64,000 nt of DNA, taken from NCBI GenBank assembly GCA_016935565.1, contig JAFGQS010000041.1, forward strand, positions 1-64,000, written 5' to 3'. The notes below the pieces were generated by a model. That model saw only the letters and a program-made list of their open reading frames with translations, was not told where the DNA came from and ran no database searches. The stretch is from Deltaproteobacteria bacterium (GTDB taxonomy: Bacteria > Desulfobacterota > Syntrophia > Syntrophales > UBA6807). Shown in pieces: positions 1 to 64,000 of the stretch (position 1 is its first letter; each line of letters starts with the position of its first letter). The position numbers were made by a program, and so were the translations under genes.

Positions 1-1167
1 CATATATTAACGGGCTTCCCCTGGGAAAATCTTGCCTATTCTATGCATGGCATGATTTCTTTCATACAGATTATTGACATATCAGGTGTCTATGGATTGA
101 CGTTTATCATCGTTGTCGTCAACTGTGTTCTTTATGACTTGATGTCGATAAAGGTGGAAACAAGAAAAAGAGTCCTGTCGGAGGTTTTTATGGCAGCTGT
201 CGCTATCATATTGATTTTCACTTATGGTGTTTATCGGTTGGATCAGCTGGAGCATGTTATGGAGGGAAAGAAATCGGATAAAGTTACAATCGTTCAGGGC
301 AATATAGATCAGACGGTGAAATGGAATAATAAATATCAGAATGATACGCTGGAGATATATAGAAAGTCGTCACTCACGAGCGCAAAATCAGGAAATCGTT
401 TAATCGTATGGCCGGAGACAGCGGCCCCCTTTTTTTTTCAGAATATTGATGACAAGCACAGATTTATCATTAATATTGCTAAGGAAGCAAAGTCCTATCT
501 CTTGTTCGGAAGTCCCAGTTACCTGAACGAGAATGGTATAAATTATTTTTCGAATAGTGCGTATCTTATATCACCGGCTGGTGATATTGCAGGAAGATAT
601 GATAAAATGCACTTGGTACCATATGGCGAATATGTTCCCCTGCGCAGGGTATTTTTCTTTCTTGAAAAGTTAGTGGTTGGAGTCGGCGATTTTAGACCGG
701 GGAAAGAGCTTACTCCTCTCGTTTTGGGTGGCAAGAAAATAGGAGTTCTCATTTGTTATGAAGGAATTTTCCCCGAAATAAGCAGACAGTACCATAAAAT
801 GGGAGTTACCCTGCTCATTAATATTACCAATGATGCGTGGTTCGGAACCTCATCGGCTCCTTATCAGCATTTGACGATGACTGCATTCAGAGCCGTTGAA
901 AATCGTCTTTATATAATACGGGCGGCAAATACAGGCATCAGTGCTATTATAAAACCAACAGGAGAAATTATTTCACAAACCGGCCTGTTTGAGAGGACAA
1001 TTCTCGATGGAACCGTCACATACCTTAACCAGGGCACGTTTTATGCAAGGTATGGAGATATATTTATATACATGTGTTTCATTACCATAACAGTGATTGG
1101 TTTAATTTCATTTAAGAGGAGAAGAGTAAATGATCGAAGATATTTCAGAAGCAATACAGGATCTTGA
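1..1167 (+). CDS. lnt: Apolipoprotein N-acyltransferase (C-terminal part; 5' end lies outside the window)
   Basis: Frame is open from base 1 (HILTGFPWENLAYSMHGMISF..., typical Lnt GFPW..LAYS). Nitrilase-type domain follows with WPETAAPFF, GRYDKMHLVPYGEYVPLR, ICYEGIFPE and NITNDAWFG. Confidence 0.93.
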   Translation, partial: HILTGFPWENLAYSMHGMISFIQIIDISGVYGLTFIIVVVNCVLYDLMSIKVETRKRVLSEVFMAAVAIILIFTYGVYRLDQLEHVMEGKKSDKVTIVQGNIDQTVKWNNKYQNDTLEIYRKSSLTSAKSGNRLIVWPETAAPFFFQNIDDKHRFIINIAKEAKSYLLFGSPSYLNENGINYFSNSAYLISPAGDIAGRYDKMHLVPYGEYVPLRRVFFFLEKLVVGVGDFRPGKELTPLVLGGKKIGVLICYEGIFPEISRQYHKMGVTLLINITNDAWFGTSSAPYQHLTMTAFRAVENRLYIIRAANTGISAIIKPTGEIISQTGLFERTILDGTVTYLNQGTFYARYGDIFIYMCFITITVIGLISFKRRRVNDRRYFRSNTGS

Positions 1168-2219
1168 GAGAAGAATTAATACATTGAGAGGTTATCTTTG
1201 ACATAGAGGGAAAGGAAAAGAGTATTAAAGACCTCGAAAAACAGGTCTTAAAAGATGATTTCTGGAATGATCAGGAAACAGCCAAAAAAATACTGAAAGA
1301 AAAAAGCGAAGCGGAAGTTGATGTTGATAATTGGAAAGCAAAGCATGATGCCATTCTCGATTTGAAAATCCTTTTTGGTATGGCCCAAGAAGAAGACGAT
1401 GAAAAGACCCTGCAAGAGATTGAATCGGACATCGTACATCTCGGAATGTCTGTAAGAGCCGATGAATTAAAATCGATGCTTCGGGAAAGAGAAGATGCAA
1501 ACAATGCTATTATAACCATTCATTCCGGAGCGGGCGGGACTGAAGCGCAAGACTGGACAGAGATGCTTTTACGTATGTACTTACGATGGAGTGAACGACG
1601 GGGATTCATTACGAAGATTATCGATTATCAGCCTGGGGATGAAGCAGGCGTTAAAAATGTCACCTTTACCCTGGAAGGGGAGTATGCCTACGGTTATGCG
1701 AAGGCTGAAGTTGGCATTCACCGCCTTGTGCGAATATCTCCCTTCGACACCGGCAGAAGAAGGCATACCTCGTTTGCATCGGTTTTCGTATATCCTGAGA
1801 TTGACGATGATATTACTATAGAGATTAATGAAAAAGATTTACGAATTGATACTTACAGATCAACCGGTGCCGGTGGTCAGCATGTTAATAAGACTGATTC
1901 GGCAGTGCGGATTACCCACATTCCCTCAGGAATTGTTGTTCAATGTCAGAATGAACGGTCCCAGCACAAGAATAAAGCTGTTGCGATGAAAGTGTTAAAA
2001 TCGAGACTCTACGAAATGAAACTTCAGGAGCACAATGAAAAATTTAAGGAGATGAACAAATCAAAAAGGACTATCGCCTTTGGAAGCCAGATCCGTTCAT
2101 ATGTTCTCCATCCCTATAGAATGGTAAAAGATCACAGAACAAATATCGAGATAGGTAATGTCAACAAGGTCTTGGACGGCGATATTGATGATTTCATCGA
2201 ATCCTATTTGTTGAGTTAG
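1130..2219 (+). CDS. prfB: Peptide chain release factor 2, expressed through a programmed +1 frameshift: join(1130..1198,1200..2219)
   Basis: ATG at 1130 reads MIEDISEAIQDLERRINTLRGYL then TGA at 1199. A +1 shift gives DIEGKEKSIKDLEKQVLKDDFWND... and continues into the 1362..2219 ORF with the GGQ loop (STGAGGQHVNKTDSAVRITH). Confidence 0.96.
1187..1202 (+). promoter_or_regulatory. prfB: prfB autoregulatory +1 frameshift site (AGAGGT TAT CTT TGA C)
   Basis: Canonical CTT TGA C slip site preceded by an SD-like AGAGGT. Confidence 0.93.
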
Positions 2220-2321
2220 ATGAATATCCATTGCAATTTGTAGCAAAACAGTTTAATTGTTGTTTCCGAATACTGTGATGCCATTCTTTTTTGATGTTAA
2301 CGTTAACTGAAGGGTGAGCCG

Positions 2322-4190
2322 ATGTCTAAGTTGCGATTCTTGTTAGTATTCATATCATTGATTGTTTTTTTTCTTATGTCCTGTTCTTCCCTGCCTCGTA
2401 TAATCCGTGACGAACCGCTCCGTGATTACCAACAGAAGGGAGCCATAAACAACACCTCCGAGAGCCCCACAGTTTCCAAATCGACTGATGAACTTGAAAA
2501 CAATAATGGAAATGAAAACCAGTCACAGGAACTATCTCAGGATACACAGGAGTGCGAAAAGGGAAGCGGTGAAAATGCAAATGTGTCATCTGATTTAGCG
2601 GGCAATGATAAAGTCTCAAACGGTGAAAACCAGCGTAAGGTTCAAGAGCAGGAAAATATGGATGAAGCCCTTGAACTCCTCGGTCAATCACAGATTCTCT
2701 GGGAAAAAGGCGATCTTGACAATGCTTTGAGTCTGCTTGATCAGGCGTATTCACTCATATTAGATGTTAATGGTGAACCGGACATTGCTTGGCAAAAAGA
2801 TGACTTGCGTTTTATGATTGCAAAACGGATACTCGAAATTTACACATCGAGAAGCAATGTTGCTACCGGCTATCAAAGCGCAATTCCCTTTGTTATGAAT
2901 GATGATGTAAAGAAGGAAATCGGGCGCTTCCAGCGAGGAGATCGAAGATTTTTCATCGAGTCCTGTAAGCGTTCAGCAGTATATCGACCCATCATAGTGG
3001 CACAGTTGGAAAAAGCAGGATTGCCGAAGGAGCTGTCCTGGTTGCCGCTGGTTGAAAGCGGATTTAAAATTAAGGCATTATCAAGGGCTCGTGCTCTCGG
3101 CCTGTGGCAGATAATTCCGTCGACAGGATATAAATTTGGGCTGAAACGTGATCACTGGATTGATGAACGGATGGATGTCGAGAAATCGACACAGTCAGCA
3201 ATTGCATATCTGAAAGCTCTTCACGGGATATTCGGAGATTGGCTCACTGTCCTCGCCGCTTATAACTGTGGCGAGGGAAGAGTATTGCGAGTTATATCGA
3301 GACAACATATGAACTATCTTGATAATTTCTGGGACTTATACCGTCAATTGCCTATTGAAACAGCACGATATGTTCCACGCTTTCTTGCTGCATTACACAT
3401 CCTGAAAGATCCTGAAAAATATGGTATAAAACTTGATGAAAATAAAGATAAACCGATAGATCATGTAATGGTCAAAACAACCAAATGCATGCGTCTGCAA
3501 GATATCGCTCGTCATCTTAACGTTTCAGAAGATTCACTCATCGGACTCAACACTGAACTCAGATTCACGGTGACCCCCAATAGAGAATATGACCTCAAGA
3601 TTCCCTGTGACAAGGCAGAACAATTTGCCCTTGTGGTAGATCAAATACCCAAATCGAAAATTCCTGGAAGTGCTCGATACGTAAGACACAAGGTTCAACA
3701 AGGAGAAGCACTGTCAACAATTGCAAGGAAATATCGGAGCTCAGTCCGGTCGATTGCCAGGGCTAATCATTTAACATCAAAGCATAGAATCAGAGCGGGA
3801 AAATGGCTGAAGATTCCCCTTCGAGGTTACAGTTATGTTGATGAGAGCATAAGCGAACCTCCGCACACAATCGCAAAAGATAGTACGGGGAATATTATGA
3901 ATTATAGAGTGAAACAAGGCGATTCTCTGTGGCTTCTGGCGAGACGTTTTGATACGAGGATCTCCGAAATTAAAAGATTGAATGGCTTGCGAACCAACGG
4001 ACTCGGGGTCGGCCAGATTATCAGAGTGAGGTCCGGTTCTCCCATGAGCTCGTATGTTGTAAAAAAAGGTGACTGCATCGCCTCAATAGCGGGAAAAAAC
4101 AAAATAAGTATTCAAAAACTGCTTCAGATCAACGGCTTGAGTCTAGAGGATAATATTTATCCCGGGCAGGTCATCATTGTAAGGAGATAG
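2322..4190 (+). CDS. mltD: Lytic transglycosylase (SLT domain) with LysM repeats, MltD-like lipoprotein
   Basis: Lipobox-like LMSCSS; SLT motifs LPKELSWLPLVESGF, ARALGLWQIIPSTG and AAYNCGEGRV; several C-terminal LysM units (YRVKQGDSLWLLARRF, YVVKKGDCIASIAGKN). Confidence 0.9.
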   Translation: MSKLRFLLVFISLIVFFLMSCSSLPRIIRDEPLRDYQQKGAINNTSESPTVSKSTDELENNNGNENQSQELSQDTQECEKGSGENANVSSDLAGNDKVSNGENQRKVQEQENMDEALELLGQSQILWEKGDLDNALSLLDQAYSLILDVNGEPDIAWQKDDLRFMIAKRILEIYTSRSNVATGYQSAIPFVMNDDVKKEIGRFQRGDRRFFIESCKRSAVYRPIIVAQLEKAGLPKELSWLPLVESGFKIKALSRARALGLWQIIPSTGYKFGLKRDHWIDERMDVEKSTQSAIAYLKALHGIFGDWLTVLAAYNCGEGRVLRVISRQHMNYLDNFWDLYRQLPIETARYVPRFLAALHILKDPEKYGIKLDENKDKPIDHVMVKTTKCMRLQDIARHLNVSEDSLIGLNTELRFTVTPNREYDLKIPCDKAEQFALVVDQIPKSKIPGSARYVRHKVQQGEALSTIARKYRSSVRSIARANHLTSKHRIRAGKWLKIPLRGYSYVDESISEPPHTIAKDSTGNIMNYRVKQGDSLWLLARRFDTRISEIKRLNGLRTNGLGVGQIIRVRSGSPMSSYVVKKGDCIASIAGKNKISIQKLLQINGLSLEDNIYPGQVIIVRR

Positions 4191-4306
4191 ATCTTCATCC
4201 CTATAAAGGGAGCCTCATCATAGAATTGGACAGCAGAGATTTTTTATATGAGATAGTTGCGTCAGTGTCCAAGCATAGTTTTAACACTATCGCAAAAAGA
4301 GATCGT

Positions 4307-4756
4307 TTATTCAATGATATAGTTATTCAGGTGAAAGAAGATTTCCCTTTCTTTTTGTTTCATTCGTTCAGATTCCGTTTCAGAATCTTCGTGATTATAT
4401 CCCAAAAGATGAAGGAGACCGTGGATTATAAAATAATCCAACTCGTCGTTGAACGGGATGCCTTCTTGCTCGGCATGTTGCCATGTTGTTTCTACAGAAA
4501 TAACGATATCTCCCAAGATGTGGGGGTTAATATCCCCATATTCACCCTCTCTCATAGGAAATGCGATAACGTTTGTAGGGTAGTTCCTATGTAAATAGTT
4601 ATAATTAATACCTGTAATGCCTTCGTCATCAACAAAAAGCAGGCTGATTTCACTATCTTCAATATGGAGATATTTGAGAATGTTATTAACTGCTTGACGA
4701 ACTTTTGGAATATCGATGTCTATTTTTTTCTGACGGCTTTCGATTAGAATTGCCAT
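4307..4756 (-). CDS. ybeY: Endoribonuclease YbeY / rRNA maturation factor
   Basis: YNYLHRNYPTNVIAFPM, GDIVISVETTWQHAEQ, and the metal site HGLLHLLGYNH. Start set at MAILIE; the ORF extends to 4774. Confidence 0.93.
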   Translation of the reverse strand: MAILIESRQKKIDIDIPKVRQAVNNILKYLHIEDSEISLLFVDDEGITGINYNYLHRNYPTNVIAFPMREGEYGDINPHILGDIVISVETTWQHAEQEGIPFNDELDYFIIHGLLHLLGYNHEDSETESERMKQKEREIFFHLNNYIIE

Positions 4757-7064
4757 TCCTGTCTTTTCCCTCATTATTTTCTTTGGCAGTTGATACGGGA
4801 TAATCTATTCTTTGATGAAATATTCCATTGAGAGTTCTTGTAAAGCTGTCGGCGACCTTGCTAAGGTCATGAAATGTCAAGTCAGATTCATTCAGTTCTC
4901 CTTCCATGAGAATCTGATTCATTCTGTCTTCCACCAGGTTTTTTATACGGGAAGGTGTGGGGTTTGTCAGCGCCCGTGACGATGCCTCAATAACATCGCC
5001 AAGTAACACAAGACCAGCTTCTCTTGTGAGAGGTTTCGGACCGGGGTATCTGAATTCTCCTTCCGGTATGGAACGAACAGATGGGTCTTTGTCTCGTTGA
5101 GCTTTTTCGTAAAAGTAGCCGACAAGACGAGTTCCATGGTGTTGCCTGATAATATCAGTAATTGCCCGACCGAGTTTGTACTCTTTAGCAAGTTCGCATC
5201 CTTCTTTCACATGAGAAATAATAACAAGACTGCTCATTTTCGGTGAAAGTTTGTCAAGCTTGTTTTCATATCCAATTTGATTCTCAATAAAATACAGTGA
5301 TTTCTTTATCTTGCCGATATCATGATAATAGGAACTGACTTTTGCCAAGAGGGAATTCGCATTAATAGCCTCGGCAGCAGCTTCGACCATGGAGGCGACA
5401 ACAATGCTATGGTGATATGTTCCCGGAGCCACCATTATCATATTCTGAAAGATCGGCTGATTTAAATTTGCTAATTCCAAAAGCTTTATATCGGTTGTAT
5501 ATCCTAATAAAGATTCAAAGAGAGGGATAATACTCTGTACAACCGCAGCAGACAAGATACCTCCGACAAATCCCATGACAAGATTAAAGAGTGTGTCTGT
5601 CGTTATGAGCTTACCAGCGAGGAGCAAGAGGCAGATTATAACGGCCATATTGACAAGGCCGACGAACAATCCGGTTTTGAAAAAAGCCGAACGCTTTTTA
5701 CATTCAGTTATTTTGAAGGCGGCCACCATACTTCCGAGCATAGAATAAAAGAACATCGAAGCTTTTGCTTCAAAGAGGAAGCTGATAAGGAAAGCTGAGA
5801 AAACGGCAAAGATCAAGCCAACATCCCTGTTAAGAAGTGTTACAATGAGCATCGTAGCTGCAGCAAACGGTATAGCATAAAAACAGGCATCGACGGGTAT
5901 AAGGGGAAATGCATTGTTGATTGATTCGCACAAAAAGATACCTATCCGTGCGAGCAGTACCTGGAGAATGGCCGCAATACTCAGCAAGATGACATCTGTT
6001 GTTATATTTTTCGCACTAGATGTTAACCACGCTTCGAATATCAGATAGAGAATAATGGAAAACAGCATGATGGAGAGAAACATGCCCAGGAATATAGAAA
6101 TATTGAGGAATTTAATACCCTCCTCCCCCTTGTACAGAGCCGCAAGCTTGTCTGAATGTATGGGAGATATTTTTTCACCCTCTCGAACGATCATCTCATT
6201 TTTCTGGACCTTGTAGAAAACCGGTTTTACATCATCCATTAAAAGTTGTTTTCTTTTTTCCGTTGCGTTCTTGGCAAATGTCAGATTTGGTCGAATGAGT
6301 CTTTTTGACACGGATATAGCAACGTTTTGCAAGTTGCTCTGTTCCTTAGAGAAGACAATAGATGAATTTTTAATGATAAGTTTCTTTGCCTCTTCCATAC
6401 TCAGGAGTGATGAAAAATTGTTTATCGTTCTTTCATTCTGTGTCCATATATTCCTGATAATAATGCCGTTATCTTTATTAAGGTGTAATAAATCTCCATT
6501 GCTTATGGGGCCTTTATTGTAGACGGAGTAAATAAGTTTTACGATGTTATTGCATATATCAAAGGAGAACTTGTGTCTGTTAAGTACTGCAAATTCTTCT
6601 TTTGTAAGGGTCAACCCCAGAGTTGAATTGAAATCGTCTTGTGCCTTTTTAAGAACATCCTGTCCGCTTTTTGGTGGTGAGGATTCTCCGCCGATCGTTT
6701 TATATGCTTCCTCCATCCTCAGAAAGGCCCGGGCTAAAGAAGCGCCGATGAAAGAAGGCATATTCTTGTCATAATCGCAGATTGGCAGGCCTTTTTGGGC
6801 AGCCTCTAACCTTTTTTGTTCTGTCGAAGCCTTGTCCTCTACGAGGAAATCGCGATCGGCCTTAATATCCTTCGTTGCAATTGTTCCGACTTTATAGACG
6901 GGAGATATCAGATGTATCTGGGGGGACAATAAAAGGGTGAGAATCATGCTCATGATAATGAGGATAGTCCACCTTTGAAATAAGGGATCCCTGGTGAACT
7001 CAGGAACAACGTTGACTTGTACCGATCCGTCTTTGGAACTCAGTTGTTTTTTGTTATAAGACAT
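4686..7064 (-). CDS. PgpH/YqfF-type 7TM-HD phosphohydrolase (probable c-di-AMP phosphodiesterase)
   Basis: Extracellular 7TM-HDED region, multiple TM segments, HD domain (GTYHHSIVVASM, YYHDIGKIKK, IISHVKEG, IIRQHHGT). Sits next to phoH and ybeY as is common. Confidence 0.88.
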   Translation of the reverse strand: MSYNKKQLSSKDGSVQVNVVPEFTRDPLFQRWTILIIMSMILTLLLSPQIHLISPVYKVGTIATKDIKADRDFLVEDKASTEQKRLEAAQKGLPICDYDKNMPSFIGASLARAFLRMEEAYKTIGGESSPPKSGQDVLKKAQDDFNSTLGLTLTKEEFAVLNRHKFSFDICNNIVKLIYSVYNKGPISNGDLLHLNKDNGIIIRNIWTQNERTINNFSSLLSMEEAKKLIIKNSSIVFSKEQSNLQNVAISVSKRLIRPNLTFAKNATEKRKQLLMDDVKPVFYKVQKNEMIVREGEKISPIHSDKLAALYKGEEGIKFLNISIFLGMFLSIMLFSIILYLIFEAWLTSSAKNITTDVILLSIAAILQVLLARIGIFLCESINNAFPLIPVDACFYAIPFAAATMLIVTLLNRDVGLIFAVFSAFLISFLFEAKASMFFYSMLGSMVAAFKITECKKRSAFFKTGLFVGLVNMAVIICLLLLAGKLITTDTLFNLVMGFVGGILSAAVVQSIIPLFESLLGYTTDIKLLELANLNQPIFQNMIMVAPGTYHHSIVVASMVEAAAEAINANSLLAKVSSYYHDIGKIKKSLYFIENQIGYENKLDKLSPKMSSLVIISHVKEGCELAKEYKLGRAITDIIRQHHGTRLVGYFYEKAQRDKDPSVRSIPEGEFRYPGPKPLTREAGLVLLGDVIEASSRALTNPTPSRIKNLVEDRMNQILMEGELNESDLTFHDLSKVADSFTRTLNGIFHQRIDYPVSTAKENNEGKDRNGNSNRKPSEKNRHRYSKSSSSS

Positions 7065-7082
7065 ATGTATTACGATAAATGG

Positions 7083-8072
7083 TTATTCCATTTCACCATT
7101 TTTTCTGTCGAGATGGTTATACGCACGTATAATATCCTGAACGAGAGGATGCCGTACGACATCGATTTCCGAAAAATAAACAAACCGGATTCCCTTCGTT
7201 TTATCAAGGATCCCCGCCGCTTCGATCAACCCGGATGTTTTATCAGGAGGGAGATCCGTCTGCGTTATATCTCCCGTTATAACCGCTTTAGAACCAAAGC
7301 CCAATCTGGTTAGAAACATTTTCATCTGTTCTGATGTGGTATTTTGTGCCTCGTCGAGAATTACAAATGAATCATTGAGCGTTCTGCCTCTCATAAAAGC
7401 CAACGGGGCCACCTCAATGACTCCTTTTTCTATCAAAGCAGATGCCCTGTCGAAATTCATCATGTCATACAAGGCATCATAAAGAGGCCTCAGGTAGGGA
7501 TTAACTTTTTCCGCAAGATCACCGGGAAGAAAACCGAGCCTCTCACCGGCTTCGAGGGCCGGTCTTGTCAGAACAATCCGATTTACTTTCTTTTCAATGA
7601 AAGTTGCTATGGCAACGGCCATTGCAAGGTACGTCTTTCCCGTTCCGGCGGGACCAATGCCAAAAACCATATCATATTTCCGTATTGAATCAATATACAA
7701 TTTCTGAGCTATGCTCTTTGGCGTAATAACTCTTTTTTTTGAAGATATAAAGACCGTATCAAGAAACACTTTTTCAATATCGACTGAGCCATTCCGGGAG
7801 ATCATCCTGTTGGCAAAGTCAATATCTGCGGGATAAACAGGATAACCCTTTTTAATAATTGTATATATTTGCGCAAGCAGATTCTCAACGATACCTGAAC
7901 AAATTTCATCTCCCTTTACAATGATCCTGTTACCCCTCGCCGCTATCTTTACGTTTTGTAATTTTTCTAGGAGCTTAATGTTTTCATCATGTTCTCCGAG
8001 GAGCACTTTGAGGGCATGATTATCCGGAAAATGAAGTTCTTTGATAGAAATATCTTCTGAATGGACCTTCAA
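7083..8072 (-). CDS. phoH: PhoH-like ATPase
   Basis: Walker A GIGPAGTGKTYLAMA, RPALEAGERLGFLPGD, FVILDEAQNTTSEQMKMFLTRLG, ITGDITQTDLP. Confidence 0.93.
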   Translation of the reverse strand: MKVHSEDISIKELHFPDNHALKVLLGEHDENIKLLEKLQNVKIAARGNRIIVKGDEICSGIVENLLAQIYTIIKKGYPVYPADIDFANRMISRNGSVDIEKVFLDTVFISSKKRVITPKSIAQKLYIDSIRKYDMVFGIGPAGTGKTYLAMAVAIATFIEKKVNRIVLTRPALEAGERLGFLPGDLAEKVNPYLRPLYDALYDMMNFDRASALIEKGVIEVAPLAFMRGRTLNDSFVILDEAQNTTSEQMKMFLTRLGFGSKAVITGDITQTDLPPDKTSGLIEAAGILDKTKGIRFVYFSEIDVVRHPLVQDIIRAYNHLDRKNGEME

Positions 8073-8171
8073 GTATTGTATAACCTTCGATAAATAATCC
8101 TTCGATAATGTTAGGATCGAATGCTATCACTTAATATTCATGAATGCAATAGCTTTTAAAATATATCGCAT

Positions 8172-9416
8172 TCATGATTTCTGTAACAATAGATGAGCAT
8201 ATACTTTTGCATTTCCAATCATATTTTCGATCAAACAATATTCATTCGGTTGGTGAGCCATCTGGTCGAGTTTTGACCACACGGCTGCTTGATAGCCATG
8301 CTGTCGAAATACAGCAGCAATTGTACCGCCTCCGATTCCAACGGGAACTGCATTTATTTCGTAAACAGTATTTATGGCATGACGAAGGGCGGAAACAACG
8401 TGTGCATCATGAGGTGTCGGGGGAGGGGCCTGTACGTGCTGAACCGGTGTAATTTTGATCGATACACCAAACTGTTGTTCCACTTCGTTGGCCATGTTTC
8501 GCATCGTCGATTCAATCTGAGACAGGTTATAAATGGGAAGAACTCTGCAGTCCATATAAAAGACATCTTCACCGGGAATTGTATTGATGTTGGGTATATT
8601 AGCATCCTTTTTAGTCGGTTCAAACGTGCTTTCCGGTGGTTGATAAATGGGATCGGATATATCAAACATGTGTGACAGTTCTTTTAATTTCACGATGAGG
8701 TGAGATGCAGCCATGAAAGCATTTCTGCCGAGGGATGGTTTACTGGCATGACATTGTTTCCCTGTTGTTTTGAAGTGTAACCAGAGGATGCTTTTTTCAG
8801 CAATTTCAATTGCTGATCCTTCAGTATCGCCGAAATCGGGAACAACGACAATGTCCCGTGTCTTAAATAAATCAGGATGATTTTCAAGTACGTACGTGAG
8901 CCCATGTTTGCTGCCGGTTTCTTCGTCGGCCACAAAAACCAGACCGGTAGAAGTTTCAGGCATTATTCCTTCATCGTGAAATGCTTTTGCCGCGAAGATA
9001 GACGCGACAAGGTCCTGCTGGTTATCTTCCGTACCCCGTCCGTATATTTTCCCCTCTTTGACATATCCCTTATATGGGTCATCATCCCACAAATTCAATT
9101 CTCCCGGAGGTACAATATCCATGTGGGTCATGATCCAGACAGTTTTGTCGCGGTTTTTCCCTGGTATGGTGGCCACGATATTGGGACGGATACCAGACGT
9201 AACCCTTTCATCAGGGGCACAGTATTCCTTGATATTATTAAAGCCAAACTCACGCAGGACCGTGGTGAGGAATTGTGCCTTTGCATGTTCACCATCTCCG
9301 CCATTATCAGGAGCCAGGGCTGGAATCGCCGTCAGGTTAATCTGAAGTCCAATCATCTCATCTCTGTAAGAATCGATTCTCTTCGTTATTCTCTCAAAAA
9401 TACCGGTATCTACCAT
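8172..9416 (-). CDS. M20 family metallopeptidase / DapE-like amidohydrolase
   Basis: TVWIMTHMDIVPPGE, YGRGTEDNQQDLVAS, FVADEETGSKHG, GGGTIAAVFR. Confidence 0.88.
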   Translation of the reverse strand: MVDTGIFERITKRIDSYRDEMIGLQINLTAIPALAPDNGGDGEHAKAQFLTTVLREFGFNNIKEYCAPDERVTSGIRPNIVATIPGKNRDKTVWIMTHMDIVPPGELNLWDDDPYKGYVKEGKIYGRGTEDNQQDLVASIFAAKAFHDEGIMPETSTGLVFVADEETGSKHGLTYVLENHPDLFKTRDIVVVPDFGDTEGSAIEIAEKSILWLHFKTTGKQCHASKPSLGRNAFMAASHLIVKLKELSHMFDISDPIYQPPESTFEPTKKDANIPNINTIPGEDVFYMDCRVLPIYNLSQIESTMRNMANEVEQQFGVSIKITPVQHVQAPPPTPHDAHVVSALRHAINTVYEINAVPVGIGGGTIAAVFRQHGYQAAVWSKLDQMAHQPNEYCLIENMIGNAKVYAHLLLQKS

Positions 9417-9463
9417 GTCTTACCTTTGATTAATTGCAATATTGCGGGTTTTTCTATCACTGA

Positions 9464-10876
9464 CTACTTGTCAATACTGACTTTATGTACCTTACCAAGG
9501 GTGACAAGGGGCTTATCAAACTCTTTTTCGTTGCCGAGCACAAAAATTGTTTCGTATCGATCTGTAATGTATCGCTCTGCAACCCTTTGCAGATCTTCTG
9601 AGGTTACTCCATTGATACGGTCTTGAAACGATGTGAGAAAATCCTCAGGAAGCTTTTGATATTCCAGCATCATCTGCTGCAATGCCACTTTCCCTACAGA
9701 AGAGAATGAAAAAATAAAGTTATTATTAATCGATTTTTTAGCCCAAGCGAGTTCTTCTTTCGTTACTTTTGTTTTTATAGCATCGTGCAGGATAGACCTG
9801 ATAGCAGATAATGTTTGTACTGTCGACGATGTTTTCGTCATCGCATATGCTGCAAAAACGCCGTATTCACTCTGAGTGGAATAAAAGCTTCCTGCGCTAT
9901 AAGCAAGGCCAAGGTTTGTCCTTACTTCACTCACGATGCGGGACCGAAAACCACCACTTCCGAGAATAAAATCAAGAATTTCAAAAGAGTAATAATCAGG
10001 ATTCCTTTTGCCGGGTGTAACATATCCAACAATAATGATAGATTGAGGAGAGTCTTTTGATGCGTAGTTGATCGATCTTTCCGATGATCTTTCAGGAACA
10101 GGGACCGCTGCAACACTGCCAGTGACATTCCACTCACCAAAGTAACGATTTATCAGCGATACGGCTTCGTCTTTCGTTATATCTCCCGTTACAGCCATCA
10201 TTATATTTTGAGGAAAGAAGAAGTTTTTATGAAATCGTACAAGATCGGCTCTTGTCATCCTTTCAATTGATTCGACAGAAGGAAGACAACCCCGGGGGTT
10301 TCCACGGTAGATAAGCCGTACAAACTCACGAAAAGCCAACTGCTGAGGATTATCATAAATTCTCTTTAACGCCTCGATCTTCAATTCTTTTGCTAAATCC
10401 AATTTCGTTTTTTCAAAGACGGGATTTATAATAATGTCAGAAAAGATTTTTAATCCTTTTTCCATATCTTTTTTAAGGACCGAGAGGGTCGCCGTACCCT
10501 GTTCCTTGTCCATAGAAAAAGAAATTGTTGCAGCCATGTAATCAAGCTCTGAATCTATCGTTGAACCTGTCAGGTGTGCTGTTCCACCTATTCTCATAAC
10601 ATTCCCCGTAATGTCTGCCAGCCCCTCTTTTCCTGCTGGATCATATATGGAACCTGTTCTTATAACGGCAGAGATGTTCAAAAGGGGAAGCTCATGATCC
10701 TCCATAACATACAAGGTGATACCATTATTAAGTTTGATCTTTTCCGGTTGTGGCAATGAGAATTTCAGGGGGGGATACTCGATGAGGTCAGGATGAGTGA
10801 CCGGTGCGGGATTGCACCCCCATACAAGGATAGAAAAAAATAAAAAAGTAAAAATAATATAGAGAATCCTGTTCAT
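9464..10876 (-). CDS. M16 family peptidase homolog, probably non-catalytic partner (lipoprotein)
   Basis: Lipobox-like LVWGC; M16 fold motifs, but the HxxEH zinc site is replaced by ADITG (GKEGLADITGNVMRIGG). Confidence 0.85.
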   Translation of the reverse strand: MNRILYIIFTFLFFSILVWGCNPAPVTHPDLIEYPPLKFSLPQPEKIKLNNGITLYVMEDHELPLLNISAVIRTGSIYDPAGKEGLADITGNVMRIGGTAHLTGSTIDSELDYMAATISFSMDKEQGTATLSVLKKDMEKGLKIFSDIIINPVFEKTKLDLAKELKIEALKRIYDNPQQLAFREFVRLIYRGNPRGCLPSVESIERMTRADLVRFHKNFFFPQNIMMAVTGDITKDEAVSLINRYFGEWNVTGSVAAVPVPERSSERSINYASKDSPQSIIIVGYVTPGKRNPDYYSFEILDFILGSGGFRSRIVSEVRTNLGLAYSAGSFYSTQSEYGVFAAYAMTKTSSTVQTLSAIRSILHDAIKTKVTKEELAWAKKSINNNFIFSFSSVGKVALQQMMLEYQKLPEDFLTSFQDRINGVTSEDLQRVAERYITDRYETIFVLGNEKEFDKPLVTLGKVHKVSIDK

Positions 10877-10894
10877 CTTTTTCCTGTCGCGTCT

Positions 10895-12448
10895 TTATTG
10901 TTTCATGTTCATATTAACTCTTTGTACAAGTATCGCCACTGTTCTGTTTTCAGGGGTGAGATATTTATTTACAGTTCTGCGTATATCCTCGGCAGTAATG
11001 GTATCTATAATTTTAATTTGATTTGTTATGTAGCGATAATCTCCTGCAATCGCTTCAAAGTACGATAATGTACTGGCAATGTCCGAATTAGAGGACAAGC
11101 CCCTGAGAAAATCCGCCTTTATTTGATTTTTTGCCTTCGTAAGTTCTTCTCGGGAAACCGGTTTGTTCTTCAAAGTTTCGATTTCTTCATAAATCGCATC
11201 TTCCAGTTCTTTATTCGTATGAGGAAATCGGGGGGCCGCAGAAATAACGAAAAGGTTTGGATATCGGGCAGCTGGATATCCATTCCCGGTATCGACGCTC
11301 TGAGCAACTCCTTTTTCTTGAACCAGGGTTCTATACAACCTCGACGTCCTGCCATGTGAAAGGATTGTATCAAGGGTATCGAAAACATAATCATCATAGG
11401 AGGGAATGGTCGGTTTATGATACCCTATAATCATCCGGGGGTTCGCATCCGATACGAGTTCTATTCGCCGCTCCCCATTTTGTTCCGGTTCTTCCGACAG
11501 GTGCGTAAAGGGTATTTTCTGAGGGGAAATATCGCCGAAGTATTTCTCGATTATATTCATAATGTTGCCGGTTGAGACGTCTCCAACAATTGCTATGACA
11601 GTATTATTGGGGGCGTGGTAGGTTTTGAAGAAATATTTCATATAATCAATATTTAAAAATGGCATATCCGATGCCCAACCGAGAATTGGCCGTCTGTAAT
11701 GATGAACCAGAAAGGCTGTTGCAAGAAACTGTTCCATAAGCTTCCTGTCCGGCCTGGCTTCTACGGACTGCCGTCTTTCTTCGATAACCACGTTACGCTC
11801 GGAATAAAACTCACGAAACACAGGGTTATGCATCCGATCAGATTCTATTCGTGCCCATAATTCGATTTTGTTAGAAGGGAGATTAACATGGTATGTTGTT
11901 ACATCATATCCGGTTGATGCGTTCATGGCAGCCCCACCATTTTCAGTATATAAACGATCAATCTCATTTTCAACGATGAACTTCCTAGACTCATGCTCAA
12001 GAGATTTCCGTTGGTGGTTGAGTTCTTCAATTTTCCGTTTATTTCCCCGTTCGCCTTTTTTCATTTCGGTATCGAGAGAATTAATAACGGCATGCAATTT
12101 TTTCAGTATTTTTGTTTCTTCTGCAAAATTATTCGTTCCGATTGTTTTCGTACCTTTGAAGAGCATATGTTCAAGGAAATGTGCCGTACCGGTGTGCTTA
12201 CTGTCTTCATCGACGGCGCCAACTCTGTACCGTATATAACATGATACGGTCGGGCTGACATGTCGCTCTAAAATAAGGACTGTGAGACCGTTGTGGAGAG
12301 TAAACTTTTGGACCGTCTTCTCCAGATCATAAGCATATGCTATTGATGCTAAAGTAGTACATGAAATAATAATTACTAAGCATTTAATTACTATAGATAT
12401 AGTATGTCCATAAAAACGCATTGTATTTTTGGTAAATCTATACTTCAT
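10895..12448 (-). CDS. M16 family zinc peptidase (catalytic subunit)
   Basis: HFLEH in TAHFLEHMLFKGT with downstream ENEIDRLY...GGAAMNASTGYD; start set at MKYRFTKN with AAGGGAA upstream. Confidence 0.9.
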   Translation of the reverse strand: MKYRFTKNTMRFYGHTISIVIKCLVIIISCTTLASIAYAYDLEKTVQKFTLHNGLTVLILERHVSPTVSCYIRYRVGAVDEDSKHTGTAHFLEHMLFKGTKTIGTNNFAEETKILKKLHAVINSLDTEMKKGERGNKRKIEELNHQRKSLEHESRKFIVENEIDRLYTENGGAAMNASTGYDVTTYHVNLPSNKIELWARIESDRMHNPVFREFYSERNVVIEERRQSVEARPDRKLMEQFLATAFLVHHYRRPILGWASDMPFLNIDYMKYFFKTYHAPNNTVIAIVGDVSTGNIMNIIEKYFGDISPQKIPFTHLSEEPEQNGERRIELVSDANPRMIIGYHKPTIPSYDDYVFDTLDTILSHGRTSRLYRTLVQEKGVAQSVDTGNGYPAARYPNLFVISAAPRFPHTNKELEDAIYEEIETLKNKPVSREELTKAKNQIKADFLRGLSSNSDIASTLSYFEAIAGDYRYITNQIKIIDTITAEDIRRTVNKYLTPENRTVAILVQRVNMNMKQ

Positions 12449-12683
12449 GATTATTCCCTTCATCGTCCGCTGTCTTAAAATAGCCATAGATTTTAATAGC
12501 AGGATATAAAATACCTACTATGCTGATGAGAATCATCAAATTTGATGAAAAGAATAACATGATAAATATGTGAGGGTTTGTTGAGTGATATGACGCAATA
12601 AGTGTATCAATTCCAATCATAAGGAAAAATATTGAAAAGGTTCCTATGAAAATTTGTTTCATCCACCATAATATGGAATTCAT
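12438..12683 (-). CDS. Small membrane protein of unknown function
   Basis: 81 aa with two hydrophobic segments; stop overlaps the start of the M16 peptidase gene, suggesting translational coupling. Confidence 0.5.
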   Translation of the reverse strand: MNSILWWMKQIFIGTFSIFFLMIGIDTLIASYHSTNPHIFIMLFFSSNLMILISIVGILYPAIKIYGYFKTADDEGNNHEV

Positions 12684-12768
12684 ATGTACCTGCTAAACTC
12701 TCATGTGAAGCCGAGACTGAATGTTACATTGTTGTTATTGTAATGCTCCGTGATGTATGACGCAAGAA

Positions 12769-14118
12769 TTAAATTTGTCGTGTAAGCATCTTGAGTTCCC
12801 GATACATCTCATCTGAAAGCTGGTCCCCTCCGCAGGGAAGGAGCGTGTTGTTGTGAAATAACGGTTCATTGTCGATGTCATATCTGGATGCTTTGACAGC
12901 TTCCTCCCACATGGAAGTTCCTGGAATCGGGGAATATTCAGCAATAATCGGTTTTGCACCACATGATTTAATAAATTGAATGCTATCGAGGACTTCTGTA
13001 GCAGTTTGGCCGGGCAGACCACAGAGTATGTAACTCCCTATTTGATCCGTGTTATAGCCGGCATTCCTGAGATGAGTAATTGCGGCCTTCGTTTCCTCGT
13101 TGGTAATCTTTCCTCCCGATTCGATTTGTCTTTTCGTGCTTGCCGTCTCAAAGCCGAATCGAATCGTCTGAAAGCGGGCCTTGTAGAGTAATGTACTTAA
13201 TCCTTCCGTAATATCTCGTAGGTGTAGACCGTTGGGACAGTGAAAATTGCAGTTGAGATTTCTTTTTATAATTTCTTGCAGCATGGGTATTACACGATCT
13301 TTCGAATTGACAAGAAGCGCATCATCATAAAAGGAGAAGTGTGAAACCCCGTATTTTTTATTCCAGAATTCAATTTCATCGACCACCTTTATGGGATCTC
13401 TGATCCGAAAGCCATCATTCAACAGGTGTGATGCGCAATAGGTACAGCGGAACGGACACCCCTTTGATGTCAGGACAGGGAACTGATCCTTGTTCGCAAT
13501 AAGGTCAAATGCAGGATACGGGTATGAATCAAGATCACTGATGTCAGGAATATATTGCAGGTCGTCGCCTAAAACATCATTCAATAATCGCTGAATTATT
13601 TTTTCTCCTTCACCGGGTATGATGATGTCAGCTCCTGAAAATTCTTCTGCATGTTCTTTACAGAGATTCACATAATTACCCCCCAGTACTATGGGAACCC
13701 CGGGTACTATCTTTCGGATTATTCTTATGGTATCAAATAATCCCGGATACCAGTATGTCATCATAGAGGTAATGAAAACAAGATCAGGTTTTTGAGTCAT
13801 GAGAAGTTCGTTTTTGAAGATACGGGGGGTAATACCATATCTGTTGTATCGCTTGGGGATACCTTTCAAGACATCAGGTTTGGCAATAGGCTCTTTGGGG
13901 TACTTGCCGGCTCCTGTTGTTTTTCTTTTCGGTACTTTGATATGTTTTTCACGCCTTATGTCGGGGTGGTAAGGATTCAAGCAATCGATAAAATGCACTT
14001 TGTACCTGTTTTGCCTCAACAATGAGGCAAGATACAGCAGTCCGAGAGGCTTTATCCAGAAGTCATAGGCGGCGAAATCATATATCCAGGGGTTTATAAG
14101 AAGTATGTTTTTTTTCAT
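12769..14118 (-). CDS. B12-binding-domain radical SAM protein
   Basis: B12-binding-like N-terminus; radical SAM CPFRCTYCASHLL; GFETASTKRQIESGGKITNEET. Confidence 0.9.
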   Translation of the reverse strand: MKKNILLINPWIYDFAAYDFWIKPLGLLYLASLLRQNRYKVHFIDCLNPYHPDIRREKHIKVPKRKTTGAGKYPKEPIAKPDVLKGIPKRYNRYGITPRIFKNELLMTQKPDLVFITSMMTYWYPGLFDTIRIIRKIVPGVPIVLGGNYVNLCKEHAEEFSGADIIIPGEGEKIIQRLLNDVLGDDLQYIPDISDLDSYPYPAFDLIANKDQFPVLTSKGCPFRCTYCASHLLNDGFRIRDPIKVVDEIEFWNKKYGVSHFSFYDDALLVNSKDRVIPMLQEIIKRNLNCNFHCPNGLHLRDITEGLSTLLYKARFQTIRFGFETASTKRQIESGGKITNEETKAAITHLRNAGYNTDQIGSYILCGLPGQTATEVLDSIQFIKSCGAKPIIAEYSPIPGTSMWEEAVKASRYDIDNEPLFHNNTLLPCGGDQLSDEMYRELKMLTRQI

Positions 14119-14182
14119 GTCTCGTACAGTCGTTAATACATGATAGGAATGCCTAAAATCAATATTTAATGTCTTTTAGCGA

Positions 14183-14600
14183 TTATCTGCTCCTTCTTTT
14201 ATGGATTATAAACAGCATCGAGTGTGGTTCTGTCTTGAACTGATAATCTCTGAGAGTCACTTCTCTGCCGCCACATATTGTAATATCCTTTTCAGGATTT
14301 ATCAGCTTGAAAAGGGCTATGCATTTTAAGGCTTCCAAGGGTAGGTGGCGATTTCCGTTCTATGATACGCTGACTGAGCACAAAATGCGCAATCTTTTGA
14401 ACAGTGCCCTGATTTGGCATTGACGATGGAACAGGTAAAAACTCGATCTGGTATGTATTCCGAATTTTATGGGCACACAGAATCAAATCAACCGTTTCAT
14501 ATGGATGTAGAGCCAATTCGCATGTTTCTTCATATGAAACGGCATTTTTCGTATCATTCATGATATTTTCGGTTATCTGAATCAGAGATCGATTGAACAT
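14183..14600 (-). pseudogene. Decayed biotin synthase (BioB)-like fragment
   Basis: In a frame not in the ORF list, the minus strand reads [38 protein letters not shown], close to the BioB C-terminus. The upstream portion (ORF 14292..14600, ...[15 protein letters not shown]...) is in another frame. The [C]xxxCxxC part and the normal C-terminus are missing. Confidence 0.65.
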
Positions 14601-14983
14601 TGTTTTTCATCAATAGCTGTGTTGGTACAAGAGCCGAAATAATACTGCATTATAGACGGCATGAATGGTATCATCCATCAACAGGGGTGAGACATATCAG
14701 ATGGCACATTATATGTCAACCATTTCCATGGTCTTTGGTTGACAATAAAATATTTGATGTATTTTGTACTGAAAGGTGTCTGTCAATTTTTGCTATATTT
14801 ATTACTCGTTACATCTGACAGCGAGGAATTCATATTCCAAAAATGCCATTGATGTTTACCAGTCCATTTGATACACATATATTTGTTCAATTGAGTTTAT
14901 TACAATATAAGAGTACTTTAGATCGGATTCTACCGCCAGCGTAATCCGATACGTTACAATGATAAAAGGGGGGTTCACCGCAG

Positions 14984-15856
14984 ATGAAAATTGGATGGAT
15001 CGGTACAGGGATTATGGGTCGTTCTATGGCCAGTCATGTGCAGAAGGCAGGACATGAATTATATCTTTATAATAGAACTAAAAGTAAGGCAGATGATCTT
15101 ATCAGACGAGGCGGAACCTGGTGCGATACTCCAGTCGATGTAGCCGGTAATGCAAGTATTGTATTTACCATGGTGGGCTTTCCCTACGATGTAGAAGAAG
15201 TGTATCTGGGTGAGAAGGGTATCCTGTCAATTAAAAATACCTGTCGGATCGTTGTGGATATGACTACCAGCAAACCGAGTCTTGCAAAGACAATTGCAGA
15301 TGTTGCTTCAGAGCGTGGAATTGCAAGCCTTGATGCTCCCGTTTCGGGAGGTGATATTGGGGCCAGGGATGCAACACTTGCTATCATGGCTGGTGGAGAT
15401 GAGAAGACCTATGATGAGGTTTTGCCCCTCTTTCAATTAATGGGCAAGACTATTTCATATATGGGCACTGCAGGAGCGGGACAACACACGAAGATGTGCA
15501 ATCAGATTCTCATTGCGGGAACGATAATTGGTGTCTGCGAATCACTTCTCTATGCCGGCAGGGCAGGTCTCGATGAACAATCCGTTATCAATATCATCGG
15601 TAAAGGAGCGGCGAGTTCCTGGTCGATTAACAATCTGGGACCGCGAATCGTTCAGGGCAACTATGATCCCGGATTCTTTGTGGAGCATTTCATCAAAGAT
15701 ATGGGAATCGCGTTGCAGGAAGCTGAAGCTATTGGCCTCTCACTTCCGGGGTTGGCCCTCGTTCATCAGTTATACGTTGCAGTCAAAGCACAGGGTCATG
15801 GACGAATGGGAACTCAGGCCCTGATGCTTGCTCTTAAAAAAATGAATGGGGAATGA
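14984..15856 (+). CDS. NAD(P)-dependent beta-hydroxyacid dehydrogenase (3-hydroxyisobutyrate dehydrogenase family)
   Basis: MKIGWIGTGIMGRSMASHV Rossmann motif, SLDAPVSGGDIGARDATLAIMAGG, GAGQHTKMCNQ. Confidence 0.9.
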   Translation: MKIGWIGTGIMGRSMASHVQKAGHELYLYNRTKSKADDLIRRGGTWCDTPVDVAGNASIVFTMVGFPYDVEEVYLGEKGILSIKNTCRIVVDMTTSKPSLAKTIADVASERGIASLDAPVSGGDIGARDATLAIMAGGDEKTYDEVLPLFQLMGKTISYMGTAGAGQHTKMCNQILIAGTIIGVCESLLYAGRAGLDEQSVINIIGKGAASSWSINNLGPRIVQGNYDPGFFVEHFIKDMGIALQEAEAIGLSLPGLALVHQLYVAVKAQGHGRMGTQALMLALKKMNGE

Positions 15857-15889
15857 CCAAAAAGCAATGACGACTCACGAAAAAGTAAA

Positions 15890-17659
15890 TTGATAGTTCC
15901 GAAAGGACTTCCCGTAATGATAGGTTATCAAAAAGATTCTGATCAGGACTCCTCCACTAAGTCTACCGGATTCCATCAGAGTACATGGGAAGCAATACAG
16001 TGTTCCGGTCTTACCGGATCTGCCGAAGAAATTACCAATCTGAAAAAATCGCTTCAAAGAGAATTAGATGTTTTTTTCTACAAACAAGCGACGCGTCTTG
16101 TATGGATTGTTTTCGCTGGCGGAACAGGAACGGGGAAATCAACCCTTTTTAATGCCCTGTGTGGAACGGATATCAGTGAAACGGGTGTTGAGAGACCGAA
16201 GACGCAAAGACCTGTTGTCTATTCCTATAAGGGAAAAGTAATCAGTACGAACTTTCCCTTTCCAGATTTTCATGTAGATCAGGTACATGAACGTGAGAAT
16301 GACTCGGGGTACCAAAAAGATAGTGACGGTATGTATGTCATTATCGAACACGATCGGGAAGAGTTAACAAATCTTGTTCTGGTTGATACACCCGACCTTG
16401 ATAGTCTTGAGATCAAAAATCGGCAAATGGCTGAGGATTTTTATCTATTAGCAGATAGTATCATTTTCGTAACCAGTCAGGAAAAATATGCAGATGAGGT
16501 TCCATCACGATTCTTCCATCGTATTTACCGAGAAGCCAAACCATATTATTTTTTCCTGAATAAGGCCGATATAACACTGACCCGTAACGATGTTCTATCT
16601 TTTTTTGAAGCTCAGGGAGTAACAATTGTAAAGGATCATGTGTTTCTCATTCCCTTAGTATCATCACCAGCCGCGAGTGTGATTGCAATAAACGAAGAAT
16701 TCAGAAAATTTAACGCTCTTTTTCTCGCCGAGTGTGGTGAAAATGAATTTTCTCACATGCTTTTCGAAGGACAAAAGCGAAATGCCCGGATACTTGCGGA
16801 CAAAATTGATCGATTAATCACAATGCTCGAAGAGGAAAATCTGGCCGGTCAAGGATGGCGTAATGAACTCGATGCAATTCTGGCGGAGAGCAGCCATAAT
16901 CTTACAGAACAAATCGAAAGCCATTTCAAGGAAGCGTCTCGAAATCATATTCAAAATGAGATTAGAAATATATTTAATAAATACGACCTTTTGAGAAAAC
17001 CTCGATCTTTCGTGAGCAGACTTTTACTGGCACCACTCAGGTTTCTCGGTTTGAAAAAAATGGATTCGACAGAATCACATACGAAAGATCTTTTAACTGT
17101 TCGACAAAAAATTGATATCACCCCCATGCTCGTGACGATAGAATGGTTTAATCGCCTTGTCTTGGAGAGACTTTCGCCTCATGATTCACGGTCTCCCCTG
17201 TATAACAAAATGCGTGATGAAGGGGTTGGTCTCACAAATAAGGAGATACGGAAAAGAGTTCAGGACGAGCAGGAAAATTTGGCACTCTGGATTGAGGAAA
17301 CTTTTAAAAATCTTGCCAGGGGTATTCCGAAGAGTAAGGAGTGGGGCATTTATACAACTTCTATTTTATGGGGAATTATCATAGTATCCTTCGAAATAGT
17401 TTTGGGAGGTGGTATCAGCATTCTTGAGGCAGTTCTCGATTCTGTCCTCGCACCATTCGTTACAAAAGGATCCGTTGAGCTGTTTGCATCTCATGAAATA
17501 CAACAAATTGCCCGTGAAATTGACCGCCGCTATCGCAAAGGTCTTCATGCTATATTGCGAGAACAAAAAGATCGGTATGAATCAAGCCTTCTTTCTCTCA
17601 TAACGCCACAGGAAACAATTGATGCAATTGGATCAATTCGTGAAAGATTGGAGGGCTAA
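15890..17659 (+). CDS. Dynamin-like/50S-binding-type GTPase with C-terminal hydrophobic region
   Basis: P-loop GGTGTGKSTLFNALCG, G3-like LVDTPDLDSLE, G4 NKAD, hydrophobic segment near residues 480-520. Confidence 0.78.
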   Translation: MIVPKGLPVMIGYQKDSDQDSSTKSTGFHQSTWEAIQCSGLTGSAEEITNLKKSLQRELDVFFYKQATRLVWIVFAGGTGTGKSTLFNALCGTDISETGVERPKTQRPVVYSYKGKVISTNFPFPDFHVDQVHERENDSGYQKDSDGMYVIIEHDREELTNLVLVDTPDLDSLEIKNRQMAEDFYLLADSIIFVTSQEKYADEVPSRFFHRIYREAKPYYFFLNKADITLTRNDVLSFFEAQGVTIVKDHVFLIPLVSSPAASVIAINEEFRKFNALFLAECGENEFSHMLFEGQKRNARILADKIDRLITMLEEENLAGQGWRNELDAILAESSHNLTEQIESHFKEASRNHIQNEIRNIFNKYDLLRKPRSFVSRLLLAPLRFLGLKKMDSTESHTKDLLTVRQKIDITPMLVTIEWFNRLVLERLSPHDSRSPLYNKMRDEGVGLTNKEIRKRVQDEQENLALWIEETFKNLARGIPKSKEWGIYTTSILWGIIIVSFEIVLGGGISILEAVLDSVLAPFVTKGSVELFASHEIQQIAREIDRRYRKGLHAILREQKDRYESSLLSLITPQETIDAIGSIRERLEG

Positions 17660-17660
17660 T

Positions 17661-19382
17661 ATGAAAGATCCTGCCCGGAAACTTCGAGACAACTTGACAT
17701 ACATACAGAATGTTCTAAAGGATGGAGTATTTTATACTCTCACCCATGAACAGATAGAAAACTTATTAATAGAATCGGGAAATCTGGTGGAAAAGCTCGA
17801 TTCAATAACGCAAAGTTCTCTTGTGGTTGGACTTTTGGGGGGAACGGGTGTCGGTAAGTCAAGTATCATGAACGCCCTTGCAGGACTTGAAATTGCGGAA
17901 ACCAGCCACCGCCGGCCTCACACGGACTCGATTTTAATTTATCGACACGTACAAACACCACTTCCTGCGGATCTTCCCATGTCAGGCATTCCTTGGAGAG
18001 AATATACTCACGCAGCGGATTCAATTCAGCAGATACTTCTGTGTGATCTTCCCGATTTTGATAGTCTTGTTGATGAACATCGTAAAAATGTCATGGATTT
18101 CCTTCAATACCTGGACGTTCTGGTATGGGTGACATCTCCCGAAAAATATGCCGATGGTCGATTTTATGAATTCTTGCGCCTCGTTCCCAAAGCGCACCAG
18201 AATTTTTATTTTGTTCTGAATAAGGTTGATATTCTTTTCGAAGGAAAAGGCATCGATGGCGGATTTGAGGAGTTATCAAAGGTACATTCGTCACTTCAGA
18301 AATATTTGAAAAAAAACGGAGTTGAAAATCCTCTAATATACATGCTATCAGCCAGGGAACCTCTTCAAAAAGACAGTCTCGCCCACTGGAATCAATTTTC
18401 CACCTTTCGGTATCAGATTTTTCAGCAGAGGAAATTCAAAGAAATCAAAGATATCAAGACAGCCAATCTTGATCAAGAAATGATGCAACTCCTTGTATCG
18501 TTTGAGAGAGAGTTGATCAATCTTGAAGTTATACAAAAGAGTGTGGAGCATTCCTGTGCCGAACTTAAAACGGACAGTGGGGAATTGAACCAGGCATTTC
18601 ATACGTCGATGGCTCTGTGGATGGAAACAGACCAGATAAAATCAGAAATGATTGTAAGGATGAATAACCTCTCTCTTCTGGTGGGACCCGCCATCGGATT
18701 CGCTTTCTTGCATGATGGGTTGAAAGGATTGATAAAGAGCCGAGAAGATCGTGACACTGCGAATCTTGCAACTTTAATCGAAGAAATATCGACAGTCTTT
18801 CAGCGTCAGTTAAACCGGATCAAAAATCGGCTTTCGATTCACATTCTGCGTCGTGGAGTCCCTTCGTCGGTAACTGGTAAGATTGAAAATATGGTAGGGT
18901 CGGCTGATAAAGCCGAAGACATACACAAAAAAGTAAATAATATTATTTCTACTCGTACGGCGAGTCATAAGAATCCTGCCGTCGTATTTAAAGCTCTTCA
19001 ATATGGAGCATATTTATTCCTCTTTTTATTGTTGGTTTTCGCAATGGCTGGGGAAGAGGTGTGGCGGAAGTTTTTTGCACAACCGGGATTAACTACTCTC
19101 ATTAACTTCTTACTTGCTTCACTCTATACTCTTTTTACGCCTCGCGGTCTTGCCGCCGTGGCGTCGTATGCTCTGATAAATATCTTTTTCGGTTATCGAT
19201 TCTATGTCCACTACAGAAAAATGCTAGAAAAAAGGGCTGAAAAGGCAATCGCCTCTTTGCAAACGGAATTGAACGTGTTATGGGAGGAAGAACTGGACAG
19301 GGTACATGATGAGTTGATACGTACGAGTAATGAACTGAAGGACACTATTAAGACACTTAAGACATTGAAGAGTCGTTCGTAA
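17661..19382 (+). CDS. Second paralogous membrane GTPase
   Basis: P-loop GGTGVGKSSIMNALAG, G3-like LCDLPDFDSL, G4 NKVD, two to three C-terminal TM segments; ATG at 17661 just after the previous stop, with GGAGGG upstream. Confidence 0.78.
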   Translation: MKDPARKLRDNLTYIQNVLKDGVFYTLTHEQIENLLIESGNLVEKLDSITQSSLVVGLLGGTGVGKSSIMNALAGLEIAETSHRRPHTDSILIYRHVQTPLPADLPMSGIPWREYTHAADSIQQILLCDLPDFDSLVDEHRKNVMDFLQYLDVLVWVTSPEKYADGRFYEFLRLVPKAHQNFYFVLNKVDILFEGKGIDGGFEELSKVHSSLQKYLKKNGVENPLIYMLSAREPLQKDSLAHWNQFSTFRYQIFQQRKFKEIKDIKTANLDQEMMQLLVSFERELINLEVIQKSVEHSCAELKTDSGELNQAFHTSMALWMETDQIKSEMIVRMNNLSLLVGPAIGFAFLHDGLKGLIKSREDRDTANLATLIEEISTVFQRQLNRIKNRLSIHILRRGVPSSVTGKIENMVGSADKAEDIHKKVNNIISTRTASHKNPAVVFKALQYGAYLFLFLLLVFAMAGEEVWRKFFAQPGLTTLINFLLASLYTLFTPRGLAAVASYALINIFFGYRFYVHYRKMLEKRAEKAIASLQTELNVLWEEELDRVHDELIRTSNELKDTIKTLKTLKSRS

Positions 19383-19507
19383 CCCGATTGCCGTGTATTG
19401 ATAATAACACCATGGTTGATGAATTACGGGCGAAAAGCAACAATTGGTGAAGAATGATACCCGTACAATGAAGGCAGATAACGACATAGTTTTAGGAGGT
19501 TATAGAT

Positions 19508-19831
19508 ATGGGTGATACGCCGAAGGGTGTAATTGAAAAGATCAAAGAGAAACTCGCTGCAAATCCTGAAGTTAGTGGTAAAATCGATGCTATCTTTCAG
19601 TTTGTCATACATGGCGACGACGGTGGTGAATGGTGGTTTGATTTGACAAAGGCACCTCCGGAAACAGGGGAAGGTAACAATGAAAATGCCGTATGTACGG
19701 TAACAATGGCATCAGATGATTTTGTCGCAATGGTTAACAGGGAAGCGGAACCGATGAAGCTTTTTATGTCGGGAAAGTTGAAAATAGGAGGCGATATATC
19801 TGCTGCAATGAAGTTACAGAATTTGTTTTAA
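19508..19831 (+). CDS. SCP2 sterol-binding domain protein
   Basis: GVIEKIKEKLAANPE...FDLTKAPPE...CTVTMASDDFVAMVNREAEPMKLFMSGKLKIGGDISAAMKL, typical SCP2; RBS AGGAGGT. Confidence 0.87.
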   Translation: MGDTPKGVIEKIKEKLAANPEVSGKIDAIFQFVIHGDDGGEWWFDLTKAPPETGEGNNENAVCTVTMASDDFVAMVNREAEPMKLFMSGKLKIGGDISAAMKLQNLF

Positions 19832-20290
19832 TTTCAAACCGTCTTTCATGCATCATTTTAAACAAAAGTATGTCTCCGGTACACACTTGTTTTTCCTGAA
19901 AGCCTTTCATATTGTTTAATATCAAATTATCAATCAAAACAATCAATAGAACATCGATGATGAAATAACAGGATGAATTATGTCGAGGGACACTAAATTT
20001 ATCACGATAAGATGCCGAATTAAAGAGATGGGTGTAGTTGAAGGAAATAGTCGGAAAGGCAGAGCCTCCGTATGTATATATACTGCTACCGTGTACCTCT
20101 ATATCGTGGACAAATTGTCTTGACACAAAATGAAAAAAGGTATTCTTTAAAAACAATGTGATTATACCCTGCAGTGTAATGATGTCTTGATTTGAGACAT
20201 TGTCCCAGAAACACGTTGTATCTGAAAGTGTGCGATATGAATAAACCCGCACTTACTCAAGGGAGATTCAACGTATTGACCATGAGTGAA

Positions 20291-20395
20291 TGACCCTGCC
20301 TAAAGGCGGGGCATCTTGAAAAGCAGGGGGGGAGCATCTCCCTTACCCCCGCACCGCATACATCTCCACCATAATGGCGGGGTATTCTGCGAGAT
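20291..20395. repeat. G/C-rich palindromic element resembling an IS200/IS605 end or derived MITE
   Basis: Hairpin CCCTGCC-TAAA-GGCGGGG (20294..20311), second hairpin GCAGGGGG...CCCCCGC (20323..20352), repeated GGCGGGGyATyyT (20305.. and 20377..). Confidence 0.45.
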
Positions 20396-20421
20396 TTTCA
20401 TGAAATTCAATTGAAACAATA

Positions 20422-20775
20422 ATGAAAAAAAACACCGAAAAAAGAGAATTTGAACGTTACCCCACCAAACTCATGATGAAAGTAACTGCTGCAGACTCTG
20501 AGGGCAGTGATTATGAGGAAGAGGCGGTTTTAGAAAATATATCTGGCAGTGGTGCCAAGTTCAGCTCACAGTCAATAGAAAGGTATTTCCTGGGTCAGTC
20601 GTTAGAATTGGTGGTTGATCTTCCCGGGACGAGTGATGTTAAGGCCTGTATGAGAGTGAAAGCAACCGTTGTCAGAATAGACTCACCGACTGATTCGGGT
20701 TTCTTTCGAGATAGTGGTGAGGGCGCAATAGCAGTGCAATTCGATAGCAGTTTTGATTTTGAAAGAATCAATTAG
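20422..20775 (+). CDS. PilZ domain protein
   Basis: EKREFERYPTKLMMKV (RxxxR) ... LENISGSGAKFSS (D/NxSxxG-like) ... AVQFDS. Confidence 0.8.
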   Translation: MKKNTEKREFERYPTKLMMKVTAADSEGSDYEEEAVLENISGSGAKFSSQSIERYFLGQSLELVVDLPGTSDVKACMRVKATVVRIDSPTDSGFFRDSGEGAIAVQFDSSFDFERIN

Positions 20776-20815
20776 AAAAAGAAGCAATCGGTACAGAAAT
20801 TCCCGGTAACCTTGA

Positions 20816-21904
20816 ATGTTAAGAGGCATGAAATACAAGTATCAGAATTCAAAAAGTTTTTTTGGTAAGTCGAGAATTATTCTCATTCTGCTGGGAGTTA
20901 TTCCATATCTTCTCGTTGTATATTTATTCATCTATGAAAGAATCGTTTTAACAGACATGATCATTCTCTTTTCCGCATTGGCACTCTTTTCTATCCTGGT
21001 CGGCTTTTCATTAATGAGAATATCTGCAGATCAACTGGCTCAACTGGCTCAAGATATAAGAAACATTGAAATTGGTGAAGCAGTGAAACCCATTGCTACC
21101 GTAATGACTGATGAGGAATTAAAAGATATTGCAAGGAATTTTAATTATATGTTCGAAAAGCTGGAAAAGGCCAACAGAGAAATTAAGGAGCAAAGTGTTC
21201 AATTGATGATCTACGCAGAAGATCTTTCCCTGTCATGTGAAAAAATTAGGGAGGAAGAGGAATTAAGAAACCGCTTGAGTCGTTATGTCGGCAAGAACCT
21301 GGTAGAAAAGTTGATCAATTCAAAAAGCGATGTTTTTCTTGAGAATGAACGAAAAGAAGTAAGCATGCTTTTTGCCGACATCAGATCCTTTAGTACGATG
21401 ACTGAAAATATGGACGCCGAGGAAGTGGTATTCATGCTCAATGAATTCTTCAGTATTATGGTTGATATAGTTTTTAGAAATAATGGTGTTCTGGACAAAT
21501 TTGTCGGGGATCAAATTATGGCCGTATTTGGACTTATACCTTCTGAAAACGGCGGGGCCTATGATGCCGTCACGACATCTATAGAAATACAGAACGCAAC
21601 AAAAGAATTAATGAACGTCAGATCGAAAAAAGGAAAAGAAACGTTCGAAATAGGGATTGGGATCAATACGGGAAACGCCATTATAGGCAGTGTAGGTTCA
21701 GAAAACAGAATGGATTATACGGTTATTGGTGATTGTGTTAATATTGCGTCAAAATTAGAACAGACGGCGAAAGGCGGTGAAATTATTATCGGTGAAGAAA
21801 CATATTTCCAGATACGGAATTCATTTCGCGTTAAAAAAGGTAAGGGGGTGCAGGTTGCAAATAAAGCTGAACCGATCATATGTTATCACATAATGCAACA
21901 GTAA
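20816..21904 (+). CDS. Membrane-bound class III adenylate/guanylate cyclase (HAMP-like linker)
   Basis: Two N-terminal TM segments, coiled linker, then VSMLFADIRSFSTMTE, NNGVLDKFVGDQIMAVFG, IGIGINTGNAIIGSVGSENRMDYTVIGDCVNIASKLE. Confidence 0.9.
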   Translation: MLRGMKYKYQNSKSFFGKSRIILILLGVIPYLLVVYLFIYERIVLTDMIILFSALALFSILVGFSLMRISADQLAQLAQDIRNIEIGEAVKPIATVMTDEELKDIARNFNYMFEKLEKANREIKEQSVQLMIYAEDLSLSCEKIREEEELRNRLSRYVGKNLVEKLINSKSDVFLENERKEVSMLFADIRSFSTMTENMDAEEVVFMLNEFFSIMVDIVFRNNGVLDKFVGDQIMAVFGLIPSENGGAYDAVTTSIEIQNATKELMNVRSKKGKETFEIGIGINTGNAIIGSVGSENRMDYTVIGDCVNIASKLEQTAKGGEIIIGEETYFQIRNSFRVKKGKGVQVANKAEPIICYHIMQQ

Positions 21905-22270
21905 AAGGCCTGCTGTCAAAATCTCTTTTTCGATGTGCCTGAAACGTTTTTGATAAATTCTATGGCTCGCTTCAGGTGATTTTAAAAACTCGCTTTCAGC
22001 TTCAGACATTTTGCTTCTTTTATCAATCGGCGAGTGACGGACGGCATGTTTCCATAAAATTCAACCAGATTCTCTGTAGTTCCGATCTTTCTGTCATATA
22101 TATTCCTCCCCTTGGATTAATATATATACATTAATATTTTTGTCTTTCTTCATTTTTCGGAGATATCTTATCGATACCCGTACCTTATTCAAGAATTCCC
22201 GAGAAAACACTTGAAGCAAGAATTAATTATTGCTACCATCACGCAATTTCAGACGTGGATTGCATACATT

Positions 22271-22711
22271 ATGAAAGCTGTTATTCAGAGAGTCGATTTT
22301 GCGAAAGTCTCCGTCAGTGGTGAAACGGTCGGAGAAATTAACAAGGGATTTTTAGTGCTTCTCGGAGTTGAAAAGGGAGACGGTGAGAAAGATGCAGATC
22401 ATCTCATTGATAAAATAGTTAATCTCAGGATATTCGAAGATGATGCCGGAAAGATGAACCTCTCCCTCATGGACATATCGGGTGAACTATTAATCGTATC
22501 ACAGTTTACTCTTCTTGCAGATTGCAGGAAAGGGAGACGGCCGTCGTTCGTCAACGCCGGTGAACCTGCTTTGGCTGAGAAGCTTTATGAATATTTCGTG
22601 GCGAATGCATGGCGGAAAGTACGAAAAGTAGCAACGGGTAAATTCCAGGCGATGATGAAAATTGAATTGTTGAATAATGGACCGGTAACGATTATTTTGG
22701 ACAGCGGATGA
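22271..22711 (+). CDS. dtd: D-aminoacyl-tRNA deacylase
   Basis: [15 protein letters not shown]...[27 protein letters not shown]...[11 protein letters not shown]. Confidence 0.93.
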
Positions 22712-22731
22712 TAAAGTGAGGACGGATATTC

Positions 22732-23217
22732 ATGGATGCAGAGAAAGAGAATAATATTCCTCCCTGTAATATCTGGGTTGATAAGGACGGGGTCTGGTAT
22801 TACCGTGGTAAGGAAATGTTTCGAAAGGAATTTATCGATCTTTTTTATCAAAATCTTACAAGAGATGGTTCCGGCAGATATATCATAGAAATAGCAAATG
22901 ATCGATGCTATATAGAAGTTGAGGATGTTCCTTTCGTAGTTAAAGCTGTGTATAAATCCAAAGCTGAGAAAAACGACCGGGAAACGATAAGTATATTACT
23001 GAATAATTCTGACATGGATGAACTTGATTTGTCCACCCTGCAGATCAGAGAAAATAATGTATTGTACTGTTCAGTCAAAAATAAAACATTTGGTGCGAGA
23101 TTTTCCAGGGCAGGTTACTACCAACTTGCAGAATTCATTGAATATGATGAGGGGACAGATTCATACTATATATCGTTAAATAATCAGATATATACTATAA
23201 GGTGTTTGAGTTCATAA
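22732..23217 (+). CDS. DUF1285-like conserved protein
   Basis: WVDKDGVWYYRGKEMFRKEFIDLFYQNL...YIEVEDVPFVV pattern. Confidence 0.65.
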   Translation: MDAEKENNIPPCNIWVDKDGVWYYRGKEMFRKEFIDLFYQNLTRDGSGRYIIEIANDRCYIEVEDVPFVVKAVYKSKAEKNDRETISILLNNSDMDELDLSTLQIRENNVLYCSVKNKTFGARFSRAGYYQLAEFIEYDEGTDSYYISLNNQIYTIRCLSS

Positions 23218-23260
23218 TAATATGAACATTGATTTATGATCCAGATTATGGAGGTCAAGA

Positions 23261-24724
23261 ATGTTAAAAGATCAAATAAGAGAAGGACTTACCTTTGATG
23301 ACCTTCTTCTCGTTCCATCGGAATCACACATTTTACCACACGAGGTGAATACATCCACTCTGCTGACAAATAAAATATCACTGAATATTCCCATCATCAG
23401 CGCTGCAATGGATACCGTAACGGAGTCGAGAACTGCTATATGCATGGCTCAGGAGGGAGGCATCGGAATCATCCATCGTAACATGAGTATTCAGCGACAG
23501 GCTATCGAGGTCGATAAAGTAAAAAAATCTGAGAGTGGAATGATTGTCGATCCCATAACAATTGAACCGGGACAGAAGGTTAAAGATGCCTTGGATTTAA
23601 TGAGTAAATACAGAATATCAGGTGTTCCGGTTGTGAAAAGACAGAAGCTCGTCGGGATATTAACGAACCGAGATCTGAGATTTGAGACTGATCTGGATCA
23701 GCCGGTATCTAATGTTATGACTAAAGAGAATTTGATTACCGTTTCAACCGATATAACACTGGAAGATTCGAAAAAACTCCTTCATGAGCACAGGATCGAA
23801 AAGCTCCTCGTGATTGATGATGATTTTAATTTAAAGGGACTCATAACGATAAAAGATATCGAAAAAATCAAGAAATACCCCAATGCGTGTAAGGATGTAC
23901 TTGGAAGATTAAGGGTAGGGGCCGCTGTAGGAATTCTTGATCGCGAAGAAAGAATAGAAGCCCTCATGGCCGCAGGTGCAGACGTTATCGTTATCGATAC
24001 ATCACATGGACACACAAGGGGAGTTCTCGATGCTATAAAAGATACGAAAAGTAACTTTCCGAACTGCGAACTCATAGCCGGCAACGTCGCAACGTATGAA
24101 GGTGCGGAAGCGCTCATGAAAGCGGGAGTTGATACGGTAAAAATAGGGGTGGGTCCCGGTTCGATCTGTACCACAAGGATAATTGCCGGAGTAGGGGTCC
24201 CTCAAATGACGGCAATTAGAGATTGTTATAAGGCACATATGAAATATGGTATACCGCTTATAACTGATGGCGGAATAAAATATTCAGGTGATATCGTAAA
24301 GGCCATCGGTGCCGGTTCTCATTCTGTTATGATAGGGGGGCTCTTCGCGGGAACCGAAGAAAGCCCCGGTGAAACAATTTTCTTCCAGGGAAGAAGTTAC
24401 AAGGTTTACAGGGGGATGGGTTCTCTTGAAGCGATGAAGGCGGGGAGTAGAGATCGCTATTACCAGGATGACGATATAGAAGGCAGTCTGAAACTGGTGC
24501 CTGAAGGAATCGAGGGTAGGGTACCATTCAGAGGGCCCCTTTCTGCAAGCTTATACCAACTGGTGGGTGGTATAAAGGCAGGTATGGGGTACGTGGGATG
24601 TTCAACAATAGAAGAATTACGAGATAAAGCTCAGTTTGTCCGCATAACATCTGCCGGTCTCAGGGAAAGCCATGTACATGATGTCATTATTACGAAGGAA
24701 GCACCCAATTACTGGCTTGATTGA
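23261..24724 (+). CDS. guaB: IMP dehydrogenase
   Basis: [17 protein letters not shown], two CBS domains, [30 protein letters not shown]. Confidence 0.97.
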
Positions 24725-24826
24725 AACGATACCCGACATTAGTATTGATTAACAAGCAACAAGAGTACATTTTATACAAATCATACATATTCCATGTGAG
24801 AAATAACGGAAGTCCTCAAATAAATC

Positions 24827-27800
24827 ATGAAACACGTTGATTTTGTACATCTTCATGTCCATACCCAGTACAGTCTTCTTGATGGGGCCATTCGGCTCGA
24901 CGACCTTTTCAAAAAAGCAAAAGAGTACAAATTGCCCGCTGTTGCCATGACAGACCACGGGAATATGTTCGGAACCATCGATTTCTATCAGAAGGCCTAT
25001 CGTCATGGAATTAAACCGATCATCGGATGCGAGCTTTACGTGGCTCCAAAAAGTCGTTTTGACAAAAATTCTTACGGAGTCGGTGAGACCAATCATCATC
25101 TTGTTGTTCTTGCAAGAAACCTTGAGGGATACAATAATCTTATGAAACTCACATCTTCCGGTTATCTCGAAGGGTTTTACTATCGTCCCCGTGTTGATAA
25201 AGAACTCTTATCCTTTCACAGCAAAGGACTTATCGGCATGAGTGCCTGTCTTCATGGGGAAATACCTCATCTTTTGCTGAGCGGAAACAGAGGTGGGGCA
25301 AAACGAGTTGCGGAAGAATATCGAGATATTTTCGGTGATGGTAATTTTTACTTAGAGATCATGGAAAATGGGATTCCCGAGCAGAAAACTGTCAACATGG
25401 AGCTTCTCCAACTCAGCAAAGAACTTTCCATACCTGTGGTTGCCACCAATGACTGTCATTACCTGAATCGGGAAAATGCCGAAGCGCACGAGATCCTCTT
25501 ATGTATACAAACAGGCAAAACAATAGACGATAATGATCGAATGAGGATGCAAACGGATCATTTCTATTTCAAATCACCCGAAGAGATGAAAGAACTTTTC
25601 AGCTATTGTCCTGAGGCAATCGAAAATACCGTGGCTATCGCTGAACGGTGCAACCTTGCCCTGAGTTTTGACAATGTATTTCTGCCACATTTTGACATAG
25701 GTGAGGATCTTGAACCTTCGGAATACCTGCAAACATTGGCGAAAAAAGGGCTTGAGAAATTGATGCCTCAAATTACACGAGAGGGAAACGGCCACCTTCG
25801 TGAAGTATATGAAAAACGCTTACATGAAGAGCTTGAAATCATTTCGTCAATGGGGTTTCCAGGATATTTTCTGATCGTTGCTGATTTTGTTAACTATGCG
25901 AAAAATAATAATATTCCTGTCGGTCCCGGACGGGGATCGGCGGCGGGGAGCTTAGTGGCCTATGCACTGGGCATTACCAATATCGATCCTATACGATATA
26001 AGCTTTTCTTCGAACGGTTTCTCAATCCGGACAGAAAGAGTATGCCTGACATAGATATAGATTTCTGCATGGAAGGACGTGACAACATGATCAAATATGT
26101 TACTGAAAAGTACGGTAGTGACCATGTTGCTCAGATTATTACCTTTGGAACGATGCAGGCAAAAGCAGTTGTTCGGGATGTTGGCAGGGCGCTTAATATA
26201 TCCTATGGTGAAGTAGATAAAATCGCCAAGATGATTCCCAATATCCTTAATATTTCTCTTGACGAAGCCATAAAAAAGGAACCACGGCTTCGAGAGGAAG
26301 AAAAAAAGAGCGAAAAAGTAAAGAAACTCCTCTCTTTGTCTCGAGCCCTTGAAGGTCTTAACCGACATTCATCAACCCATGCTGCCGGTGTCGTTATTTC
26401 CGACAAACCCCTGGTAGAAAGAGTGCCCCTCTGTAAAAGTCCGCATGATGACGTTGTAACACAATTTTCAATGAATAATCTTCAGGCCGCCGGTCTAACA
26501 AAATTTGATTTTCTCGGGTTACGGACTCTTACTGTTATAAAACATACTCTCCAATTTCTTAAGGAAGAAAAGGGCATTATCATAGATATCAACGACATAC
26601 CTCTTGATGATAGAAAGACATACGAGCTTCTTGTTAAAGGGCAGACTGATGGTGTATTCCAGCTTGAGAGCACGGGCATGCGGGATATTCTCGTCAACAT
26701 GAAACCCGATTGTATTGAGGATATTATTGCTCTGATTGCTCTCTATAGACCGGGCCCGATGAATATGGTTCCCGATTTCATTGCGCGAAAGCAGGGGAGG
26801 GGAAAGATAGTATATGAAGTTCCTCAGCTTGAGAACATTTTACGGGAAACCTATGGGGTAATCGTTTATCAGGAACAGGTGATGCAGATTGCCAGTTCGA
26901 TAGGCAATTATACACTGGCCGAAGCCGATAATCTCCGAAGGGTCATGAGCAAGAAAAAGGCCTCCGAAATGGAGCTGGAGCAGCCCAAATTTCTTATGGG
27001 AGCAAAAAAGAATAAGATACCGGAAGATAAGGCAAAGAGAATATGGGAACAAATGGAGACATTTGCCGAATATGGATTTAACAAGTCTCACAGCACGGCG
27101 TACTCCATGATTTCGTATCAAACTGCCTATCTGAAAGCCCATTATCCGGTTGAATTCATGGCCGCCTTGCTCACCAGCGAAAAAAACAATAGGGATAATA
27201 TTATAAAATATATCACTGCATGCAAGGATATGGGGATTGATGTCCTGCCCCCCGACATAAATGAGTCGGACAGAGACTTCAGTGTCAGCGGCAACAGTAT
27301 ACGATTTGGCCTGGCAGCAGTGAAAAATGTCGGTGTTGCCGCTGTAGAATCAATCATTGAAGTACGGCAAATGAACGAGAAATTTTCCTCATTTTACGAT
27401 TTTTGTGACAGGGTAGATCTTCGGAAGATCAACAAAAAAGTATTAGAAAGTCTGATAAAATGCGGTGCTTTCGATGCAATGGAGGAAAACAGATGTCGAT
27501 TGATGGAAGGATATGAAAGGATTGTCGACATAGCCCAGAAGAGAAGCAGAGACAGGGTAAGTGGACAGTTCAGCCTCTTTGATTCTTCAGATATGGATCG
27601 TTTTCCCGAAGTTGCATTACCCGATGTATCTGAGTGGGATCAGGATACAATTCTTTCATACGAAAAGGAAACACTTGGTTTTTATATAACCGGTCATCCA
27701 CTCCTTCGTTTTGGTAGTAAACTCAATCTTGTTGCAGACTGCGATTCTGAAACGGTATCACGAAAAGAAGATGGTAATAACGTTTCTTGTGCTGGAATAG

Positions 27801-28273
27801 TTACAAACATTCGTGAAATAACGACAAAAAGAAATGACACAATGGCCTATCTGACACTCGAAGATATGAAAGGTGTTGTGACCGTTATTGTTTTTTCTGA
27901 CCTTTACCGGGATGTTTTTTTACCTCTTAGTGGTGAAGAACCGTTACTGGTAAGAGGAAAGGTCGATGCCGGTGAAGATACCGTGAAGATTATAGCATCT
28001 GAAATTACCCTGCTTGAAGAAGCGATAAAAATGCCCTTTTCTTCTGTCCACTTTATGATTGACATTAGAAAAACAGAAGAAAGAGTCATTTACTTTCTTA
28101 AAAATTTACTTGCAGAACATAAGGGTAAGTATAAAGGATATATTCATTTAATAGAAGCTGAGAGGACAGAAACAATAATATATCTTGGGGATTCATTACG
28201 GATCGATATAAATGAAGATATTAAACATGCTGCAGACAGTATCATCGGTACCGGGAATACACGATTTATGTAG
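24827..28273 (+). CDS. dnaE: DNA polymerase III subunit alpha
   Basis: PHP domain (FVHLHVHTQYSLLDGA), MPDIDIDFCMEGRD, YGFNKSHSTAYSMISYQTAYLKAHYPVEFMAALL. Confidence 0.96.
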   Translation: MKHVDFVHLHVHTQYSLLDGAIRLDDLFKKAKEYKLPAVAMTDHGNMFGTIDFYQKAYRHGIKPIIGCELYVAPKSRFDKNSYGVGETNHHLVVLARNLEGYNNLMKLTSSGYLEGFYYRPRVDKELLSFHSKGLIGMSACLHGEIPHLLLSGNRGGAKRVAEEYRDIFGDGNFYLEIMENGIPEQKTVNMELLQLSKELSIPVVATNDCHYLNRENAEAHEILLCIQTGKTIDDNDRMRMQTDHFYFKSPEEMKELFSYCPEAIENTVAIAERCNLALSFDNVFLPHFDIGEDLEPSEYLQTLAKKGLEKLMPQITREGNGHLREVYEKRLHEELEIISSMGFPGYFLIVADFVNYAKNNNIPVGPGRGSAAGSLVAYALGITNIDPIRYKLFFERFLNPDRKSMPDIDIDFCMEGRDNMIKYVTEKYGSDHVAQIITFGTMQAKAVVRDVGRALNISYGEVDKIAKMIPNILNISLDEAIKKEPRLREEEKKSEKVKKLLSLSRALEGLNRHSSTHAAGVVISDKPLVERVPLCKSPHDDVVTQFSMNNLQAAGLTKFDFLGLRTLTVIKHTLQFLKEEKGIIIDINDIPLDDRKTYELLVKGQTDGVFQLESTGMRDILVNMKPDCIEDIIALIALYRPGPMNMVPDFIARKQGRGKIVYEVPQLENILRETYGVIVYQEQVMQIASSIGNYTLAEADNLRRVMSKKKASEMELEQPKFLMGAKKNKIPEDKAKRIWEQMETFAEYGFNKSHSTAYSMISYQTAYLKAHYPVEFMAALLTSEKNNRDNIIKYITACKDMGIDVLPPDINESDRDFSVSGNSIRFGLAAVKNVGVAAVESIIEVRQMNEKFSSFYDFCDRVDLRKINKKVLESLIKCGAFDAMEENRCRLMEGYERIVDIAQKRSRDRVSGQFSLFDSSDMDRFPEVALPDVSEWDQDTILSYEKETLGFYITGHPLLRFGSKLNLVADCDSETVSRKEDGNNVSCAGIVTNIREITTKRNDTMAYLTLEDMKGVVTVIVFSDLYRDVFLPLSGEEPLLVRGKVDAGEDTVKIIASEITLLEEAIKMPFSSVHFMIDIRKTEERVIYFLKNLLAEHKGKYKGYIHLIEAERTETIIYLGDSLRIDINEDIKHAADSIIGTGNTRFM

Positions 28274-28364
28274 TTAAGTACAATTAGAACTCAGTCTTCA
28301 GGTTCACATTTTCTTCATTAATTGTTACACGTTATGTACTTTTATATTATTTACAGCTTAAAAC

Positions 28365-29086
28365 ATGGACTATCTTCAAAGGACGTACAGGAACAGAGTA
28401 TCAAAAGGGACGCTGAAATCTTTTCACCTTCAGGTTAAGGAAACTGATCTTTATATCAGTGCCGACCGGAATCTTGAACGTTTTGCTAGAAAATCTGTAC
28501 ACAAGCATCGGAAATACTTGGAAGAGTATATTCGGTATCATCCTGCCTTTTTGAATTCTTTGACACCTATCTGTCGGGACGATTTTGCACCTTCTATAAT
28601 AAAAAACATGATTGAAGCATCCATTATTTCCGGTGTTGGCCCTATGGCTGCCGTGGCTGGTGCTATCGCACAGTATGTTGGAACAGACCTTTTACAGCAT
28701 TCTCAGAATATTATTGTCGAAAATGGAGGTGATATTTTTTAAAGTCTTTCAATAATGAAGCACGTGTTGCAATATTTGCCGGTAAATCTCCTCTCAGCTA
28801 TAAAGTATCTCTTCTAATAAGACCTGAAGATACTCCCATAGGAATATGCACATCGTCAGGAACGGTTGGCCATTCATTAAGCTTTGGTATTGCCGACGCA
28901 GTATGTGTCACATCAAAATCGACATCACTTGCCGATGCAACTGCAACATATTTATGTAATCTTGTAAAAGGTGAGGGTGACATAAAAAAGGTCCTTGATG
29001 TAGGGTTTCGGATCAAGGGCGTCCTTGGAATCGTTATCATTGTAAATGATAAGCTTGGTGCAGTTGGAGCTGTAGAACTCACATAG
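28365..29086 (+). CDS. UPF0280 family protein interrupted by a -1 frameshift at a T6 run: join(28365..28739,28739..29086) if read through
   Basis: Frame 1 ends ...GVGPMAAVAGAIAQYVG...VENGGDIF*. The -1 frame continues LKSFNNEARVAIFAGKSPLSYKVSLLIRPEDTPIGICTSSGTVGHSLSFGIADAVCVTSKSTSLADATATYLCNLV...GAVGAVELT*, the expected remainder of the family. Confidence 0.82.
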
Positions 29087-29315
29087 GTTCAGAATAGTCT
29101 TTTTACAATCAGAAAAAGAAGGATAAGTAGAGAATAGAACATTTATTCAGTAATATACATTAAACGAAGTTATAAGTTTACATAACATATCTTATCAGAC
29201 ATTGGTATTTAACGTATGACTTAATTCCTCGTTCAAGTATTGTAGGAAGTCAATGACCGTGTGTGTGGTATCTATGGAAAGGTTGGTTGATTTGAGATTT
29301 CTAAGCTGTAAATTC

Positions 29316-30227
29316 TTACAGGCCTGCTTCTGAAAGGCTTTCAATGAGTTTCTTTTGGTTTTTTGTCAGCTTTTTTGGGACAGCAATGGTGATTTTAACA
29401 AATTCATCTCCCTTTCCTGTTCCGCGGAAATGTGGAATTCCATACCCACGCATTCGAATCTTTGTATTATTTTGCGTTCCCGCCGGAATTCTAATTCGCC
29501 GTGAATCGCCTGAGAGCATTGGTACATCGATTGATGTTCCAAGGGTAGCTTCAGAAAACGTTATTGTTTTATGTATAAAGATATCATCTCCATCTCTGGT
29601 AAATAAAGGATGAGGCACAACGCGTATTGTTATAAATAAATCACCTGGCGGTCCATCATTCATGCTTGTATTGCCTTTGCCGGGAACTCTCAGTTTCTGA
29701 CCTGCATTGATACCGGGAGGCACTTTTATCTTTATTTCTTCAGTTTTTCCCATCTTGTTAATTGAAATGGCCCTCTCAGAGCCTGAATAAGCGTCTTCAA
29801 GGGTAATACTAAGTTCATAGACGAGATCACTTCCCTTATGAGATCGATGCTGTCGGCCATACTGCTGTCGCCCGAAGATTTCTGAAAATGGGTCGCTTGC
29901 CCTTGTCTTGAATGATTGCTTCCTACCACCTCTTCCAAAACCAAATTCTCTTAATATCTGGTTGAAATCGAAGTCTCTGAAGATGTCTTCCTGGGAGAAT
30001 CTTCTGCTGAATGCATCGGAACCGAAATTGTCATACTGCTGTCTTTTTTCCGGGTTACTGAGAACAGCATACGCCTCGTTTAATTTTTTAAAATTTTCTT
30101 CGGCTTCCTTATTATCAGGGTTTTTATCTGGATGATATTTCAACGCAAGTTTACGATAAGCCTTTTTTATGTCGTCAAGAGAGGCTTTCTTGTCAACACC
30201 TAATATATTGTAATAATCATCAGCCAT
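29316..30227 (-). CDS. DnaJ/CbpA-type co-chaperone without the zinc-finger domain
   Basis: J domain [38 protein letters not shown] with HPD; C-terminal DnaJ_C; no CxxCxGxG repeats. Confidence 0.92.
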
Positions 30228-30274
30228 ATTATAGAATATATCACAGGTTATGGTTTTAAAATATCAACAGAAGG

Positions 30275-30730
30275 CTATTTGTCAAGGGTATCATCATTGT
30301 ACCACCAGAAATCATTATTGCAGATGGGATCATAGTATCGAAATCGATTTCCCACCCTTATCAAAGGGGCATAATCCATTTCATTGCTTTCGTGGATAAG
30401 CCTGTCGGCCGTCATAACTATTCCAGTAAAAAAACCATGTTTATCAATTACTTGCAAACTATACGATGAACAAGTAGGGTGCATCTGGCAACGATCACCA
30501 TCAACCTTTGAAATATAATGTATAAAAAATTCAACACTGTTTTTAAGAAAATATGCAGGAATGCTATCCTTCTTTGAAATACTGTGTGCGATTATGGACA
30601 ATGGCGATGATTGGTTGAAATTCCAGGGATTAAAAGAATCGTGTTCAGTGGCGATACCAAATGAAAATGGGGAAATAGTTAGGACAAACAAAAATATAAT
30701 AACTTTTATATTCGACATGGTACCCTTCAA
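30275..30730 (-). CDS. yidD: YidD-like membrane protein insertion efficiency factor
   Basis: FFIHYISKVDGDRCQMHPTCSSYSLQVIDKHGFFTGIVMTADRLIH, with an N-terminal signal-like segment. Confidence 0.8.
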   Translation of the reverse strand: MKGTMSNIKVIIFLFVLTISPFSFGIATEHDSFNPWNFNQSSPLSIIAHSISKKDSIPAYFLKNSVEFFIHYISKVDGDRCQMHPTCSSYSLQVIDKHGFFTGIVMTADRLIHESNEMDYAPLIRVGNRFRYYDPICNNDFWWYNDDTLDK

Positions 30731-31650
30731 AAATTAACACTTAACGTTAAACAATGATGGGAATTTTCATTGTCAAAATAATAGGAAATATTAGTCCTGT
30801 CCTTTAAATTTTTAATAAAATTATTTTTGGCTCTTCTATTATATTTATGAGCACTGCTGACGGCACTGTAAATATTACCTGTATACCATCCGAGTTCAAA
30901 AAACGTAACGATTCCACCTGCCACATACTCATCATCATCAAAAAGTTCAACGGCTGCCCATATAAAGGCACCGTTGAGAAGAAAGGCAACAAGAGCATCT
31001 CGAGGTCTTTCTGTATAAAGATGACCGGCACCTGGAATGATTGCGGCTAAAGTACCTGCAAGTGCCGGCGATTTACTGGGGACACTGTCGACAGTTTCCA
31101 GACCGGTTGAGAAAATCCATGCAGAAGGATACAGTGTACTTTCTTTGGAAATGTTTGAAAAATATTCTCGCGCTCTACTCCAATTTTCTAAATCGATAAA
31201 GATGAGCGCACTCTGGAAATATGCCTTATCTCTCAATAATACTTGACCAGAATCGATTATATGTTGAAAGGATGACAGAGCATCATCGTAGATCTTGAGG
31301 TTTTTTTCAGCCATTCCTTTGAGGTAGAGCGCTTCGTTGAGCAGGGAACTGCGGGGATATCGTGTAATAAACTGTTCCAGTGCGGTAATCGTATTCTCCC
31401 ACCTTCGGGCTCCGTAATAACTTTCGCAGATCCTGAAGAAACAGTTTTCACAGAGCTGATTATCAGGATAAAGGAAGATGAATCTTTTGTATTCGGTAAT
31501 TGCCCTGAAATAATCGCTTTCCTCGAAGAGCCTTTCGGCAAAACCAAATTGCTTTTTGTAATCGATCCTTACCCCACCTGCCCTTGCCTCAAGCGATAGC
31601 ACAGACAATAAAAGTATAAAGCTGAGGGAAAGAAAAAAAAACCGATTCAT
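30727..31650 (-). CDS. Tetratricopeptide-repeat protein with C-terminal membrane segments
   Basis: Signal peptide; BamD/YbgF-like TPR units; GTLAAIIPGAGHLYTERPRDALVAFLLNGAF hydrophobic domain. Confidence 0.75.
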   Translation of the reverse strand: MNRFFFLSLSFILLLSVLSLEARAGGVRIDYKKQFGFAERLFEESDYFRAITEYKRFIFLYPDNQLCENCFFRICESYYGARRWENTITALEQFITRYPRSSLLNEALYLKGMAEKNLKIYDDALSSFQHIIDSGQVLLRDKAYFQSALIFIDLENWSRAREYFSNISKESTLYPSAWIFSTGLETVDSVPSKSPALAGTLAAIIPGAGHLYTERPRDALVAFLLNGAFIWAAVELFDDDEYVAGGIVTFFELGWYTGNIYSAVSSAHKYNRRAKNNFIKNLKDRTNISYYFDNENSHHCLTLSVNF

Positions 31651-32225
31651 GCATTCCTTCCAAGATTAAAGGCATCAAGATTTTCCTTAAATACATTTTC
31701 AGGAAAAGCGATATGAAGAACATCTTCCCAGATCTTAATACCTATATTCAATTTCACCGACAGAGCGCCCAGCATTGCCGTGTTTACCGTTCTCATGTTT
31801 CCTGCTTGATTAGCAATGTCTGAAGCATTAATTACTCTTACATCATTGAAGTGACGGGTAACTTCTTCAACGACATTCCGGGGATATTTTGACTCTCCCA
31901 GATTCACCGACGGTGGATATATTTCAGTGTTATTGATAATGATCGTACCGTCCGGTTTCATAAAGTTCAAATATCTCAGGGTTTCCAACTTTTCGAATGA
32001 TAACAATATATCCACATCCTCCTTTTTCGCTATCGGAGAATATACTTTTTTACCATATCGTACGTGACTCGTAACACAACCACCTCGTTGAGCCATACCG
32101 TGAACTTCACTTTTCTTAACATCGTATCCTGCTTCAATCATAACCTGTGATAGAATATCACTCGCACGAAGGATCCCCTGTCCTCCGACTCCGGCAAGCA
32201 AAATGCTTTTCGTCGCATTACTCAT
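31647..32225 (-). CDS. iorB: Indolepyruvate ferredoxin oxidoreductase, beta subunit
   Basis: SILLAGVGGQGILRASDILSQV...KKSEVHGMAQRGGCVTSHVRYG; start set at MSNATKS (ORF extends to 32303). Confidence 0.92.
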   Translation of the reverse strand: MSNATKSILLAGVGGQGILRASDILSQVMIEAGYDVKKSEVHGMAQRGGCVTSHVRYGKKVYSPIAKKEDVDILLSFEKLETLRYLNFMKPDGTIIINNTEIYPPSVNLGESKYPRNVVEEVTRHFNDVRVINASDIANQAGNMRTVNTAMLGALSVKLNIGIKIWEDVLHIAFPENVFKENLDAFNLGRNA

Positions 32226-34026
32226 TGGTCTGTACCTCCTCAATCGATCCGGAATTACACAGCTGTTCACAGAGGGTACATCCATTACAGAGGGAAGGAT
32301 CAATGGTGGCTATTCCCTCCTGTTTTTTTGTTTTCTTTTGAATCAGTGTATCCGACAAATCTTCAAAATTTTTCCATGAAATAGCGGGACATCCTAATCT
32401 GAGACACAACTTACATCCGGTACATTTATCAGGATCTATTCTTAGCGGCGTTACCTTTTCATCTTGTTTGCTTCTCAAAAGTGCACACGGAGCATTTGAC
32501 AGGACAAGAGAAGGACCGTCTTTTGAAAGCTCTTCCTTCATGACACTTCGTGTCTCTTTTATATTAAAAGGATTGATAGTCCTGACGCTAACAATGCCCA
32601 GAGCGGTACCGAGGGCTGCAAAATTCAATTCCTTTGTTTTTCTTCCCTGAAGTGTGGTTCCCGTTGCAGGGTGATCCTGCATTCCAGTCATAGCTGTTGT
32701 TCTGTTATCAGCTATAACAATAACAACATTGCTATTATTATAGGCCGTATTAAGGAGGGATGTAATGCCCGAATGAATGAAAGTCGAATCGCCGATGACA
32801 CCAACAATCTTTCCCTTTCCCTTTTCTTTCAGGGCATGACTCATACCGTGGGCCATACCGATGCTGGCACCCATACAGATGCACGAGTCCATCCCTTCAA
32901 GTGGTTTCATGAATGAAAGGGTATAGCATCCTATGTCACCGGCAATGAATGCGTCGAGCCTCCCCAGAACATAGAAGAGACCTCTGTGTGGACAACCAGG
33001 GCATAGATTAGGAGGCCTCATGGGGATTTGAACCGTTACGTTACCTTCTTTATGAGAAGATTCGCCCATGATTGCCGTCTGAACCACTCCCGGATCAAAC
33101 TCATTGGTATACGGGAAGATCTCTTTACCGATAACATCTATTCCCAATGCCCTGATCTGTTCTTCGAAAAAAGGATCAAGTTCCTCTACAACATAGATCT
33201 TTTTGACTTTCGATGCAAATTCTCTGATCATATTGACGGGCAACGGATAAACCATGCCAAGTTTTAAATATGAATAGTCGGGGAATACGTCTTTCGTATA
33301 ATTATACGACATTCCCGACGTTATGATCCCGTTTTCCGTATCGTTTATTTCAATTTTATTTTCAGAAAACGTTTCAGAAAATTTCCTGAGCTCCAACATC
33401 CTTTTTTCTACTTCTACCCTTCGTGTTCTGGCGTTTGCGGGTACCATCACATATTTTTGAGGATTATGCTGAATAGCAAGCGTATCTTCATGTTCAACGC
33501 GATCTTCCAGTTCAACAACAGATTTAGAATGGGATACCCTGGTTGTCATTCTCAAAAAAACGGGAGTATCGAATTTCGAACTCATCTCAAAGGCATGTTT
33601 TATGAATTCTTTTGCCTCTTGGCTGTCAGACGGCTCTAGCATGGGAAGCTTTGCAAATCGTGCATAATTTCTGTTGTCCTGCTCGTTCTGTGAGCTATGG
33701 AGAGACGGGTCATCTGCAGTAATAATGACAAGCCCCCCGTTGATTCCCGTATAACTCACGGTAAAGAGAGGATCTGCTGCAACGTTGACTCCGACATGTT
33801 TCATGACAACCAATGCCTTTGCACCGGCAACAGCCGCACCAATTCCGACTTCAAGGGCAACCTTTTCATTCGGGGACCACTCAGCATAAACACCTTCATA
33901 TTTTGAAAATTCCTCAGTAATTTCAGTACTCGGAGTTCCGGGATATGCAGAAGCAAACGAAACGCCATATTCATACGCACCTCGTGCAATTGCCTCATTC
34001 CCTGACATCAGTCGTTTCATCGTCAA
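32218..34026 (-). CDS. iorA: Indolepyruvate ferredoxin oxidoreductase, alpha subunit
   Basis: ASAYPGTPSTEITEEFSKY, RPPNLCPGCPHRGLFYVL, GDIGCYTL, two 4Fe-4S motifs (CTGCKLCLRLGCP, CNGCTLCEQLC). Confidence 0.94.
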   Translation of the reverse strand: MTMKRLMSGNEAIARGAYEYGVSFASAYPGTPSTEITEEFSKYEGVYAEWSPNEKVALEVGIGAAVAGAKALVVMKHVGVNVAADPLFTVSYTGINGGLVIITADDPSLHSSQNEQDNRNYARFAKLPMLEPSDSQEAKEFIKHAFEMSSKFDTPVFLRMTTRVSHSKSVVELEDRVEHEDTLAIQHNPQKYVMVPANARTRRVEVEKRMLELRKFSETFSENKIEINDTENGIITSGMSYNYTKDVFPDYSYLKLGMVYPLPVNMIREFASKVKKIYVVEELDPFFEEQIRALGIDVIGKEIFPYTNEFDPGVVQTAIMGESSHKEGNVTVQIPMRPPNLCPGCPHRGLFYVLGRLDAFIAGDIGCYTLSFMKPLEGMDSCICMGASIGMAHGMSHALKEKGKGKIVGVIGDSTFIHSGITSLLNTAYNNSNVVIVIADNRTTAMTGMQDHPATGTTLQGRKTKELNFAALGTALGIVSVRTINPFNIKETRSVMKEELSKDGPSLVLSNAPCALLRSKQDEKVTPLRIDPDKCTGCKLCLRLGCPAISWKNFEDLSDTLIQKKTKKQEGIATIDPSLCNGCTLCEQLCNSGSIEEVQTNE

Positions 34027-34042
34027 TTTTTCTCCTTGTCCT

Positions 34043-34738
34043 TCATTTATAATAACTCAATGTAGACATTTTTCTTTTTATGAGCCTTTCCATTACAGGA
34101 TCGGTCGTTTGTTTCAGAGCTTTCTCATAATACTCTTGAGCTTTATCGTGCTTATTCATTTCCTCATAAATTCGAGCCATGTTATTGTAATTCATGGCAA
34201 GGTAAAATGTTCCCGCGTTATGTAATCCTATATTACTGAAAGAATCCAGTGCCTTATCATATTTTTTTTGTGCTTCATAGCAATACCCCAAACCATAATA
34301 AGCAAACATTGTCAGTATGTTGTTTTTCGAAGATGTACGGAGAAATTCATTATAGGCATCGATTGACTTATCAATTTCACCAAGTTTGAAATATATGTTT
34401 CCCAGATTGTAAGAGGCCACTGAAGCCGCTCTGCTTCGGGGGTATTTCTTTATTAATTCCTGATAGAGACCAACGGCCTTGGTATACGTCTCCTTATCAG
34501 TATCGCCGTTCACGGTTCGATATGAATTATAGGCCAATGAATACATTTCCTGAGCCTTTTTTTCATAGGACTGTTTGTAGAAATATCCTCCAGCGGACAA
34601 AAGGAGGATAAGAACAAAAATTCCTGAAAAAAGATATATCTTCCTTTTATTTGTAGAAGCATATTGGATAACTTTCGTTGAAAATGTGACAAACTGGTCC
34701 TGTTCCTTTAAATCCTTTTTAACAATTATTTTTGCCAT
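34043..34738 (-). CDS. TPR-containing membrane-anchored protein (YfgM-like)
   Basis: Single N-terminal TM segment followed by TPR units (ASYNLGNIYFKLGEIDKSIDAYNEFL). Confidence 0.75.
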   Translation of the reverse strand: MAKIIVKKDLKEQDQFVTFSTKVIQYASTNKRKIYLFSGIFVLILLLSAGGYFYKQSYEKKAQEMYSLAYNSYRTVNGDTDKETYTKAVGLYQELIKKYPRSRAASVASYNLGNIYFKLGEIDKSIDAYNEFLRTSSKNNILTMFAYYGLGYCYEAQKKYDKALDSFSNIGLHNAGTFYLAMNYNNMARIYEEMNKHDKAQEYYEKALKQTTDPVMERLIKRKMSTLSYYK

Positions 34739-34804
34739 TATTATACTCCATTAATAAAATACCATATGCATAAAGGCTTTCGTTTACTATGGTTTTACAT
34801 TATT

Positions 34805-35233
34805 TCACGACAATGATTTTTTAATTTTATCGACCAGTTCCCGGGGTGCCCTGACAATTTTCCCTTCAGCACTGGTAAACGCGTGGAGAGTACATCCTTC
34901 AACAAGGACCGTTTCCTTCTTTTCATCCCAGATACTATAGTCAAACTTTATACTGGCTCGCCTGAAATAGGATATCGTTGTTTCAACAATAATGGTTTCA
35001 TCATATCGTGCCGGAGCAAGATAGTGACAGGACGAACGTGTCAGGGGAAGGTAATAGCCCTCTGTTTCAAGCTCCGCATACACTACCCCCATTTCACGAA
35101 GCAATTCCGTCCTCCCGATCTCGAACCATCGAAAGTAGTTCGCATGATACACAATCCCCATTGCATCGGTATCAGCGTAAATTACTCGTATTTTAACCTC
35201 GTTTTTCTTCAATAAACTTTCTCCAATCCACAA
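34805..35233 (-). CDS. YbgC/FadM-type acyl-CoA thioesterase
   Basis: RVIYADTDAMGIVYHANYFRWFEIGRTELLREMG hotdog fold. Confidence 0.9.
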   Translation of the reverse strand: MWIGESLLKKNEVKIRVIYADTDAMGIVYHANYFRWFEIGRTELLREMGVVYAELETEGYYLPLTRSSCHYLAPARYDETIIVETTISYFRRASIKFDYSIWDEKKETVLVEGCTLHAFTSAEGKIVRAPRELVDKIKKSLS

Positions 35234-36422
35234 TAAAATGATTCATCAGGAGATAGCCCGGAGAAATCAAGATGCCTGAATCTCGTGCTGCTGTTTCGTT
35301 AAAAGGTGTTCCTCTATCGAGATTCTCAATATTTCGTGACGAATACACGGCAAAAGGACTCGGATCTGAAACATGAGTTTTCACATCGATGGGTGTTGGA
35401 TGGTCACTTAATACCAGTACTCTGAACTCATCAATCTCATGTATTCCATCCAATATGGTACCTACCACCTTTTGATCGAAATCCTCGATGGCCTTCACTT
35501 TCCCTTCTATGTTTCCTTCATGTCCCATCTCGTCAATTGACTCGACATGAACAAAAATAAAATCGTTATCTTGTAGAAATTCTAATGCTTTCTGTGCCTT
35601 TCCCCGGTAATCGGTGTCCGTATATCCTGTCGCACCCGCCACATGAATACTGTCGAGACCGGCATATACGCCAATACCGTTCAGAAGATCAACTGCCGAT
35701 ATCATGCCGCCTTTCAAATGATATTTTTTGGTCATGGGATCCATATCGGGTGCTCTTCCCTGTCCCCAGAGCCATATTGAGTTGGCCGGTTTCTTCCCCT
35801 GTGACAGCCGAGATCTGTTGATGGGGTGGTCCTTCAAGATTTCCTGTGATCGGTACATGATCTCCGTTATTGTTTCAGAACCTGCTCCGTGGGGAAGATA
35901 GGATTGGATGTTCTGACCAACAATATCATGGGGAGGAGTTGCTTTGATGACAACAGACCCAATCTTCCAGACCATGAGGTGCCTGTATCCGACACCGGCA
36001 TAAAAATGTATGGTTTCGGATCCAATTTCATTATTGAGATCATTCATGATTTCGCTTGCTTCTTGAGACGTTATATGATCTGCATTAAAGCTTTCCATTA
36101 CGATAGTATCATCGAATCCAAGGGTAACCAGGTTGCATCTGAAGGCCACATCATTCGGATTCATCCGTACCCCCATGCTTGCCGCTTCGAGTGGCCCCCG
36201 TCCTGTGAAATACTTTTCCGGATCATATCCCAAAACTGACAGGTTAGCCACGTCACTGCCGGGATCGAATCCCGGTGGTATAGTGTCTATGCACCCGATT
36301 GTACCTTCAGCTGCTATTTTATCCATGTGAGGGGTTCGGGCATACTCGAGCGGTGTTTTGTCTCCGAGTGCTTCAAGGGGGTAATCAGCCATTCCGTCAC
36401 CAAGTAGTACTATATATTTCAT
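35193..36422 (-). CDS. Cofactor-independent phosphoglycerate mutase-like protein; proposed homoserine kinase family
   Basis: MKYIVLLGDGMADYPLEALGDKTPLEYARTPHMDKIA, GSDVANLSVLGYDP; start abuts the hom stop. Confidence 0.85.
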   Translation of the reverse strand: MKYIVLLGDGMADYPLEALGDKTPLEYARTPHMDKIAAEGTIGCIDTIPPGFDPGSDVANLSVLGYDPEKYFTGRGPLEAASMGVRMNPNDVAFRCNLVTLGFDDTIVMESFNADHITSQEASEIMNDLNNEIGSETIHFYAGVGYRHLMVWKIGSVVIKATPPHDIVGQNIQSYLPHGAGSETITEIMYRSQEILKDHPINRSRLSQGKKPANSIWLWGQGRAPDMDPMTKKYHLKGGMISAVDLLNGIGVYAGLDSIHVAGATGYTDTDYRGKAQKALEFLQDNDFIFVHVESIDEMGHEGNIEGKVKAIEDFDQKVVGTILDGIHEIDEFRVLVLSDHPTPIDVKTHVSDPSPFAVYSSRNIENLDRGTPFNETAARDSGILISPGYLLMNHFIVDWRKFIEEKRG

Positions 36423-37735
36423 TGTAACCTTTCATCCTCTATTCTGATCAGCATTGTCTTTCTACCCACCACATCGAGCTTATCGATTTCTTTGAGGGCT
36501 TCCTGTACATTTCTTTCTCTTGAAGGATGTGTCGTCATGACCACCGGTACGACACCGTCCTGCTTTCTTCCTTTTTGAATGACTGCAGCGATACTGATGT
36601 TATGAGTGCCCAATATACCGGATATTTTCGAAAGCACGCCGGGACGATCATAAGCAGAAAACCTGAAGTAGTAATTTGTTACGATATCATCCATGGACAT
36701 GAGTTGAATGTCATCAATGTTTTTCTCGGGAAATGAACGCAAGGGAACCCGACGAGATATTCCTTTCATCATATCTCGTGCCGTATCGACGAGATCGCAC
36801 ACAACGGCACTTGCCGTCGGCATCATACCTGCACCCTGTCCGTGTAAAAAGACCGACCCTGACGCATCTCCGATGAAGTGAAAGGCGTTGTAATTTCCGC
36901 CCACATTGGCGAGAATATGATCGAAAGGAATCATTGTCGGGTGTATCCGGGCTTCAATGACTTTATCCCGGTGGATCGCTATGGCAAGGAGTTTTATTTT
37001 GTATCCGAATTCCTTTGCAAATTCGATATCCTGCAAATTTATGGCGGAGATACCTTCCATGTAGATATCTTCCATATTGACTCTTTTCCCATAAGCAAGT
37101 GACAGGGTGAGTGCAAGTTTATGTGCCGTGTCGATTCCCTCAATGTCGTATGTGGGATCGGCTTCGGCAAAACCAAAATCCTGGGCTTCTTTCAATACGA
37201 CATCAAATGGTTTTTTTTCATCAGTCATTTTGGAAAGAATGTAATTCGATGTTCCGTTCATGATGCCGAAGACCGATTTGATGTTGTTTCCCACGAGACT
37301 TTCTCTCAATGTCTTGATGATCGGAATAGTCCCCCCCACAGATGCCTCAAAACCAATATTGACTTCTTCCTCCTCAGCAACGGTAAATATTTCTTCTCCG
37401 TACGTAGCAAGCAGTGCCTTGTTGGCCGTAACAACATGCTTTTTCTTTCGCATGGCATTCAGGATAAAAGACTTCGCATGTTCATATCCTCCTATAAGTT
37501 CAATAACAATCGAAATGTCGGGATCATTTAAGATATCGTTTGTATCGGTTGACAGAATATCTTTTCTAATCGACACGATTCTCGGTGTTTCGATATCAAG
37601 ATCCACTATCTTTTTTATTACCAGCCGTGCTCCTAATCGCTTTTGAATGAGATCTTCATTTTCCTGAAGGAGCTTAACAATACCAGTTCCTATGGTACCA
37701 AACCCTATGAGACCCAAGTAAATGTCTTTTCCCAT
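36419..37735 (-). CDS. hom: Homoserine dehydrogenase with C-terminal ACT domain
   Basis: YLGLIGFGTIGTGIVKLL, VTANKALLATYG, GIMNGTSNYILSKM, DIEGIDTAHKLALT, ACT domain YYFRFSAYDRPGVLSKISGILG. Confidence 0.95.
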   Translation of the reverse strand: MGKDIYLGLIGFGTIGTGIVKLLQENEDLIQKRLGARLVIKKIVDLDIETPRIVSIRKDILSTDTNDILNDPDISIVIELIGGYEHAKSFILNAMRKKKHVVTANKALLATYGEEIFTVAEEEEVNIGFEASVGGTIPIIKTLRESLVGNNIKSVFGIMNGTSNYILSKMTDEKKPFDVVLKEAQDFGFAEADPTYDIEGIDTAHKLALTLSLAYGKRVNMEDIYMEGISAINLQDIEFAKEFGYKIKLLAIAIHRDKVIEARIHPTMIPFDHILANVGGNYNAFHFIGDASGSVFLHGQGAGMMPTASAVVCDLVDTARDMMKGISRRVPLRSFPEKNIDDIQLMSMDDIVTNYYFRFSAYDRPGVLSKISGILGTHNISIAAVIQKGRKQDGVVPVVMTTHPSRERNVQEALKEIDKLDVVGRKTMLIRIEDERLQ

Positions 37736-37794
37736 CTGTCAGCATCCTTTCTCAGAAAACGTTGACGTTAATACCTTTTTGGATCAAACAATTT

Positions 37795-37822
37795 GCTATA
37801 ACAGTTTGTGTTCGTTTGTCAA
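37795..37822 (-). promoter_or_regulatory. Sigma70-like promoter for the hom operon
   Basis: On the minus strand TTGACA-N16-TATAGC between recG and hom. Confidence 0.55.
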
Positions 37823-37841
37823 AAAATATTTCTTTAAAATG

Positions 37842-40343
37842 CTATCCCGTCTTTGCGAAGTCAAGTCTGCCCTGCCATCGTCTGAGAAGAACTTCCTTCA
37901 ACATTGCATGTTCCGGCTTTGCAAGATAGGGATCATCCTTTACAAGAGAAAAGGCCTCTTGCCGCGCTCTGTTGAGAATTATTGCATCTCGTAATATGTT
38001 TGAAACTCTAAAATCGGGAAGCCCTGATTGCCGCGTTCCCATGAAATCACCGGGACCACGAATAGCCAGATCTTCCTCAGCAATTGCAAAGCCGTCATTC
38101 GTTTGCTCCATGACACGAAGCCTTCTCCTGGCTTCATCTGACCCATAATGATGGACGATTAAGATGCAGTAGGAAGGAACATCACTGCGTCCTACCCGTC
38201 CTCTCAATTGGTGTAATTGCGAGAGACCGAATCGTTCAGCATGTTCTATAATCATGAGGGATGCCGTAGGAATGTCTATACCGACTTCGATAACGGTGGT
38301 TGAAACAAGAATATTAATATTCTTTTCTAAAAACTGATCCATAATTTTGTTTTTTTCACGGCCTTTCATTTTACCGTGTATCAAACCTACTTTAAACTCG
38401 GGGAAAGTATCTTCCTGAAGATGACGCGCCATCCCCGTTGCATCTTTAAGATCGAGGGTTTCCGATTCTTCAACGAGGGGGTACACAATAAAGACCTGGT
38501 TGCCCTTCCCGATTTCTTTTCTGATAATGTCATAGACCCTGTGACGGCTGGATTCATAAAATACCTTAGTTTTAATCGGCTTTTTACCGGGAGGTAATTC
38601 GTCGATGACAGAAATATCCAGATCTCCGTAGACTGTCATTGCAAGGGTCCTTGGAATCGGCGTGGCAGTCATTACGAGGACATCGGGATTTATTCCCTTT
38701 TCCCGAAGAATTGCTCTTTGAACGACGCCAAAACGATGCTGTTCATCGATAACCACAAGACCCAGATTTTTAAAATTAATACCTTCCTGTATCAGCGCGT
38801 GGGTGCCAACAATAATATTTATATCACCGGTTTCGATTCTTTGTATGATTTCTTTGCGCTCCCTTGTTTTTGTACTGCCCGTTAGGAGACAAACCGTCAA
38901 ATCGAGAGAGGCGGACCAGCCCTGAATATTCGAAAAATGCTGTTCTGCCAATATTTCCGTTGGTGCCATTATGGCTGACTGATACCCGTTTTGACATGCT
39001 GTTATCATGGAGACCATTGAAACAACGGTCTTACCGCTTCCCACGTCACCCTGTAAGAGTCTGTTCATCGGATATTTTTCTGCCATATCATGATGTATTT
39101 CTTCAATGACTCGCATCTGGGCATTGGTTAATGTAAAGGGCAAGACACGGAGGAATTTATCAACCAACGGTCCCTCCGTATTGAATTTTATACCTGTATC
39201 CAGTATGTACCCTTTCTTTTTGAGCGCCATGCCTAATTCAAAAAAGAAAAATTCATCGAATACCACTCTCCGGTGGGCTGCCGACTTAAAACCGTTATAT
39301 AAATCAATATTCTGATCCGAATCGGGGAAATGGATGTTCTTTATAGATTCATTGATATCGACAAGTCCATTTCTTTCGCATATTTCCTGAGGAATCGGAC
39401 TGACCATATATGAACGATAACCATGAACAGCATTCATCATAATCTTTCTTATATACTTCTGATGAAGACTTGTCGTTTCAGAATAGACAGGAACGATTCT
39501 TTTGAAATGGAGAAGTTCATCACTTCCTTCGTCGAGTCTTTCAAAATCGGGATGAATCATATTTTTTTCAAAGAGGTAACTTTTTATATCACCGGTCAGA
39601 ATAAACCGATCTCCCTTTTTAAAGGTCTTTCTCAAGTAGTCAAAATTTCCATGAAACCACTTGGCGACAAGTTTTTCGCTCCCATCATCAATGGCTGCTT
39701 CAAAGATTTTTGTATTTCTGTATCGTTGTATCCTTACATCGACTATATTCCCGATGATTGTTTCTCTATTTCCGACTATCGTTGAAGATATTTGTTTCAG
39801 CGATCGCCTGTCTTCGTATTTACGGGGGAAAAAGTAGAGTAAATCCTCGACGGTCTTTATGTTTTTTTTGCCGAGTAATTGTGAGACTTTCGGCCCAATA
39901 CCTTTCACATATTGAACGGGGAGAGATAATTTTTCGTACAGGCCATCTACCTTTCGCTTTACATCATCAGCATCAACTGCCGTTTTCTGTCCGGAAGATG
40001 ATCGGGTTAATTCATTACAGTGACGAAGCATATCCCTTACGATTGCCAATGCCCGATCAATACGTTCTTTTTTATCGTCTATGGAACAAGTATCGAAATT
40101 CAAAAATGTTTTTTCAAGCTCCCTTGTCTTATTTTTCAGGATGATTCCGAAGGCACCATCGTGGGTTGAGATGTTTGCAAAATTTTTCAATCTATCGATA
40201 AATCTCAGCATACTATTTTCAAAATTTTTGACGAGAGGCAGGTTTTTATAACCATCTTTTGAAAGAAACAGTAAGGGTGCTTCAATTTTCTTTACAATTT
40301 CGGTGAGATTTTGCATCAGACGGTACCACAATATAATTGCCAA
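37842..40343 (-). CDS. recG: ATP-dependent DNA helicase RecG
   Basis: NRLLQGDVGSGKTVVSM, VIDEQHRFGVVQR, VLVMTATPIPRTLAMTVYGDLD, LHQLRGRVGRSD. Confidence 0.95.
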   Translation of the reverse strand: MAIILWYRLMQNLTEIVKKIEAPLLFLSKDGYKNLPLVKNFENSMLRFIDRLKNFANISTHDGAFGIILKNKTRELEKTFLNFDTCSIDDKKERIDRALAIVRDMLRHCNELTRSSSGQKTAVDADDVKRKVDGLYEKLSLPVQYVKGIGPKVSQLLGKKNIKTVEDLLYFFPRKYEDRRSLKQISSTIVGNRETIIGNIVDVRIQRYRNTKIFEAAIDDGSEKLVAKWFHGNFDYLRKTFKKGDRFILTGDIKSYLFEKNMIHPDFERLDEGSDELLHFKRIVPVYSETTSLHQKYIRKIMMNAVHGYRSYMVSPIPQEICERNGLVDINESIKNIHFPDSDQNIDLYNGFKSAAHRRVVFDEFFFFELGMALKKKGYILDTGIKFNTEGPLVDKFLRVLPFTLTNAQMRVIEEIHHDMAEKYPMNRLLQGDVGSGKTVVSMVSMITACQNGYQSAIMAPTEILAEQHFSNIQGWSASLDLTVCLLTGSTKTRERKEIIQRIETGDINIIVGTHALIQEGINFKNLGLVVIDEQHRFGVVQRAILREKGINPDVLVMTATPIPRTLAMTVYGDLDISVIDELPPGKKPIKTKVFYESSRHRVYDIIRKEIGKGNQVFIVYPLVEESETLDLKDATGMARHLQEDTFPEFKVGLIHGKMKGREKNKIMDQFLEKNINILVSTTVIEVGIDIPTASLMIIEHAERFGLSQLHQLRGRVGRSDVPSYCILIVHHYGSDEARRRLRVMEQTNDGFAIAEEDLAIRGPGDFMGTRQSGLPDFRVSNILRDAIILNRARQEAFSLVKDDPYLAKPEHAMLKEVLLRRWQGRLDFAKTG

Positions 40344-40488
40344 ATGATTTCAAATACAAAGCTCAATTTAACTAACAGATATACCTGTAATTTACAAGGA
40401 AAGAATTGACATTTCTCATGATTTGGGTTACTCATCAACCGTTGAATAATCTCAATAGTATGCGTCAGAGCTACAGTATGGGGTGTCT

Positions 40489-41538
40489 ATGGCAAAAAAG
40501 AAATCAACATCTTATAAGGATGCCGGGGTTGATATCGATAAGGCCGGTACGTTTATCCAAGAAATTCAACCATTCATAAAATCAACGTCACGTAAGGAAG
40601 TCCTGAGCAATATTGGTAATTATGGGGGCTTGTTTCATCTGGACACGGAAAAATACAAAAATCCAATCCTTGTATCATCCACCGATGGAGTCGGCACAAA
40701 ACTCAAAATAGCTCAAATGATGAATAAACATGACACCGTTGGTATTGATTTGGTGGCTATGAGTACCAACGATTTGATCGTTCAGGGAGCAGAACCCCTT
40801 TTCTTTCTCGATTATATTGCGACCGGGAAGATTGATCTTGAAACAAGCGTCAAAATTATCGAGGGTATCGCGGAAGGATGCATTCAATCCGGCTGCGCAT
40901 TGATTGGTGGGGAAACCGCCGAAATGCCGGGATTTTATCAAGAGAATGAGTACGATCTTGCAGGTTTTTGTGTCGGTGTTGTTGAGAGTGATAAGCTCAT
41001 CGATGGTTCGGAAATAAGAGTCGGAGATGAAATTATAGGATTGGCATCTAACGGCATCCATAGTAACGGCTTTTCTCTTGCCCGAAATGTGCTGTTTGAA
41101 CAATTAAAATTGCGTGCAGATGACACAATGGAGGAGCTTGGTACATCGATAGGAATGGAACTGCTTCGTCCGACAAGAATCTATGTAAGAAGTCTTCTTA
41201 ATATCATCAAGAATTTTACGATAAAGGGAATTATCCATATCACCGGAGGAGGTTTTTGGGATAATATCCCCCGCATTTTACCGACTCCCTGCCAGGCAGT
41301 AATTACGAAAGGAAGTTGGGAAATACCTCCGATTTTCAAAATCATTCAGGAAGCGGGAAACATCGACGAAATGGAAATGTTTCGAGTATTCAATATGGGC
41401 ATCGGAATGATGATTGTGGTTCCCAAGAAGGAATCGAAAGAAACAATGGAACGACTGGAAGTCCTTGGTGAAACCGCCTCAATGATAGGTTCCATTGCCA
41501 AAAGAGATAAAGACCAGCCAGCTGTATTATTTAAGTGA
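40489..41538 (+). CDS. purM: Phosphoribosylformylglycinamidine cyclo-ligase
   Basis: YKDAGVDIDKA, VSSTDGVGTKLKIA, ALIGGETAEMPGFY, HITGGGFWDNIPRIL. Confidence 0.96.
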   Translation: MAKKKSTSYKDAGVDIDKAGTFIQEIQPFIKSTSRKEVLSNIGNYGGLFHLDTEKYKNPILVSSTDGVGTKLKIAQMMNKHDTVGIDLVAMSTNDLIVQGAEPLFFLDYIATGKIDLETSVKIIEGIAEGCIQSGCALIGGETAEMPGFYQENEYDLAGFCVGVVESDKLIDGSEIRVGDEIIGLASNGIHSNGFSLARNVLFEQLKLRADDTMEELGTSIGMELLRPTRIYVRSLLNIIKNFTIKGIIHITGGGFWDNIPRILPTPCQAVITKGSWEIPPIFKIIQEAGNIDEMEMFRVFNMGIGMMIVVPKKESKETMERLEVLGETASMIGSIAKRDKDQPAVLFK

Positions 41539-42212
41539 GAAAGACGATGAGAAAGATAGTAGACATTGGTATTCTCGTTTCAGGAAGCGGCTCCAATTTC
41601 CAATCGATCATTGATCAGATAGAACAGGGTAATCTTGATGCATCTATCAAAGTGGTTGTCAGCAATAATCCTGATGCGTATGCCCTTGAACGAGCTAAAA
41701 AACATAACATTCCTGCAGTCGTCATCGACCATAATAATTTCAATGATAGAAATGAATTTGATCAAGAGATGATCGATGTCCTTAATTCTTATTCAGTGGA
41801 ACTGGTTATAATGGCGGGGTTTATGAGAATCTTGACCCCGCTCTTTATAAAGGCCTTTCCAATGAGAATCATGAACATACATCCGGCCATACTTCCTTCT
41901 TTTCAAGGAATTCACGCTCAGGAGCGGGCGTTTGATTATGGCGTGAAGTTTTCAGGATGCTCCGTTCATTTTGCCGATGAAGGTGTGGACACGGGTCCGG
42001 TTATCATTCAGTCAGTTGTTCCCGTCTATAATGACGACACTGCAGAAACGCTTCAACAGAGGATTCTCAGAGAAGAACATAGGATATTTCCTCAGGCAAT
42101 CCAATTTTATGCCGAGGGTAAGCTTGAAATCATTGGCCGTAAAGTTATAGTGAAAGATCATAAAAGGATCGACGAAACCCCGTTGCATAATCCTCCACTA
42201 ACAAAATTTTAA
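41535..42212 (+). CDS. purN: Phosphoribosylglycinamide formyltransferase
   Basis: ILVSGSGSNFQSIID, MNIHPAILPSFQGIHAQERAFDYGVKFSGCSVHFADEGVDTGPVI. Confidence 0.95.
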   Translation: MRKTMRKIVDIGILVSGSGSNFQSIIDQIEQGNLDASIKVVVSNNPDAYALERAKKHNIPAVVIDHNNFNDRNEFDQEMIDVLNSYSVELVIMAGFMRILTPLFIKAFPMRIMNIHPAILPSFQGIHAQERAFDYGVKFSGCSVHFADEGVDTGPVIIQSVVPVYNDDTAETLQQRILREEHRIFPQAIQFYAEGKLEIIGRKVIVKDHKRIDETPLHNPPLTKF

Positions 42213-42220
42213 AACCAACA

Positions 42221-42697
42221 ATGATTATCATCAGCGCATGCCTTCTGGGTATTAAGTGCAGATATGATGGAGAAAGTCGCTTTGATAAGGAGTTGCTTTC
42301 GTTGATACCTGATGCAATTTTTATCCCTCTCTGCCCTGAACAACTCGGGGGGCTTCCAACACCCCGTTCTCCTGCTACCATAAACAACGGAAGCGGACCT
42401 GATGTTATCAATGGACACACAAAAGTTATTAACTCAATAGGTGACGATGTGACGGAACACTTTTTGAGAGGTGCAGAAGAAGTAAAAATGATTGCACAGC
42501 TCATGAAAATTGACACTGCGGTTATGAAGGAAAAAAGTCCGTCGTGCGGAGTTAATTTTATAAAACAAGGTGATGTTCTTACAAGTGGTATGGGAGTAAC
42601 ATCAGCACTTCTCTATTCGGTTGGTATAAAGCTCATATCATCAGAAAAGGTAGCAGAGGACTATGTACGATACTATCATAATAGGAAACGACATTAG
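42221..42697 (+). CDS. DUF523 family protein
   Basis: IIISACLLGIKCRYDGESR, CPEQLGGLPTPRSPA, MKEKSPSCGVNF. Confidence 0.9.
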   Translation: MIIISACLLGIKCRYDGESRFDKELLSLIPDAIFIPLCPEQLGGLPTPRSPATINNGSGPDVINGHTKVINSIGDDVTEHFLRGAEEVKMIAQLMKIDTAVMKEKSPSCGVNFIKQGDVLTSGMGVTSALLYSVGIKLISSEKVAEDYVRYYHNRKRH

Positions 42698-44108
42698 CTC
42701 ACTTGTGGCTGCACTGACTGCTGTTCGAAGAGGAAGAAAAACAGCATGGATACGTGAAGGGAATATCCCCGATTTTTATTCAGAATCGGGATATCTATTT
42801 AATATCGATCCTTTCCCGTGGTCCGGCTTCGGCCATGAACAGAGGTTCCGTCAATTCTTAGCGGCAATGGATATTCCGTTGGCCGATCAAACAACGCTCT
42901 ATTCATTACACCCCTCTCTTCAGATAGTTTTTGAGAAACACAGACTTGATCTCTTCAGCGGAATTAAATTTCAACTTGAAGAAATACGGAGAGAACTTCT
43001 TATTGATACTGACGGATATGAGAAATTCTTTGATTCCGTTATGAAGAGCTGCACGATTATATCGGATTTGATACGTGAAAATCCATACATTTTCCCGAGG
43101 ACTCTTCAGGAATCGTTCAAACTGATGTTCAATATCCCGGCGTTACTGTTGCACAAAAAAAAACTGTCGAGGAGATTTAAAGCTGTTCAGAAGCCCGTAC
43201 CCTTGAAAACAATCATTGATGCCGAAATCCTTCTGCTTTCGAACCTTCAAACAGGCATCGATCCCCCTCTCTCTGTGACCTGTGCACTCGCATCACTTTT
43301 GAATACCTCTTACTATCTCATGGGCGGAAAACACAATCTCCTGATTGAATGTGAAAGAAAGTTTCAGGCATTAGGAGGTACATTAATAAAAGGATGTTCT
43401 ATTCTCCGATTAAATATTAATGAAGACATCAAGACAGATATTCTTGCCGACGACGAAACATTTACGATTGCCGCCCATGATGTCATTATCAGTTCAAAGT
43501 GGGAAAAATTTAAACCGATCATTCTCAATGATAAAAGATTTTCAAAATACGTAAAGAAATACATGACAATCGGAAAAGCAACCTATCCGTTTACAATACA
43601 TATGGGTCTCCATGATAAAGGGTTACCGGAGAAACTTGCCTCATATGTAATGCTTGTTTTCGATGAAGAAAAACCCCTGACAAATAACAATCTTGTTTTT
43701 TTAGAAACAAGTCTTCGGAACGACACGGAACGTGCACCCAGTGGCAGGCGTGCATTGAGTGCAACGGTATTCCTTGATGACTCTCCCTTGCGTTTAAGTG
43801 ACGAAAATTTGACATATGTGGCAGCGGGCATCTTGAAAAATATTGAGAAATTCTTTCCATTCTTCATGGAAAATCTTGACTTCGTCAATATCGAAAAATC
43901 AATCGATATATCAAGAAAATACCAGGAAATATTGAATCTTAAATACTCGTTGAAAAGAAATTCAATTTATGGTGTTGCACCTCTGACAAATAAAACTCCC
44001 GTCAAGAATGTGTACGTTACGGGGGGAATGCTTCTTGCAGGTCTCGGCTTTGAAGGCGAATTTATATCCGGCCTAAATGCCGCAAATCTGGTTAGTGGAG
44101 ATCAGTAA
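42663..44108 (+). CDS. FAD/NAD(P)-dependent oxidoreductase, phytoene desaturase-like
   Basis: MYDTIIIGNDISSLVAALTAVRRGRKTAWI dinucleotide fold; C-terminal VKNVYVTGGMLLAGLGFEGEFISGLNAANLV. Confidence 0.75.
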   Translation: MYDTIIIGNDISSLVAALTAVRRGRKTAWIREGNIPDFYSESGYLFNIDPFPWSGFGHEQRFRQFLAAMDIPLADQTTLYSLHPSLQIVFEKHRLDLFSGIKFQLEEIRRELLIDTDGYEKFFDSVMKSCTIISDLIRENPYIFPRTLQESFKLMFNIPALLLHKKKLSRRFKAVQKPVPLKTIIDAEILLLSNLQTGIDPPLSVTCALASLLNTSYYLMGGKHNLLIECERKFQALGGTLIKGCSILRLNINEDIKTDILADDETFTIAAHDVIISSKWEKFKPIILNDKRFSKYVKKYMTIGKATYPFTIHMGLHDKGLPEKLASYVMLVFDEEKPLTNNNLVFLETSLRNDTERAPSGRRALSATVFLDDSPLRLSDENLTYVAAGILKNIEKFFPFFMENLDFVNIEKSIDISRKYQEILNLKYSLKRNSIYGVAPLTNKTPVKNVYVTGGMLLAGLGFEGEFISGLNAANLVSGDQ

Positions 44109-44109
44109 T

Positions 44110-45414
44110 ATGAAAAATTTGGAATATGATTTTGCTATCAAAAACCTGGGAGAAAGAAAAATTCCCTCCCCTGACTCGCCCGGATATTATACGCGGGACG
44201 ATAAACGGATTCTCTTTAATATGGACCGGAAACAATTCGCTACGATAAAAGACAAGAATGGTCAACCACTCTCCATAGAAGTTGCCGGCCCACGGGAAAT
44301 GATCTATTTTGATCCGAAAAAAGTGAAGGCTGCCGTTGTTACCTGTGGCGGCCTGTGTCCCGGGATCAACGACGTGATCCGTACAGTGGTCATGCAGCTC
44401 TACTATCGCTATGGAGTGAAAAATATTATCGGAATACGATATGGTTTTCAAGGATTTATACCGAAGTACGGTCATGATGTTATGGAATTAACACCGGATC
44501 TAGTTAAAGATATACATACGCTGGGGGGAAGTATACTTTCATCGTCAAGAGGCGGACAGAATATTGAAGAAATCGTCGATTCAATTTATCAGATGAACAT
44601 TAATATGTTGTTCTGCATCGGCGGTGATGGAACAATGAGAGCAACAGAACTCATTACGGAAGAAATTACTAGGAGACAGTTGAATATAAGCGTTATCGGC
44701 ATACCGAAAACAATCGATAATGACCTTAATCTCATCGATAAGACATTCGGCTTTGATACGGCCATTTCTGAAGCAGTCAAAGTGATTGGATGTGCTCATG
44801 TGGAAGCTAAGGGTGCCCCCATGGGAATCGGTCTTGTAAAAATTATGGGTCGACAATCAGGGCATATCGCGGTCAGTGCGGCCCTGGCGCAAAATGATGT
44901 TAATTTAGTACTAATACCGGAAGTTTCTTTCGACCTTGAAGGCGATAACGGGTTTTTGAAAACGCTGGAAAAACGTTTAAAGAAGAGCAATCATGCGGTT
45001 ATTCTCGTTGCCGAAGGTGCGGGACAGGATTTATATGACGAATCAGATAATATTGAAACAGATGCCTCGGGAAATGTGAGACTTCATGACATAGGTCTTC
45101 TCTTGAAAGGTCGAATAACGGAATATTTCAAGAAGATAGGAATGGAAATCAACCTCAAGTATATTGATCCCAGTTATACAATACGAAGTGTCCCTGCCAA
45201 TGCGAGTGATAGTCTTTACTGCGCTATAATGGGGCAGTATGCCGTTCATGCCGGTATGGCAGGAAAAACAGGGATGGTTGTTGGATTATTCAATAATGAA
45301 TATGTTCATCTACCGATAGGGACGGTGACGACACGTAAAAAGGTTGATCCGAACGGCAATATCTGGATGCGAGTTCTCGAGGCAACCGGTCAGCCGCCTT
45401 CCATGACAAATTGA
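44110..45414 (+). CDS. 6-phosphofructokinase family protein
   Basis: VVTCGGLCPGINDVIRTVV, FCIGGDGTMRATELI, GIPKTIDNDLNLIDKTFGFDTA; start set at MKNLEYD. Confidence 0.92.
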   Translation: MKNLEYDFAIKNLGERKIPSPDSPGYYTRDDKRILFNMDRKQFATIKDKNGQPLSIEVAGPREMIYFDPKKVKAAVVTCGGLCPGINDVIRTVVMQLYYRYGVKNIIGIRYGFQGFIPKYGHDVMELTPDLVKDIHTLGGSILSSSRGGQNIEEIVDSIYQMNINMLFCIGGDGTMRATELITEEITRRQLNISVIGIPKTIDNDLNLIDKTFGFDTAISEAVKVIGCAHVEAKGAPMGIGLVKIMGRQSGHIAVSAALAQNDVNLVLIPEVSFDLEGDNGFLKTLEKRLKKSNHAVILVAEGAGQDLYDESDNIETDASGNVRLHDIGLLLKGRITEYFKKIGMEINLKYIDPSYTIRSVPANASDSLYCAIMGQYAVHAGMAGKTGMVVGLFNNEYVHLPIGTVTTRKKVDPNGNIWMRVLEATGQPPSMTN

Positions 45415-45622
45415 GCCCGGACAGATACGACTATTTTAAAACGCACATCTCATCTGAAAAGGCACCTGGTACCTGGATCGTGAAACCACTTTCAGTTTGA
45501 GTCATGGTGCAGCACTCTTTATCTCGCATCGCCATATTAAAAATTATCCGGGACAAAAAAGACTTGCATAATTAAATTATATGAGGTAGGTATCAATTCA
45601 ATTTTCTTAAAGGAGTTATAAT

Positions 45623-45820
45623 ATGGCTCGAGTCTGTGAAGTTTGCGGGAAAAAGCCATCCGTAGGGAATAAAGTCAGTCACGCAAACAATAAGACAAAA
45701 AGGATATGGTACCCTAACCTTCAGAAGTTTCGGGTTGTGAATGAAAAAACGGGAACCATAAAGAGAATGAAAGTATGTACCCGGTGCCTGCGTTCCGGTT
45801 TTGTTAAAAAAGCCGTTTAA
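45623..45820 (+). CDS. rpmB: 50S ribosomal protein L28
   Basis: [38 protein letters not shown]; strong RBS AAAGGAG. Confidence 0.96.
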
Positions 45821-45847
45821 AAACGGGTCGACACTTTTTTGATTATG

Positions 45848-45877
45848 AAAGGGGAAATCGATTCCCCTTTATTTTTT
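45848..45877 (+). terminator. Rho-independent terminator after rpmB
   Basis: AAAGGGGAA-ATCGA-TTCCCCTTT followed by ATTTTTT. Confidence 0.85.
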
Positions 45878-46297
45878 GTCTTTATTGAGGAATTCCATTT
45901 TTTTGAGATTGATCAGTTTAATCTGAAAGGTTCCAACGTGTGCCTTACCATACGCTTTATGATCTATCATTAAGATGAGTGTGGTCTTGCTTCCGTCCCT
46001 AAGTTTTACAATACCTGTAAGTTCTCCCTTTTTGAGCATAAACAGAATACTTTTTATGTTTTCAAATGGTATTGTATAGAGTCCCTCCCCTTTTTTCCCT
46101 TCCAGATATGTCTTGCCCTGTATACTGACCTCAGTACATTCCGTTATGACATCCATCTGATCAATAAACATTGCCGTATATTTTAGTTCGGGAACGGGAA
46201 TCTTATCAGGAGAATCCTCTCCGAAAATGGAACCCATACCGACCAGGAAAGGTACGAGAAACACGATAAAGAAGAATTTATGAAATCTGCTGTTCAT
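45869..46297 (-). CDS. Exported protein of unknown function
   Basis: 142 aa with an N-terminal signal-like segment; follows the DUF4911-like gene with a short overlap. Confidence 0.55.
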   Translation of the reverse strand: MNSRFHKFFFIVFLVPFLVGMGSIFGEDSPDKIPVPELKYTAMFIDQMDVITECTEVSIQGKTYLEGKKGEGLYTIPFENIKSILFMLKKGELTGIVKLRDGSKTTLILMIDHKAYGKAHVGTFQIKLINLKKMEFLNKDKK

Positions 46298-46538
46298 GAT
46301 GGTTCCTTTCTATGTTGGTGATATCAACTTCTTGAAATATTATTTCTTCTCGTAATGCATCGAGTATCTCATTGATATCGGATACAAAATCAGGCATCAT
46401 TGATATTTCGATAAGAGATTTACCGCTATCAATGGTTGTAACTATTCCAAGACCTTCATATCCTTCAAAAATAAATTTGATGTAGGCTATGTCTTTTCGC
46501 TTTAACTTCAGAACTTTCTTAATAATTTTGTTTGACAT
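46278..46538 (-). CDS. DUF4911-like protein
   Basis: RKDIAYIKFIFEGYEGLGIVTTIDSGKSLIEISMMPDF pattern. Confidence 0.6.
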   Translation of the reverse strand: MSNKIIKKVLKLKRKDIAYIKFIFEGYEGLGIVTTIDSGKSLIEISMMPDFVSDINEILDALREEIIFQEVDITNIERNHHEQQIS

Positions 46539-46607
46539 TTTTCTTCAGTGGCAAGGTGATTGATATGTAACATCCGGTTTTTTAAATATCAAGAAATAAA
46601 TCTCCTC

Positions 46608-46635
46608 TTGACATGAGACAGTTCCTTGGTAATAT
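46608..46635 (+). promoter_or_regulatory. Sigma70-like promoter for recJ
   Basis: TTGACA-N16-TAATAT 54 bp upstream of the recJ ATG. Confidence 0.55.
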
Positions 46636-46688
46636 GCCGTCAAGAGAGTATATAAGATAGCAGATAAAAAATTAAGAAGACGTCGAAA

Positions 46689-48419
46689 ATGCTTCCTACA
46701 ACCCAATGGATATTGCCCGATGCAGATAGAAAGGCGCAACGCTTGTTAGAGGATGAACTTGGCCTTAATCCTATCATATCCCAGATATTGGTAAACCGTC
46801 ATATTTTGACTCCTGATGACGCGAATAAGTTTTTACATCCATCCCTGAAAGACCTTCACAATCCTTTTCTTATGAAGGACATCGAAGAGGGAGTGGATCG
46901 AGTGATACGGGCAATTTCATCCGGGGAAAGGATAGCCGTTTATGGTGATTATGATGCCGATGGCATTACATCAGTTGCTGTTCTCGTGAAGTTTCTGTCA
47001 CGAGTTCATACTAATATTACATATTATATCCCTGACAGGATTAAAGAAGGATACGGACTTAACAAGGATGCTCTCGACAAGTTAAAACATGACCGGGTCA
47101 CACTAATAATAACCGTCGATTGTGGCATTACAGATTGTGATGAAGTGGAATATTCAAGAGCTCTCGGTATGGACACGATTGTACTCGATCACCATGAGGT
47201 TCCTGAAGTACTGCCGAATGCGGTGGCAGCCATTAATCCCCATCGTAGCGATTGTATGTTCCCCTTTAAACACCTGGCAGGTGTGGGTATTGTTTTTAAT
47301 TTCCTCATAGCTCTCAGAGGAAGGCTTCGACAGACTGGATTTTGGGAGGGCAAAACATATCCGAATCTCAAAGAGTATTTGGACCTTGTTGCTCTTGGTA
47401 CAATCGGTGATATTTCTCCGCTCATCGATGAAAATAGAATATTTGCCAAAATCGGTCTGGACATCATTACTCAAGGAAAAAGGACTGGTATTAAAGCATT
47501 ACGTGAAAAAAGTGGGTTAGATTACGATAACGTTAATTCGACAGACGCGTCATTTAAGCTCATTCCGAGAATAAACGCGGCAGGTCGAATCGGTTCACCT
47601 GGCGATGCCGTTGAGATGTTACTGACGGAAGATATGAGAGAAGCCTCAAGAGTCGCTCTTCTACTTGACGGGTATAATAGAGAACGCCAGGAAATTGAAC
47701 GATCGATTCTCAATGAAATACTTGAAAGGATTGATGCAAAATATGACCGTCACGAAATAAAGTCCATCGTTCTTGCTTCTTCCGAATGGCATCCCGGCGT
47801 CATTGGAATTGTCGCATCAAAACTCGTAGACAGGTATTATCGTCCTGCGATTTTAATCTGTTTAAAGGATGGTATGGGAAAAGGATCGGGAAGAAGTATT
47901 GCTGAGTTTAATCTGTACCAAGGGTTAAAGGATAGATGCGGTGATTTACTCATGTCTTACGGAGGTCATAGATATGCCGCCGGTATTTCAATAGAGGAAG
48001 AAAACATAGAACAATTATCTCAAGCACTTGACAACGCTATGATAACCGAGCTTGACATGGAAGATCTTTCACCGAAAACAATGATTGATGCTGAATGTCA
48101 TCTCAGCGAAATTGATTACAACCTCATTTCAGATATAGAAAAGCTGTCTCCATTCGGCAACATGAATCCGGAACCAATACTGTACGTTAAAAATATTATG
48201 TCAACATTCCTGACAACAGTGGGGAACAATCACCTCCGAATGCGGCTGACTGAAAACGATACCAACCATGACTGCATATGGTTTAGTAAGGGACATTTGC
48301 TGAATCTCATATCAGAGTCAAGGATCGATGCTGCATTTACTCCGCACATCAATAATTGGAACGGAAGAAATTCTATACAGCTTAAATTAAAAGACGTATC
48401 AATGGCTGCAAAAGTATGA
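46689..48419 (+). CDS. recJ: Single-stranded-DNA-specific exonuclease RecJ
   Basis: IAVYGDYDADGITSVAVL, IITVDCGITDCDEVEYSRALGMDTIVLDHHEVPE, RINAAGRIGSPGDAV, DRCGDLLMSYGGHRYAAG. Confidence 0.95.
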   Translation: MLPTTQWILPDADRKAQRLLEDELGLNPIISQILVNRHILTPDDANKFLHPSLKDLHNPFLMKDIEEGVDRVIRAISSGERIAVYGDYDADGITSVAVLVKFLSRVHTNITYYIPDRIKEGYGLNKDALDKLKHDRVTLIITVDCGITDCDEVEYSRALGMDTIVLDHHEVPEVLPNAVAAINPHRSDCMFPFKHLAGVGIVFNFLIALRGRLRQTGFWEGKTYPNLKEYLDLVALGTIGDISPLIDENRIFAKIGLDIITQGKRTGIKALREKSGLDYDNVNSTDASFKLIPRINAAGRIGSPGDAVEMLLTEDMREASRVALLLDGYNRERQEIERSILNEILERIDAKYDRHEIKSIVLASSEWHPGVIGIVASKLVDRYYRPAILICLKDGMGKGSGRSIAEFNLYQGLKDRCGDLLMSYGGHRYAAGISIEEENIEQLSQALDNAMITELDMEDLSPKTMIDAECHLSEIDYNLISDIEKLSPFGNMNPEPILYVKNIMSTFLTTVGNNHLRMRLTENDTNHDCIWFSKGHLLNLISESRIDAAFTPHINNWNGRNSIQLKLKDVSMAAKV

Positions 48420-48424
48420 TGGAA

Positions 48425-49672
48425 TTATTCCCAGTTTCTCTTATCAATCAACATTTTGTCACCATCGGATATGCTCCCCGGCGTCACCAGTTCAAAGGCA
48501 TCTATTTTTACCGTACATATACTCTGAAAATGTTTTTCAAATCGCTCAGTAAGCTGGTGCTCATCATTGCCGGTTTCTATGACCGCAGTCACGTAGTCAC
48601 GATATGATTCTCTTGTGATAACAATCTGATAGTTTATATTATTAAAGCGTTCCTTTATTGTACTCAGCTGGCTGGGAGCAATGAAGAGTCCCCTCACTTT
48701 TACCGCATCCCCTACCCTTCCTGCGATACCGTTCATTTTATAAGATGTTCTTCCGCACGGACATGCTTCTTCCGTCAAACTCGAAAGATCACCTGTGCCG
48801 AATCGAAACAGAAAAAAAACATCATTCAGTCTGGTAACAACAACCTCACCCAACTGGCCGGGTTCAACACGTTTACCTGAATCCGGATCGACGATTTCGA
48901 CGATTACTTCTTCGCAAATATGCCAGCCTCTTTTTTCGGAACACTCATATGCTATATCACCGACTTCAGTCGCACCATACATCTGATAGGTGTCAATTCC
49001 ATACTCTTCTTCAAATTTGTTTCTCAGGGATGCCTGCAGGGGTTCGGCTACAAAATTTGCCTTACGAATTGTAAAATCTTTTTTAACATCATATCCCATC
49101 TCTTCGGCCTTCGTAATAATTGCCATGAGAAAACTCGGCGTTCCCGTATACCCGTTGACTTTTAAGTGATTGATCAATTGAACCTGAATTTCGGTGCTTG
49201 ATGTTCCCGATGGGACAACGGTTGCACCGACGGCCCTGAGTCCTTCGTGAAATGTCAATCCCGCGGCAACCATATGATAGGAAAATGTGTTGAGCACAAT
49301 ATCGCCCTTTCCGAAACCAGCCGCAGAGTAACCCCTTCTCCACAGGGGTTCTTTTTCTGTTAAATGAGGTTCATAAACGGGACCCGGTGAGGTAAATATT
49401 CTGTCAATGTCGGCATCGACTCGACAGAATCCGCCAAACGGCAAGTTCTGCAATTCGAAATCAATAACCTGTTCGCGAGAAATGACGGGTAGTTTTTCAA
49501 GATCGGCAACGGAACGAACATCCGCCGGTTTCAGTCCCAAGGTGTCGAATGTGTCTCTGACCCACTCCGAATGTTCATAACCGAGTTCTACCATGTGAGA
49601 CAGTTTTCGACTGTAACCGGTCTCTCTTTCTGCGGGAGACCTTGTCTCCAGGTCATCAAAAAAACGTTTCAT
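48425..49672 (-). CDS. Phenylacetate-CoA ligase-like adenylate-forming enzyme
   Basis: PaaK-like layout: YSAAGFGKGDIVLNTFSYHMVAAGL, YQMYGATEVGDIAYEC, FRFGTGDLSSLTEEACPCGRTSYKMNGIAGRVGDAVKVRGLFI. Confidence 0.85.
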   Translation of the reverse strand: MKRFFDDLETRSPAERETGYSRKLSHMVELGYEHSEWVRDTFDTLGLKPADVRSVADLEKLPVISREQVIDFELQNLPFGGFCRVDADIDRIFTSPGPVYEPHLTEKEPLWRRGYSAAGFGKGDIVLNTFSYHMVAAGLTFHEGLRAVGATVVPSGTSSTEIQVQLINHLKVNGYTGTPSFLMAIITKAEEMGYDVKKDFTIRKANFVAEPLQASLRNKFEEEYGIDTYQMYGATEVGDIAYECSEKRGWHICEEVIVEIVDPDSGKRVEPGQLGEVVVTRLNDVFFLFRFGTGDLSSLTEEACPCGRTSYKMNGIAGRVGDAVKVRGLFIAPSQLSTIKERFNNINYQIVITRESYRDYVTAVIETGNDEHQLTERFEKHFQSICTVKIDAFELVTPGSISDGDKMLIDKRNWE

Positions 49673-49787
49673 ATTTGTGTTCCCTTCAGTATAAAAAATG
49701 CTCTGAATAAACAATTTGTCAGTCATTAACTATATATAAATAACCATACTATATCGAGCTGAATGCTGATCGCTGAAAGCTTACAAG

Positions 49788-50591
49788 TTACAGCCACCGC
49801 TTACGTCGTTTATATGCCTTTACATCCTTATAGGATTTTGTTAGTCCGGAAGCACCCATGCCTAAGTAAAATTCCCGTACATCAGGGTTTTTCTTCAGTT
49901 CATCCGCTTTCCCCTCCATGACGATTTTACCGTTTTCCATGACATATCCATAATGAGCGATTTGCAGGGCCATATTTGCATTCTGTTCAACAAGAATAAT
50001 TGTTGTCCCCTGTTCTTCATTGATTCTTCTTATTATTTTGAATATTTCCTTTACAACGAGCGGCGCGAGTCCCAGCGAGGGTTCATCCAGCAATAAGAGT
50101 TTGGGGTGCGCGATTAACGCTCTCCCGATGACGAGCATCTGCAATTCACCGCCGCTGCAATAACCGGCGAGTGTTTTTTTTCGCTTTACCAACGGAGGAA
50201 AGTAATCGTAGATCAGTTCCATGTCTTTTTTGTACGGTTTCCCCCATCGCGTTGCAGTTCCCACCCGCAAGTTTTCTTCAATCGTCAGATATTTAAACGG
50301 CTGCCGTCCCTCTAAAACCTGAATAATACCCATACGTGTGATATCTTCAGGAGCGGAATTCTGTATCTCTTTACCTTCGTACATAAGGGTACCGTCGGTA
50401 ACCTTTCCGTTTTCAGGTTTGAGGAGACCTGATATTGCCTTCAACGTGGTTGTCTTACCGGCTCCGTTGCTTCCCAGCAGTGAGACGATTTTATTTTGTT
50501 CCACGAGGAGAGAAACGCCTTTCAAAACCTGTATGACATCGGAATACACGACGCTGATATTGTTCAGTTGTAGCAGTGTATTATCCTTCAT
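49788..50591 (-). CDS. livF: Branched-chain-amino-acid-type ABC transporter ATP-binding protein (LivF)
   Basis: Walker A GSNGAGKTTTLKAISG, signature CSGGELQMLVIGRAL, LLLDEPSLGLAP. Confidence 0.92.
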   Translation of the reverse strand: MKDNTLLQLNNISVVYSDVIQVLKGVSLLVEQNKIVSLLGSNGAGKTTTLKAISGLLKPENGKVTDGTLMYEGKEIQNSAPEDITRMGIIQVLEGRQPFKYLTIEENLRVGTATRWGKPYKKDMELIYDYFPPLVKRKKTLAGYCSGGELQMLVIGRALIAHPKLLLLDEPSLGLAPLVVKEIFKIIRRINEEQGTTIILVEQNANMALQIAHYGYVMENGKIVMEGKADELKKNPDVREFYLGMGASGLTKSYKDVKAYKRRKRWL

Positions 50592-50724
50592 ATTCCTCTA
50601 CTCTGTACCCTATTATCTTCATGCGGCAAAGCCGCTTTTCGCCGTTATCATTTTCCTTGTCTGCTTGAGTTAACACCAACATCTGCGCAAAAAACGCAAT
50701 TATTGAGAATAAAGACTCCGAACC

Positions 50725-51795
50725 TTAATACGAGAACGGCCAGAGTCTGAAACTCGAACGAATAATTCTCCATACTTCGGCAAGACCTCTCGGTTCAAAC
50801 AAGATGAAAAGTACGATGGTAAAACCAAATGCCAGTTCTCGAATCGGGGCTATGCTCAATTCTACTCCCTGCAGTATTCCCGTATTCATGAAAACGTCTG
50901 TCAACCACCGCAAGATTTCATTGAGAACGGTTATAAACGTTGCCCCGAAAATTGAACCTGCTATGTTACCCATTCCTCCAATTATCACCATGGCCAGGTA
51001 TTCTACGGACAATCCCAGGTTGAAGGGCTCTGTGGTAATACTGATCATGTAATATGCCCATATTGCCCCGGCGAATCCTGCATAGAAAGAACTGATTGCG
51101 AAGGCAAGAAGCTTGTAACGGAATATGGGAATACCCATTCCCTCGGCTGCCTGATCGTTATCCCGAATTGCGACGAACGCCCGTCCGTACCGCGTGCGCA
51201 TGATATTAACAGCAATATATGTCATGAGTATAAGAGAAAGGAAAATGATGTAAAAAAAGGCGCGGTCACCCTCCAGGGAAATTCCAAAGAGAGTCGCCTT
51301 AGGCAGAACAATTCCCATCGTCCCCTTTGTTAAAGTCTCCCAGTGCACAAGAACATATTCGATAATGAATTGTCCGGCCAGTGTTGCAATGGTCAGGTAC
51401 AGGCCCTTCAATCGAACGGACGGAATTCCGAAAATCATGCCGATCAATGCGGTTACTAACCCGGCACATGGAACAGCAACCCAGAAAGGAACGTGTAATG
51501 CCGTGGCAAAAATAGCTCCCGCGTAAGCCCCGACTCCAAAAAAAGCTCCATGTCCCAGTGATATCTGGCCGGTATATCCCACGAGAATGTTCAGGCCGAT
51601 TGCTGCGATTGAAGCGATGCCGATAATATTAATCACATACAGTACATAGGGTCCCGAAATGACTGGCACAAGAGCAAAGAGCAGGACAAGACTCAAAAAA
51701 ACCGCAGTCCTTCCGAAATCAGTCTCATAGATTGTAAGTTCCTGTTCGTATCCTTCCCTGAAGTTTCCGCAGGGGTGAAAATGTAATTTTCTCAT
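50725..51795 (-). CDS. livM: LivM-type ABC transporter permease
   Basis: Multi-TM; GLNILVGYTGQISLGHGAFFGVGAYAGA. Confidence 0.92.
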   Translation of the reverse strand: MRKLHFHPCGNFREGYEQELTIYETDFGRTAVFLSLVLLFALVPVISGPYVLYVINIIGIASIAAIGLNILVGYTGQISLGHGAFFGVGAYAGAIFATALHVPFWVAVPCAGLVTALIGMIFGIPSVRLKGLYLTIATLAGQFIIEYVLVHWETLTKGTMGIVLPKATLFGISLEGDRAFFYIIFLSLILMTYIAVNIMRTRYGRAFVAIRDNDQAAEGMGIPIFRYKLLAFAISSFYAGFAGAIWAYYMISITTEPFNLGLSVEYLAMVIIGGMGNIAGSIFGATFITVLNEILRWLTDVFMNTGILQGVELSIAPIRELAFGFTIVLFILFEPRGLAEVWRIIRSSFRLWPFSY

Positions 51796-51893
51796 TTTAT
51801 ATCGCCATGTTATTTCATTTTAACAACTGTATTCCTAAAAAATGCGTCATCAAACTAACAACTCGAATCCTGAAACTCTGATCTCTCAACTGA

Positions 51894-52772
51894 TCATACC
51901 CGTTCAATCTCCACGAGTCCGAATAGACCATAGGGCCTGACCAGGAGAATAAAAACGAGTACAATATAAGGTACGACGTCACGAAGAGACGGAGACAGGT
52001 AACCTCCGGTAAATGTTTCAAGGAGACCTATGATGAGCCCACCGACAATGGCACCGCCGATGCTGTCAAGACCTCCCAGGATTACGACCGGAAATACTTT
52101 GAGGCCCACGGAAGACAGGTCATGGACATTAATACCGTTGATAATACCCAGAATGATACCACTCATTCCTGCCACAAGGGCTGCAATGGCCCAGGACAGG
52201 GCAAAGACGCGTCGCACGTTAACTCCGAGCGAGAGAGATGCCGTTTGATTGTCCGCTACGGATCTCATATAAATTCCCTGAGAAGAAAATTTAAAGAAAA
52301 AGCCAAAGAGTGTTAGAAACAACAGGCCAATGACTATGGAAATGACATATACGGGTGGAATATTAATGCTTCCCATCTGAATCGAGAGGTGAGCCGGAAG
52401 AAAATCCGGGTAAATATACAAATTGCCACCCCAGATGAGCAACATGAGTCCCTTAAAAATGGAAGCCAATCCCACCGTTAACATGATAACATAAATGAGG
52501 GGCTCTCCGATTAAAGGGCGTAGAAAAAGGCGTTCAATGACGAATCCGAGAACAAACGTACCCGCAAGCGTTATGACAAAAGCAAGAAAAATAGGCAATT
52601 TCGCCCATGTGACGAGTGTTAGAAATATGAAAGCTCCTGCCGCTAGCAGCTCGCCATGAGCGAAATTGAGGACACTTGACGACTTAAAAATCATCACAAA
52701 TCCCATGGCTGCAAGACCATAAAGAAATCCGATACTAATACCGTTGACCAATAACTGGATTAAAAAATCCAT
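51894..52772 (-). CDS. livH: LivH-type ABC transporter permease
   Basis: LVNGISIGFLYGLAAMGFVMIFKSSSVLNFAHGELLAAGAF; start set at MDFLIQ. Confidence 0.92.
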   Translation of the reverse strand: MDFLIQLLVNGISIGFLYGLAAMGFVMIFKSSSVLNFAHGELLAAGAFIFLTLVTWAKLPIFLAFVITLAGTFVLGFVIERLFLRPLIGEPLIYVIMLTVGLASIFKGLMLLIWGGNLYIYPDFLPAHLSIQMGSINIPPVYVISIVIGLLFLTLFGFFFKFSSQGIYMRSVADNQTASLSLGVNVRRVFALSWAIAALVAGMSGIILGIINGINVHDLSSVGLKVFPVVILGGLDSIGGAIVGGLIIGLLETFTGGYLSPSLRDVVPYIVLVFILLVRPYGLFGLVEIERV

Positions 52773-52851
52773 GAAGGAGACCCTCCGTATATAATTATAC
52801 AAGTTTAGCCATTCATGTTTCACGTAAGACATCAAACATGAACACAGGTGT

Positions 52852-54810
52852 TCAGGGAAGGCTTAAAACCTTCACCGTCGTTTCAATCGTATTAACCTGA
52901 CCATTGCGGTATCTGATTGTACTTTTAACGTCTACTTCATTTTCATTGGAATACATGGCCTCTATCAGCTTGACATAGAGACCGTAGACGAATCGTCTCC
53001 GGACCTTTCCCGTTCGTGTTAATTCTTCATCATCCGCATCAAGAAGTTTGTATAGAAGGATCATCTTATTGATTTTCATGTGATCCGGTAAGCGTTCATT
53101 GACGTCTGCAACTTCTTGAATGATTAGGTCCTCGACCGCCTGCTGTTGAGAAAGGTCGGTATAAGTCGTATAGGGGATTAATCTCTCTTCCGCCCAGTTC
53201 CCGACATTTCCCATATCAATATTGATAAAGGCCGTTATATACGGTCGCGCTTCACCGAAGGTAACAGCCTCTTTTATATAAGGACTGAATTTCAGGCGCG
53301 TTTCTATGAAATCCGGTGAAAAGGCATGACCGTCTTTGTCACGAATAATCTCTTCCTTTCTTCCAATGATAACCAGATGACCGTCTTCATCAACATACCC
53401 GGCATCGCCGGTTCGAAGCCAGCCATCGTTAAAGGCTGACTGGGTCGCATCATAATCATTGTAATAACCCCTGAAGTTTGCCTTGCTGTGTACGAGAACT
53501 TCCTGATCATCTGATATTTTGACATCTGTTCCCGGGAGCGGTTTACCTACTGTCTCTGCCTTCACTTCATGGTCCGGCTGAACCTGGAAAATACCACCGG
53601 CTTCAGTAAGACCGTAACATTGTTTGAGATTTAACCCGACTGAACGGAAAAATCGGATGACATCGGGGCTGATGGGGTGTCCACCGGTAAAGGCGCTGAT
53701 AATTTGAGAACATCCGACACGGTCCAGAAGGGGATGAAAGATGACATAGGAAGCAAGTCGATTCAAAATCTTGAGATGAAGCGGTACTGCTCGTTTCTGA
53801 GATTCAAGATCGACAACCCTTCCTCCTATTTTTTCACAGATGGAGAAAAGCTTACGCTTGATGAATCCGGCATCACCCATCTTTACGCGAATTGTTGATG
53901 CAAGATCTTCCCAGAACCGTGAGGATGTAATGATGACGGACGGACCGATTTCACGAAAATCATGAATGACGGTTTCCGGCATTTCCGGAAAGTTCATCGG
54001 CATTCCACCGATGAGGGCAACCCCGAGCCACATCTGATCAACAATCCATGCCGGCGGTGAAATGGAGAACCAGTTTGTTCCTGGACCTATCGAATCATTG
54101 TCTAACCACTTTCGTGCCATTTCGTTATAATTACTATGGGATAGCATCGCCAGTTTGGATATTCCCGTTGTACCGGATGTCATGATCATGTGGGCGATAT
54201 CATTTGATCTGCCCTTCCACAATTCCGTTTCGAACAGTTCCTGTTTCGTTTTATCAAGTTCATCCCCTCTCTCGAGGAGCTCGTGAAAACTGAGAAGCCA
54301 ATCATCGCCGGTGTATGATCGCATACCGGTAGGATCAACAAAAATAACCTTTTGGACAGTTGAAAGTTTTTCCCTGGCCTCAAGAAGTTTGTCGACCTGT
54401 TCCTGATCTTCTGCAATGACATAGCTTGCCCGAATCCGATTCAACGCATTGGCCAATTCATCCGACACGGCAGATGTAAACAAATTAAGTGTGACGGCAC
54501 CCACGGCCTGTCCACCCAGTTCGGCAAACAACCACTCCGAGTGATTATCCGTAATAATCCCGATGTTATCCCCCCGACGTAACCCCAGGGATTTCAACCC
54601 CAACCCCGTTTTCTTAACGAATTCAAAATACTCGGTCCAGCTATACGTCTGCCAGATACCGTATGCTTTTTCACGTACGGCAACACCATTCATTCCGATA
54701 CGTTCAGCCTGTTTTGCCAGAATCTGCGGTAGTGTCAGTTTGCTCAGTTCGGAAACAGTATTGTAATCCATCATCATTTTTCCAAGTATAAAACCGCTTG
54801 TTAAACTCAT
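52852..54810 (-). CDS. AMP-dependent long-chain acyl-CoA synthetase
   Basis: AHMIMTSGTTGISKLAMLSHSN, CYGLTEAGGIFQVQ, GWLRTGDAGYVDEDGHLVIIGRKEEIIRDKDG. Confidence 0.9.
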   Translation of the reverse strand: MSLTSGFILGKMMMDYNTVSELSKLTLPQILAKQAERIGMNGVAVREKAYGIWQTYSWTEYFEFVKKTGLGLKSLGLRRGDNIGIITDNHSEWLFAELGGQAVGAVTLNLFTSAVSDELANALNRIRASYVIAEDQEQVDKLLEAREKLSTVQKVIFVDPTGMRSYTGDDWLLSFHELLERGDELDKTKQELFETELWKGRSNDIAHMIMTSGTTGISKLAMLSHSNYNEMARKWLDNDSIGPGTNWFSISPPAWIVDQMWLGVALIGGMPMNFPEMPETVIHDFREIGPSVIITSSRFWEDLASTIRVKMGDAGFIKRKLFSICEKIGGRVVDLESQKRAVPLHLKILNRLASYVIFHPLLDRVGCSQIISAFTGGHPISPDVIRFFRSVGLNLKQCYGLTEAGGIFQVQPDHEVKAETVGKPLPGTDVKISDDQEVLVHSKANFRGYYNDYDATQSAFNDGWLRTGDAGYVDEDGHLVIIGRKEEIIRDKDGHAFSPDFIETRLKFSPYIKEAVTFGEARPYITAFINIDMGNVGNWAEERLIPYTTYTDLSQQQAVEDLIIQEVADVNERLPDHMKINKMILLYKLLDADDEELTRTGKVRRRFVYGLYVKLIEAMYSNENEVDVKSTIRYRNGQVNTIETTVKVLSLP

Positions 54811-54879
54811 ACATGAGGCTTTGGGTTAAAGGTGACTGACCCTCACCTAATCCGTTTTCATTAGCCTTTTGTCATTTAC

Positions 54880-55707
54880 CTACAGGGTACTTTCATCACC
54901 AAGATATGCTTTAATGACTTCCGTGTTGTCTTGGATATCATCCACAGTTCCTTCTGCAAGTTTTTCCCCGAAATTCAATACCATGATACGCTTGGAAATC
55001 GACATCACAATGGACATGTCATGTTCAACGAGTATCATTGTCTGCTTCCACCCTTCATTCAGTTCCACAAGAAACCGGACCATATCTTCTTTTTCCTCAA
55101 GATTCATGCCTGCAAAGGGTTCATCGAGAATTAAGATGTTCGGTTCCAAGGCAAGTGCCCGTCCCAGTTCCACTCTCTTTCTCAAGCCATAGGGCAAAGA
55201 CCCAACAAGTTGATTTCTGATCGGTTGCATTTCAAGAAAGTCGATCAATTCTTCTAAAATATGGCGGTGAGCCACCTCTTCCCTGCGAACAGACGGTGTA
55301 AAGAGTGATGCAAAACCAAAACCATACTCGCAGTGAATATGGCGTGCCAACAGCATATTGGACAGTACAGTCATGCCCGGAAACAGTTCTATGTTCTGAA
55401 ATGTTCTTCCAATTCCTCGTCGTACGAGCTCATGGGGCGGTAAATACGTTATATCCTCATTATTGAAAAATATTTTTCCGCTCTGCGGTCGATAATAGCC
55501 TGTAATACAATTCAAGAGACTCGTTTTGCCTGCCCCGTTCGGCCCGATCACAGCGAACAGCTCGCCCGCATGTACCGACATATCGATTTCACTGAGAGCC
55601 ATAACGCCCCCAAAGCTCAGTGACAAACGAGCTACCTCAAGATCGGCTGTCTTTTGTTCCTGTTTTGCCGTGCTGAAAATGCTCGGGCGACCTCGTAATG
55701 ATTTCAT
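54880..55707 (-). CDS. livG: LivG-type ABC transporter ATP-binding protein
   Basis: GPNGAGKTSLLNCITGYY, LPYGLRKRVELGRALALEPNILILDEPFAGMN. Confidence 0.92.
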   Translation of the reverse strand: MKSLRGRPSIFSTAKQEQKTADLEVARLSLSFGGVMALSEIDMSVHAGELFAVIGPNGAGKTSLLNCITGYYRPQSGKIFFNNEDITYLPPHELVRRGIGRTFQNIELFPGMTVLSNMLLARHIHCEYGFGFASLFTPSVRREEVAHRHILEELIDFLEMQPIRNQLVGSLPYGLRKRVELGRALALEPNILILDEPFAGMNLEEKEDMVRFLVELNEGWKQTMILVEHDMSIVMSISKRIMVLNFGEKLAEGTVDDIQDNTEVIKAYLGDESTL

Positions 55708-55719
55708 TTCCTTACCATT

Positions 55720-56931
55720 TCAATAACTTATCATTTTAATCTTTTCTTTCCCGGGTATGAAATAGTTTGTCAACGGTGTAAAGCGACCATCTTCGTGTAC
55801 CTGAACGATTCTCGCTTTCGATGAAGCTTCATGATTCGTCTTCGTGTAGGTAATGTTCGGAACAAGGCCTCCGAAGTTCTCATTTGAAAAAGACTCCATC
55901 GCCTTGTTTATCGTTTCTCTGTTTATTTTCCCGTATTTTTCCTTCGCACGGAGCAGCGCCCGTTCCATTATCGTGCCGATGACGACACCTTCCCAGTATG
56001 AAGCATCGAATTTATCAACGGTTTTGTACCGGGACCATAACTCCTTTAACAACGTGATACCCTCAGATTGATCGACGGGAAGTCCGCCGGGAAATTGGAT
56101 AATCAGGCGATTCCGGATTAATCCCTTGCCCATTTTGAAGAAGTCAGGGTCGGTAGATGTCCAGGTGCCGAAAAATGGTGGCTCATACTCAATTCGATCT
56201 GCACACTTCAAGGTTGTAATAATCGCAGCAGGAAGCATTTGCATAAAGATATACTCGGCCCCCACTTTTCTTAAACGAAGGAGTTCGGTTGTCAAATCAA
56301 CCGTTTTGGGGGGAAATTCCTCGATTGCTACAATATTGATATTATGTTTTTCCGCATATTCCCTGCTCGGTTTATGTATGGATCGTCCATATGCATTGTT
56401 GTAAGTTAAAAGGCCGACTTTGGGAGCATCAGTGCCTTTGTGAATAGTCCGGATGTATTCAAGAATTGCATAACAGTCCAATTTGTAACTTCCAAAGGGA
56501 AGATAGAAATAATCAATTGGTGGTTCAAGAATCTCCCAGCTCGTTGAAAAATTAATCGTCGGTATTTTGTATCGTTGTATAATCGGTTTCGCAGCCAAAC
56601 CTTCACCGGCACCCCAGGTTGCAATCATGTCGACCTTGTCACGAACGGCGAATTTACGCACTGCCGCAACCGCTTCCGGCACTTTATAGCCCGTATCAAC
56701 CAGGATCAGGGTTACCGTGCTACCGTGGATTCCACCCTTAACGTCGTTTACATAATTCAAATAATCCTGGAGGCCCCTTGCATGGAACCGTCCCCAGGTG
56801 GAAGCAGGTCCTGTTAAATTGATTGCAGCTCCAATCTTCAATGTCTGGGCCGATGTATCATTCGCCCAGCCCATCAATACCGAAAGAGCAAGCGCCATCA
56901 CGATGGTGAGTACCTTTGATATTCTGTTCAT
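55720..56931 (-). CDS. livK: Branched-chain/aromatic-type ABC transporter substrate-binding protein (LivK-like)
   Basis: Signal peptide MNRISKVLTIVMALALSVLMGWANDTSAQ; LKIGAAINLTGPASTWGRFHARGLQDYLNY. ATG at 56931 with AAGGGAGG upstream; the listed ORF start at 57030 reads through two terminator hairpins. Confidence 0.9.
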   Translation of the reverse strand: MNRISKVLTIVMALALSVLMGWANDTSAQTLKIGAAINLTGPASTWGRFHARGLQDYLNYVNDVKGGIHGSTVTLILVDTGYKVPEAVAAVRKFAVRDKVDMIATWGAGEGLAAKPIIQRYKIPTINFSTSWEILEPPIDYFYLPFGSYKLDCYAILEYIRTIHKGTDAPKVGLLTYNNAYGRSIHKPSREYAEKHNINIVAIEEFPPKTVDLTTELLRLRKVGAEYIFMQMLPAAIITTLKCADRIEYEPPFFGTWTSTDPDFFKMGKGLIRNRLIIQFPGGLPVDQSEGITLLKELWSRYKTVDKFDASYWEGVVIGTIMERALLRAKEKYGKINRETINKAMESFSNENFGGLVPNITYTKTNHEASSKARIVQVHEDGRFTPLTNYFIPGKEKIKMISY

Positions 56932-56947
56932 TTTTTCCTCCCTTGTT

Positions 56948-56977
56948 AAAAAAAAGGCCGTGTAGAACACGGCCTTT
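56948..56977 (-). terminator. Second intrinsic terminator in the livK leader
   Basis: Minus strand AAAGGCCGTGT-TCT-ACACGGCCTTT followed by further Ts, ending about 9 bp before the livK RBS. Confidence 0.85.
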
Positions 56978-56982
56978 AAACT

Positions 56983-57019
56983 AAAAAAGCCGTGGGCAGT
57001 TTTTCGGTCCGCCCACGGC
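56983..57019 (-). terminator. Attenuator terminator of the Phe leader
   Basis: Minus strand GCCGTGGGC-GGACCGAAAAACT-GCCCACGGC-TTTTTT. Confidence 0.88.
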
Positions 57020-57037
57020 CCACATACCACTTTCAGG

Positions 57038-57124
57038 TTACGAGCTCAGCAGGCAGACCTCACCAAAAAAGCTAAAAAAAGCAAAAAAACTGCCGAATCT
57101 CGAAAACCTACTATTTACCATCAT
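57038..57124 (-). CDS. Phenylalanine-rich leader peptide (attenuation), not in the ORF track
   Basis: ATGATGGTAAATAGTAGGTTTTCGAGATTCGGCAGTTTTTTTGCTTTTTTTAGCTTTTTTGGTGAGGTCTGCCTGCTGAGCTCGTAA encodes MMVNSRFSRFGSFFAFFSFFGEVCLLSS*; GGAGG 3 or 6 nt upstream of the two ATGs. Confidence 0.82.
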   Translation of the reverse strand: MMVNSRFSRFGSFFAFFSFFGEVCLLSS

Positions 57125-57144
57125 TTACCTCCAAGATAACCGTA

Positions 57145-57173
57145 TATTTAACGTACGACGCTTTAAAAGTCAA
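57145..57173 (-). promoter_or_regulatory. Sigma70-like promoter of the Phe-leader/liv operon
   Basis: Minus strand TTGACT (57168..57173), N16, TTAAAT (57146..57151) (alternative N17 TAAATA), just upstream of the leader RBS and downstream of the hflC stop. Confidence 0.55.
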
Positions 57174-57191
57174 GGTAAAAAATATTCAGTA

Positions 57192-58055
57192 TTATTTGAG
57201 GTATTTTAAAAACTTTGAATCAGGTGTTATAACAAGAGTCGTATCCTCTTTTAATGTTTTCTTGTACGCTTCAAGACTCCGCAGAAATTCAAAGAATTCC
57301 ACGTCTTTGTTATATGCATCGGCATATATCTTTATGGACTTTGCATCACCTTCGCCCTTTGTTTTTTCAGCCTCTTTATAGGCCTTTGCCAGAATGATCG
57401 ACCGTTCCATATCGGCTTTCGCCGTAATCTTCTGAGATTCTTCTTTTCCTTCAGAACGATACTGTCTGGCCTGTCGTTCCCGCTCCGCCCTCATTCTATC
57501 GAAAACATGCTTTTCGTTCTGTTCCGGAAGATCCGCTCGCTTGATTCGCACATCGACAACTTCTATGCCATATTCATGAGCACGGTCTGCCGACGCCTTT
57601 GTAACTTTTGACATAACTTCACTTCTCGTTACCGTTACGATATCGGACAAATTGTGTTGCCCCAATTCGACACGCAACTGGGCATAAACAATATCATCAA
57701 GTCTCGCCTGCGCCCCCATAACATTCTTGACGGTTTTAAAAAACATCAACGGCTCAACAATTTTCCATTTTGTATAGTTGTCAACGACAAGATTCTTTTT
57801 ATCTTTTGTGAGAATTTCAGTCGGTGGTGCATCGTATACCAGTATTCTGCTCTCAAAATTCACAATCTGCTGAATAAACGGTATCTTGAAGTGAAGTCCC
57901 GGGCCATACACACCTTCTAACGGTTTTCCCAGCTGTATAACGATCACCTGCTGCGTCTGGTCCACCGTAAAGAGAGCTTGAGAGGCAACGAGAACGATAA
58001 CAAACACCATAATGATACCCACTGTACTCTTTTTTTTCATTGTTCTCTCCGTCAT
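57192..58055 (-). CDS. hflC: HflC, SPFH-domain modulator of FtsH
   Basis: SPFH/prohibitin domain: TVDQTQQVIVIQLGKPLEGVYGPGLHFKIPFIQQIVNFESRILVYD. Confidence 0.93.
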   Translation of the reverse strand: MTERTMKKKSTVGIIMVFVIVLVASQALFTVDQTQQVIVIQLGKPLEGVYGPGLHFKIPFIQQIVNFESRILVYDAPPTEILTKDKKNLVVDNYTKWKIVEPLMFFKTVKNVMGAQARLDDIVYAQLRVELGQHNLSDIVTVTRSEVMSKVTKASADRAHEYGIEVVDVRIKRADLPEQNEKHVFDRMRAERERQARQYRSEGKEESQKITAKADMERSIILAKAYKEAEKTKGEGDAKSIKIYADAYNKDVEFFEFLRSLEAYKKTLKEDTTLVITPDSKFLKYLK

Positions 58056-58072
58056 AGAATAAATTTAGCACG

Positions 58073-59119
58073 TTACTGCATTGTTTTTACTGTTTTCTTA
58101 TCCAGCGGCAGATGAGGTAAAATGTTCCTGCCAACGTTCTTGTCAATGATGATCTTATCTACCTTCGGGAGGATTTCTTCCATCATTTCTATATACAATC
58201 TTTTCTTTGTTATATCCTGTGCCATCTTATATTGTGCAAGCATCTGCGAAAATCTGCTCGCATCTCCCTGGGCCTGTATGATCTTCGATTCCCTATATGC
58301 GATAGCGTCATTGGTAATCTGAGCCGCCTTACCCTTTGCCTTTGGCAGGATTTCATTCCGATAGCCGTGCGCCTCATTGATTAATTTTGATTTATCCTCT
58401 TTGGCACTGGCAACATCTTTAAAGGCGGCCATGACCTGATCCGGTGGGTGCACATCCTGAAGCTGTACTGCTACGACATGTATTCCCGCTTTGTAACTAT
58501 CGAGTATTGCCTGAAGGTTTTCTTTTGTTTCCTGTTGAATCTGATATTTTCCCGTCGTCAGAGTATCATCAATATCGTTTTTGCCGACTGTTTCTCTCAT
58601 AGCTGCTTCTGCTGCAGCCATTACTGTTTCAGTCTGATCTTTTATATTAAAGAGGTATGCTGCAGCGTCCTTTATCTTATACTGAACGATAAACGTCAGG
58701 TTAATGATATTTTCGGCCTTGGTCAACATCAGACTTTCACTGGGAACTGCTCTGACACGCCCCTTCTGCCTTTCGCCGAGCGATCGAAATCCGATTTCCA
58801 GTCGCTGAACTCGAGTTACTTTCGGCCTCATGACAGTTTCTATCGGCATTGGCGCGTGATAATTCGGACCCGGCATCACTGTACGTACCGCTTTGCCGAA
58901 TCTCTTGACCACGCCAACCTCATCGGGTGCAACAAAGAATATACCTGAGGCAAGCCATAGTATCAGTGCTATGACTATGATTGACGGTATGAAGCCGTGA
59001 CTCCCGATCAGGGGTAACTTATTGATGGGAAGTGACTTTTTCAGCTTATCAATCACATCCCTCAGATCAGGTGGTTGTTTCTTGCCCCACGGACTATCAT
59101 CATTATCCTGCCAGCCCAT
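58073..59119 (-). CDS. hflK: HflK, SPFH-domain modulator of FtsH
   Basis: Gly-rich N-terminus PWGKKQPPDLRDVI; VAPDEVGVVKRFGKAVRTVMPGPNYHAPMPIETV; start set at MGWQDND. Confidence 0.92.
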   Translation of the reverse strand: MGWQDNDDSPWGKKQPPDLRDVIDKLKKSLPINKLPLIGSHGFIPSIIVIALILWLASGIFFVAPDEVGVVKRFGKAVRTVMPGPNYHAPMPIETVMRPKVTRVQRLEIGFRSLGERQKGRVRAVPSESLMLTKAENIINLTFIVQYKIKDAAAYLFNIKDQTETVMAAAEAAMRETVGKNDIDDTLTTGKYQIQQETKENLQAILDSYKAGIHVVAVQLQDVHPPDQVMAAFKDVASAKEDKSKLINEAHGYRNEILPKAKGKAAQITNDAIAYRESKIIQAQGDASRFSQMLAQYKMAQDITKKRLYIEMMEEILPKVDKIIIDKNVGRNILPHLPLDKKTVKTMQ

Positions 59120-59413
59120 AATAAAACCTCCCCAATAATTAAAAAACATGTTTCAAGTAAAACACCGTTTTCGAATAACGTACCCCTGTGTCTCACAGGC
59201 TCTTAAACATATTGTAATCAATATAAAATATTCATTTGAAGTTCTGAAAACGTAACACGGTAAGGCACTGCTGTCAATATTAAAGGAACACCCGACATAG
59301 TATACGATATGAGTTGACCGGTCCTGTGATATGAATACCATGTTTGCTTTACTCTCATTGTACATCTATGGTATAAAATCTCTAATATATAACTTTTTCA
59401 AAGTATAACATGT

Positions 59414-60766
59414 ATGAATCCTGAGATATTCAGAGAATACGACATCAGAGGCATTGTTGACAAGGACTTGAATAGTGAATTTGTCTATAGATTGGGACAG
59501 GCCATAGGGACGTACGGGAGAAATAGAGATGTTTCTTTAATGACTGTCGGGAGAGATTGCCGTCTCTCATCTGAGGAGTTCCATAATGCGATTATGAAAG
59601 GAATCATTGCTGCCGGTATTGACGTCATAGACATAGGGCTTTGTGCCACTCCCATGCTCTACTTTTCCATCAGGCACTTGAAGGCAGATGGTGGCGTTAT
59701 GGTCACCGGGAGCCATAATCCGCCCGAGTTTAACGGATTCAAAATATGCATCGGCCCCGATACAATATACGGACAGGAAATTCAGCAACTGAAAAAAATT
59801 ATGGAGAACTCGGCATATCTCTCCGGACGGGGAAAATTCGGGAAGAGTGACGTAACAGATGCTTATTATGATACTATATGTGGCAACGTCGAGGTAAAGA
59901 AGGGAATACATGTTGTTATCGATGGAGGGAACGGTGTCGGAGGATTTTTCGCACTGCCGCTATTAAATCGGTTCGAATGTACCGTATCACCCCTGTATTG
60001 TGACATGGACGGTCGTTTTCCACACCATTTTCCTGATCCCACCATTGAAGAAAACCTCGCCGAGCTTATTCGTGTTGTAAAAAGAGAGCAGGCAGATGTG
60101 GGGATAGCATACGATGGTGACGCGGACCGCATAGGAGTCATAACTGACAGGGGAGATATCCTTTGGGGGGATGAACTTCTCATCCTCTTTTCACGGCTCA
60201 TTCTGAAGGATAATCCCGGGGCAACCATAATAGGAGAAGTCAAATGTTCTCAAAAACTCTATGACGACATAGACAAAAATGGTGGTCGGGCGATCATGTG
60301 GAAGGCGGGCCATTCTCTTATCAAGGGAAAGATGCGGGAAGAAAAGGCTTTGTTGGCAGGTGAAGTGAGCGGACATCTCTTCTTCGCCGACCGGTACTAT
60401 GGCTATGACGATGCCCTGTATGCATCGGCACGGGTTCTTGAAGTTCTTTCAAAAAATCATAAAAAACTGAGTGAGACCCTTTCAGATTTGCCAAAATCCT
60501 TCAGTACTCCGGAAATTAGAATAGATTGTCCCGATGAAATAAAATTTGGGGTCGTCAAACAAATCACCGATTACTTTCGTAAAGATTACATGATCAACGA
60601 TATCGATGGTGTGCGAGTTCAGTTTGAAAATGGCTGGGGACTCGTGAGGGCCTCAAACACACAGCCGGTCCTTGTCCTTCGCTTCGAATCATGGACGGAG
60701 GAAGGACTTCATTCAATCAGGAGTTTTGTTGAAGGTATTGTAGCAAACGCCCTGAGTAACGCGTAA
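59414..60766 (+). CDS. Phosphomannomutase/phosphoglucomutase
   Basis: IFREYDIRGIVDKDL, VMVTGSHNPPEFNGFKI, YDGDADRIGVITDRGDILWGDELL, LAGEVSGHLFF, GWGLVRASNTQPVLVLRFE. Confidence 0.94.
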   Translation: MNPEIFREYDIRGIVDKDLNSEFVYRLGQAIGTYGRNRDVSLMTVGRDCRLSSEEFHNAIMKGIIAAGIDVIDIGLCATPMLYFSIRHLKADGGVMVTGSHNPPEFNGFKICIGPDTIYGQEIQQLKKIMENSAYLSGRGKFGKSDVTDAYYDTICGNVEVKKGIHVVIDGGNGVGGFFALPLLNRFECTVSPLYCDMDGRFPHHFPDPTIEENLAELIRVVKREQADVGIAYDGDADRIGVITDRGDILWGDELLILFSRLILKDNPGATIIGEVKCSQKLYDDIDKNGGRAIMWKAGHSLIKGKMREEKALLAGEVSGHLFFADRYYGYDDALYASARVLEVLSKNHKKLSETLSDLPKSFSTPEIRIDCPDEIKFGVVKQITDYFRKDYMINDIDGVRVQFENGWGLVRASNTQPVLVLRFESWTEEGLHSIRSFVEGIVANALSNA

Positions 60767-60899
60767 CGTATTAAGTGTCTCGGTGTTTCACTTCAAGGAA
60801 ATTACTTAACCGATATTCTAAGAGTCATTCTGAAAGGAAATATCGGCAGAACAATGTCAAACTGAATGACGTAACCTGACATGATGGAGGAACAGAACA

Positions 60900-62270
60900 A
60901 TGATGAATTTTTCTCAGAAAAACACAAGGTTGACGACATTTTACATGTTAGGCTCGGAAACGGGAGAGGTAGGACCGAAACTCAGGTTGAGTTCACGACG
61001 GAAGAAAACCATGCTCGTTGTGCCAACCCTGGTGACCGAATTTACGCAAGAGGAAAACAGGCCGGTATTTATAAATATTGTGAAGCATTTAAGTAAAATA
61101 ACCTACCTTTCGACAATTATTTTTGGCCTTGACAGGGCCACGGACGAAGAGGCACGTGAACTTGCTGTTCTTTTTAAAAAGTACGGGCTTAAGAATTACA
61201 TCATTCAACATAACGAGGGAGAAGGATTCAAATCAATCTACGACAAGCTTAATGAGGCAGGATTCGGGCTTAATCAACCCGGTAAGGGTAAGAATATGTT
61301 TCTCTCTTTCGGAATTGCCCAGGCTTTAGGGGCAAAATGTGTTGGTGTTCTTGACGCTGATATAAAGACCTTTCACCGAAGACAACTTGATCGACTTTTT
61401 TATCCTGTCCTGATTCTGGATTATGATTTTTCAAAGGCATTTTATTCAAGAATCGGTGACGGTCGGATGTACGGACGTGTTAAACGACTCCTCATGGATC
61501 CGCTTCTCCTTTCCCTGAAAAGGAAATTCTCAGACTCGGGTGATGATAAGTTTCTCAGGCTTGTCGATTATCTCCTGACTTTCAATTATCAGCTCTCGGG
61601 GGAGGTTGTTTTCGATACGAGTCTCCTGAAACGCATGCACTTTGCCACTAACTGGGGAGTGGAAATTTTCACGCTTATCGAAGTGTACAGGAGGGCAAAC
61701 CATGTTGCTCAGGTTCAATTCGACTCAAAGCCGTTCGACCACAAGCATCAAACTTTTTCGTTAGACGACAGGGAAAAGGGCCTGTATAAAATGGCCATCG
61801 ATATTGTCACAACCATTCTCTCAGCACTCGTGGTGGAGGAAGGACTCGAAATATCGGATTACTTTGTCCAGGATCTGACTGTTACATACTTGAACGTTGC
61901 CGACGAACTTATTAAAAAATATGCCGACAATTCTTCTTTTTCGTCATTGAATTATGATCGTAATGGAGAGGAAGCGATAGTCCGCGGAATATTCAAAGAT
62001 GCTATTCTGACTGCCGGTGATTACTTTACATCGCCGTATCGCCTGACGGAGCGCTTTTTACGATTGCTGTCGAGCAATGACAGATTTGACAAGTATCTCA
62101 ACGAGGGTTTAGATAAAGACCTTATTGCCTACGAACGGGAAAATCAGAACCAGGTATTTGAAACTCCTCACACCGTTTCATGGGAGCGGATCCTTATGAA
62201 ACTTCCCAGGATACTCTACGATATCAGCGATGTAATCGAAAAAGAAAAGGTCCTCTATGCTAAATTGTAG
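60900..62270 (+). CDS. GpgS/glucosylglycerate-synthase-like glycosyltransferase
   Basis: LVVPTLVTEFTQEENRPVF, GKGKNMFLSFGIAQALGAKCVGVLDADIKTF, FSKAFYSRIGDGRMYGRVKRLLMDPLL, NWGVEIFTLIEVYRR. Confidence 0.75.
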   Translation: MMNFSQKNTRLTTFYMLGSETGEVGPKLRLSSRRKKTMLVVPTLVTEFTQEENRPVFINIVKHLSKITYLSTIIFGLDRATDEEARELAVLFKKYGLKNYIIQHNEGEGFKSIYDKLNEAGFGLNQPGKGKNMFLSFGIAQALGAKCVGVLDADIKTFHRRQLDRLFYPVLILDYDFSKAFYSRIGDGRMYGRVKRLLMDPLLLSLKRKFSDSGDDKFLRLVDYLLTFNYQLSGEVVFDTSLLKRMHFATNWGVEIFTLIEVYRRANHVAQVQFDSKPFDHKHQTFSLDDREKGLYKMAIDIVTTILSALVVEEGLEISDYFVQDLTVTYLNVADELIKKYADNSSFSSLNYDRNGEEAIVRGIFKDAILTAGDYFTSPYRLTERFLRLLSSNDRFDKYLNEGLDKDLIAYERENQNQVFETPHTVSWERILMKLPRILYDISDVIEKEKVLYAKL

Positions 62271-62271
62271 G

Positions 62272-63600
62272 TTAGACAACGAGGAGAATTCTTAAATCCA
62301 TTACGTTTGTCATTGTTGGACCCGTCTTTACGAGATCCCCCAAAGCTTCGAAGAAGTGGTACGAATCGTTGTTCCTGAGGTATTCCCGGGCAGAGAGACC
62401 TTGCTCAAGAGCTCTTTTCACCGTCGAGCCCTCGGCATATGCACCGGCAGCATCGGTCGGGCCATCCGTTCCGTCAGTTCCGCCGCTCAATACGAGTATG
62501 TCATCAAGACCGTTTATCTCTATAGCCGCAGCAAGGACAAATTCCATATTCCTGCCGCCCAGGCCGCTTCCGTGAATTGTCACCGTTGTTTCTCCCCCGG
62601 AAATGATACAGGCCGGCTTGTTAACAGGATTCCCTGATTTGAGTATTTCCTTTATAATCGCGGTGTGAACACCGGCGACGTCTCTTGTTTCACCCTCGAT
62701 AAAGGAAGATAAAATGAGCGCATTATACCCGAGGGTATCAGCCTTACTTTTCGCTGCACTCATTGAGAGACCGGCACTGCCGATGATAACAGCCTGTGTT
62801 TTATCGAAGATCGGATCTCCCGGCTTCGGTGTTTCACTTTCTATGCCTGAGCATCCCCTTTCTATGTAGGTGCTCACGACGGGAGGCACCTTGTCAACAA
62901 GATCGTACTTATTGATTATCTCCATACAGTCGGCATACGTACTCCTGTCGGGAACTGTCGGACCGGAAGCAATGACGTCGAGATCATCACCAATGACATC
63001 GGAAAGTATCAGCGTTACCAGTGTGCCGGGGTACGCTGCTTTCGCGAGTTTTCCCCCTTTAACTGCTGAAATATGTTTTCGAATTGTATTGATTTCATGG
63101 ATGGTCGCACCACACTCTAGCAGTGCCTGCGTTGTTTTCTGTTTATCTTCCAAGGTGAGACCCGATACGGGTAATGGCATAAGAGCCGAACCCCCACCGG
63201 ATATAAGACAGAAGACGAGGGTATGTTCATCTGCTCTTTCAAGAAGTTTCAGGATATGCTCAGTTCCAGCATAACCCTTCTTATCAGGGACAGGATGACC
63301 CGCTTCCGTGAGAGTAATGACACGCAGGGGGAGTCCGTGTCCATATTTAGTCGTAATTGTTCCCTCAGTAATTTGTGAACCCAGGAGATCTTCGAGAGCC
63401 GCAGCCATGGGAGCCGATGCCTTCCCCGCGCCTACCACGAGGATTCTGTTATAGTGCTCCAATTCATATGCACGATCATTGACAGTCAGGACCCCCTGTG
63501 CGTCGACCTTTACGGAACGGTTGACAGCCTGATTGGGATCAGCGGCTTTCAGCCCTGCATTAAAGATTTCTCTTGCATCCCTCCGGAGATCATGCTTCAT
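62272..63600 (-). CDS. Glycerate kinase, GckA/MOFRL type
   Basis: NRILVVGAGKASAPMAAALEDLLG, LISGGGSALMPLPV, ILSDVIGDDLDVIASGPTVPD, SGGTDGTDGPTDAAGAYA. Confidence 0.93.
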   Translation of the reverse strand: MKHDLRRDAREIFNAGLKAADPNQAVNRSVKVDAQGVLTVNDRAYELEHYNRILVVGAGKASAPMAAALEDLLGSQITEGTITTKYGHGLPLRVITLTEAGHPVPDKKGYAGTEHILKLLERADEHTLVFCLISGGGSALMPLPVSGLTLEDKQKTTQALLECGATIHEINTIRKHISAVKGGKLAKAAYPGTLVTLILSDVIGDDLDVIASGPTVPDRSTYADCMEIINKYDLVDKVPPVVSTYIERGCSGIESETPKPGDPIFDKTQAVIIGSAGLSMSAAKSKADTLGYNALILSSFIEGETRDVAGVHTAIIKEILKSGNPVNKPACIISGGETTVTIHGSGLGGRNMEFVLAAAIEINGLDDILVLSGGTDGTDGPTDAAGAYAEGSTVKRALEQGLSAREYLRNNDSYHFFEALGDLVKTGPTMTNVMDLRILLVV

Positions 63601-63623
63601 GATTTCTTGTTCCTTTCTGGGTG

Positions 63624-63998
<375 letters not shown>

Positions 63999-64000
63999 TA

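Follow-up and report, generated by a model that had tools for sequence, protein, structure and literature searches.

Attenuators of the trp and phe type consist of four RNA segments, carry a leader peptide in which the regulated residue is abundant, and follow a 1:2/2:3/3:4 logic. In the his leader, the ON fold combines the pairings B:C and D:E. The stem-loops AB, CD and EF, the alternative DE and the terminator EF were described for the his leader of Escherichia and Salmonella (PMC10989985), in which an extra hairpin, placed after the pause hairpin and before the terminator, was modelled as lowering basal readthrough (PMC10989985; PMC1183508). The trp attenuator logic is also given in PMC1183508. 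Tandem terminators were found in the rimP leader of some Gammaproteobacteria, in which a potential antiterminator accompanies the first of the two (PMC2965389), and the mgtCBR leader of Salmonella comprises two attenuation steps and two short ORFs that respond to independent, additive signals (PMC3641672). A literature search of partial coverage, within papers open to search without subscription, turned up no case in which a single sensor drives two serial terminators; likewise, it found nothing on tandem terminators combined with leader peptide attenuation, or on Phe attenuation in Deltaproteobacteria.

Here we describe the leader of a livK-type operon on the minus strand of the window, i.e., the whole stretch of 64,000 nucleotides analyzed. 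We are fairly confident that it is an attenuator that senses Phe-tRNA supply through the ribosome, with two serial terminators driven by a single sensor via a strand-exchange relay.

Results

The upstream neighbor of the leader is hflC, which ends at 57192 and is followed by a likely promoter, a GGAGG motif and a short ORF. TTGACT (57173-57168) and TAAATA (57150-57145), separated by 17 nt, are likely the sigma70 promoter of the leader (57145..57173, minus strand, as all features below); comparison of upstream regions revealed a similarly placed TTGACA or TTGACT in the leaders L004, L005, and L010. The Shine-Dalgarno sequence GGAGG (57128..57132) precedes a 27-codon ORF (57038..57121) for the leader peptide MVNSRFSRFGSFFAFFSFFGEVCLLSS*, in which 8 of the 27 residues are Phe. 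Segment 1 (57090..57108), assigned from the minimum-energy (MFE) fold, in which it pairs with segment 2, overlaps codons 5-11 and lies directly before the FFAFFSFF run. Segment 2 (GGTCTGCC, 57052..57059) lies within the end of the ORF, and its partner within segment 3 is GGCGGACC. The preliminary description was silent on the Phe-rich peptide, its Shine-Dalgarno sequence and segments 1 and 2; it is the leader peptide that gives the pairing 2:3 its meaning.

Segment 3 (GCCGTGGGCGGACC, 57006..57019) is the 5' arm of terminator 1 (T1; hairpin 3:4, 56989..57019), the arms of which, GCCGTGGGCGG and CTGCCCACGGC, are followed by TTTTTT. Segment 4 is its 3' arm (CTGCCCACGGC, 56983..56999 including the U-tract). 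Segment 5 (AAAGGCCGTGT, 56967..56977) is the 5' arm of terminator 2 (T2) and can pair with either segment 4 or segment 6 (ACACGGCCTTT, 56953..56963), the T2 3' arm. T2 with its U-tract covers 56948..56977, with the stem AAAGGCCGTGT-TCT-ACACGGCCTTT at 56977-56953, and is followed immediately by the livK Shine-Dalgarno sequence GGGAGG (56937..56942). These positions agree with the preliminary description, which had noted two terminators 11 bp apart between the stems (57019-56989 and 56977-56953, with the 11-nt spacer at 56988-56978) and the second abutting the livK ribosome binding site (U-tract end at 56948, GGGAGG at 56942-56937). The arm motifs that it named can likewise be read from the sequence, GGCCGTG in the 5' arms and CACGGC in the 3' arms of both hairpins. 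No second leader peptide for T2 was found, as just 11 nt separate the two stems.

A terminator consensus scan listed T2 and left T1 unlisted, probably because the loop of T1 exceeds the length that the scan accepts. The fold of the window leader was better than that of 200/200 shuffled sequences (z -3.4). In Rfam, no family scored above its gathering score for the leader, the best being SorY with 29.2 bits versus 111 required.

The first gene of the controlled operon encodes a livK-like periplasmic binding protein (55720..56931, ATG at 56931; Peripla_BP_6, E 7e-45). It is followed by livG, an AMP-ligase gene, livH, livM, livF, and a gene for a PaaK-like ligase down to 48425, the names being based on NCBIfam matches, most of them under the curated cut-offs. 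The operon behind the Phe leader (48425-56931, minus strand) combines transporter genes of the Liv type with genes for an AMP-ligase and a PaaK-like ligase. This gene content suggests that, at low Phe, an aryl acid or a Phe precursor is taken up and activated, rather than a role in branched-chain amino acid uptake.

The livK orthologues were gathered by protein homology from 100 relatives and from named genomes, the latter being for the most part Syntrophaceae and Smithella-type MAGs. Of the 70 upstream regions fetched first, 55 contain a Phe-rich leader peptide with a Shine-Dalgarno sequence, as detected by a script, and many of these peptides end in F..EVCLLxS. By eye and by script, 60 distinct livK leaders from 14 Syntrophales families were assigned to the tandem set. 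Most orthologue leaders have a U-tract after T1, and the tandem leaders have one after the T2 hairpin; in 12/60 of the latter, the U-tract of T1 opens with fewer than five U's. The Smithella clade carries T1 without T2, and each of its 31 leaders that were measured has nine U's there. As the contrast with the tandem leaders may reflect a single loss event, its p-value was set aside. Similarly, the L088-type clade has T1 alone with a long U-tract. T1 was kept in the upstream regions L047 and L055, in which T2 is decayed or missing. In L046, the leader peptide lies ~434 nt 5' of livK, as if an insertion had separated them, and no T2 was found adjoining livK.

Pairing was quantified as the percentage of paired cells in alignment A1 of the 60 tandem livK leaders. 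The pairing 2:3 was formed in 99.2% of the cells, with two pairs showing two-sided change, and 3:4 in 94.2%, again with two-sided changes. For 4:5 the value was 97.7%, compared to 93.7% for 5:6, the stem of T2 itself. The pairing 4:5 exceeded 500/500 shuffles, dropped to 26-49% when the segments were slid against each other, and showed two-sided change in three pairs. Segment 5 is common to both pairings, so that they can be compared at identical bases: at two adjacent segment 5 columns, 16 and 9 of the 60 leaders are unpaired in 5:6 versus 1 and 0 in 4:5. With bulges allowed for, imperfect six-base cores were counted in 22 leaders from seven families for 5:6 and in six leaders from two families for 4:5; none of the 60 leaders is imperfect in the 4:5 core alone. 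Seven leaders (L016, L018, L021, L027, L032, L033, and L044) have a U bulge in T2 while their segment 5 still matches segment 4, and L049 combines a C.A mismatch in T2 with a perfect 4:5 (CCGCGGC/GCCGCGG); bulged or mismatched forms of T2 with 4:5 kept occur in several families. The two-sided changes in 4:5 are A-U to G-C in L037, L049, L062, and L065, and C-G to U-A in L064. Within T2, the 5' arm is better conserved than the 3' arm.

In the window, 4:5 can form between CACGGCUUU (56994-56986) and AAGGCCGUG (56976-56968). The preliminary description had proposed a pairing of about 6-9 bp that blocks T2; the pairing stood with nine pairs including one G-U, and the block is retained here as a putative consequence. 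It had also chosen the conservation of arm 4/arm 5 complementarity beforehand as the comparison on which the relay could fail. This complementarity was kept in 14 families, at a higher level than 5:6 and with two-sided changes.

As a null model, the base pairs of hairpin 2 were permuted with composition kept, and the complementarity of segment 5 to segment 4 was measured. An automatic parser identified the hairpins; 6/60 livK leaders had no parsed hairpin pair, and in some others hairpins were missed or misassigned. Nine mis-parsed leaders were counted in the permuted-stem test and left out of the sets for 4:5-versus-T2 stability and arm reassignment. In 49 of the 54 parsed livK leaders 4:5 was stronger than in the permuted stems (p<=0.05), with a median of -16.8 versus about -7.5 kcal/mol. 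Matched arms 4 and 5 paired better than 200/200 reassignments across operon classes. When segment 5 was reassigned inside one operon class, 4:5 was no worse (-16.8 vs -16.7); the arms are too strongly conserved for this comparison to be informative, and any fine-scale coevolution of arms 4 and 5 within a class would lie below the resolution of the test. The only place with the motif GCCGTG-N3..14-CACGGC in the 3.06 Mb genome, searched in full, is T2 itself; the motif is therefore not a generic terminator motif in that genome. A null model from generic terminators in the fetched loci was dropped, as the hairpins were few and many of them were the leaders themselves; permuted T2 stems and the whole-genome motif count were used instead.

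Minimum-energy folds of the growing chain of the window leader were calculated with the ribosome modelled as stalled on Phe. The predicted order was 2:3, 3:4, 2:3+4:5, and 5:6. Once segment 4 has emerged and before segment 5 does, equilibrium favors 3:4, and 2:3+4:5 is the minimum-energy fold exactly while segment 5, and not segment 6, is exposed. The T1 hairpin 3:4 folds with -24.2 kcal/mol and 2:3+4:5 with -24.4. The latter is near parity with 2:3 combined with the T2 GC core (-25.8), but not with 2:3 plus full T2 (5:6; -29.1). Across operon classes, the stability of 4:5 is similar to that of the T2 GC core and usually lower than that of the full T2 stem. As full T2 beats 4:5 at equilibrium, the relay must be kinetic, or it leaks. 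According to these folds, the main uncertainty of the mechanism would lie in the relay winning in time.

A covariance model built from the leader matched (E<=0.001) in 152/155 Syntrophales genomes and in 211/395 genomes sampled across the phylum, a subset of the matches being inspected. The genes behind the inspected matches, as named from recognizing their sequences, are other LivK-like genes, with Tyr-rich leader peptides, AMP-ligase genes, trpE, ilvB, aroF, and an aldolase-type gene. The arms in question are part of the model, and its matches were therefore not counted for 4:5 conservation; trpE, ilvB, aldolase-type, and aroF loci were resampled by protein homology. The parsed two-hairpin leaders cover part of each of these protein-anchored sets, the lowest share being that of the aldolase-type (9/28), and 4:5 exceeded the permuted null (p<=0.05) in 22/24 of those parsed for trpE, 22/26 for ilvB, 7/9 for aldolase-type and 16/19 for aroF. 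The aroF leaders mostly carry CCATGGC/GCCATGG instead of CCACGGC/GCCGTGG, and 4:5 is weak or mismatched in L355 and L360 of this class. In the aldolase-type leaders L225-L229, hairpin 1 is followed by a TGAAA-like sequence without a U-tract, and 2:3, 3:4, 4:5, and T2 are retained; leader control can therefore reach their sole terminator only via 4:5. Several livK leaders, as well as L255 and L262, also have a poor U-tract after hairpin 1.

Some individual loci were recorded in addition. L209 (G000:C193:48450-48565, minus strand) is a second tandem leader in this genome, located before another AMP-ligase gene, and its sister loci L212 and L213 have Phe-rich peptides. L210 (G000:C176:24027-24144) is an ilvB-like leader with a Val-rich peptide and again a two-hairpin relay. 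L185, L186, L188, L191, and L192, from another family of the phylum, combine Tyr-rich peptides and tandem terminators before a different LivK-like gene.

Discussion

The mechanism that we propose would operate as follows. In the OFF state (1:2/3:4/5:6), polymerases reading past T1 would meet T2, formed by 5:6. At scarce Phe, the ribosome would stall on the Phe run and 2:3 would form, leaving segment 4 free to pair with segment 5 as soon as it emerges. Segment 6 would then be without a partner and the polymerase would proceed into livK (ON, 2:3/4:5). A low leak is a plausible benefit, as OFF readthrough would be the product of two terminators and the ON state would pass both. The analysis shows the sequence itself, conservation of the peptide and of the pairings 2:3, 3:4, 4:5, and 5:6, and recurrence of the 4:5 complementarity before further operons; stalling, the folding order, the loss of T2 on formation of 4:5 and this benefit are inferred. 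The observation of the two hairpins in the preliminary description is confirmed, and its relay states are supported by the comparative evidence; the mechanism itself, including the coupling, is a proposal from sequence.

If T1 alone were regulated, T2 would be a plain backup passing a fixed fraction, and the shared arms would be incidental or the remnant of a duplication. The strong hairpin and long U-tract of T2 and the higher stability of complete 5:6 compared to 4:5 agree with this, but such a T2 would block livK in the ON state. Moreover, 4:5 is better conserved than 5:6 where the two share bases (unpaired leaders out of 60: 1 vs 16 at one column, 0 vs 9 at the other), the arm motif is unique in the genome, and the single terminator of L225-L229, which have no T1 U-tract, must be the regulated one. 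Judged from the alignments, a plain terminator gives no reason for T2 defects with 4:5 kept, nor for two-sided changes in 4:5, and we regard an uncoupled backup as improbable.

A purely his-type leader, in which 3:4 is a relay hairpin with a weak or unimportant U-tract and T2 the sole terminator that matters, would share the 4:5 relay with the serial mechanism and differ on the role of T1 alone. The missing U-tract of L225-L229 and the poor ones of L255, L262, and several livK leaders point in this direction; the good U-tract after T1 in the window and most leaders speaks against it, as do the Smithella-clade and L088-type leaders, which keep T1 alone with a long U-tract and indicate that T1 can terminate. 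We consider this reading unlikely. Hairpin 2 might also act post-transcriptionally, as a 5' stability barrier, as a processing site or as a conserved RNA-protein site behind the conserved GGCCGTGG. Such a role would fit its location directly 5' of the livK Shine-Dalgarno sequence and the conservation of its 5' arm above that of its 3' arm, but not the U-tract that follows it in tandem leaders. Furthermore, segments 4 and 5 change together, from CCACGGC/GCCGTGG to CCGCGGC/GCCGCGG and CCATGGC/GCCATGG, as expected from pairing and unlike a fixed protein site, which argues against an RNA-protein site; a post-transcriptional role of hairpin 2 appears very improbable.

Returning to the serial relay, we lean on balance toward its wide use in Desulfobacterota, as an attenuator in which a single ribosome sensor controls two intrinsic terminators and antitermination is passed from T1 to T2 by a conserved strand-exchange step. 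It would serve leaders of the Phe, Trp, Tyr, mixed aromatic, and Val/Ile kinds, and some lineages would have lost the first U-tract or the whole of T2. If true, one amino acid signal would gate two serial stops, which could cut leak without a second sensor. The natural series of leaders with both terminators, T1 alone, or T2 alone bears on why the extra hairpin of his-type leaders exists, and many unannotated Desulfobacterota leaders become recognizable via the covariance model.

Compared to known systems, the livK leader has the features of an attenuator: a leader peptide with a Shine-Dalgarno sequence and a run of regulatory codons, and a conserved antiterminator (2:3) that is mutually exclusive with an intrinsic terminator (3:4). 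Its Phe response, with more expression at low charged tRNA, is predicted. Trp/phe-type attenuators are without the second terminator and the 4:5 step of the tandem livK leaders; the Smithella-clade leaders resemble this simpler form. The rimP leader differs in that its stem motifs are mutually inverse, no relay was proposed and no leader peptide was described (PMC2965389). Like the livK leader, mgtCBR has two attenuation steps within one leader, but two signals act there, whereas one signal would pass through both stops here.

The his leader is the closest in design. Both have six segments and three hairpins in the OFF state and share the states 1:2/3:4/5:6 and 2:3/4:5, and a conserved 4:5 (D:E) exclusive with 3:4 and 5:6 is present in the livK leader. 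In the his leader, U's are described after EF only, whereas the middle hairpin 3:4 of the livK leaders usually has the form of an intrinsic terminator too; the last hairpin is the only intrinsic terminator in L225-L229, but not in the window and most orthologues. The novelty lies in this middle hairpin usually being a terminator as well, and the surprise in serial terminators and their wide recurrence. Instead of His codons and a his operon, Phe codons and a livK-type transporter operon are found; the sister leaders are of the Trp, Tyr, or Val/Ile type, the target genes include a transporter operon, and the phylum differs. By its proposed mechanism the livK leader is his-like, yet it is no his leader.
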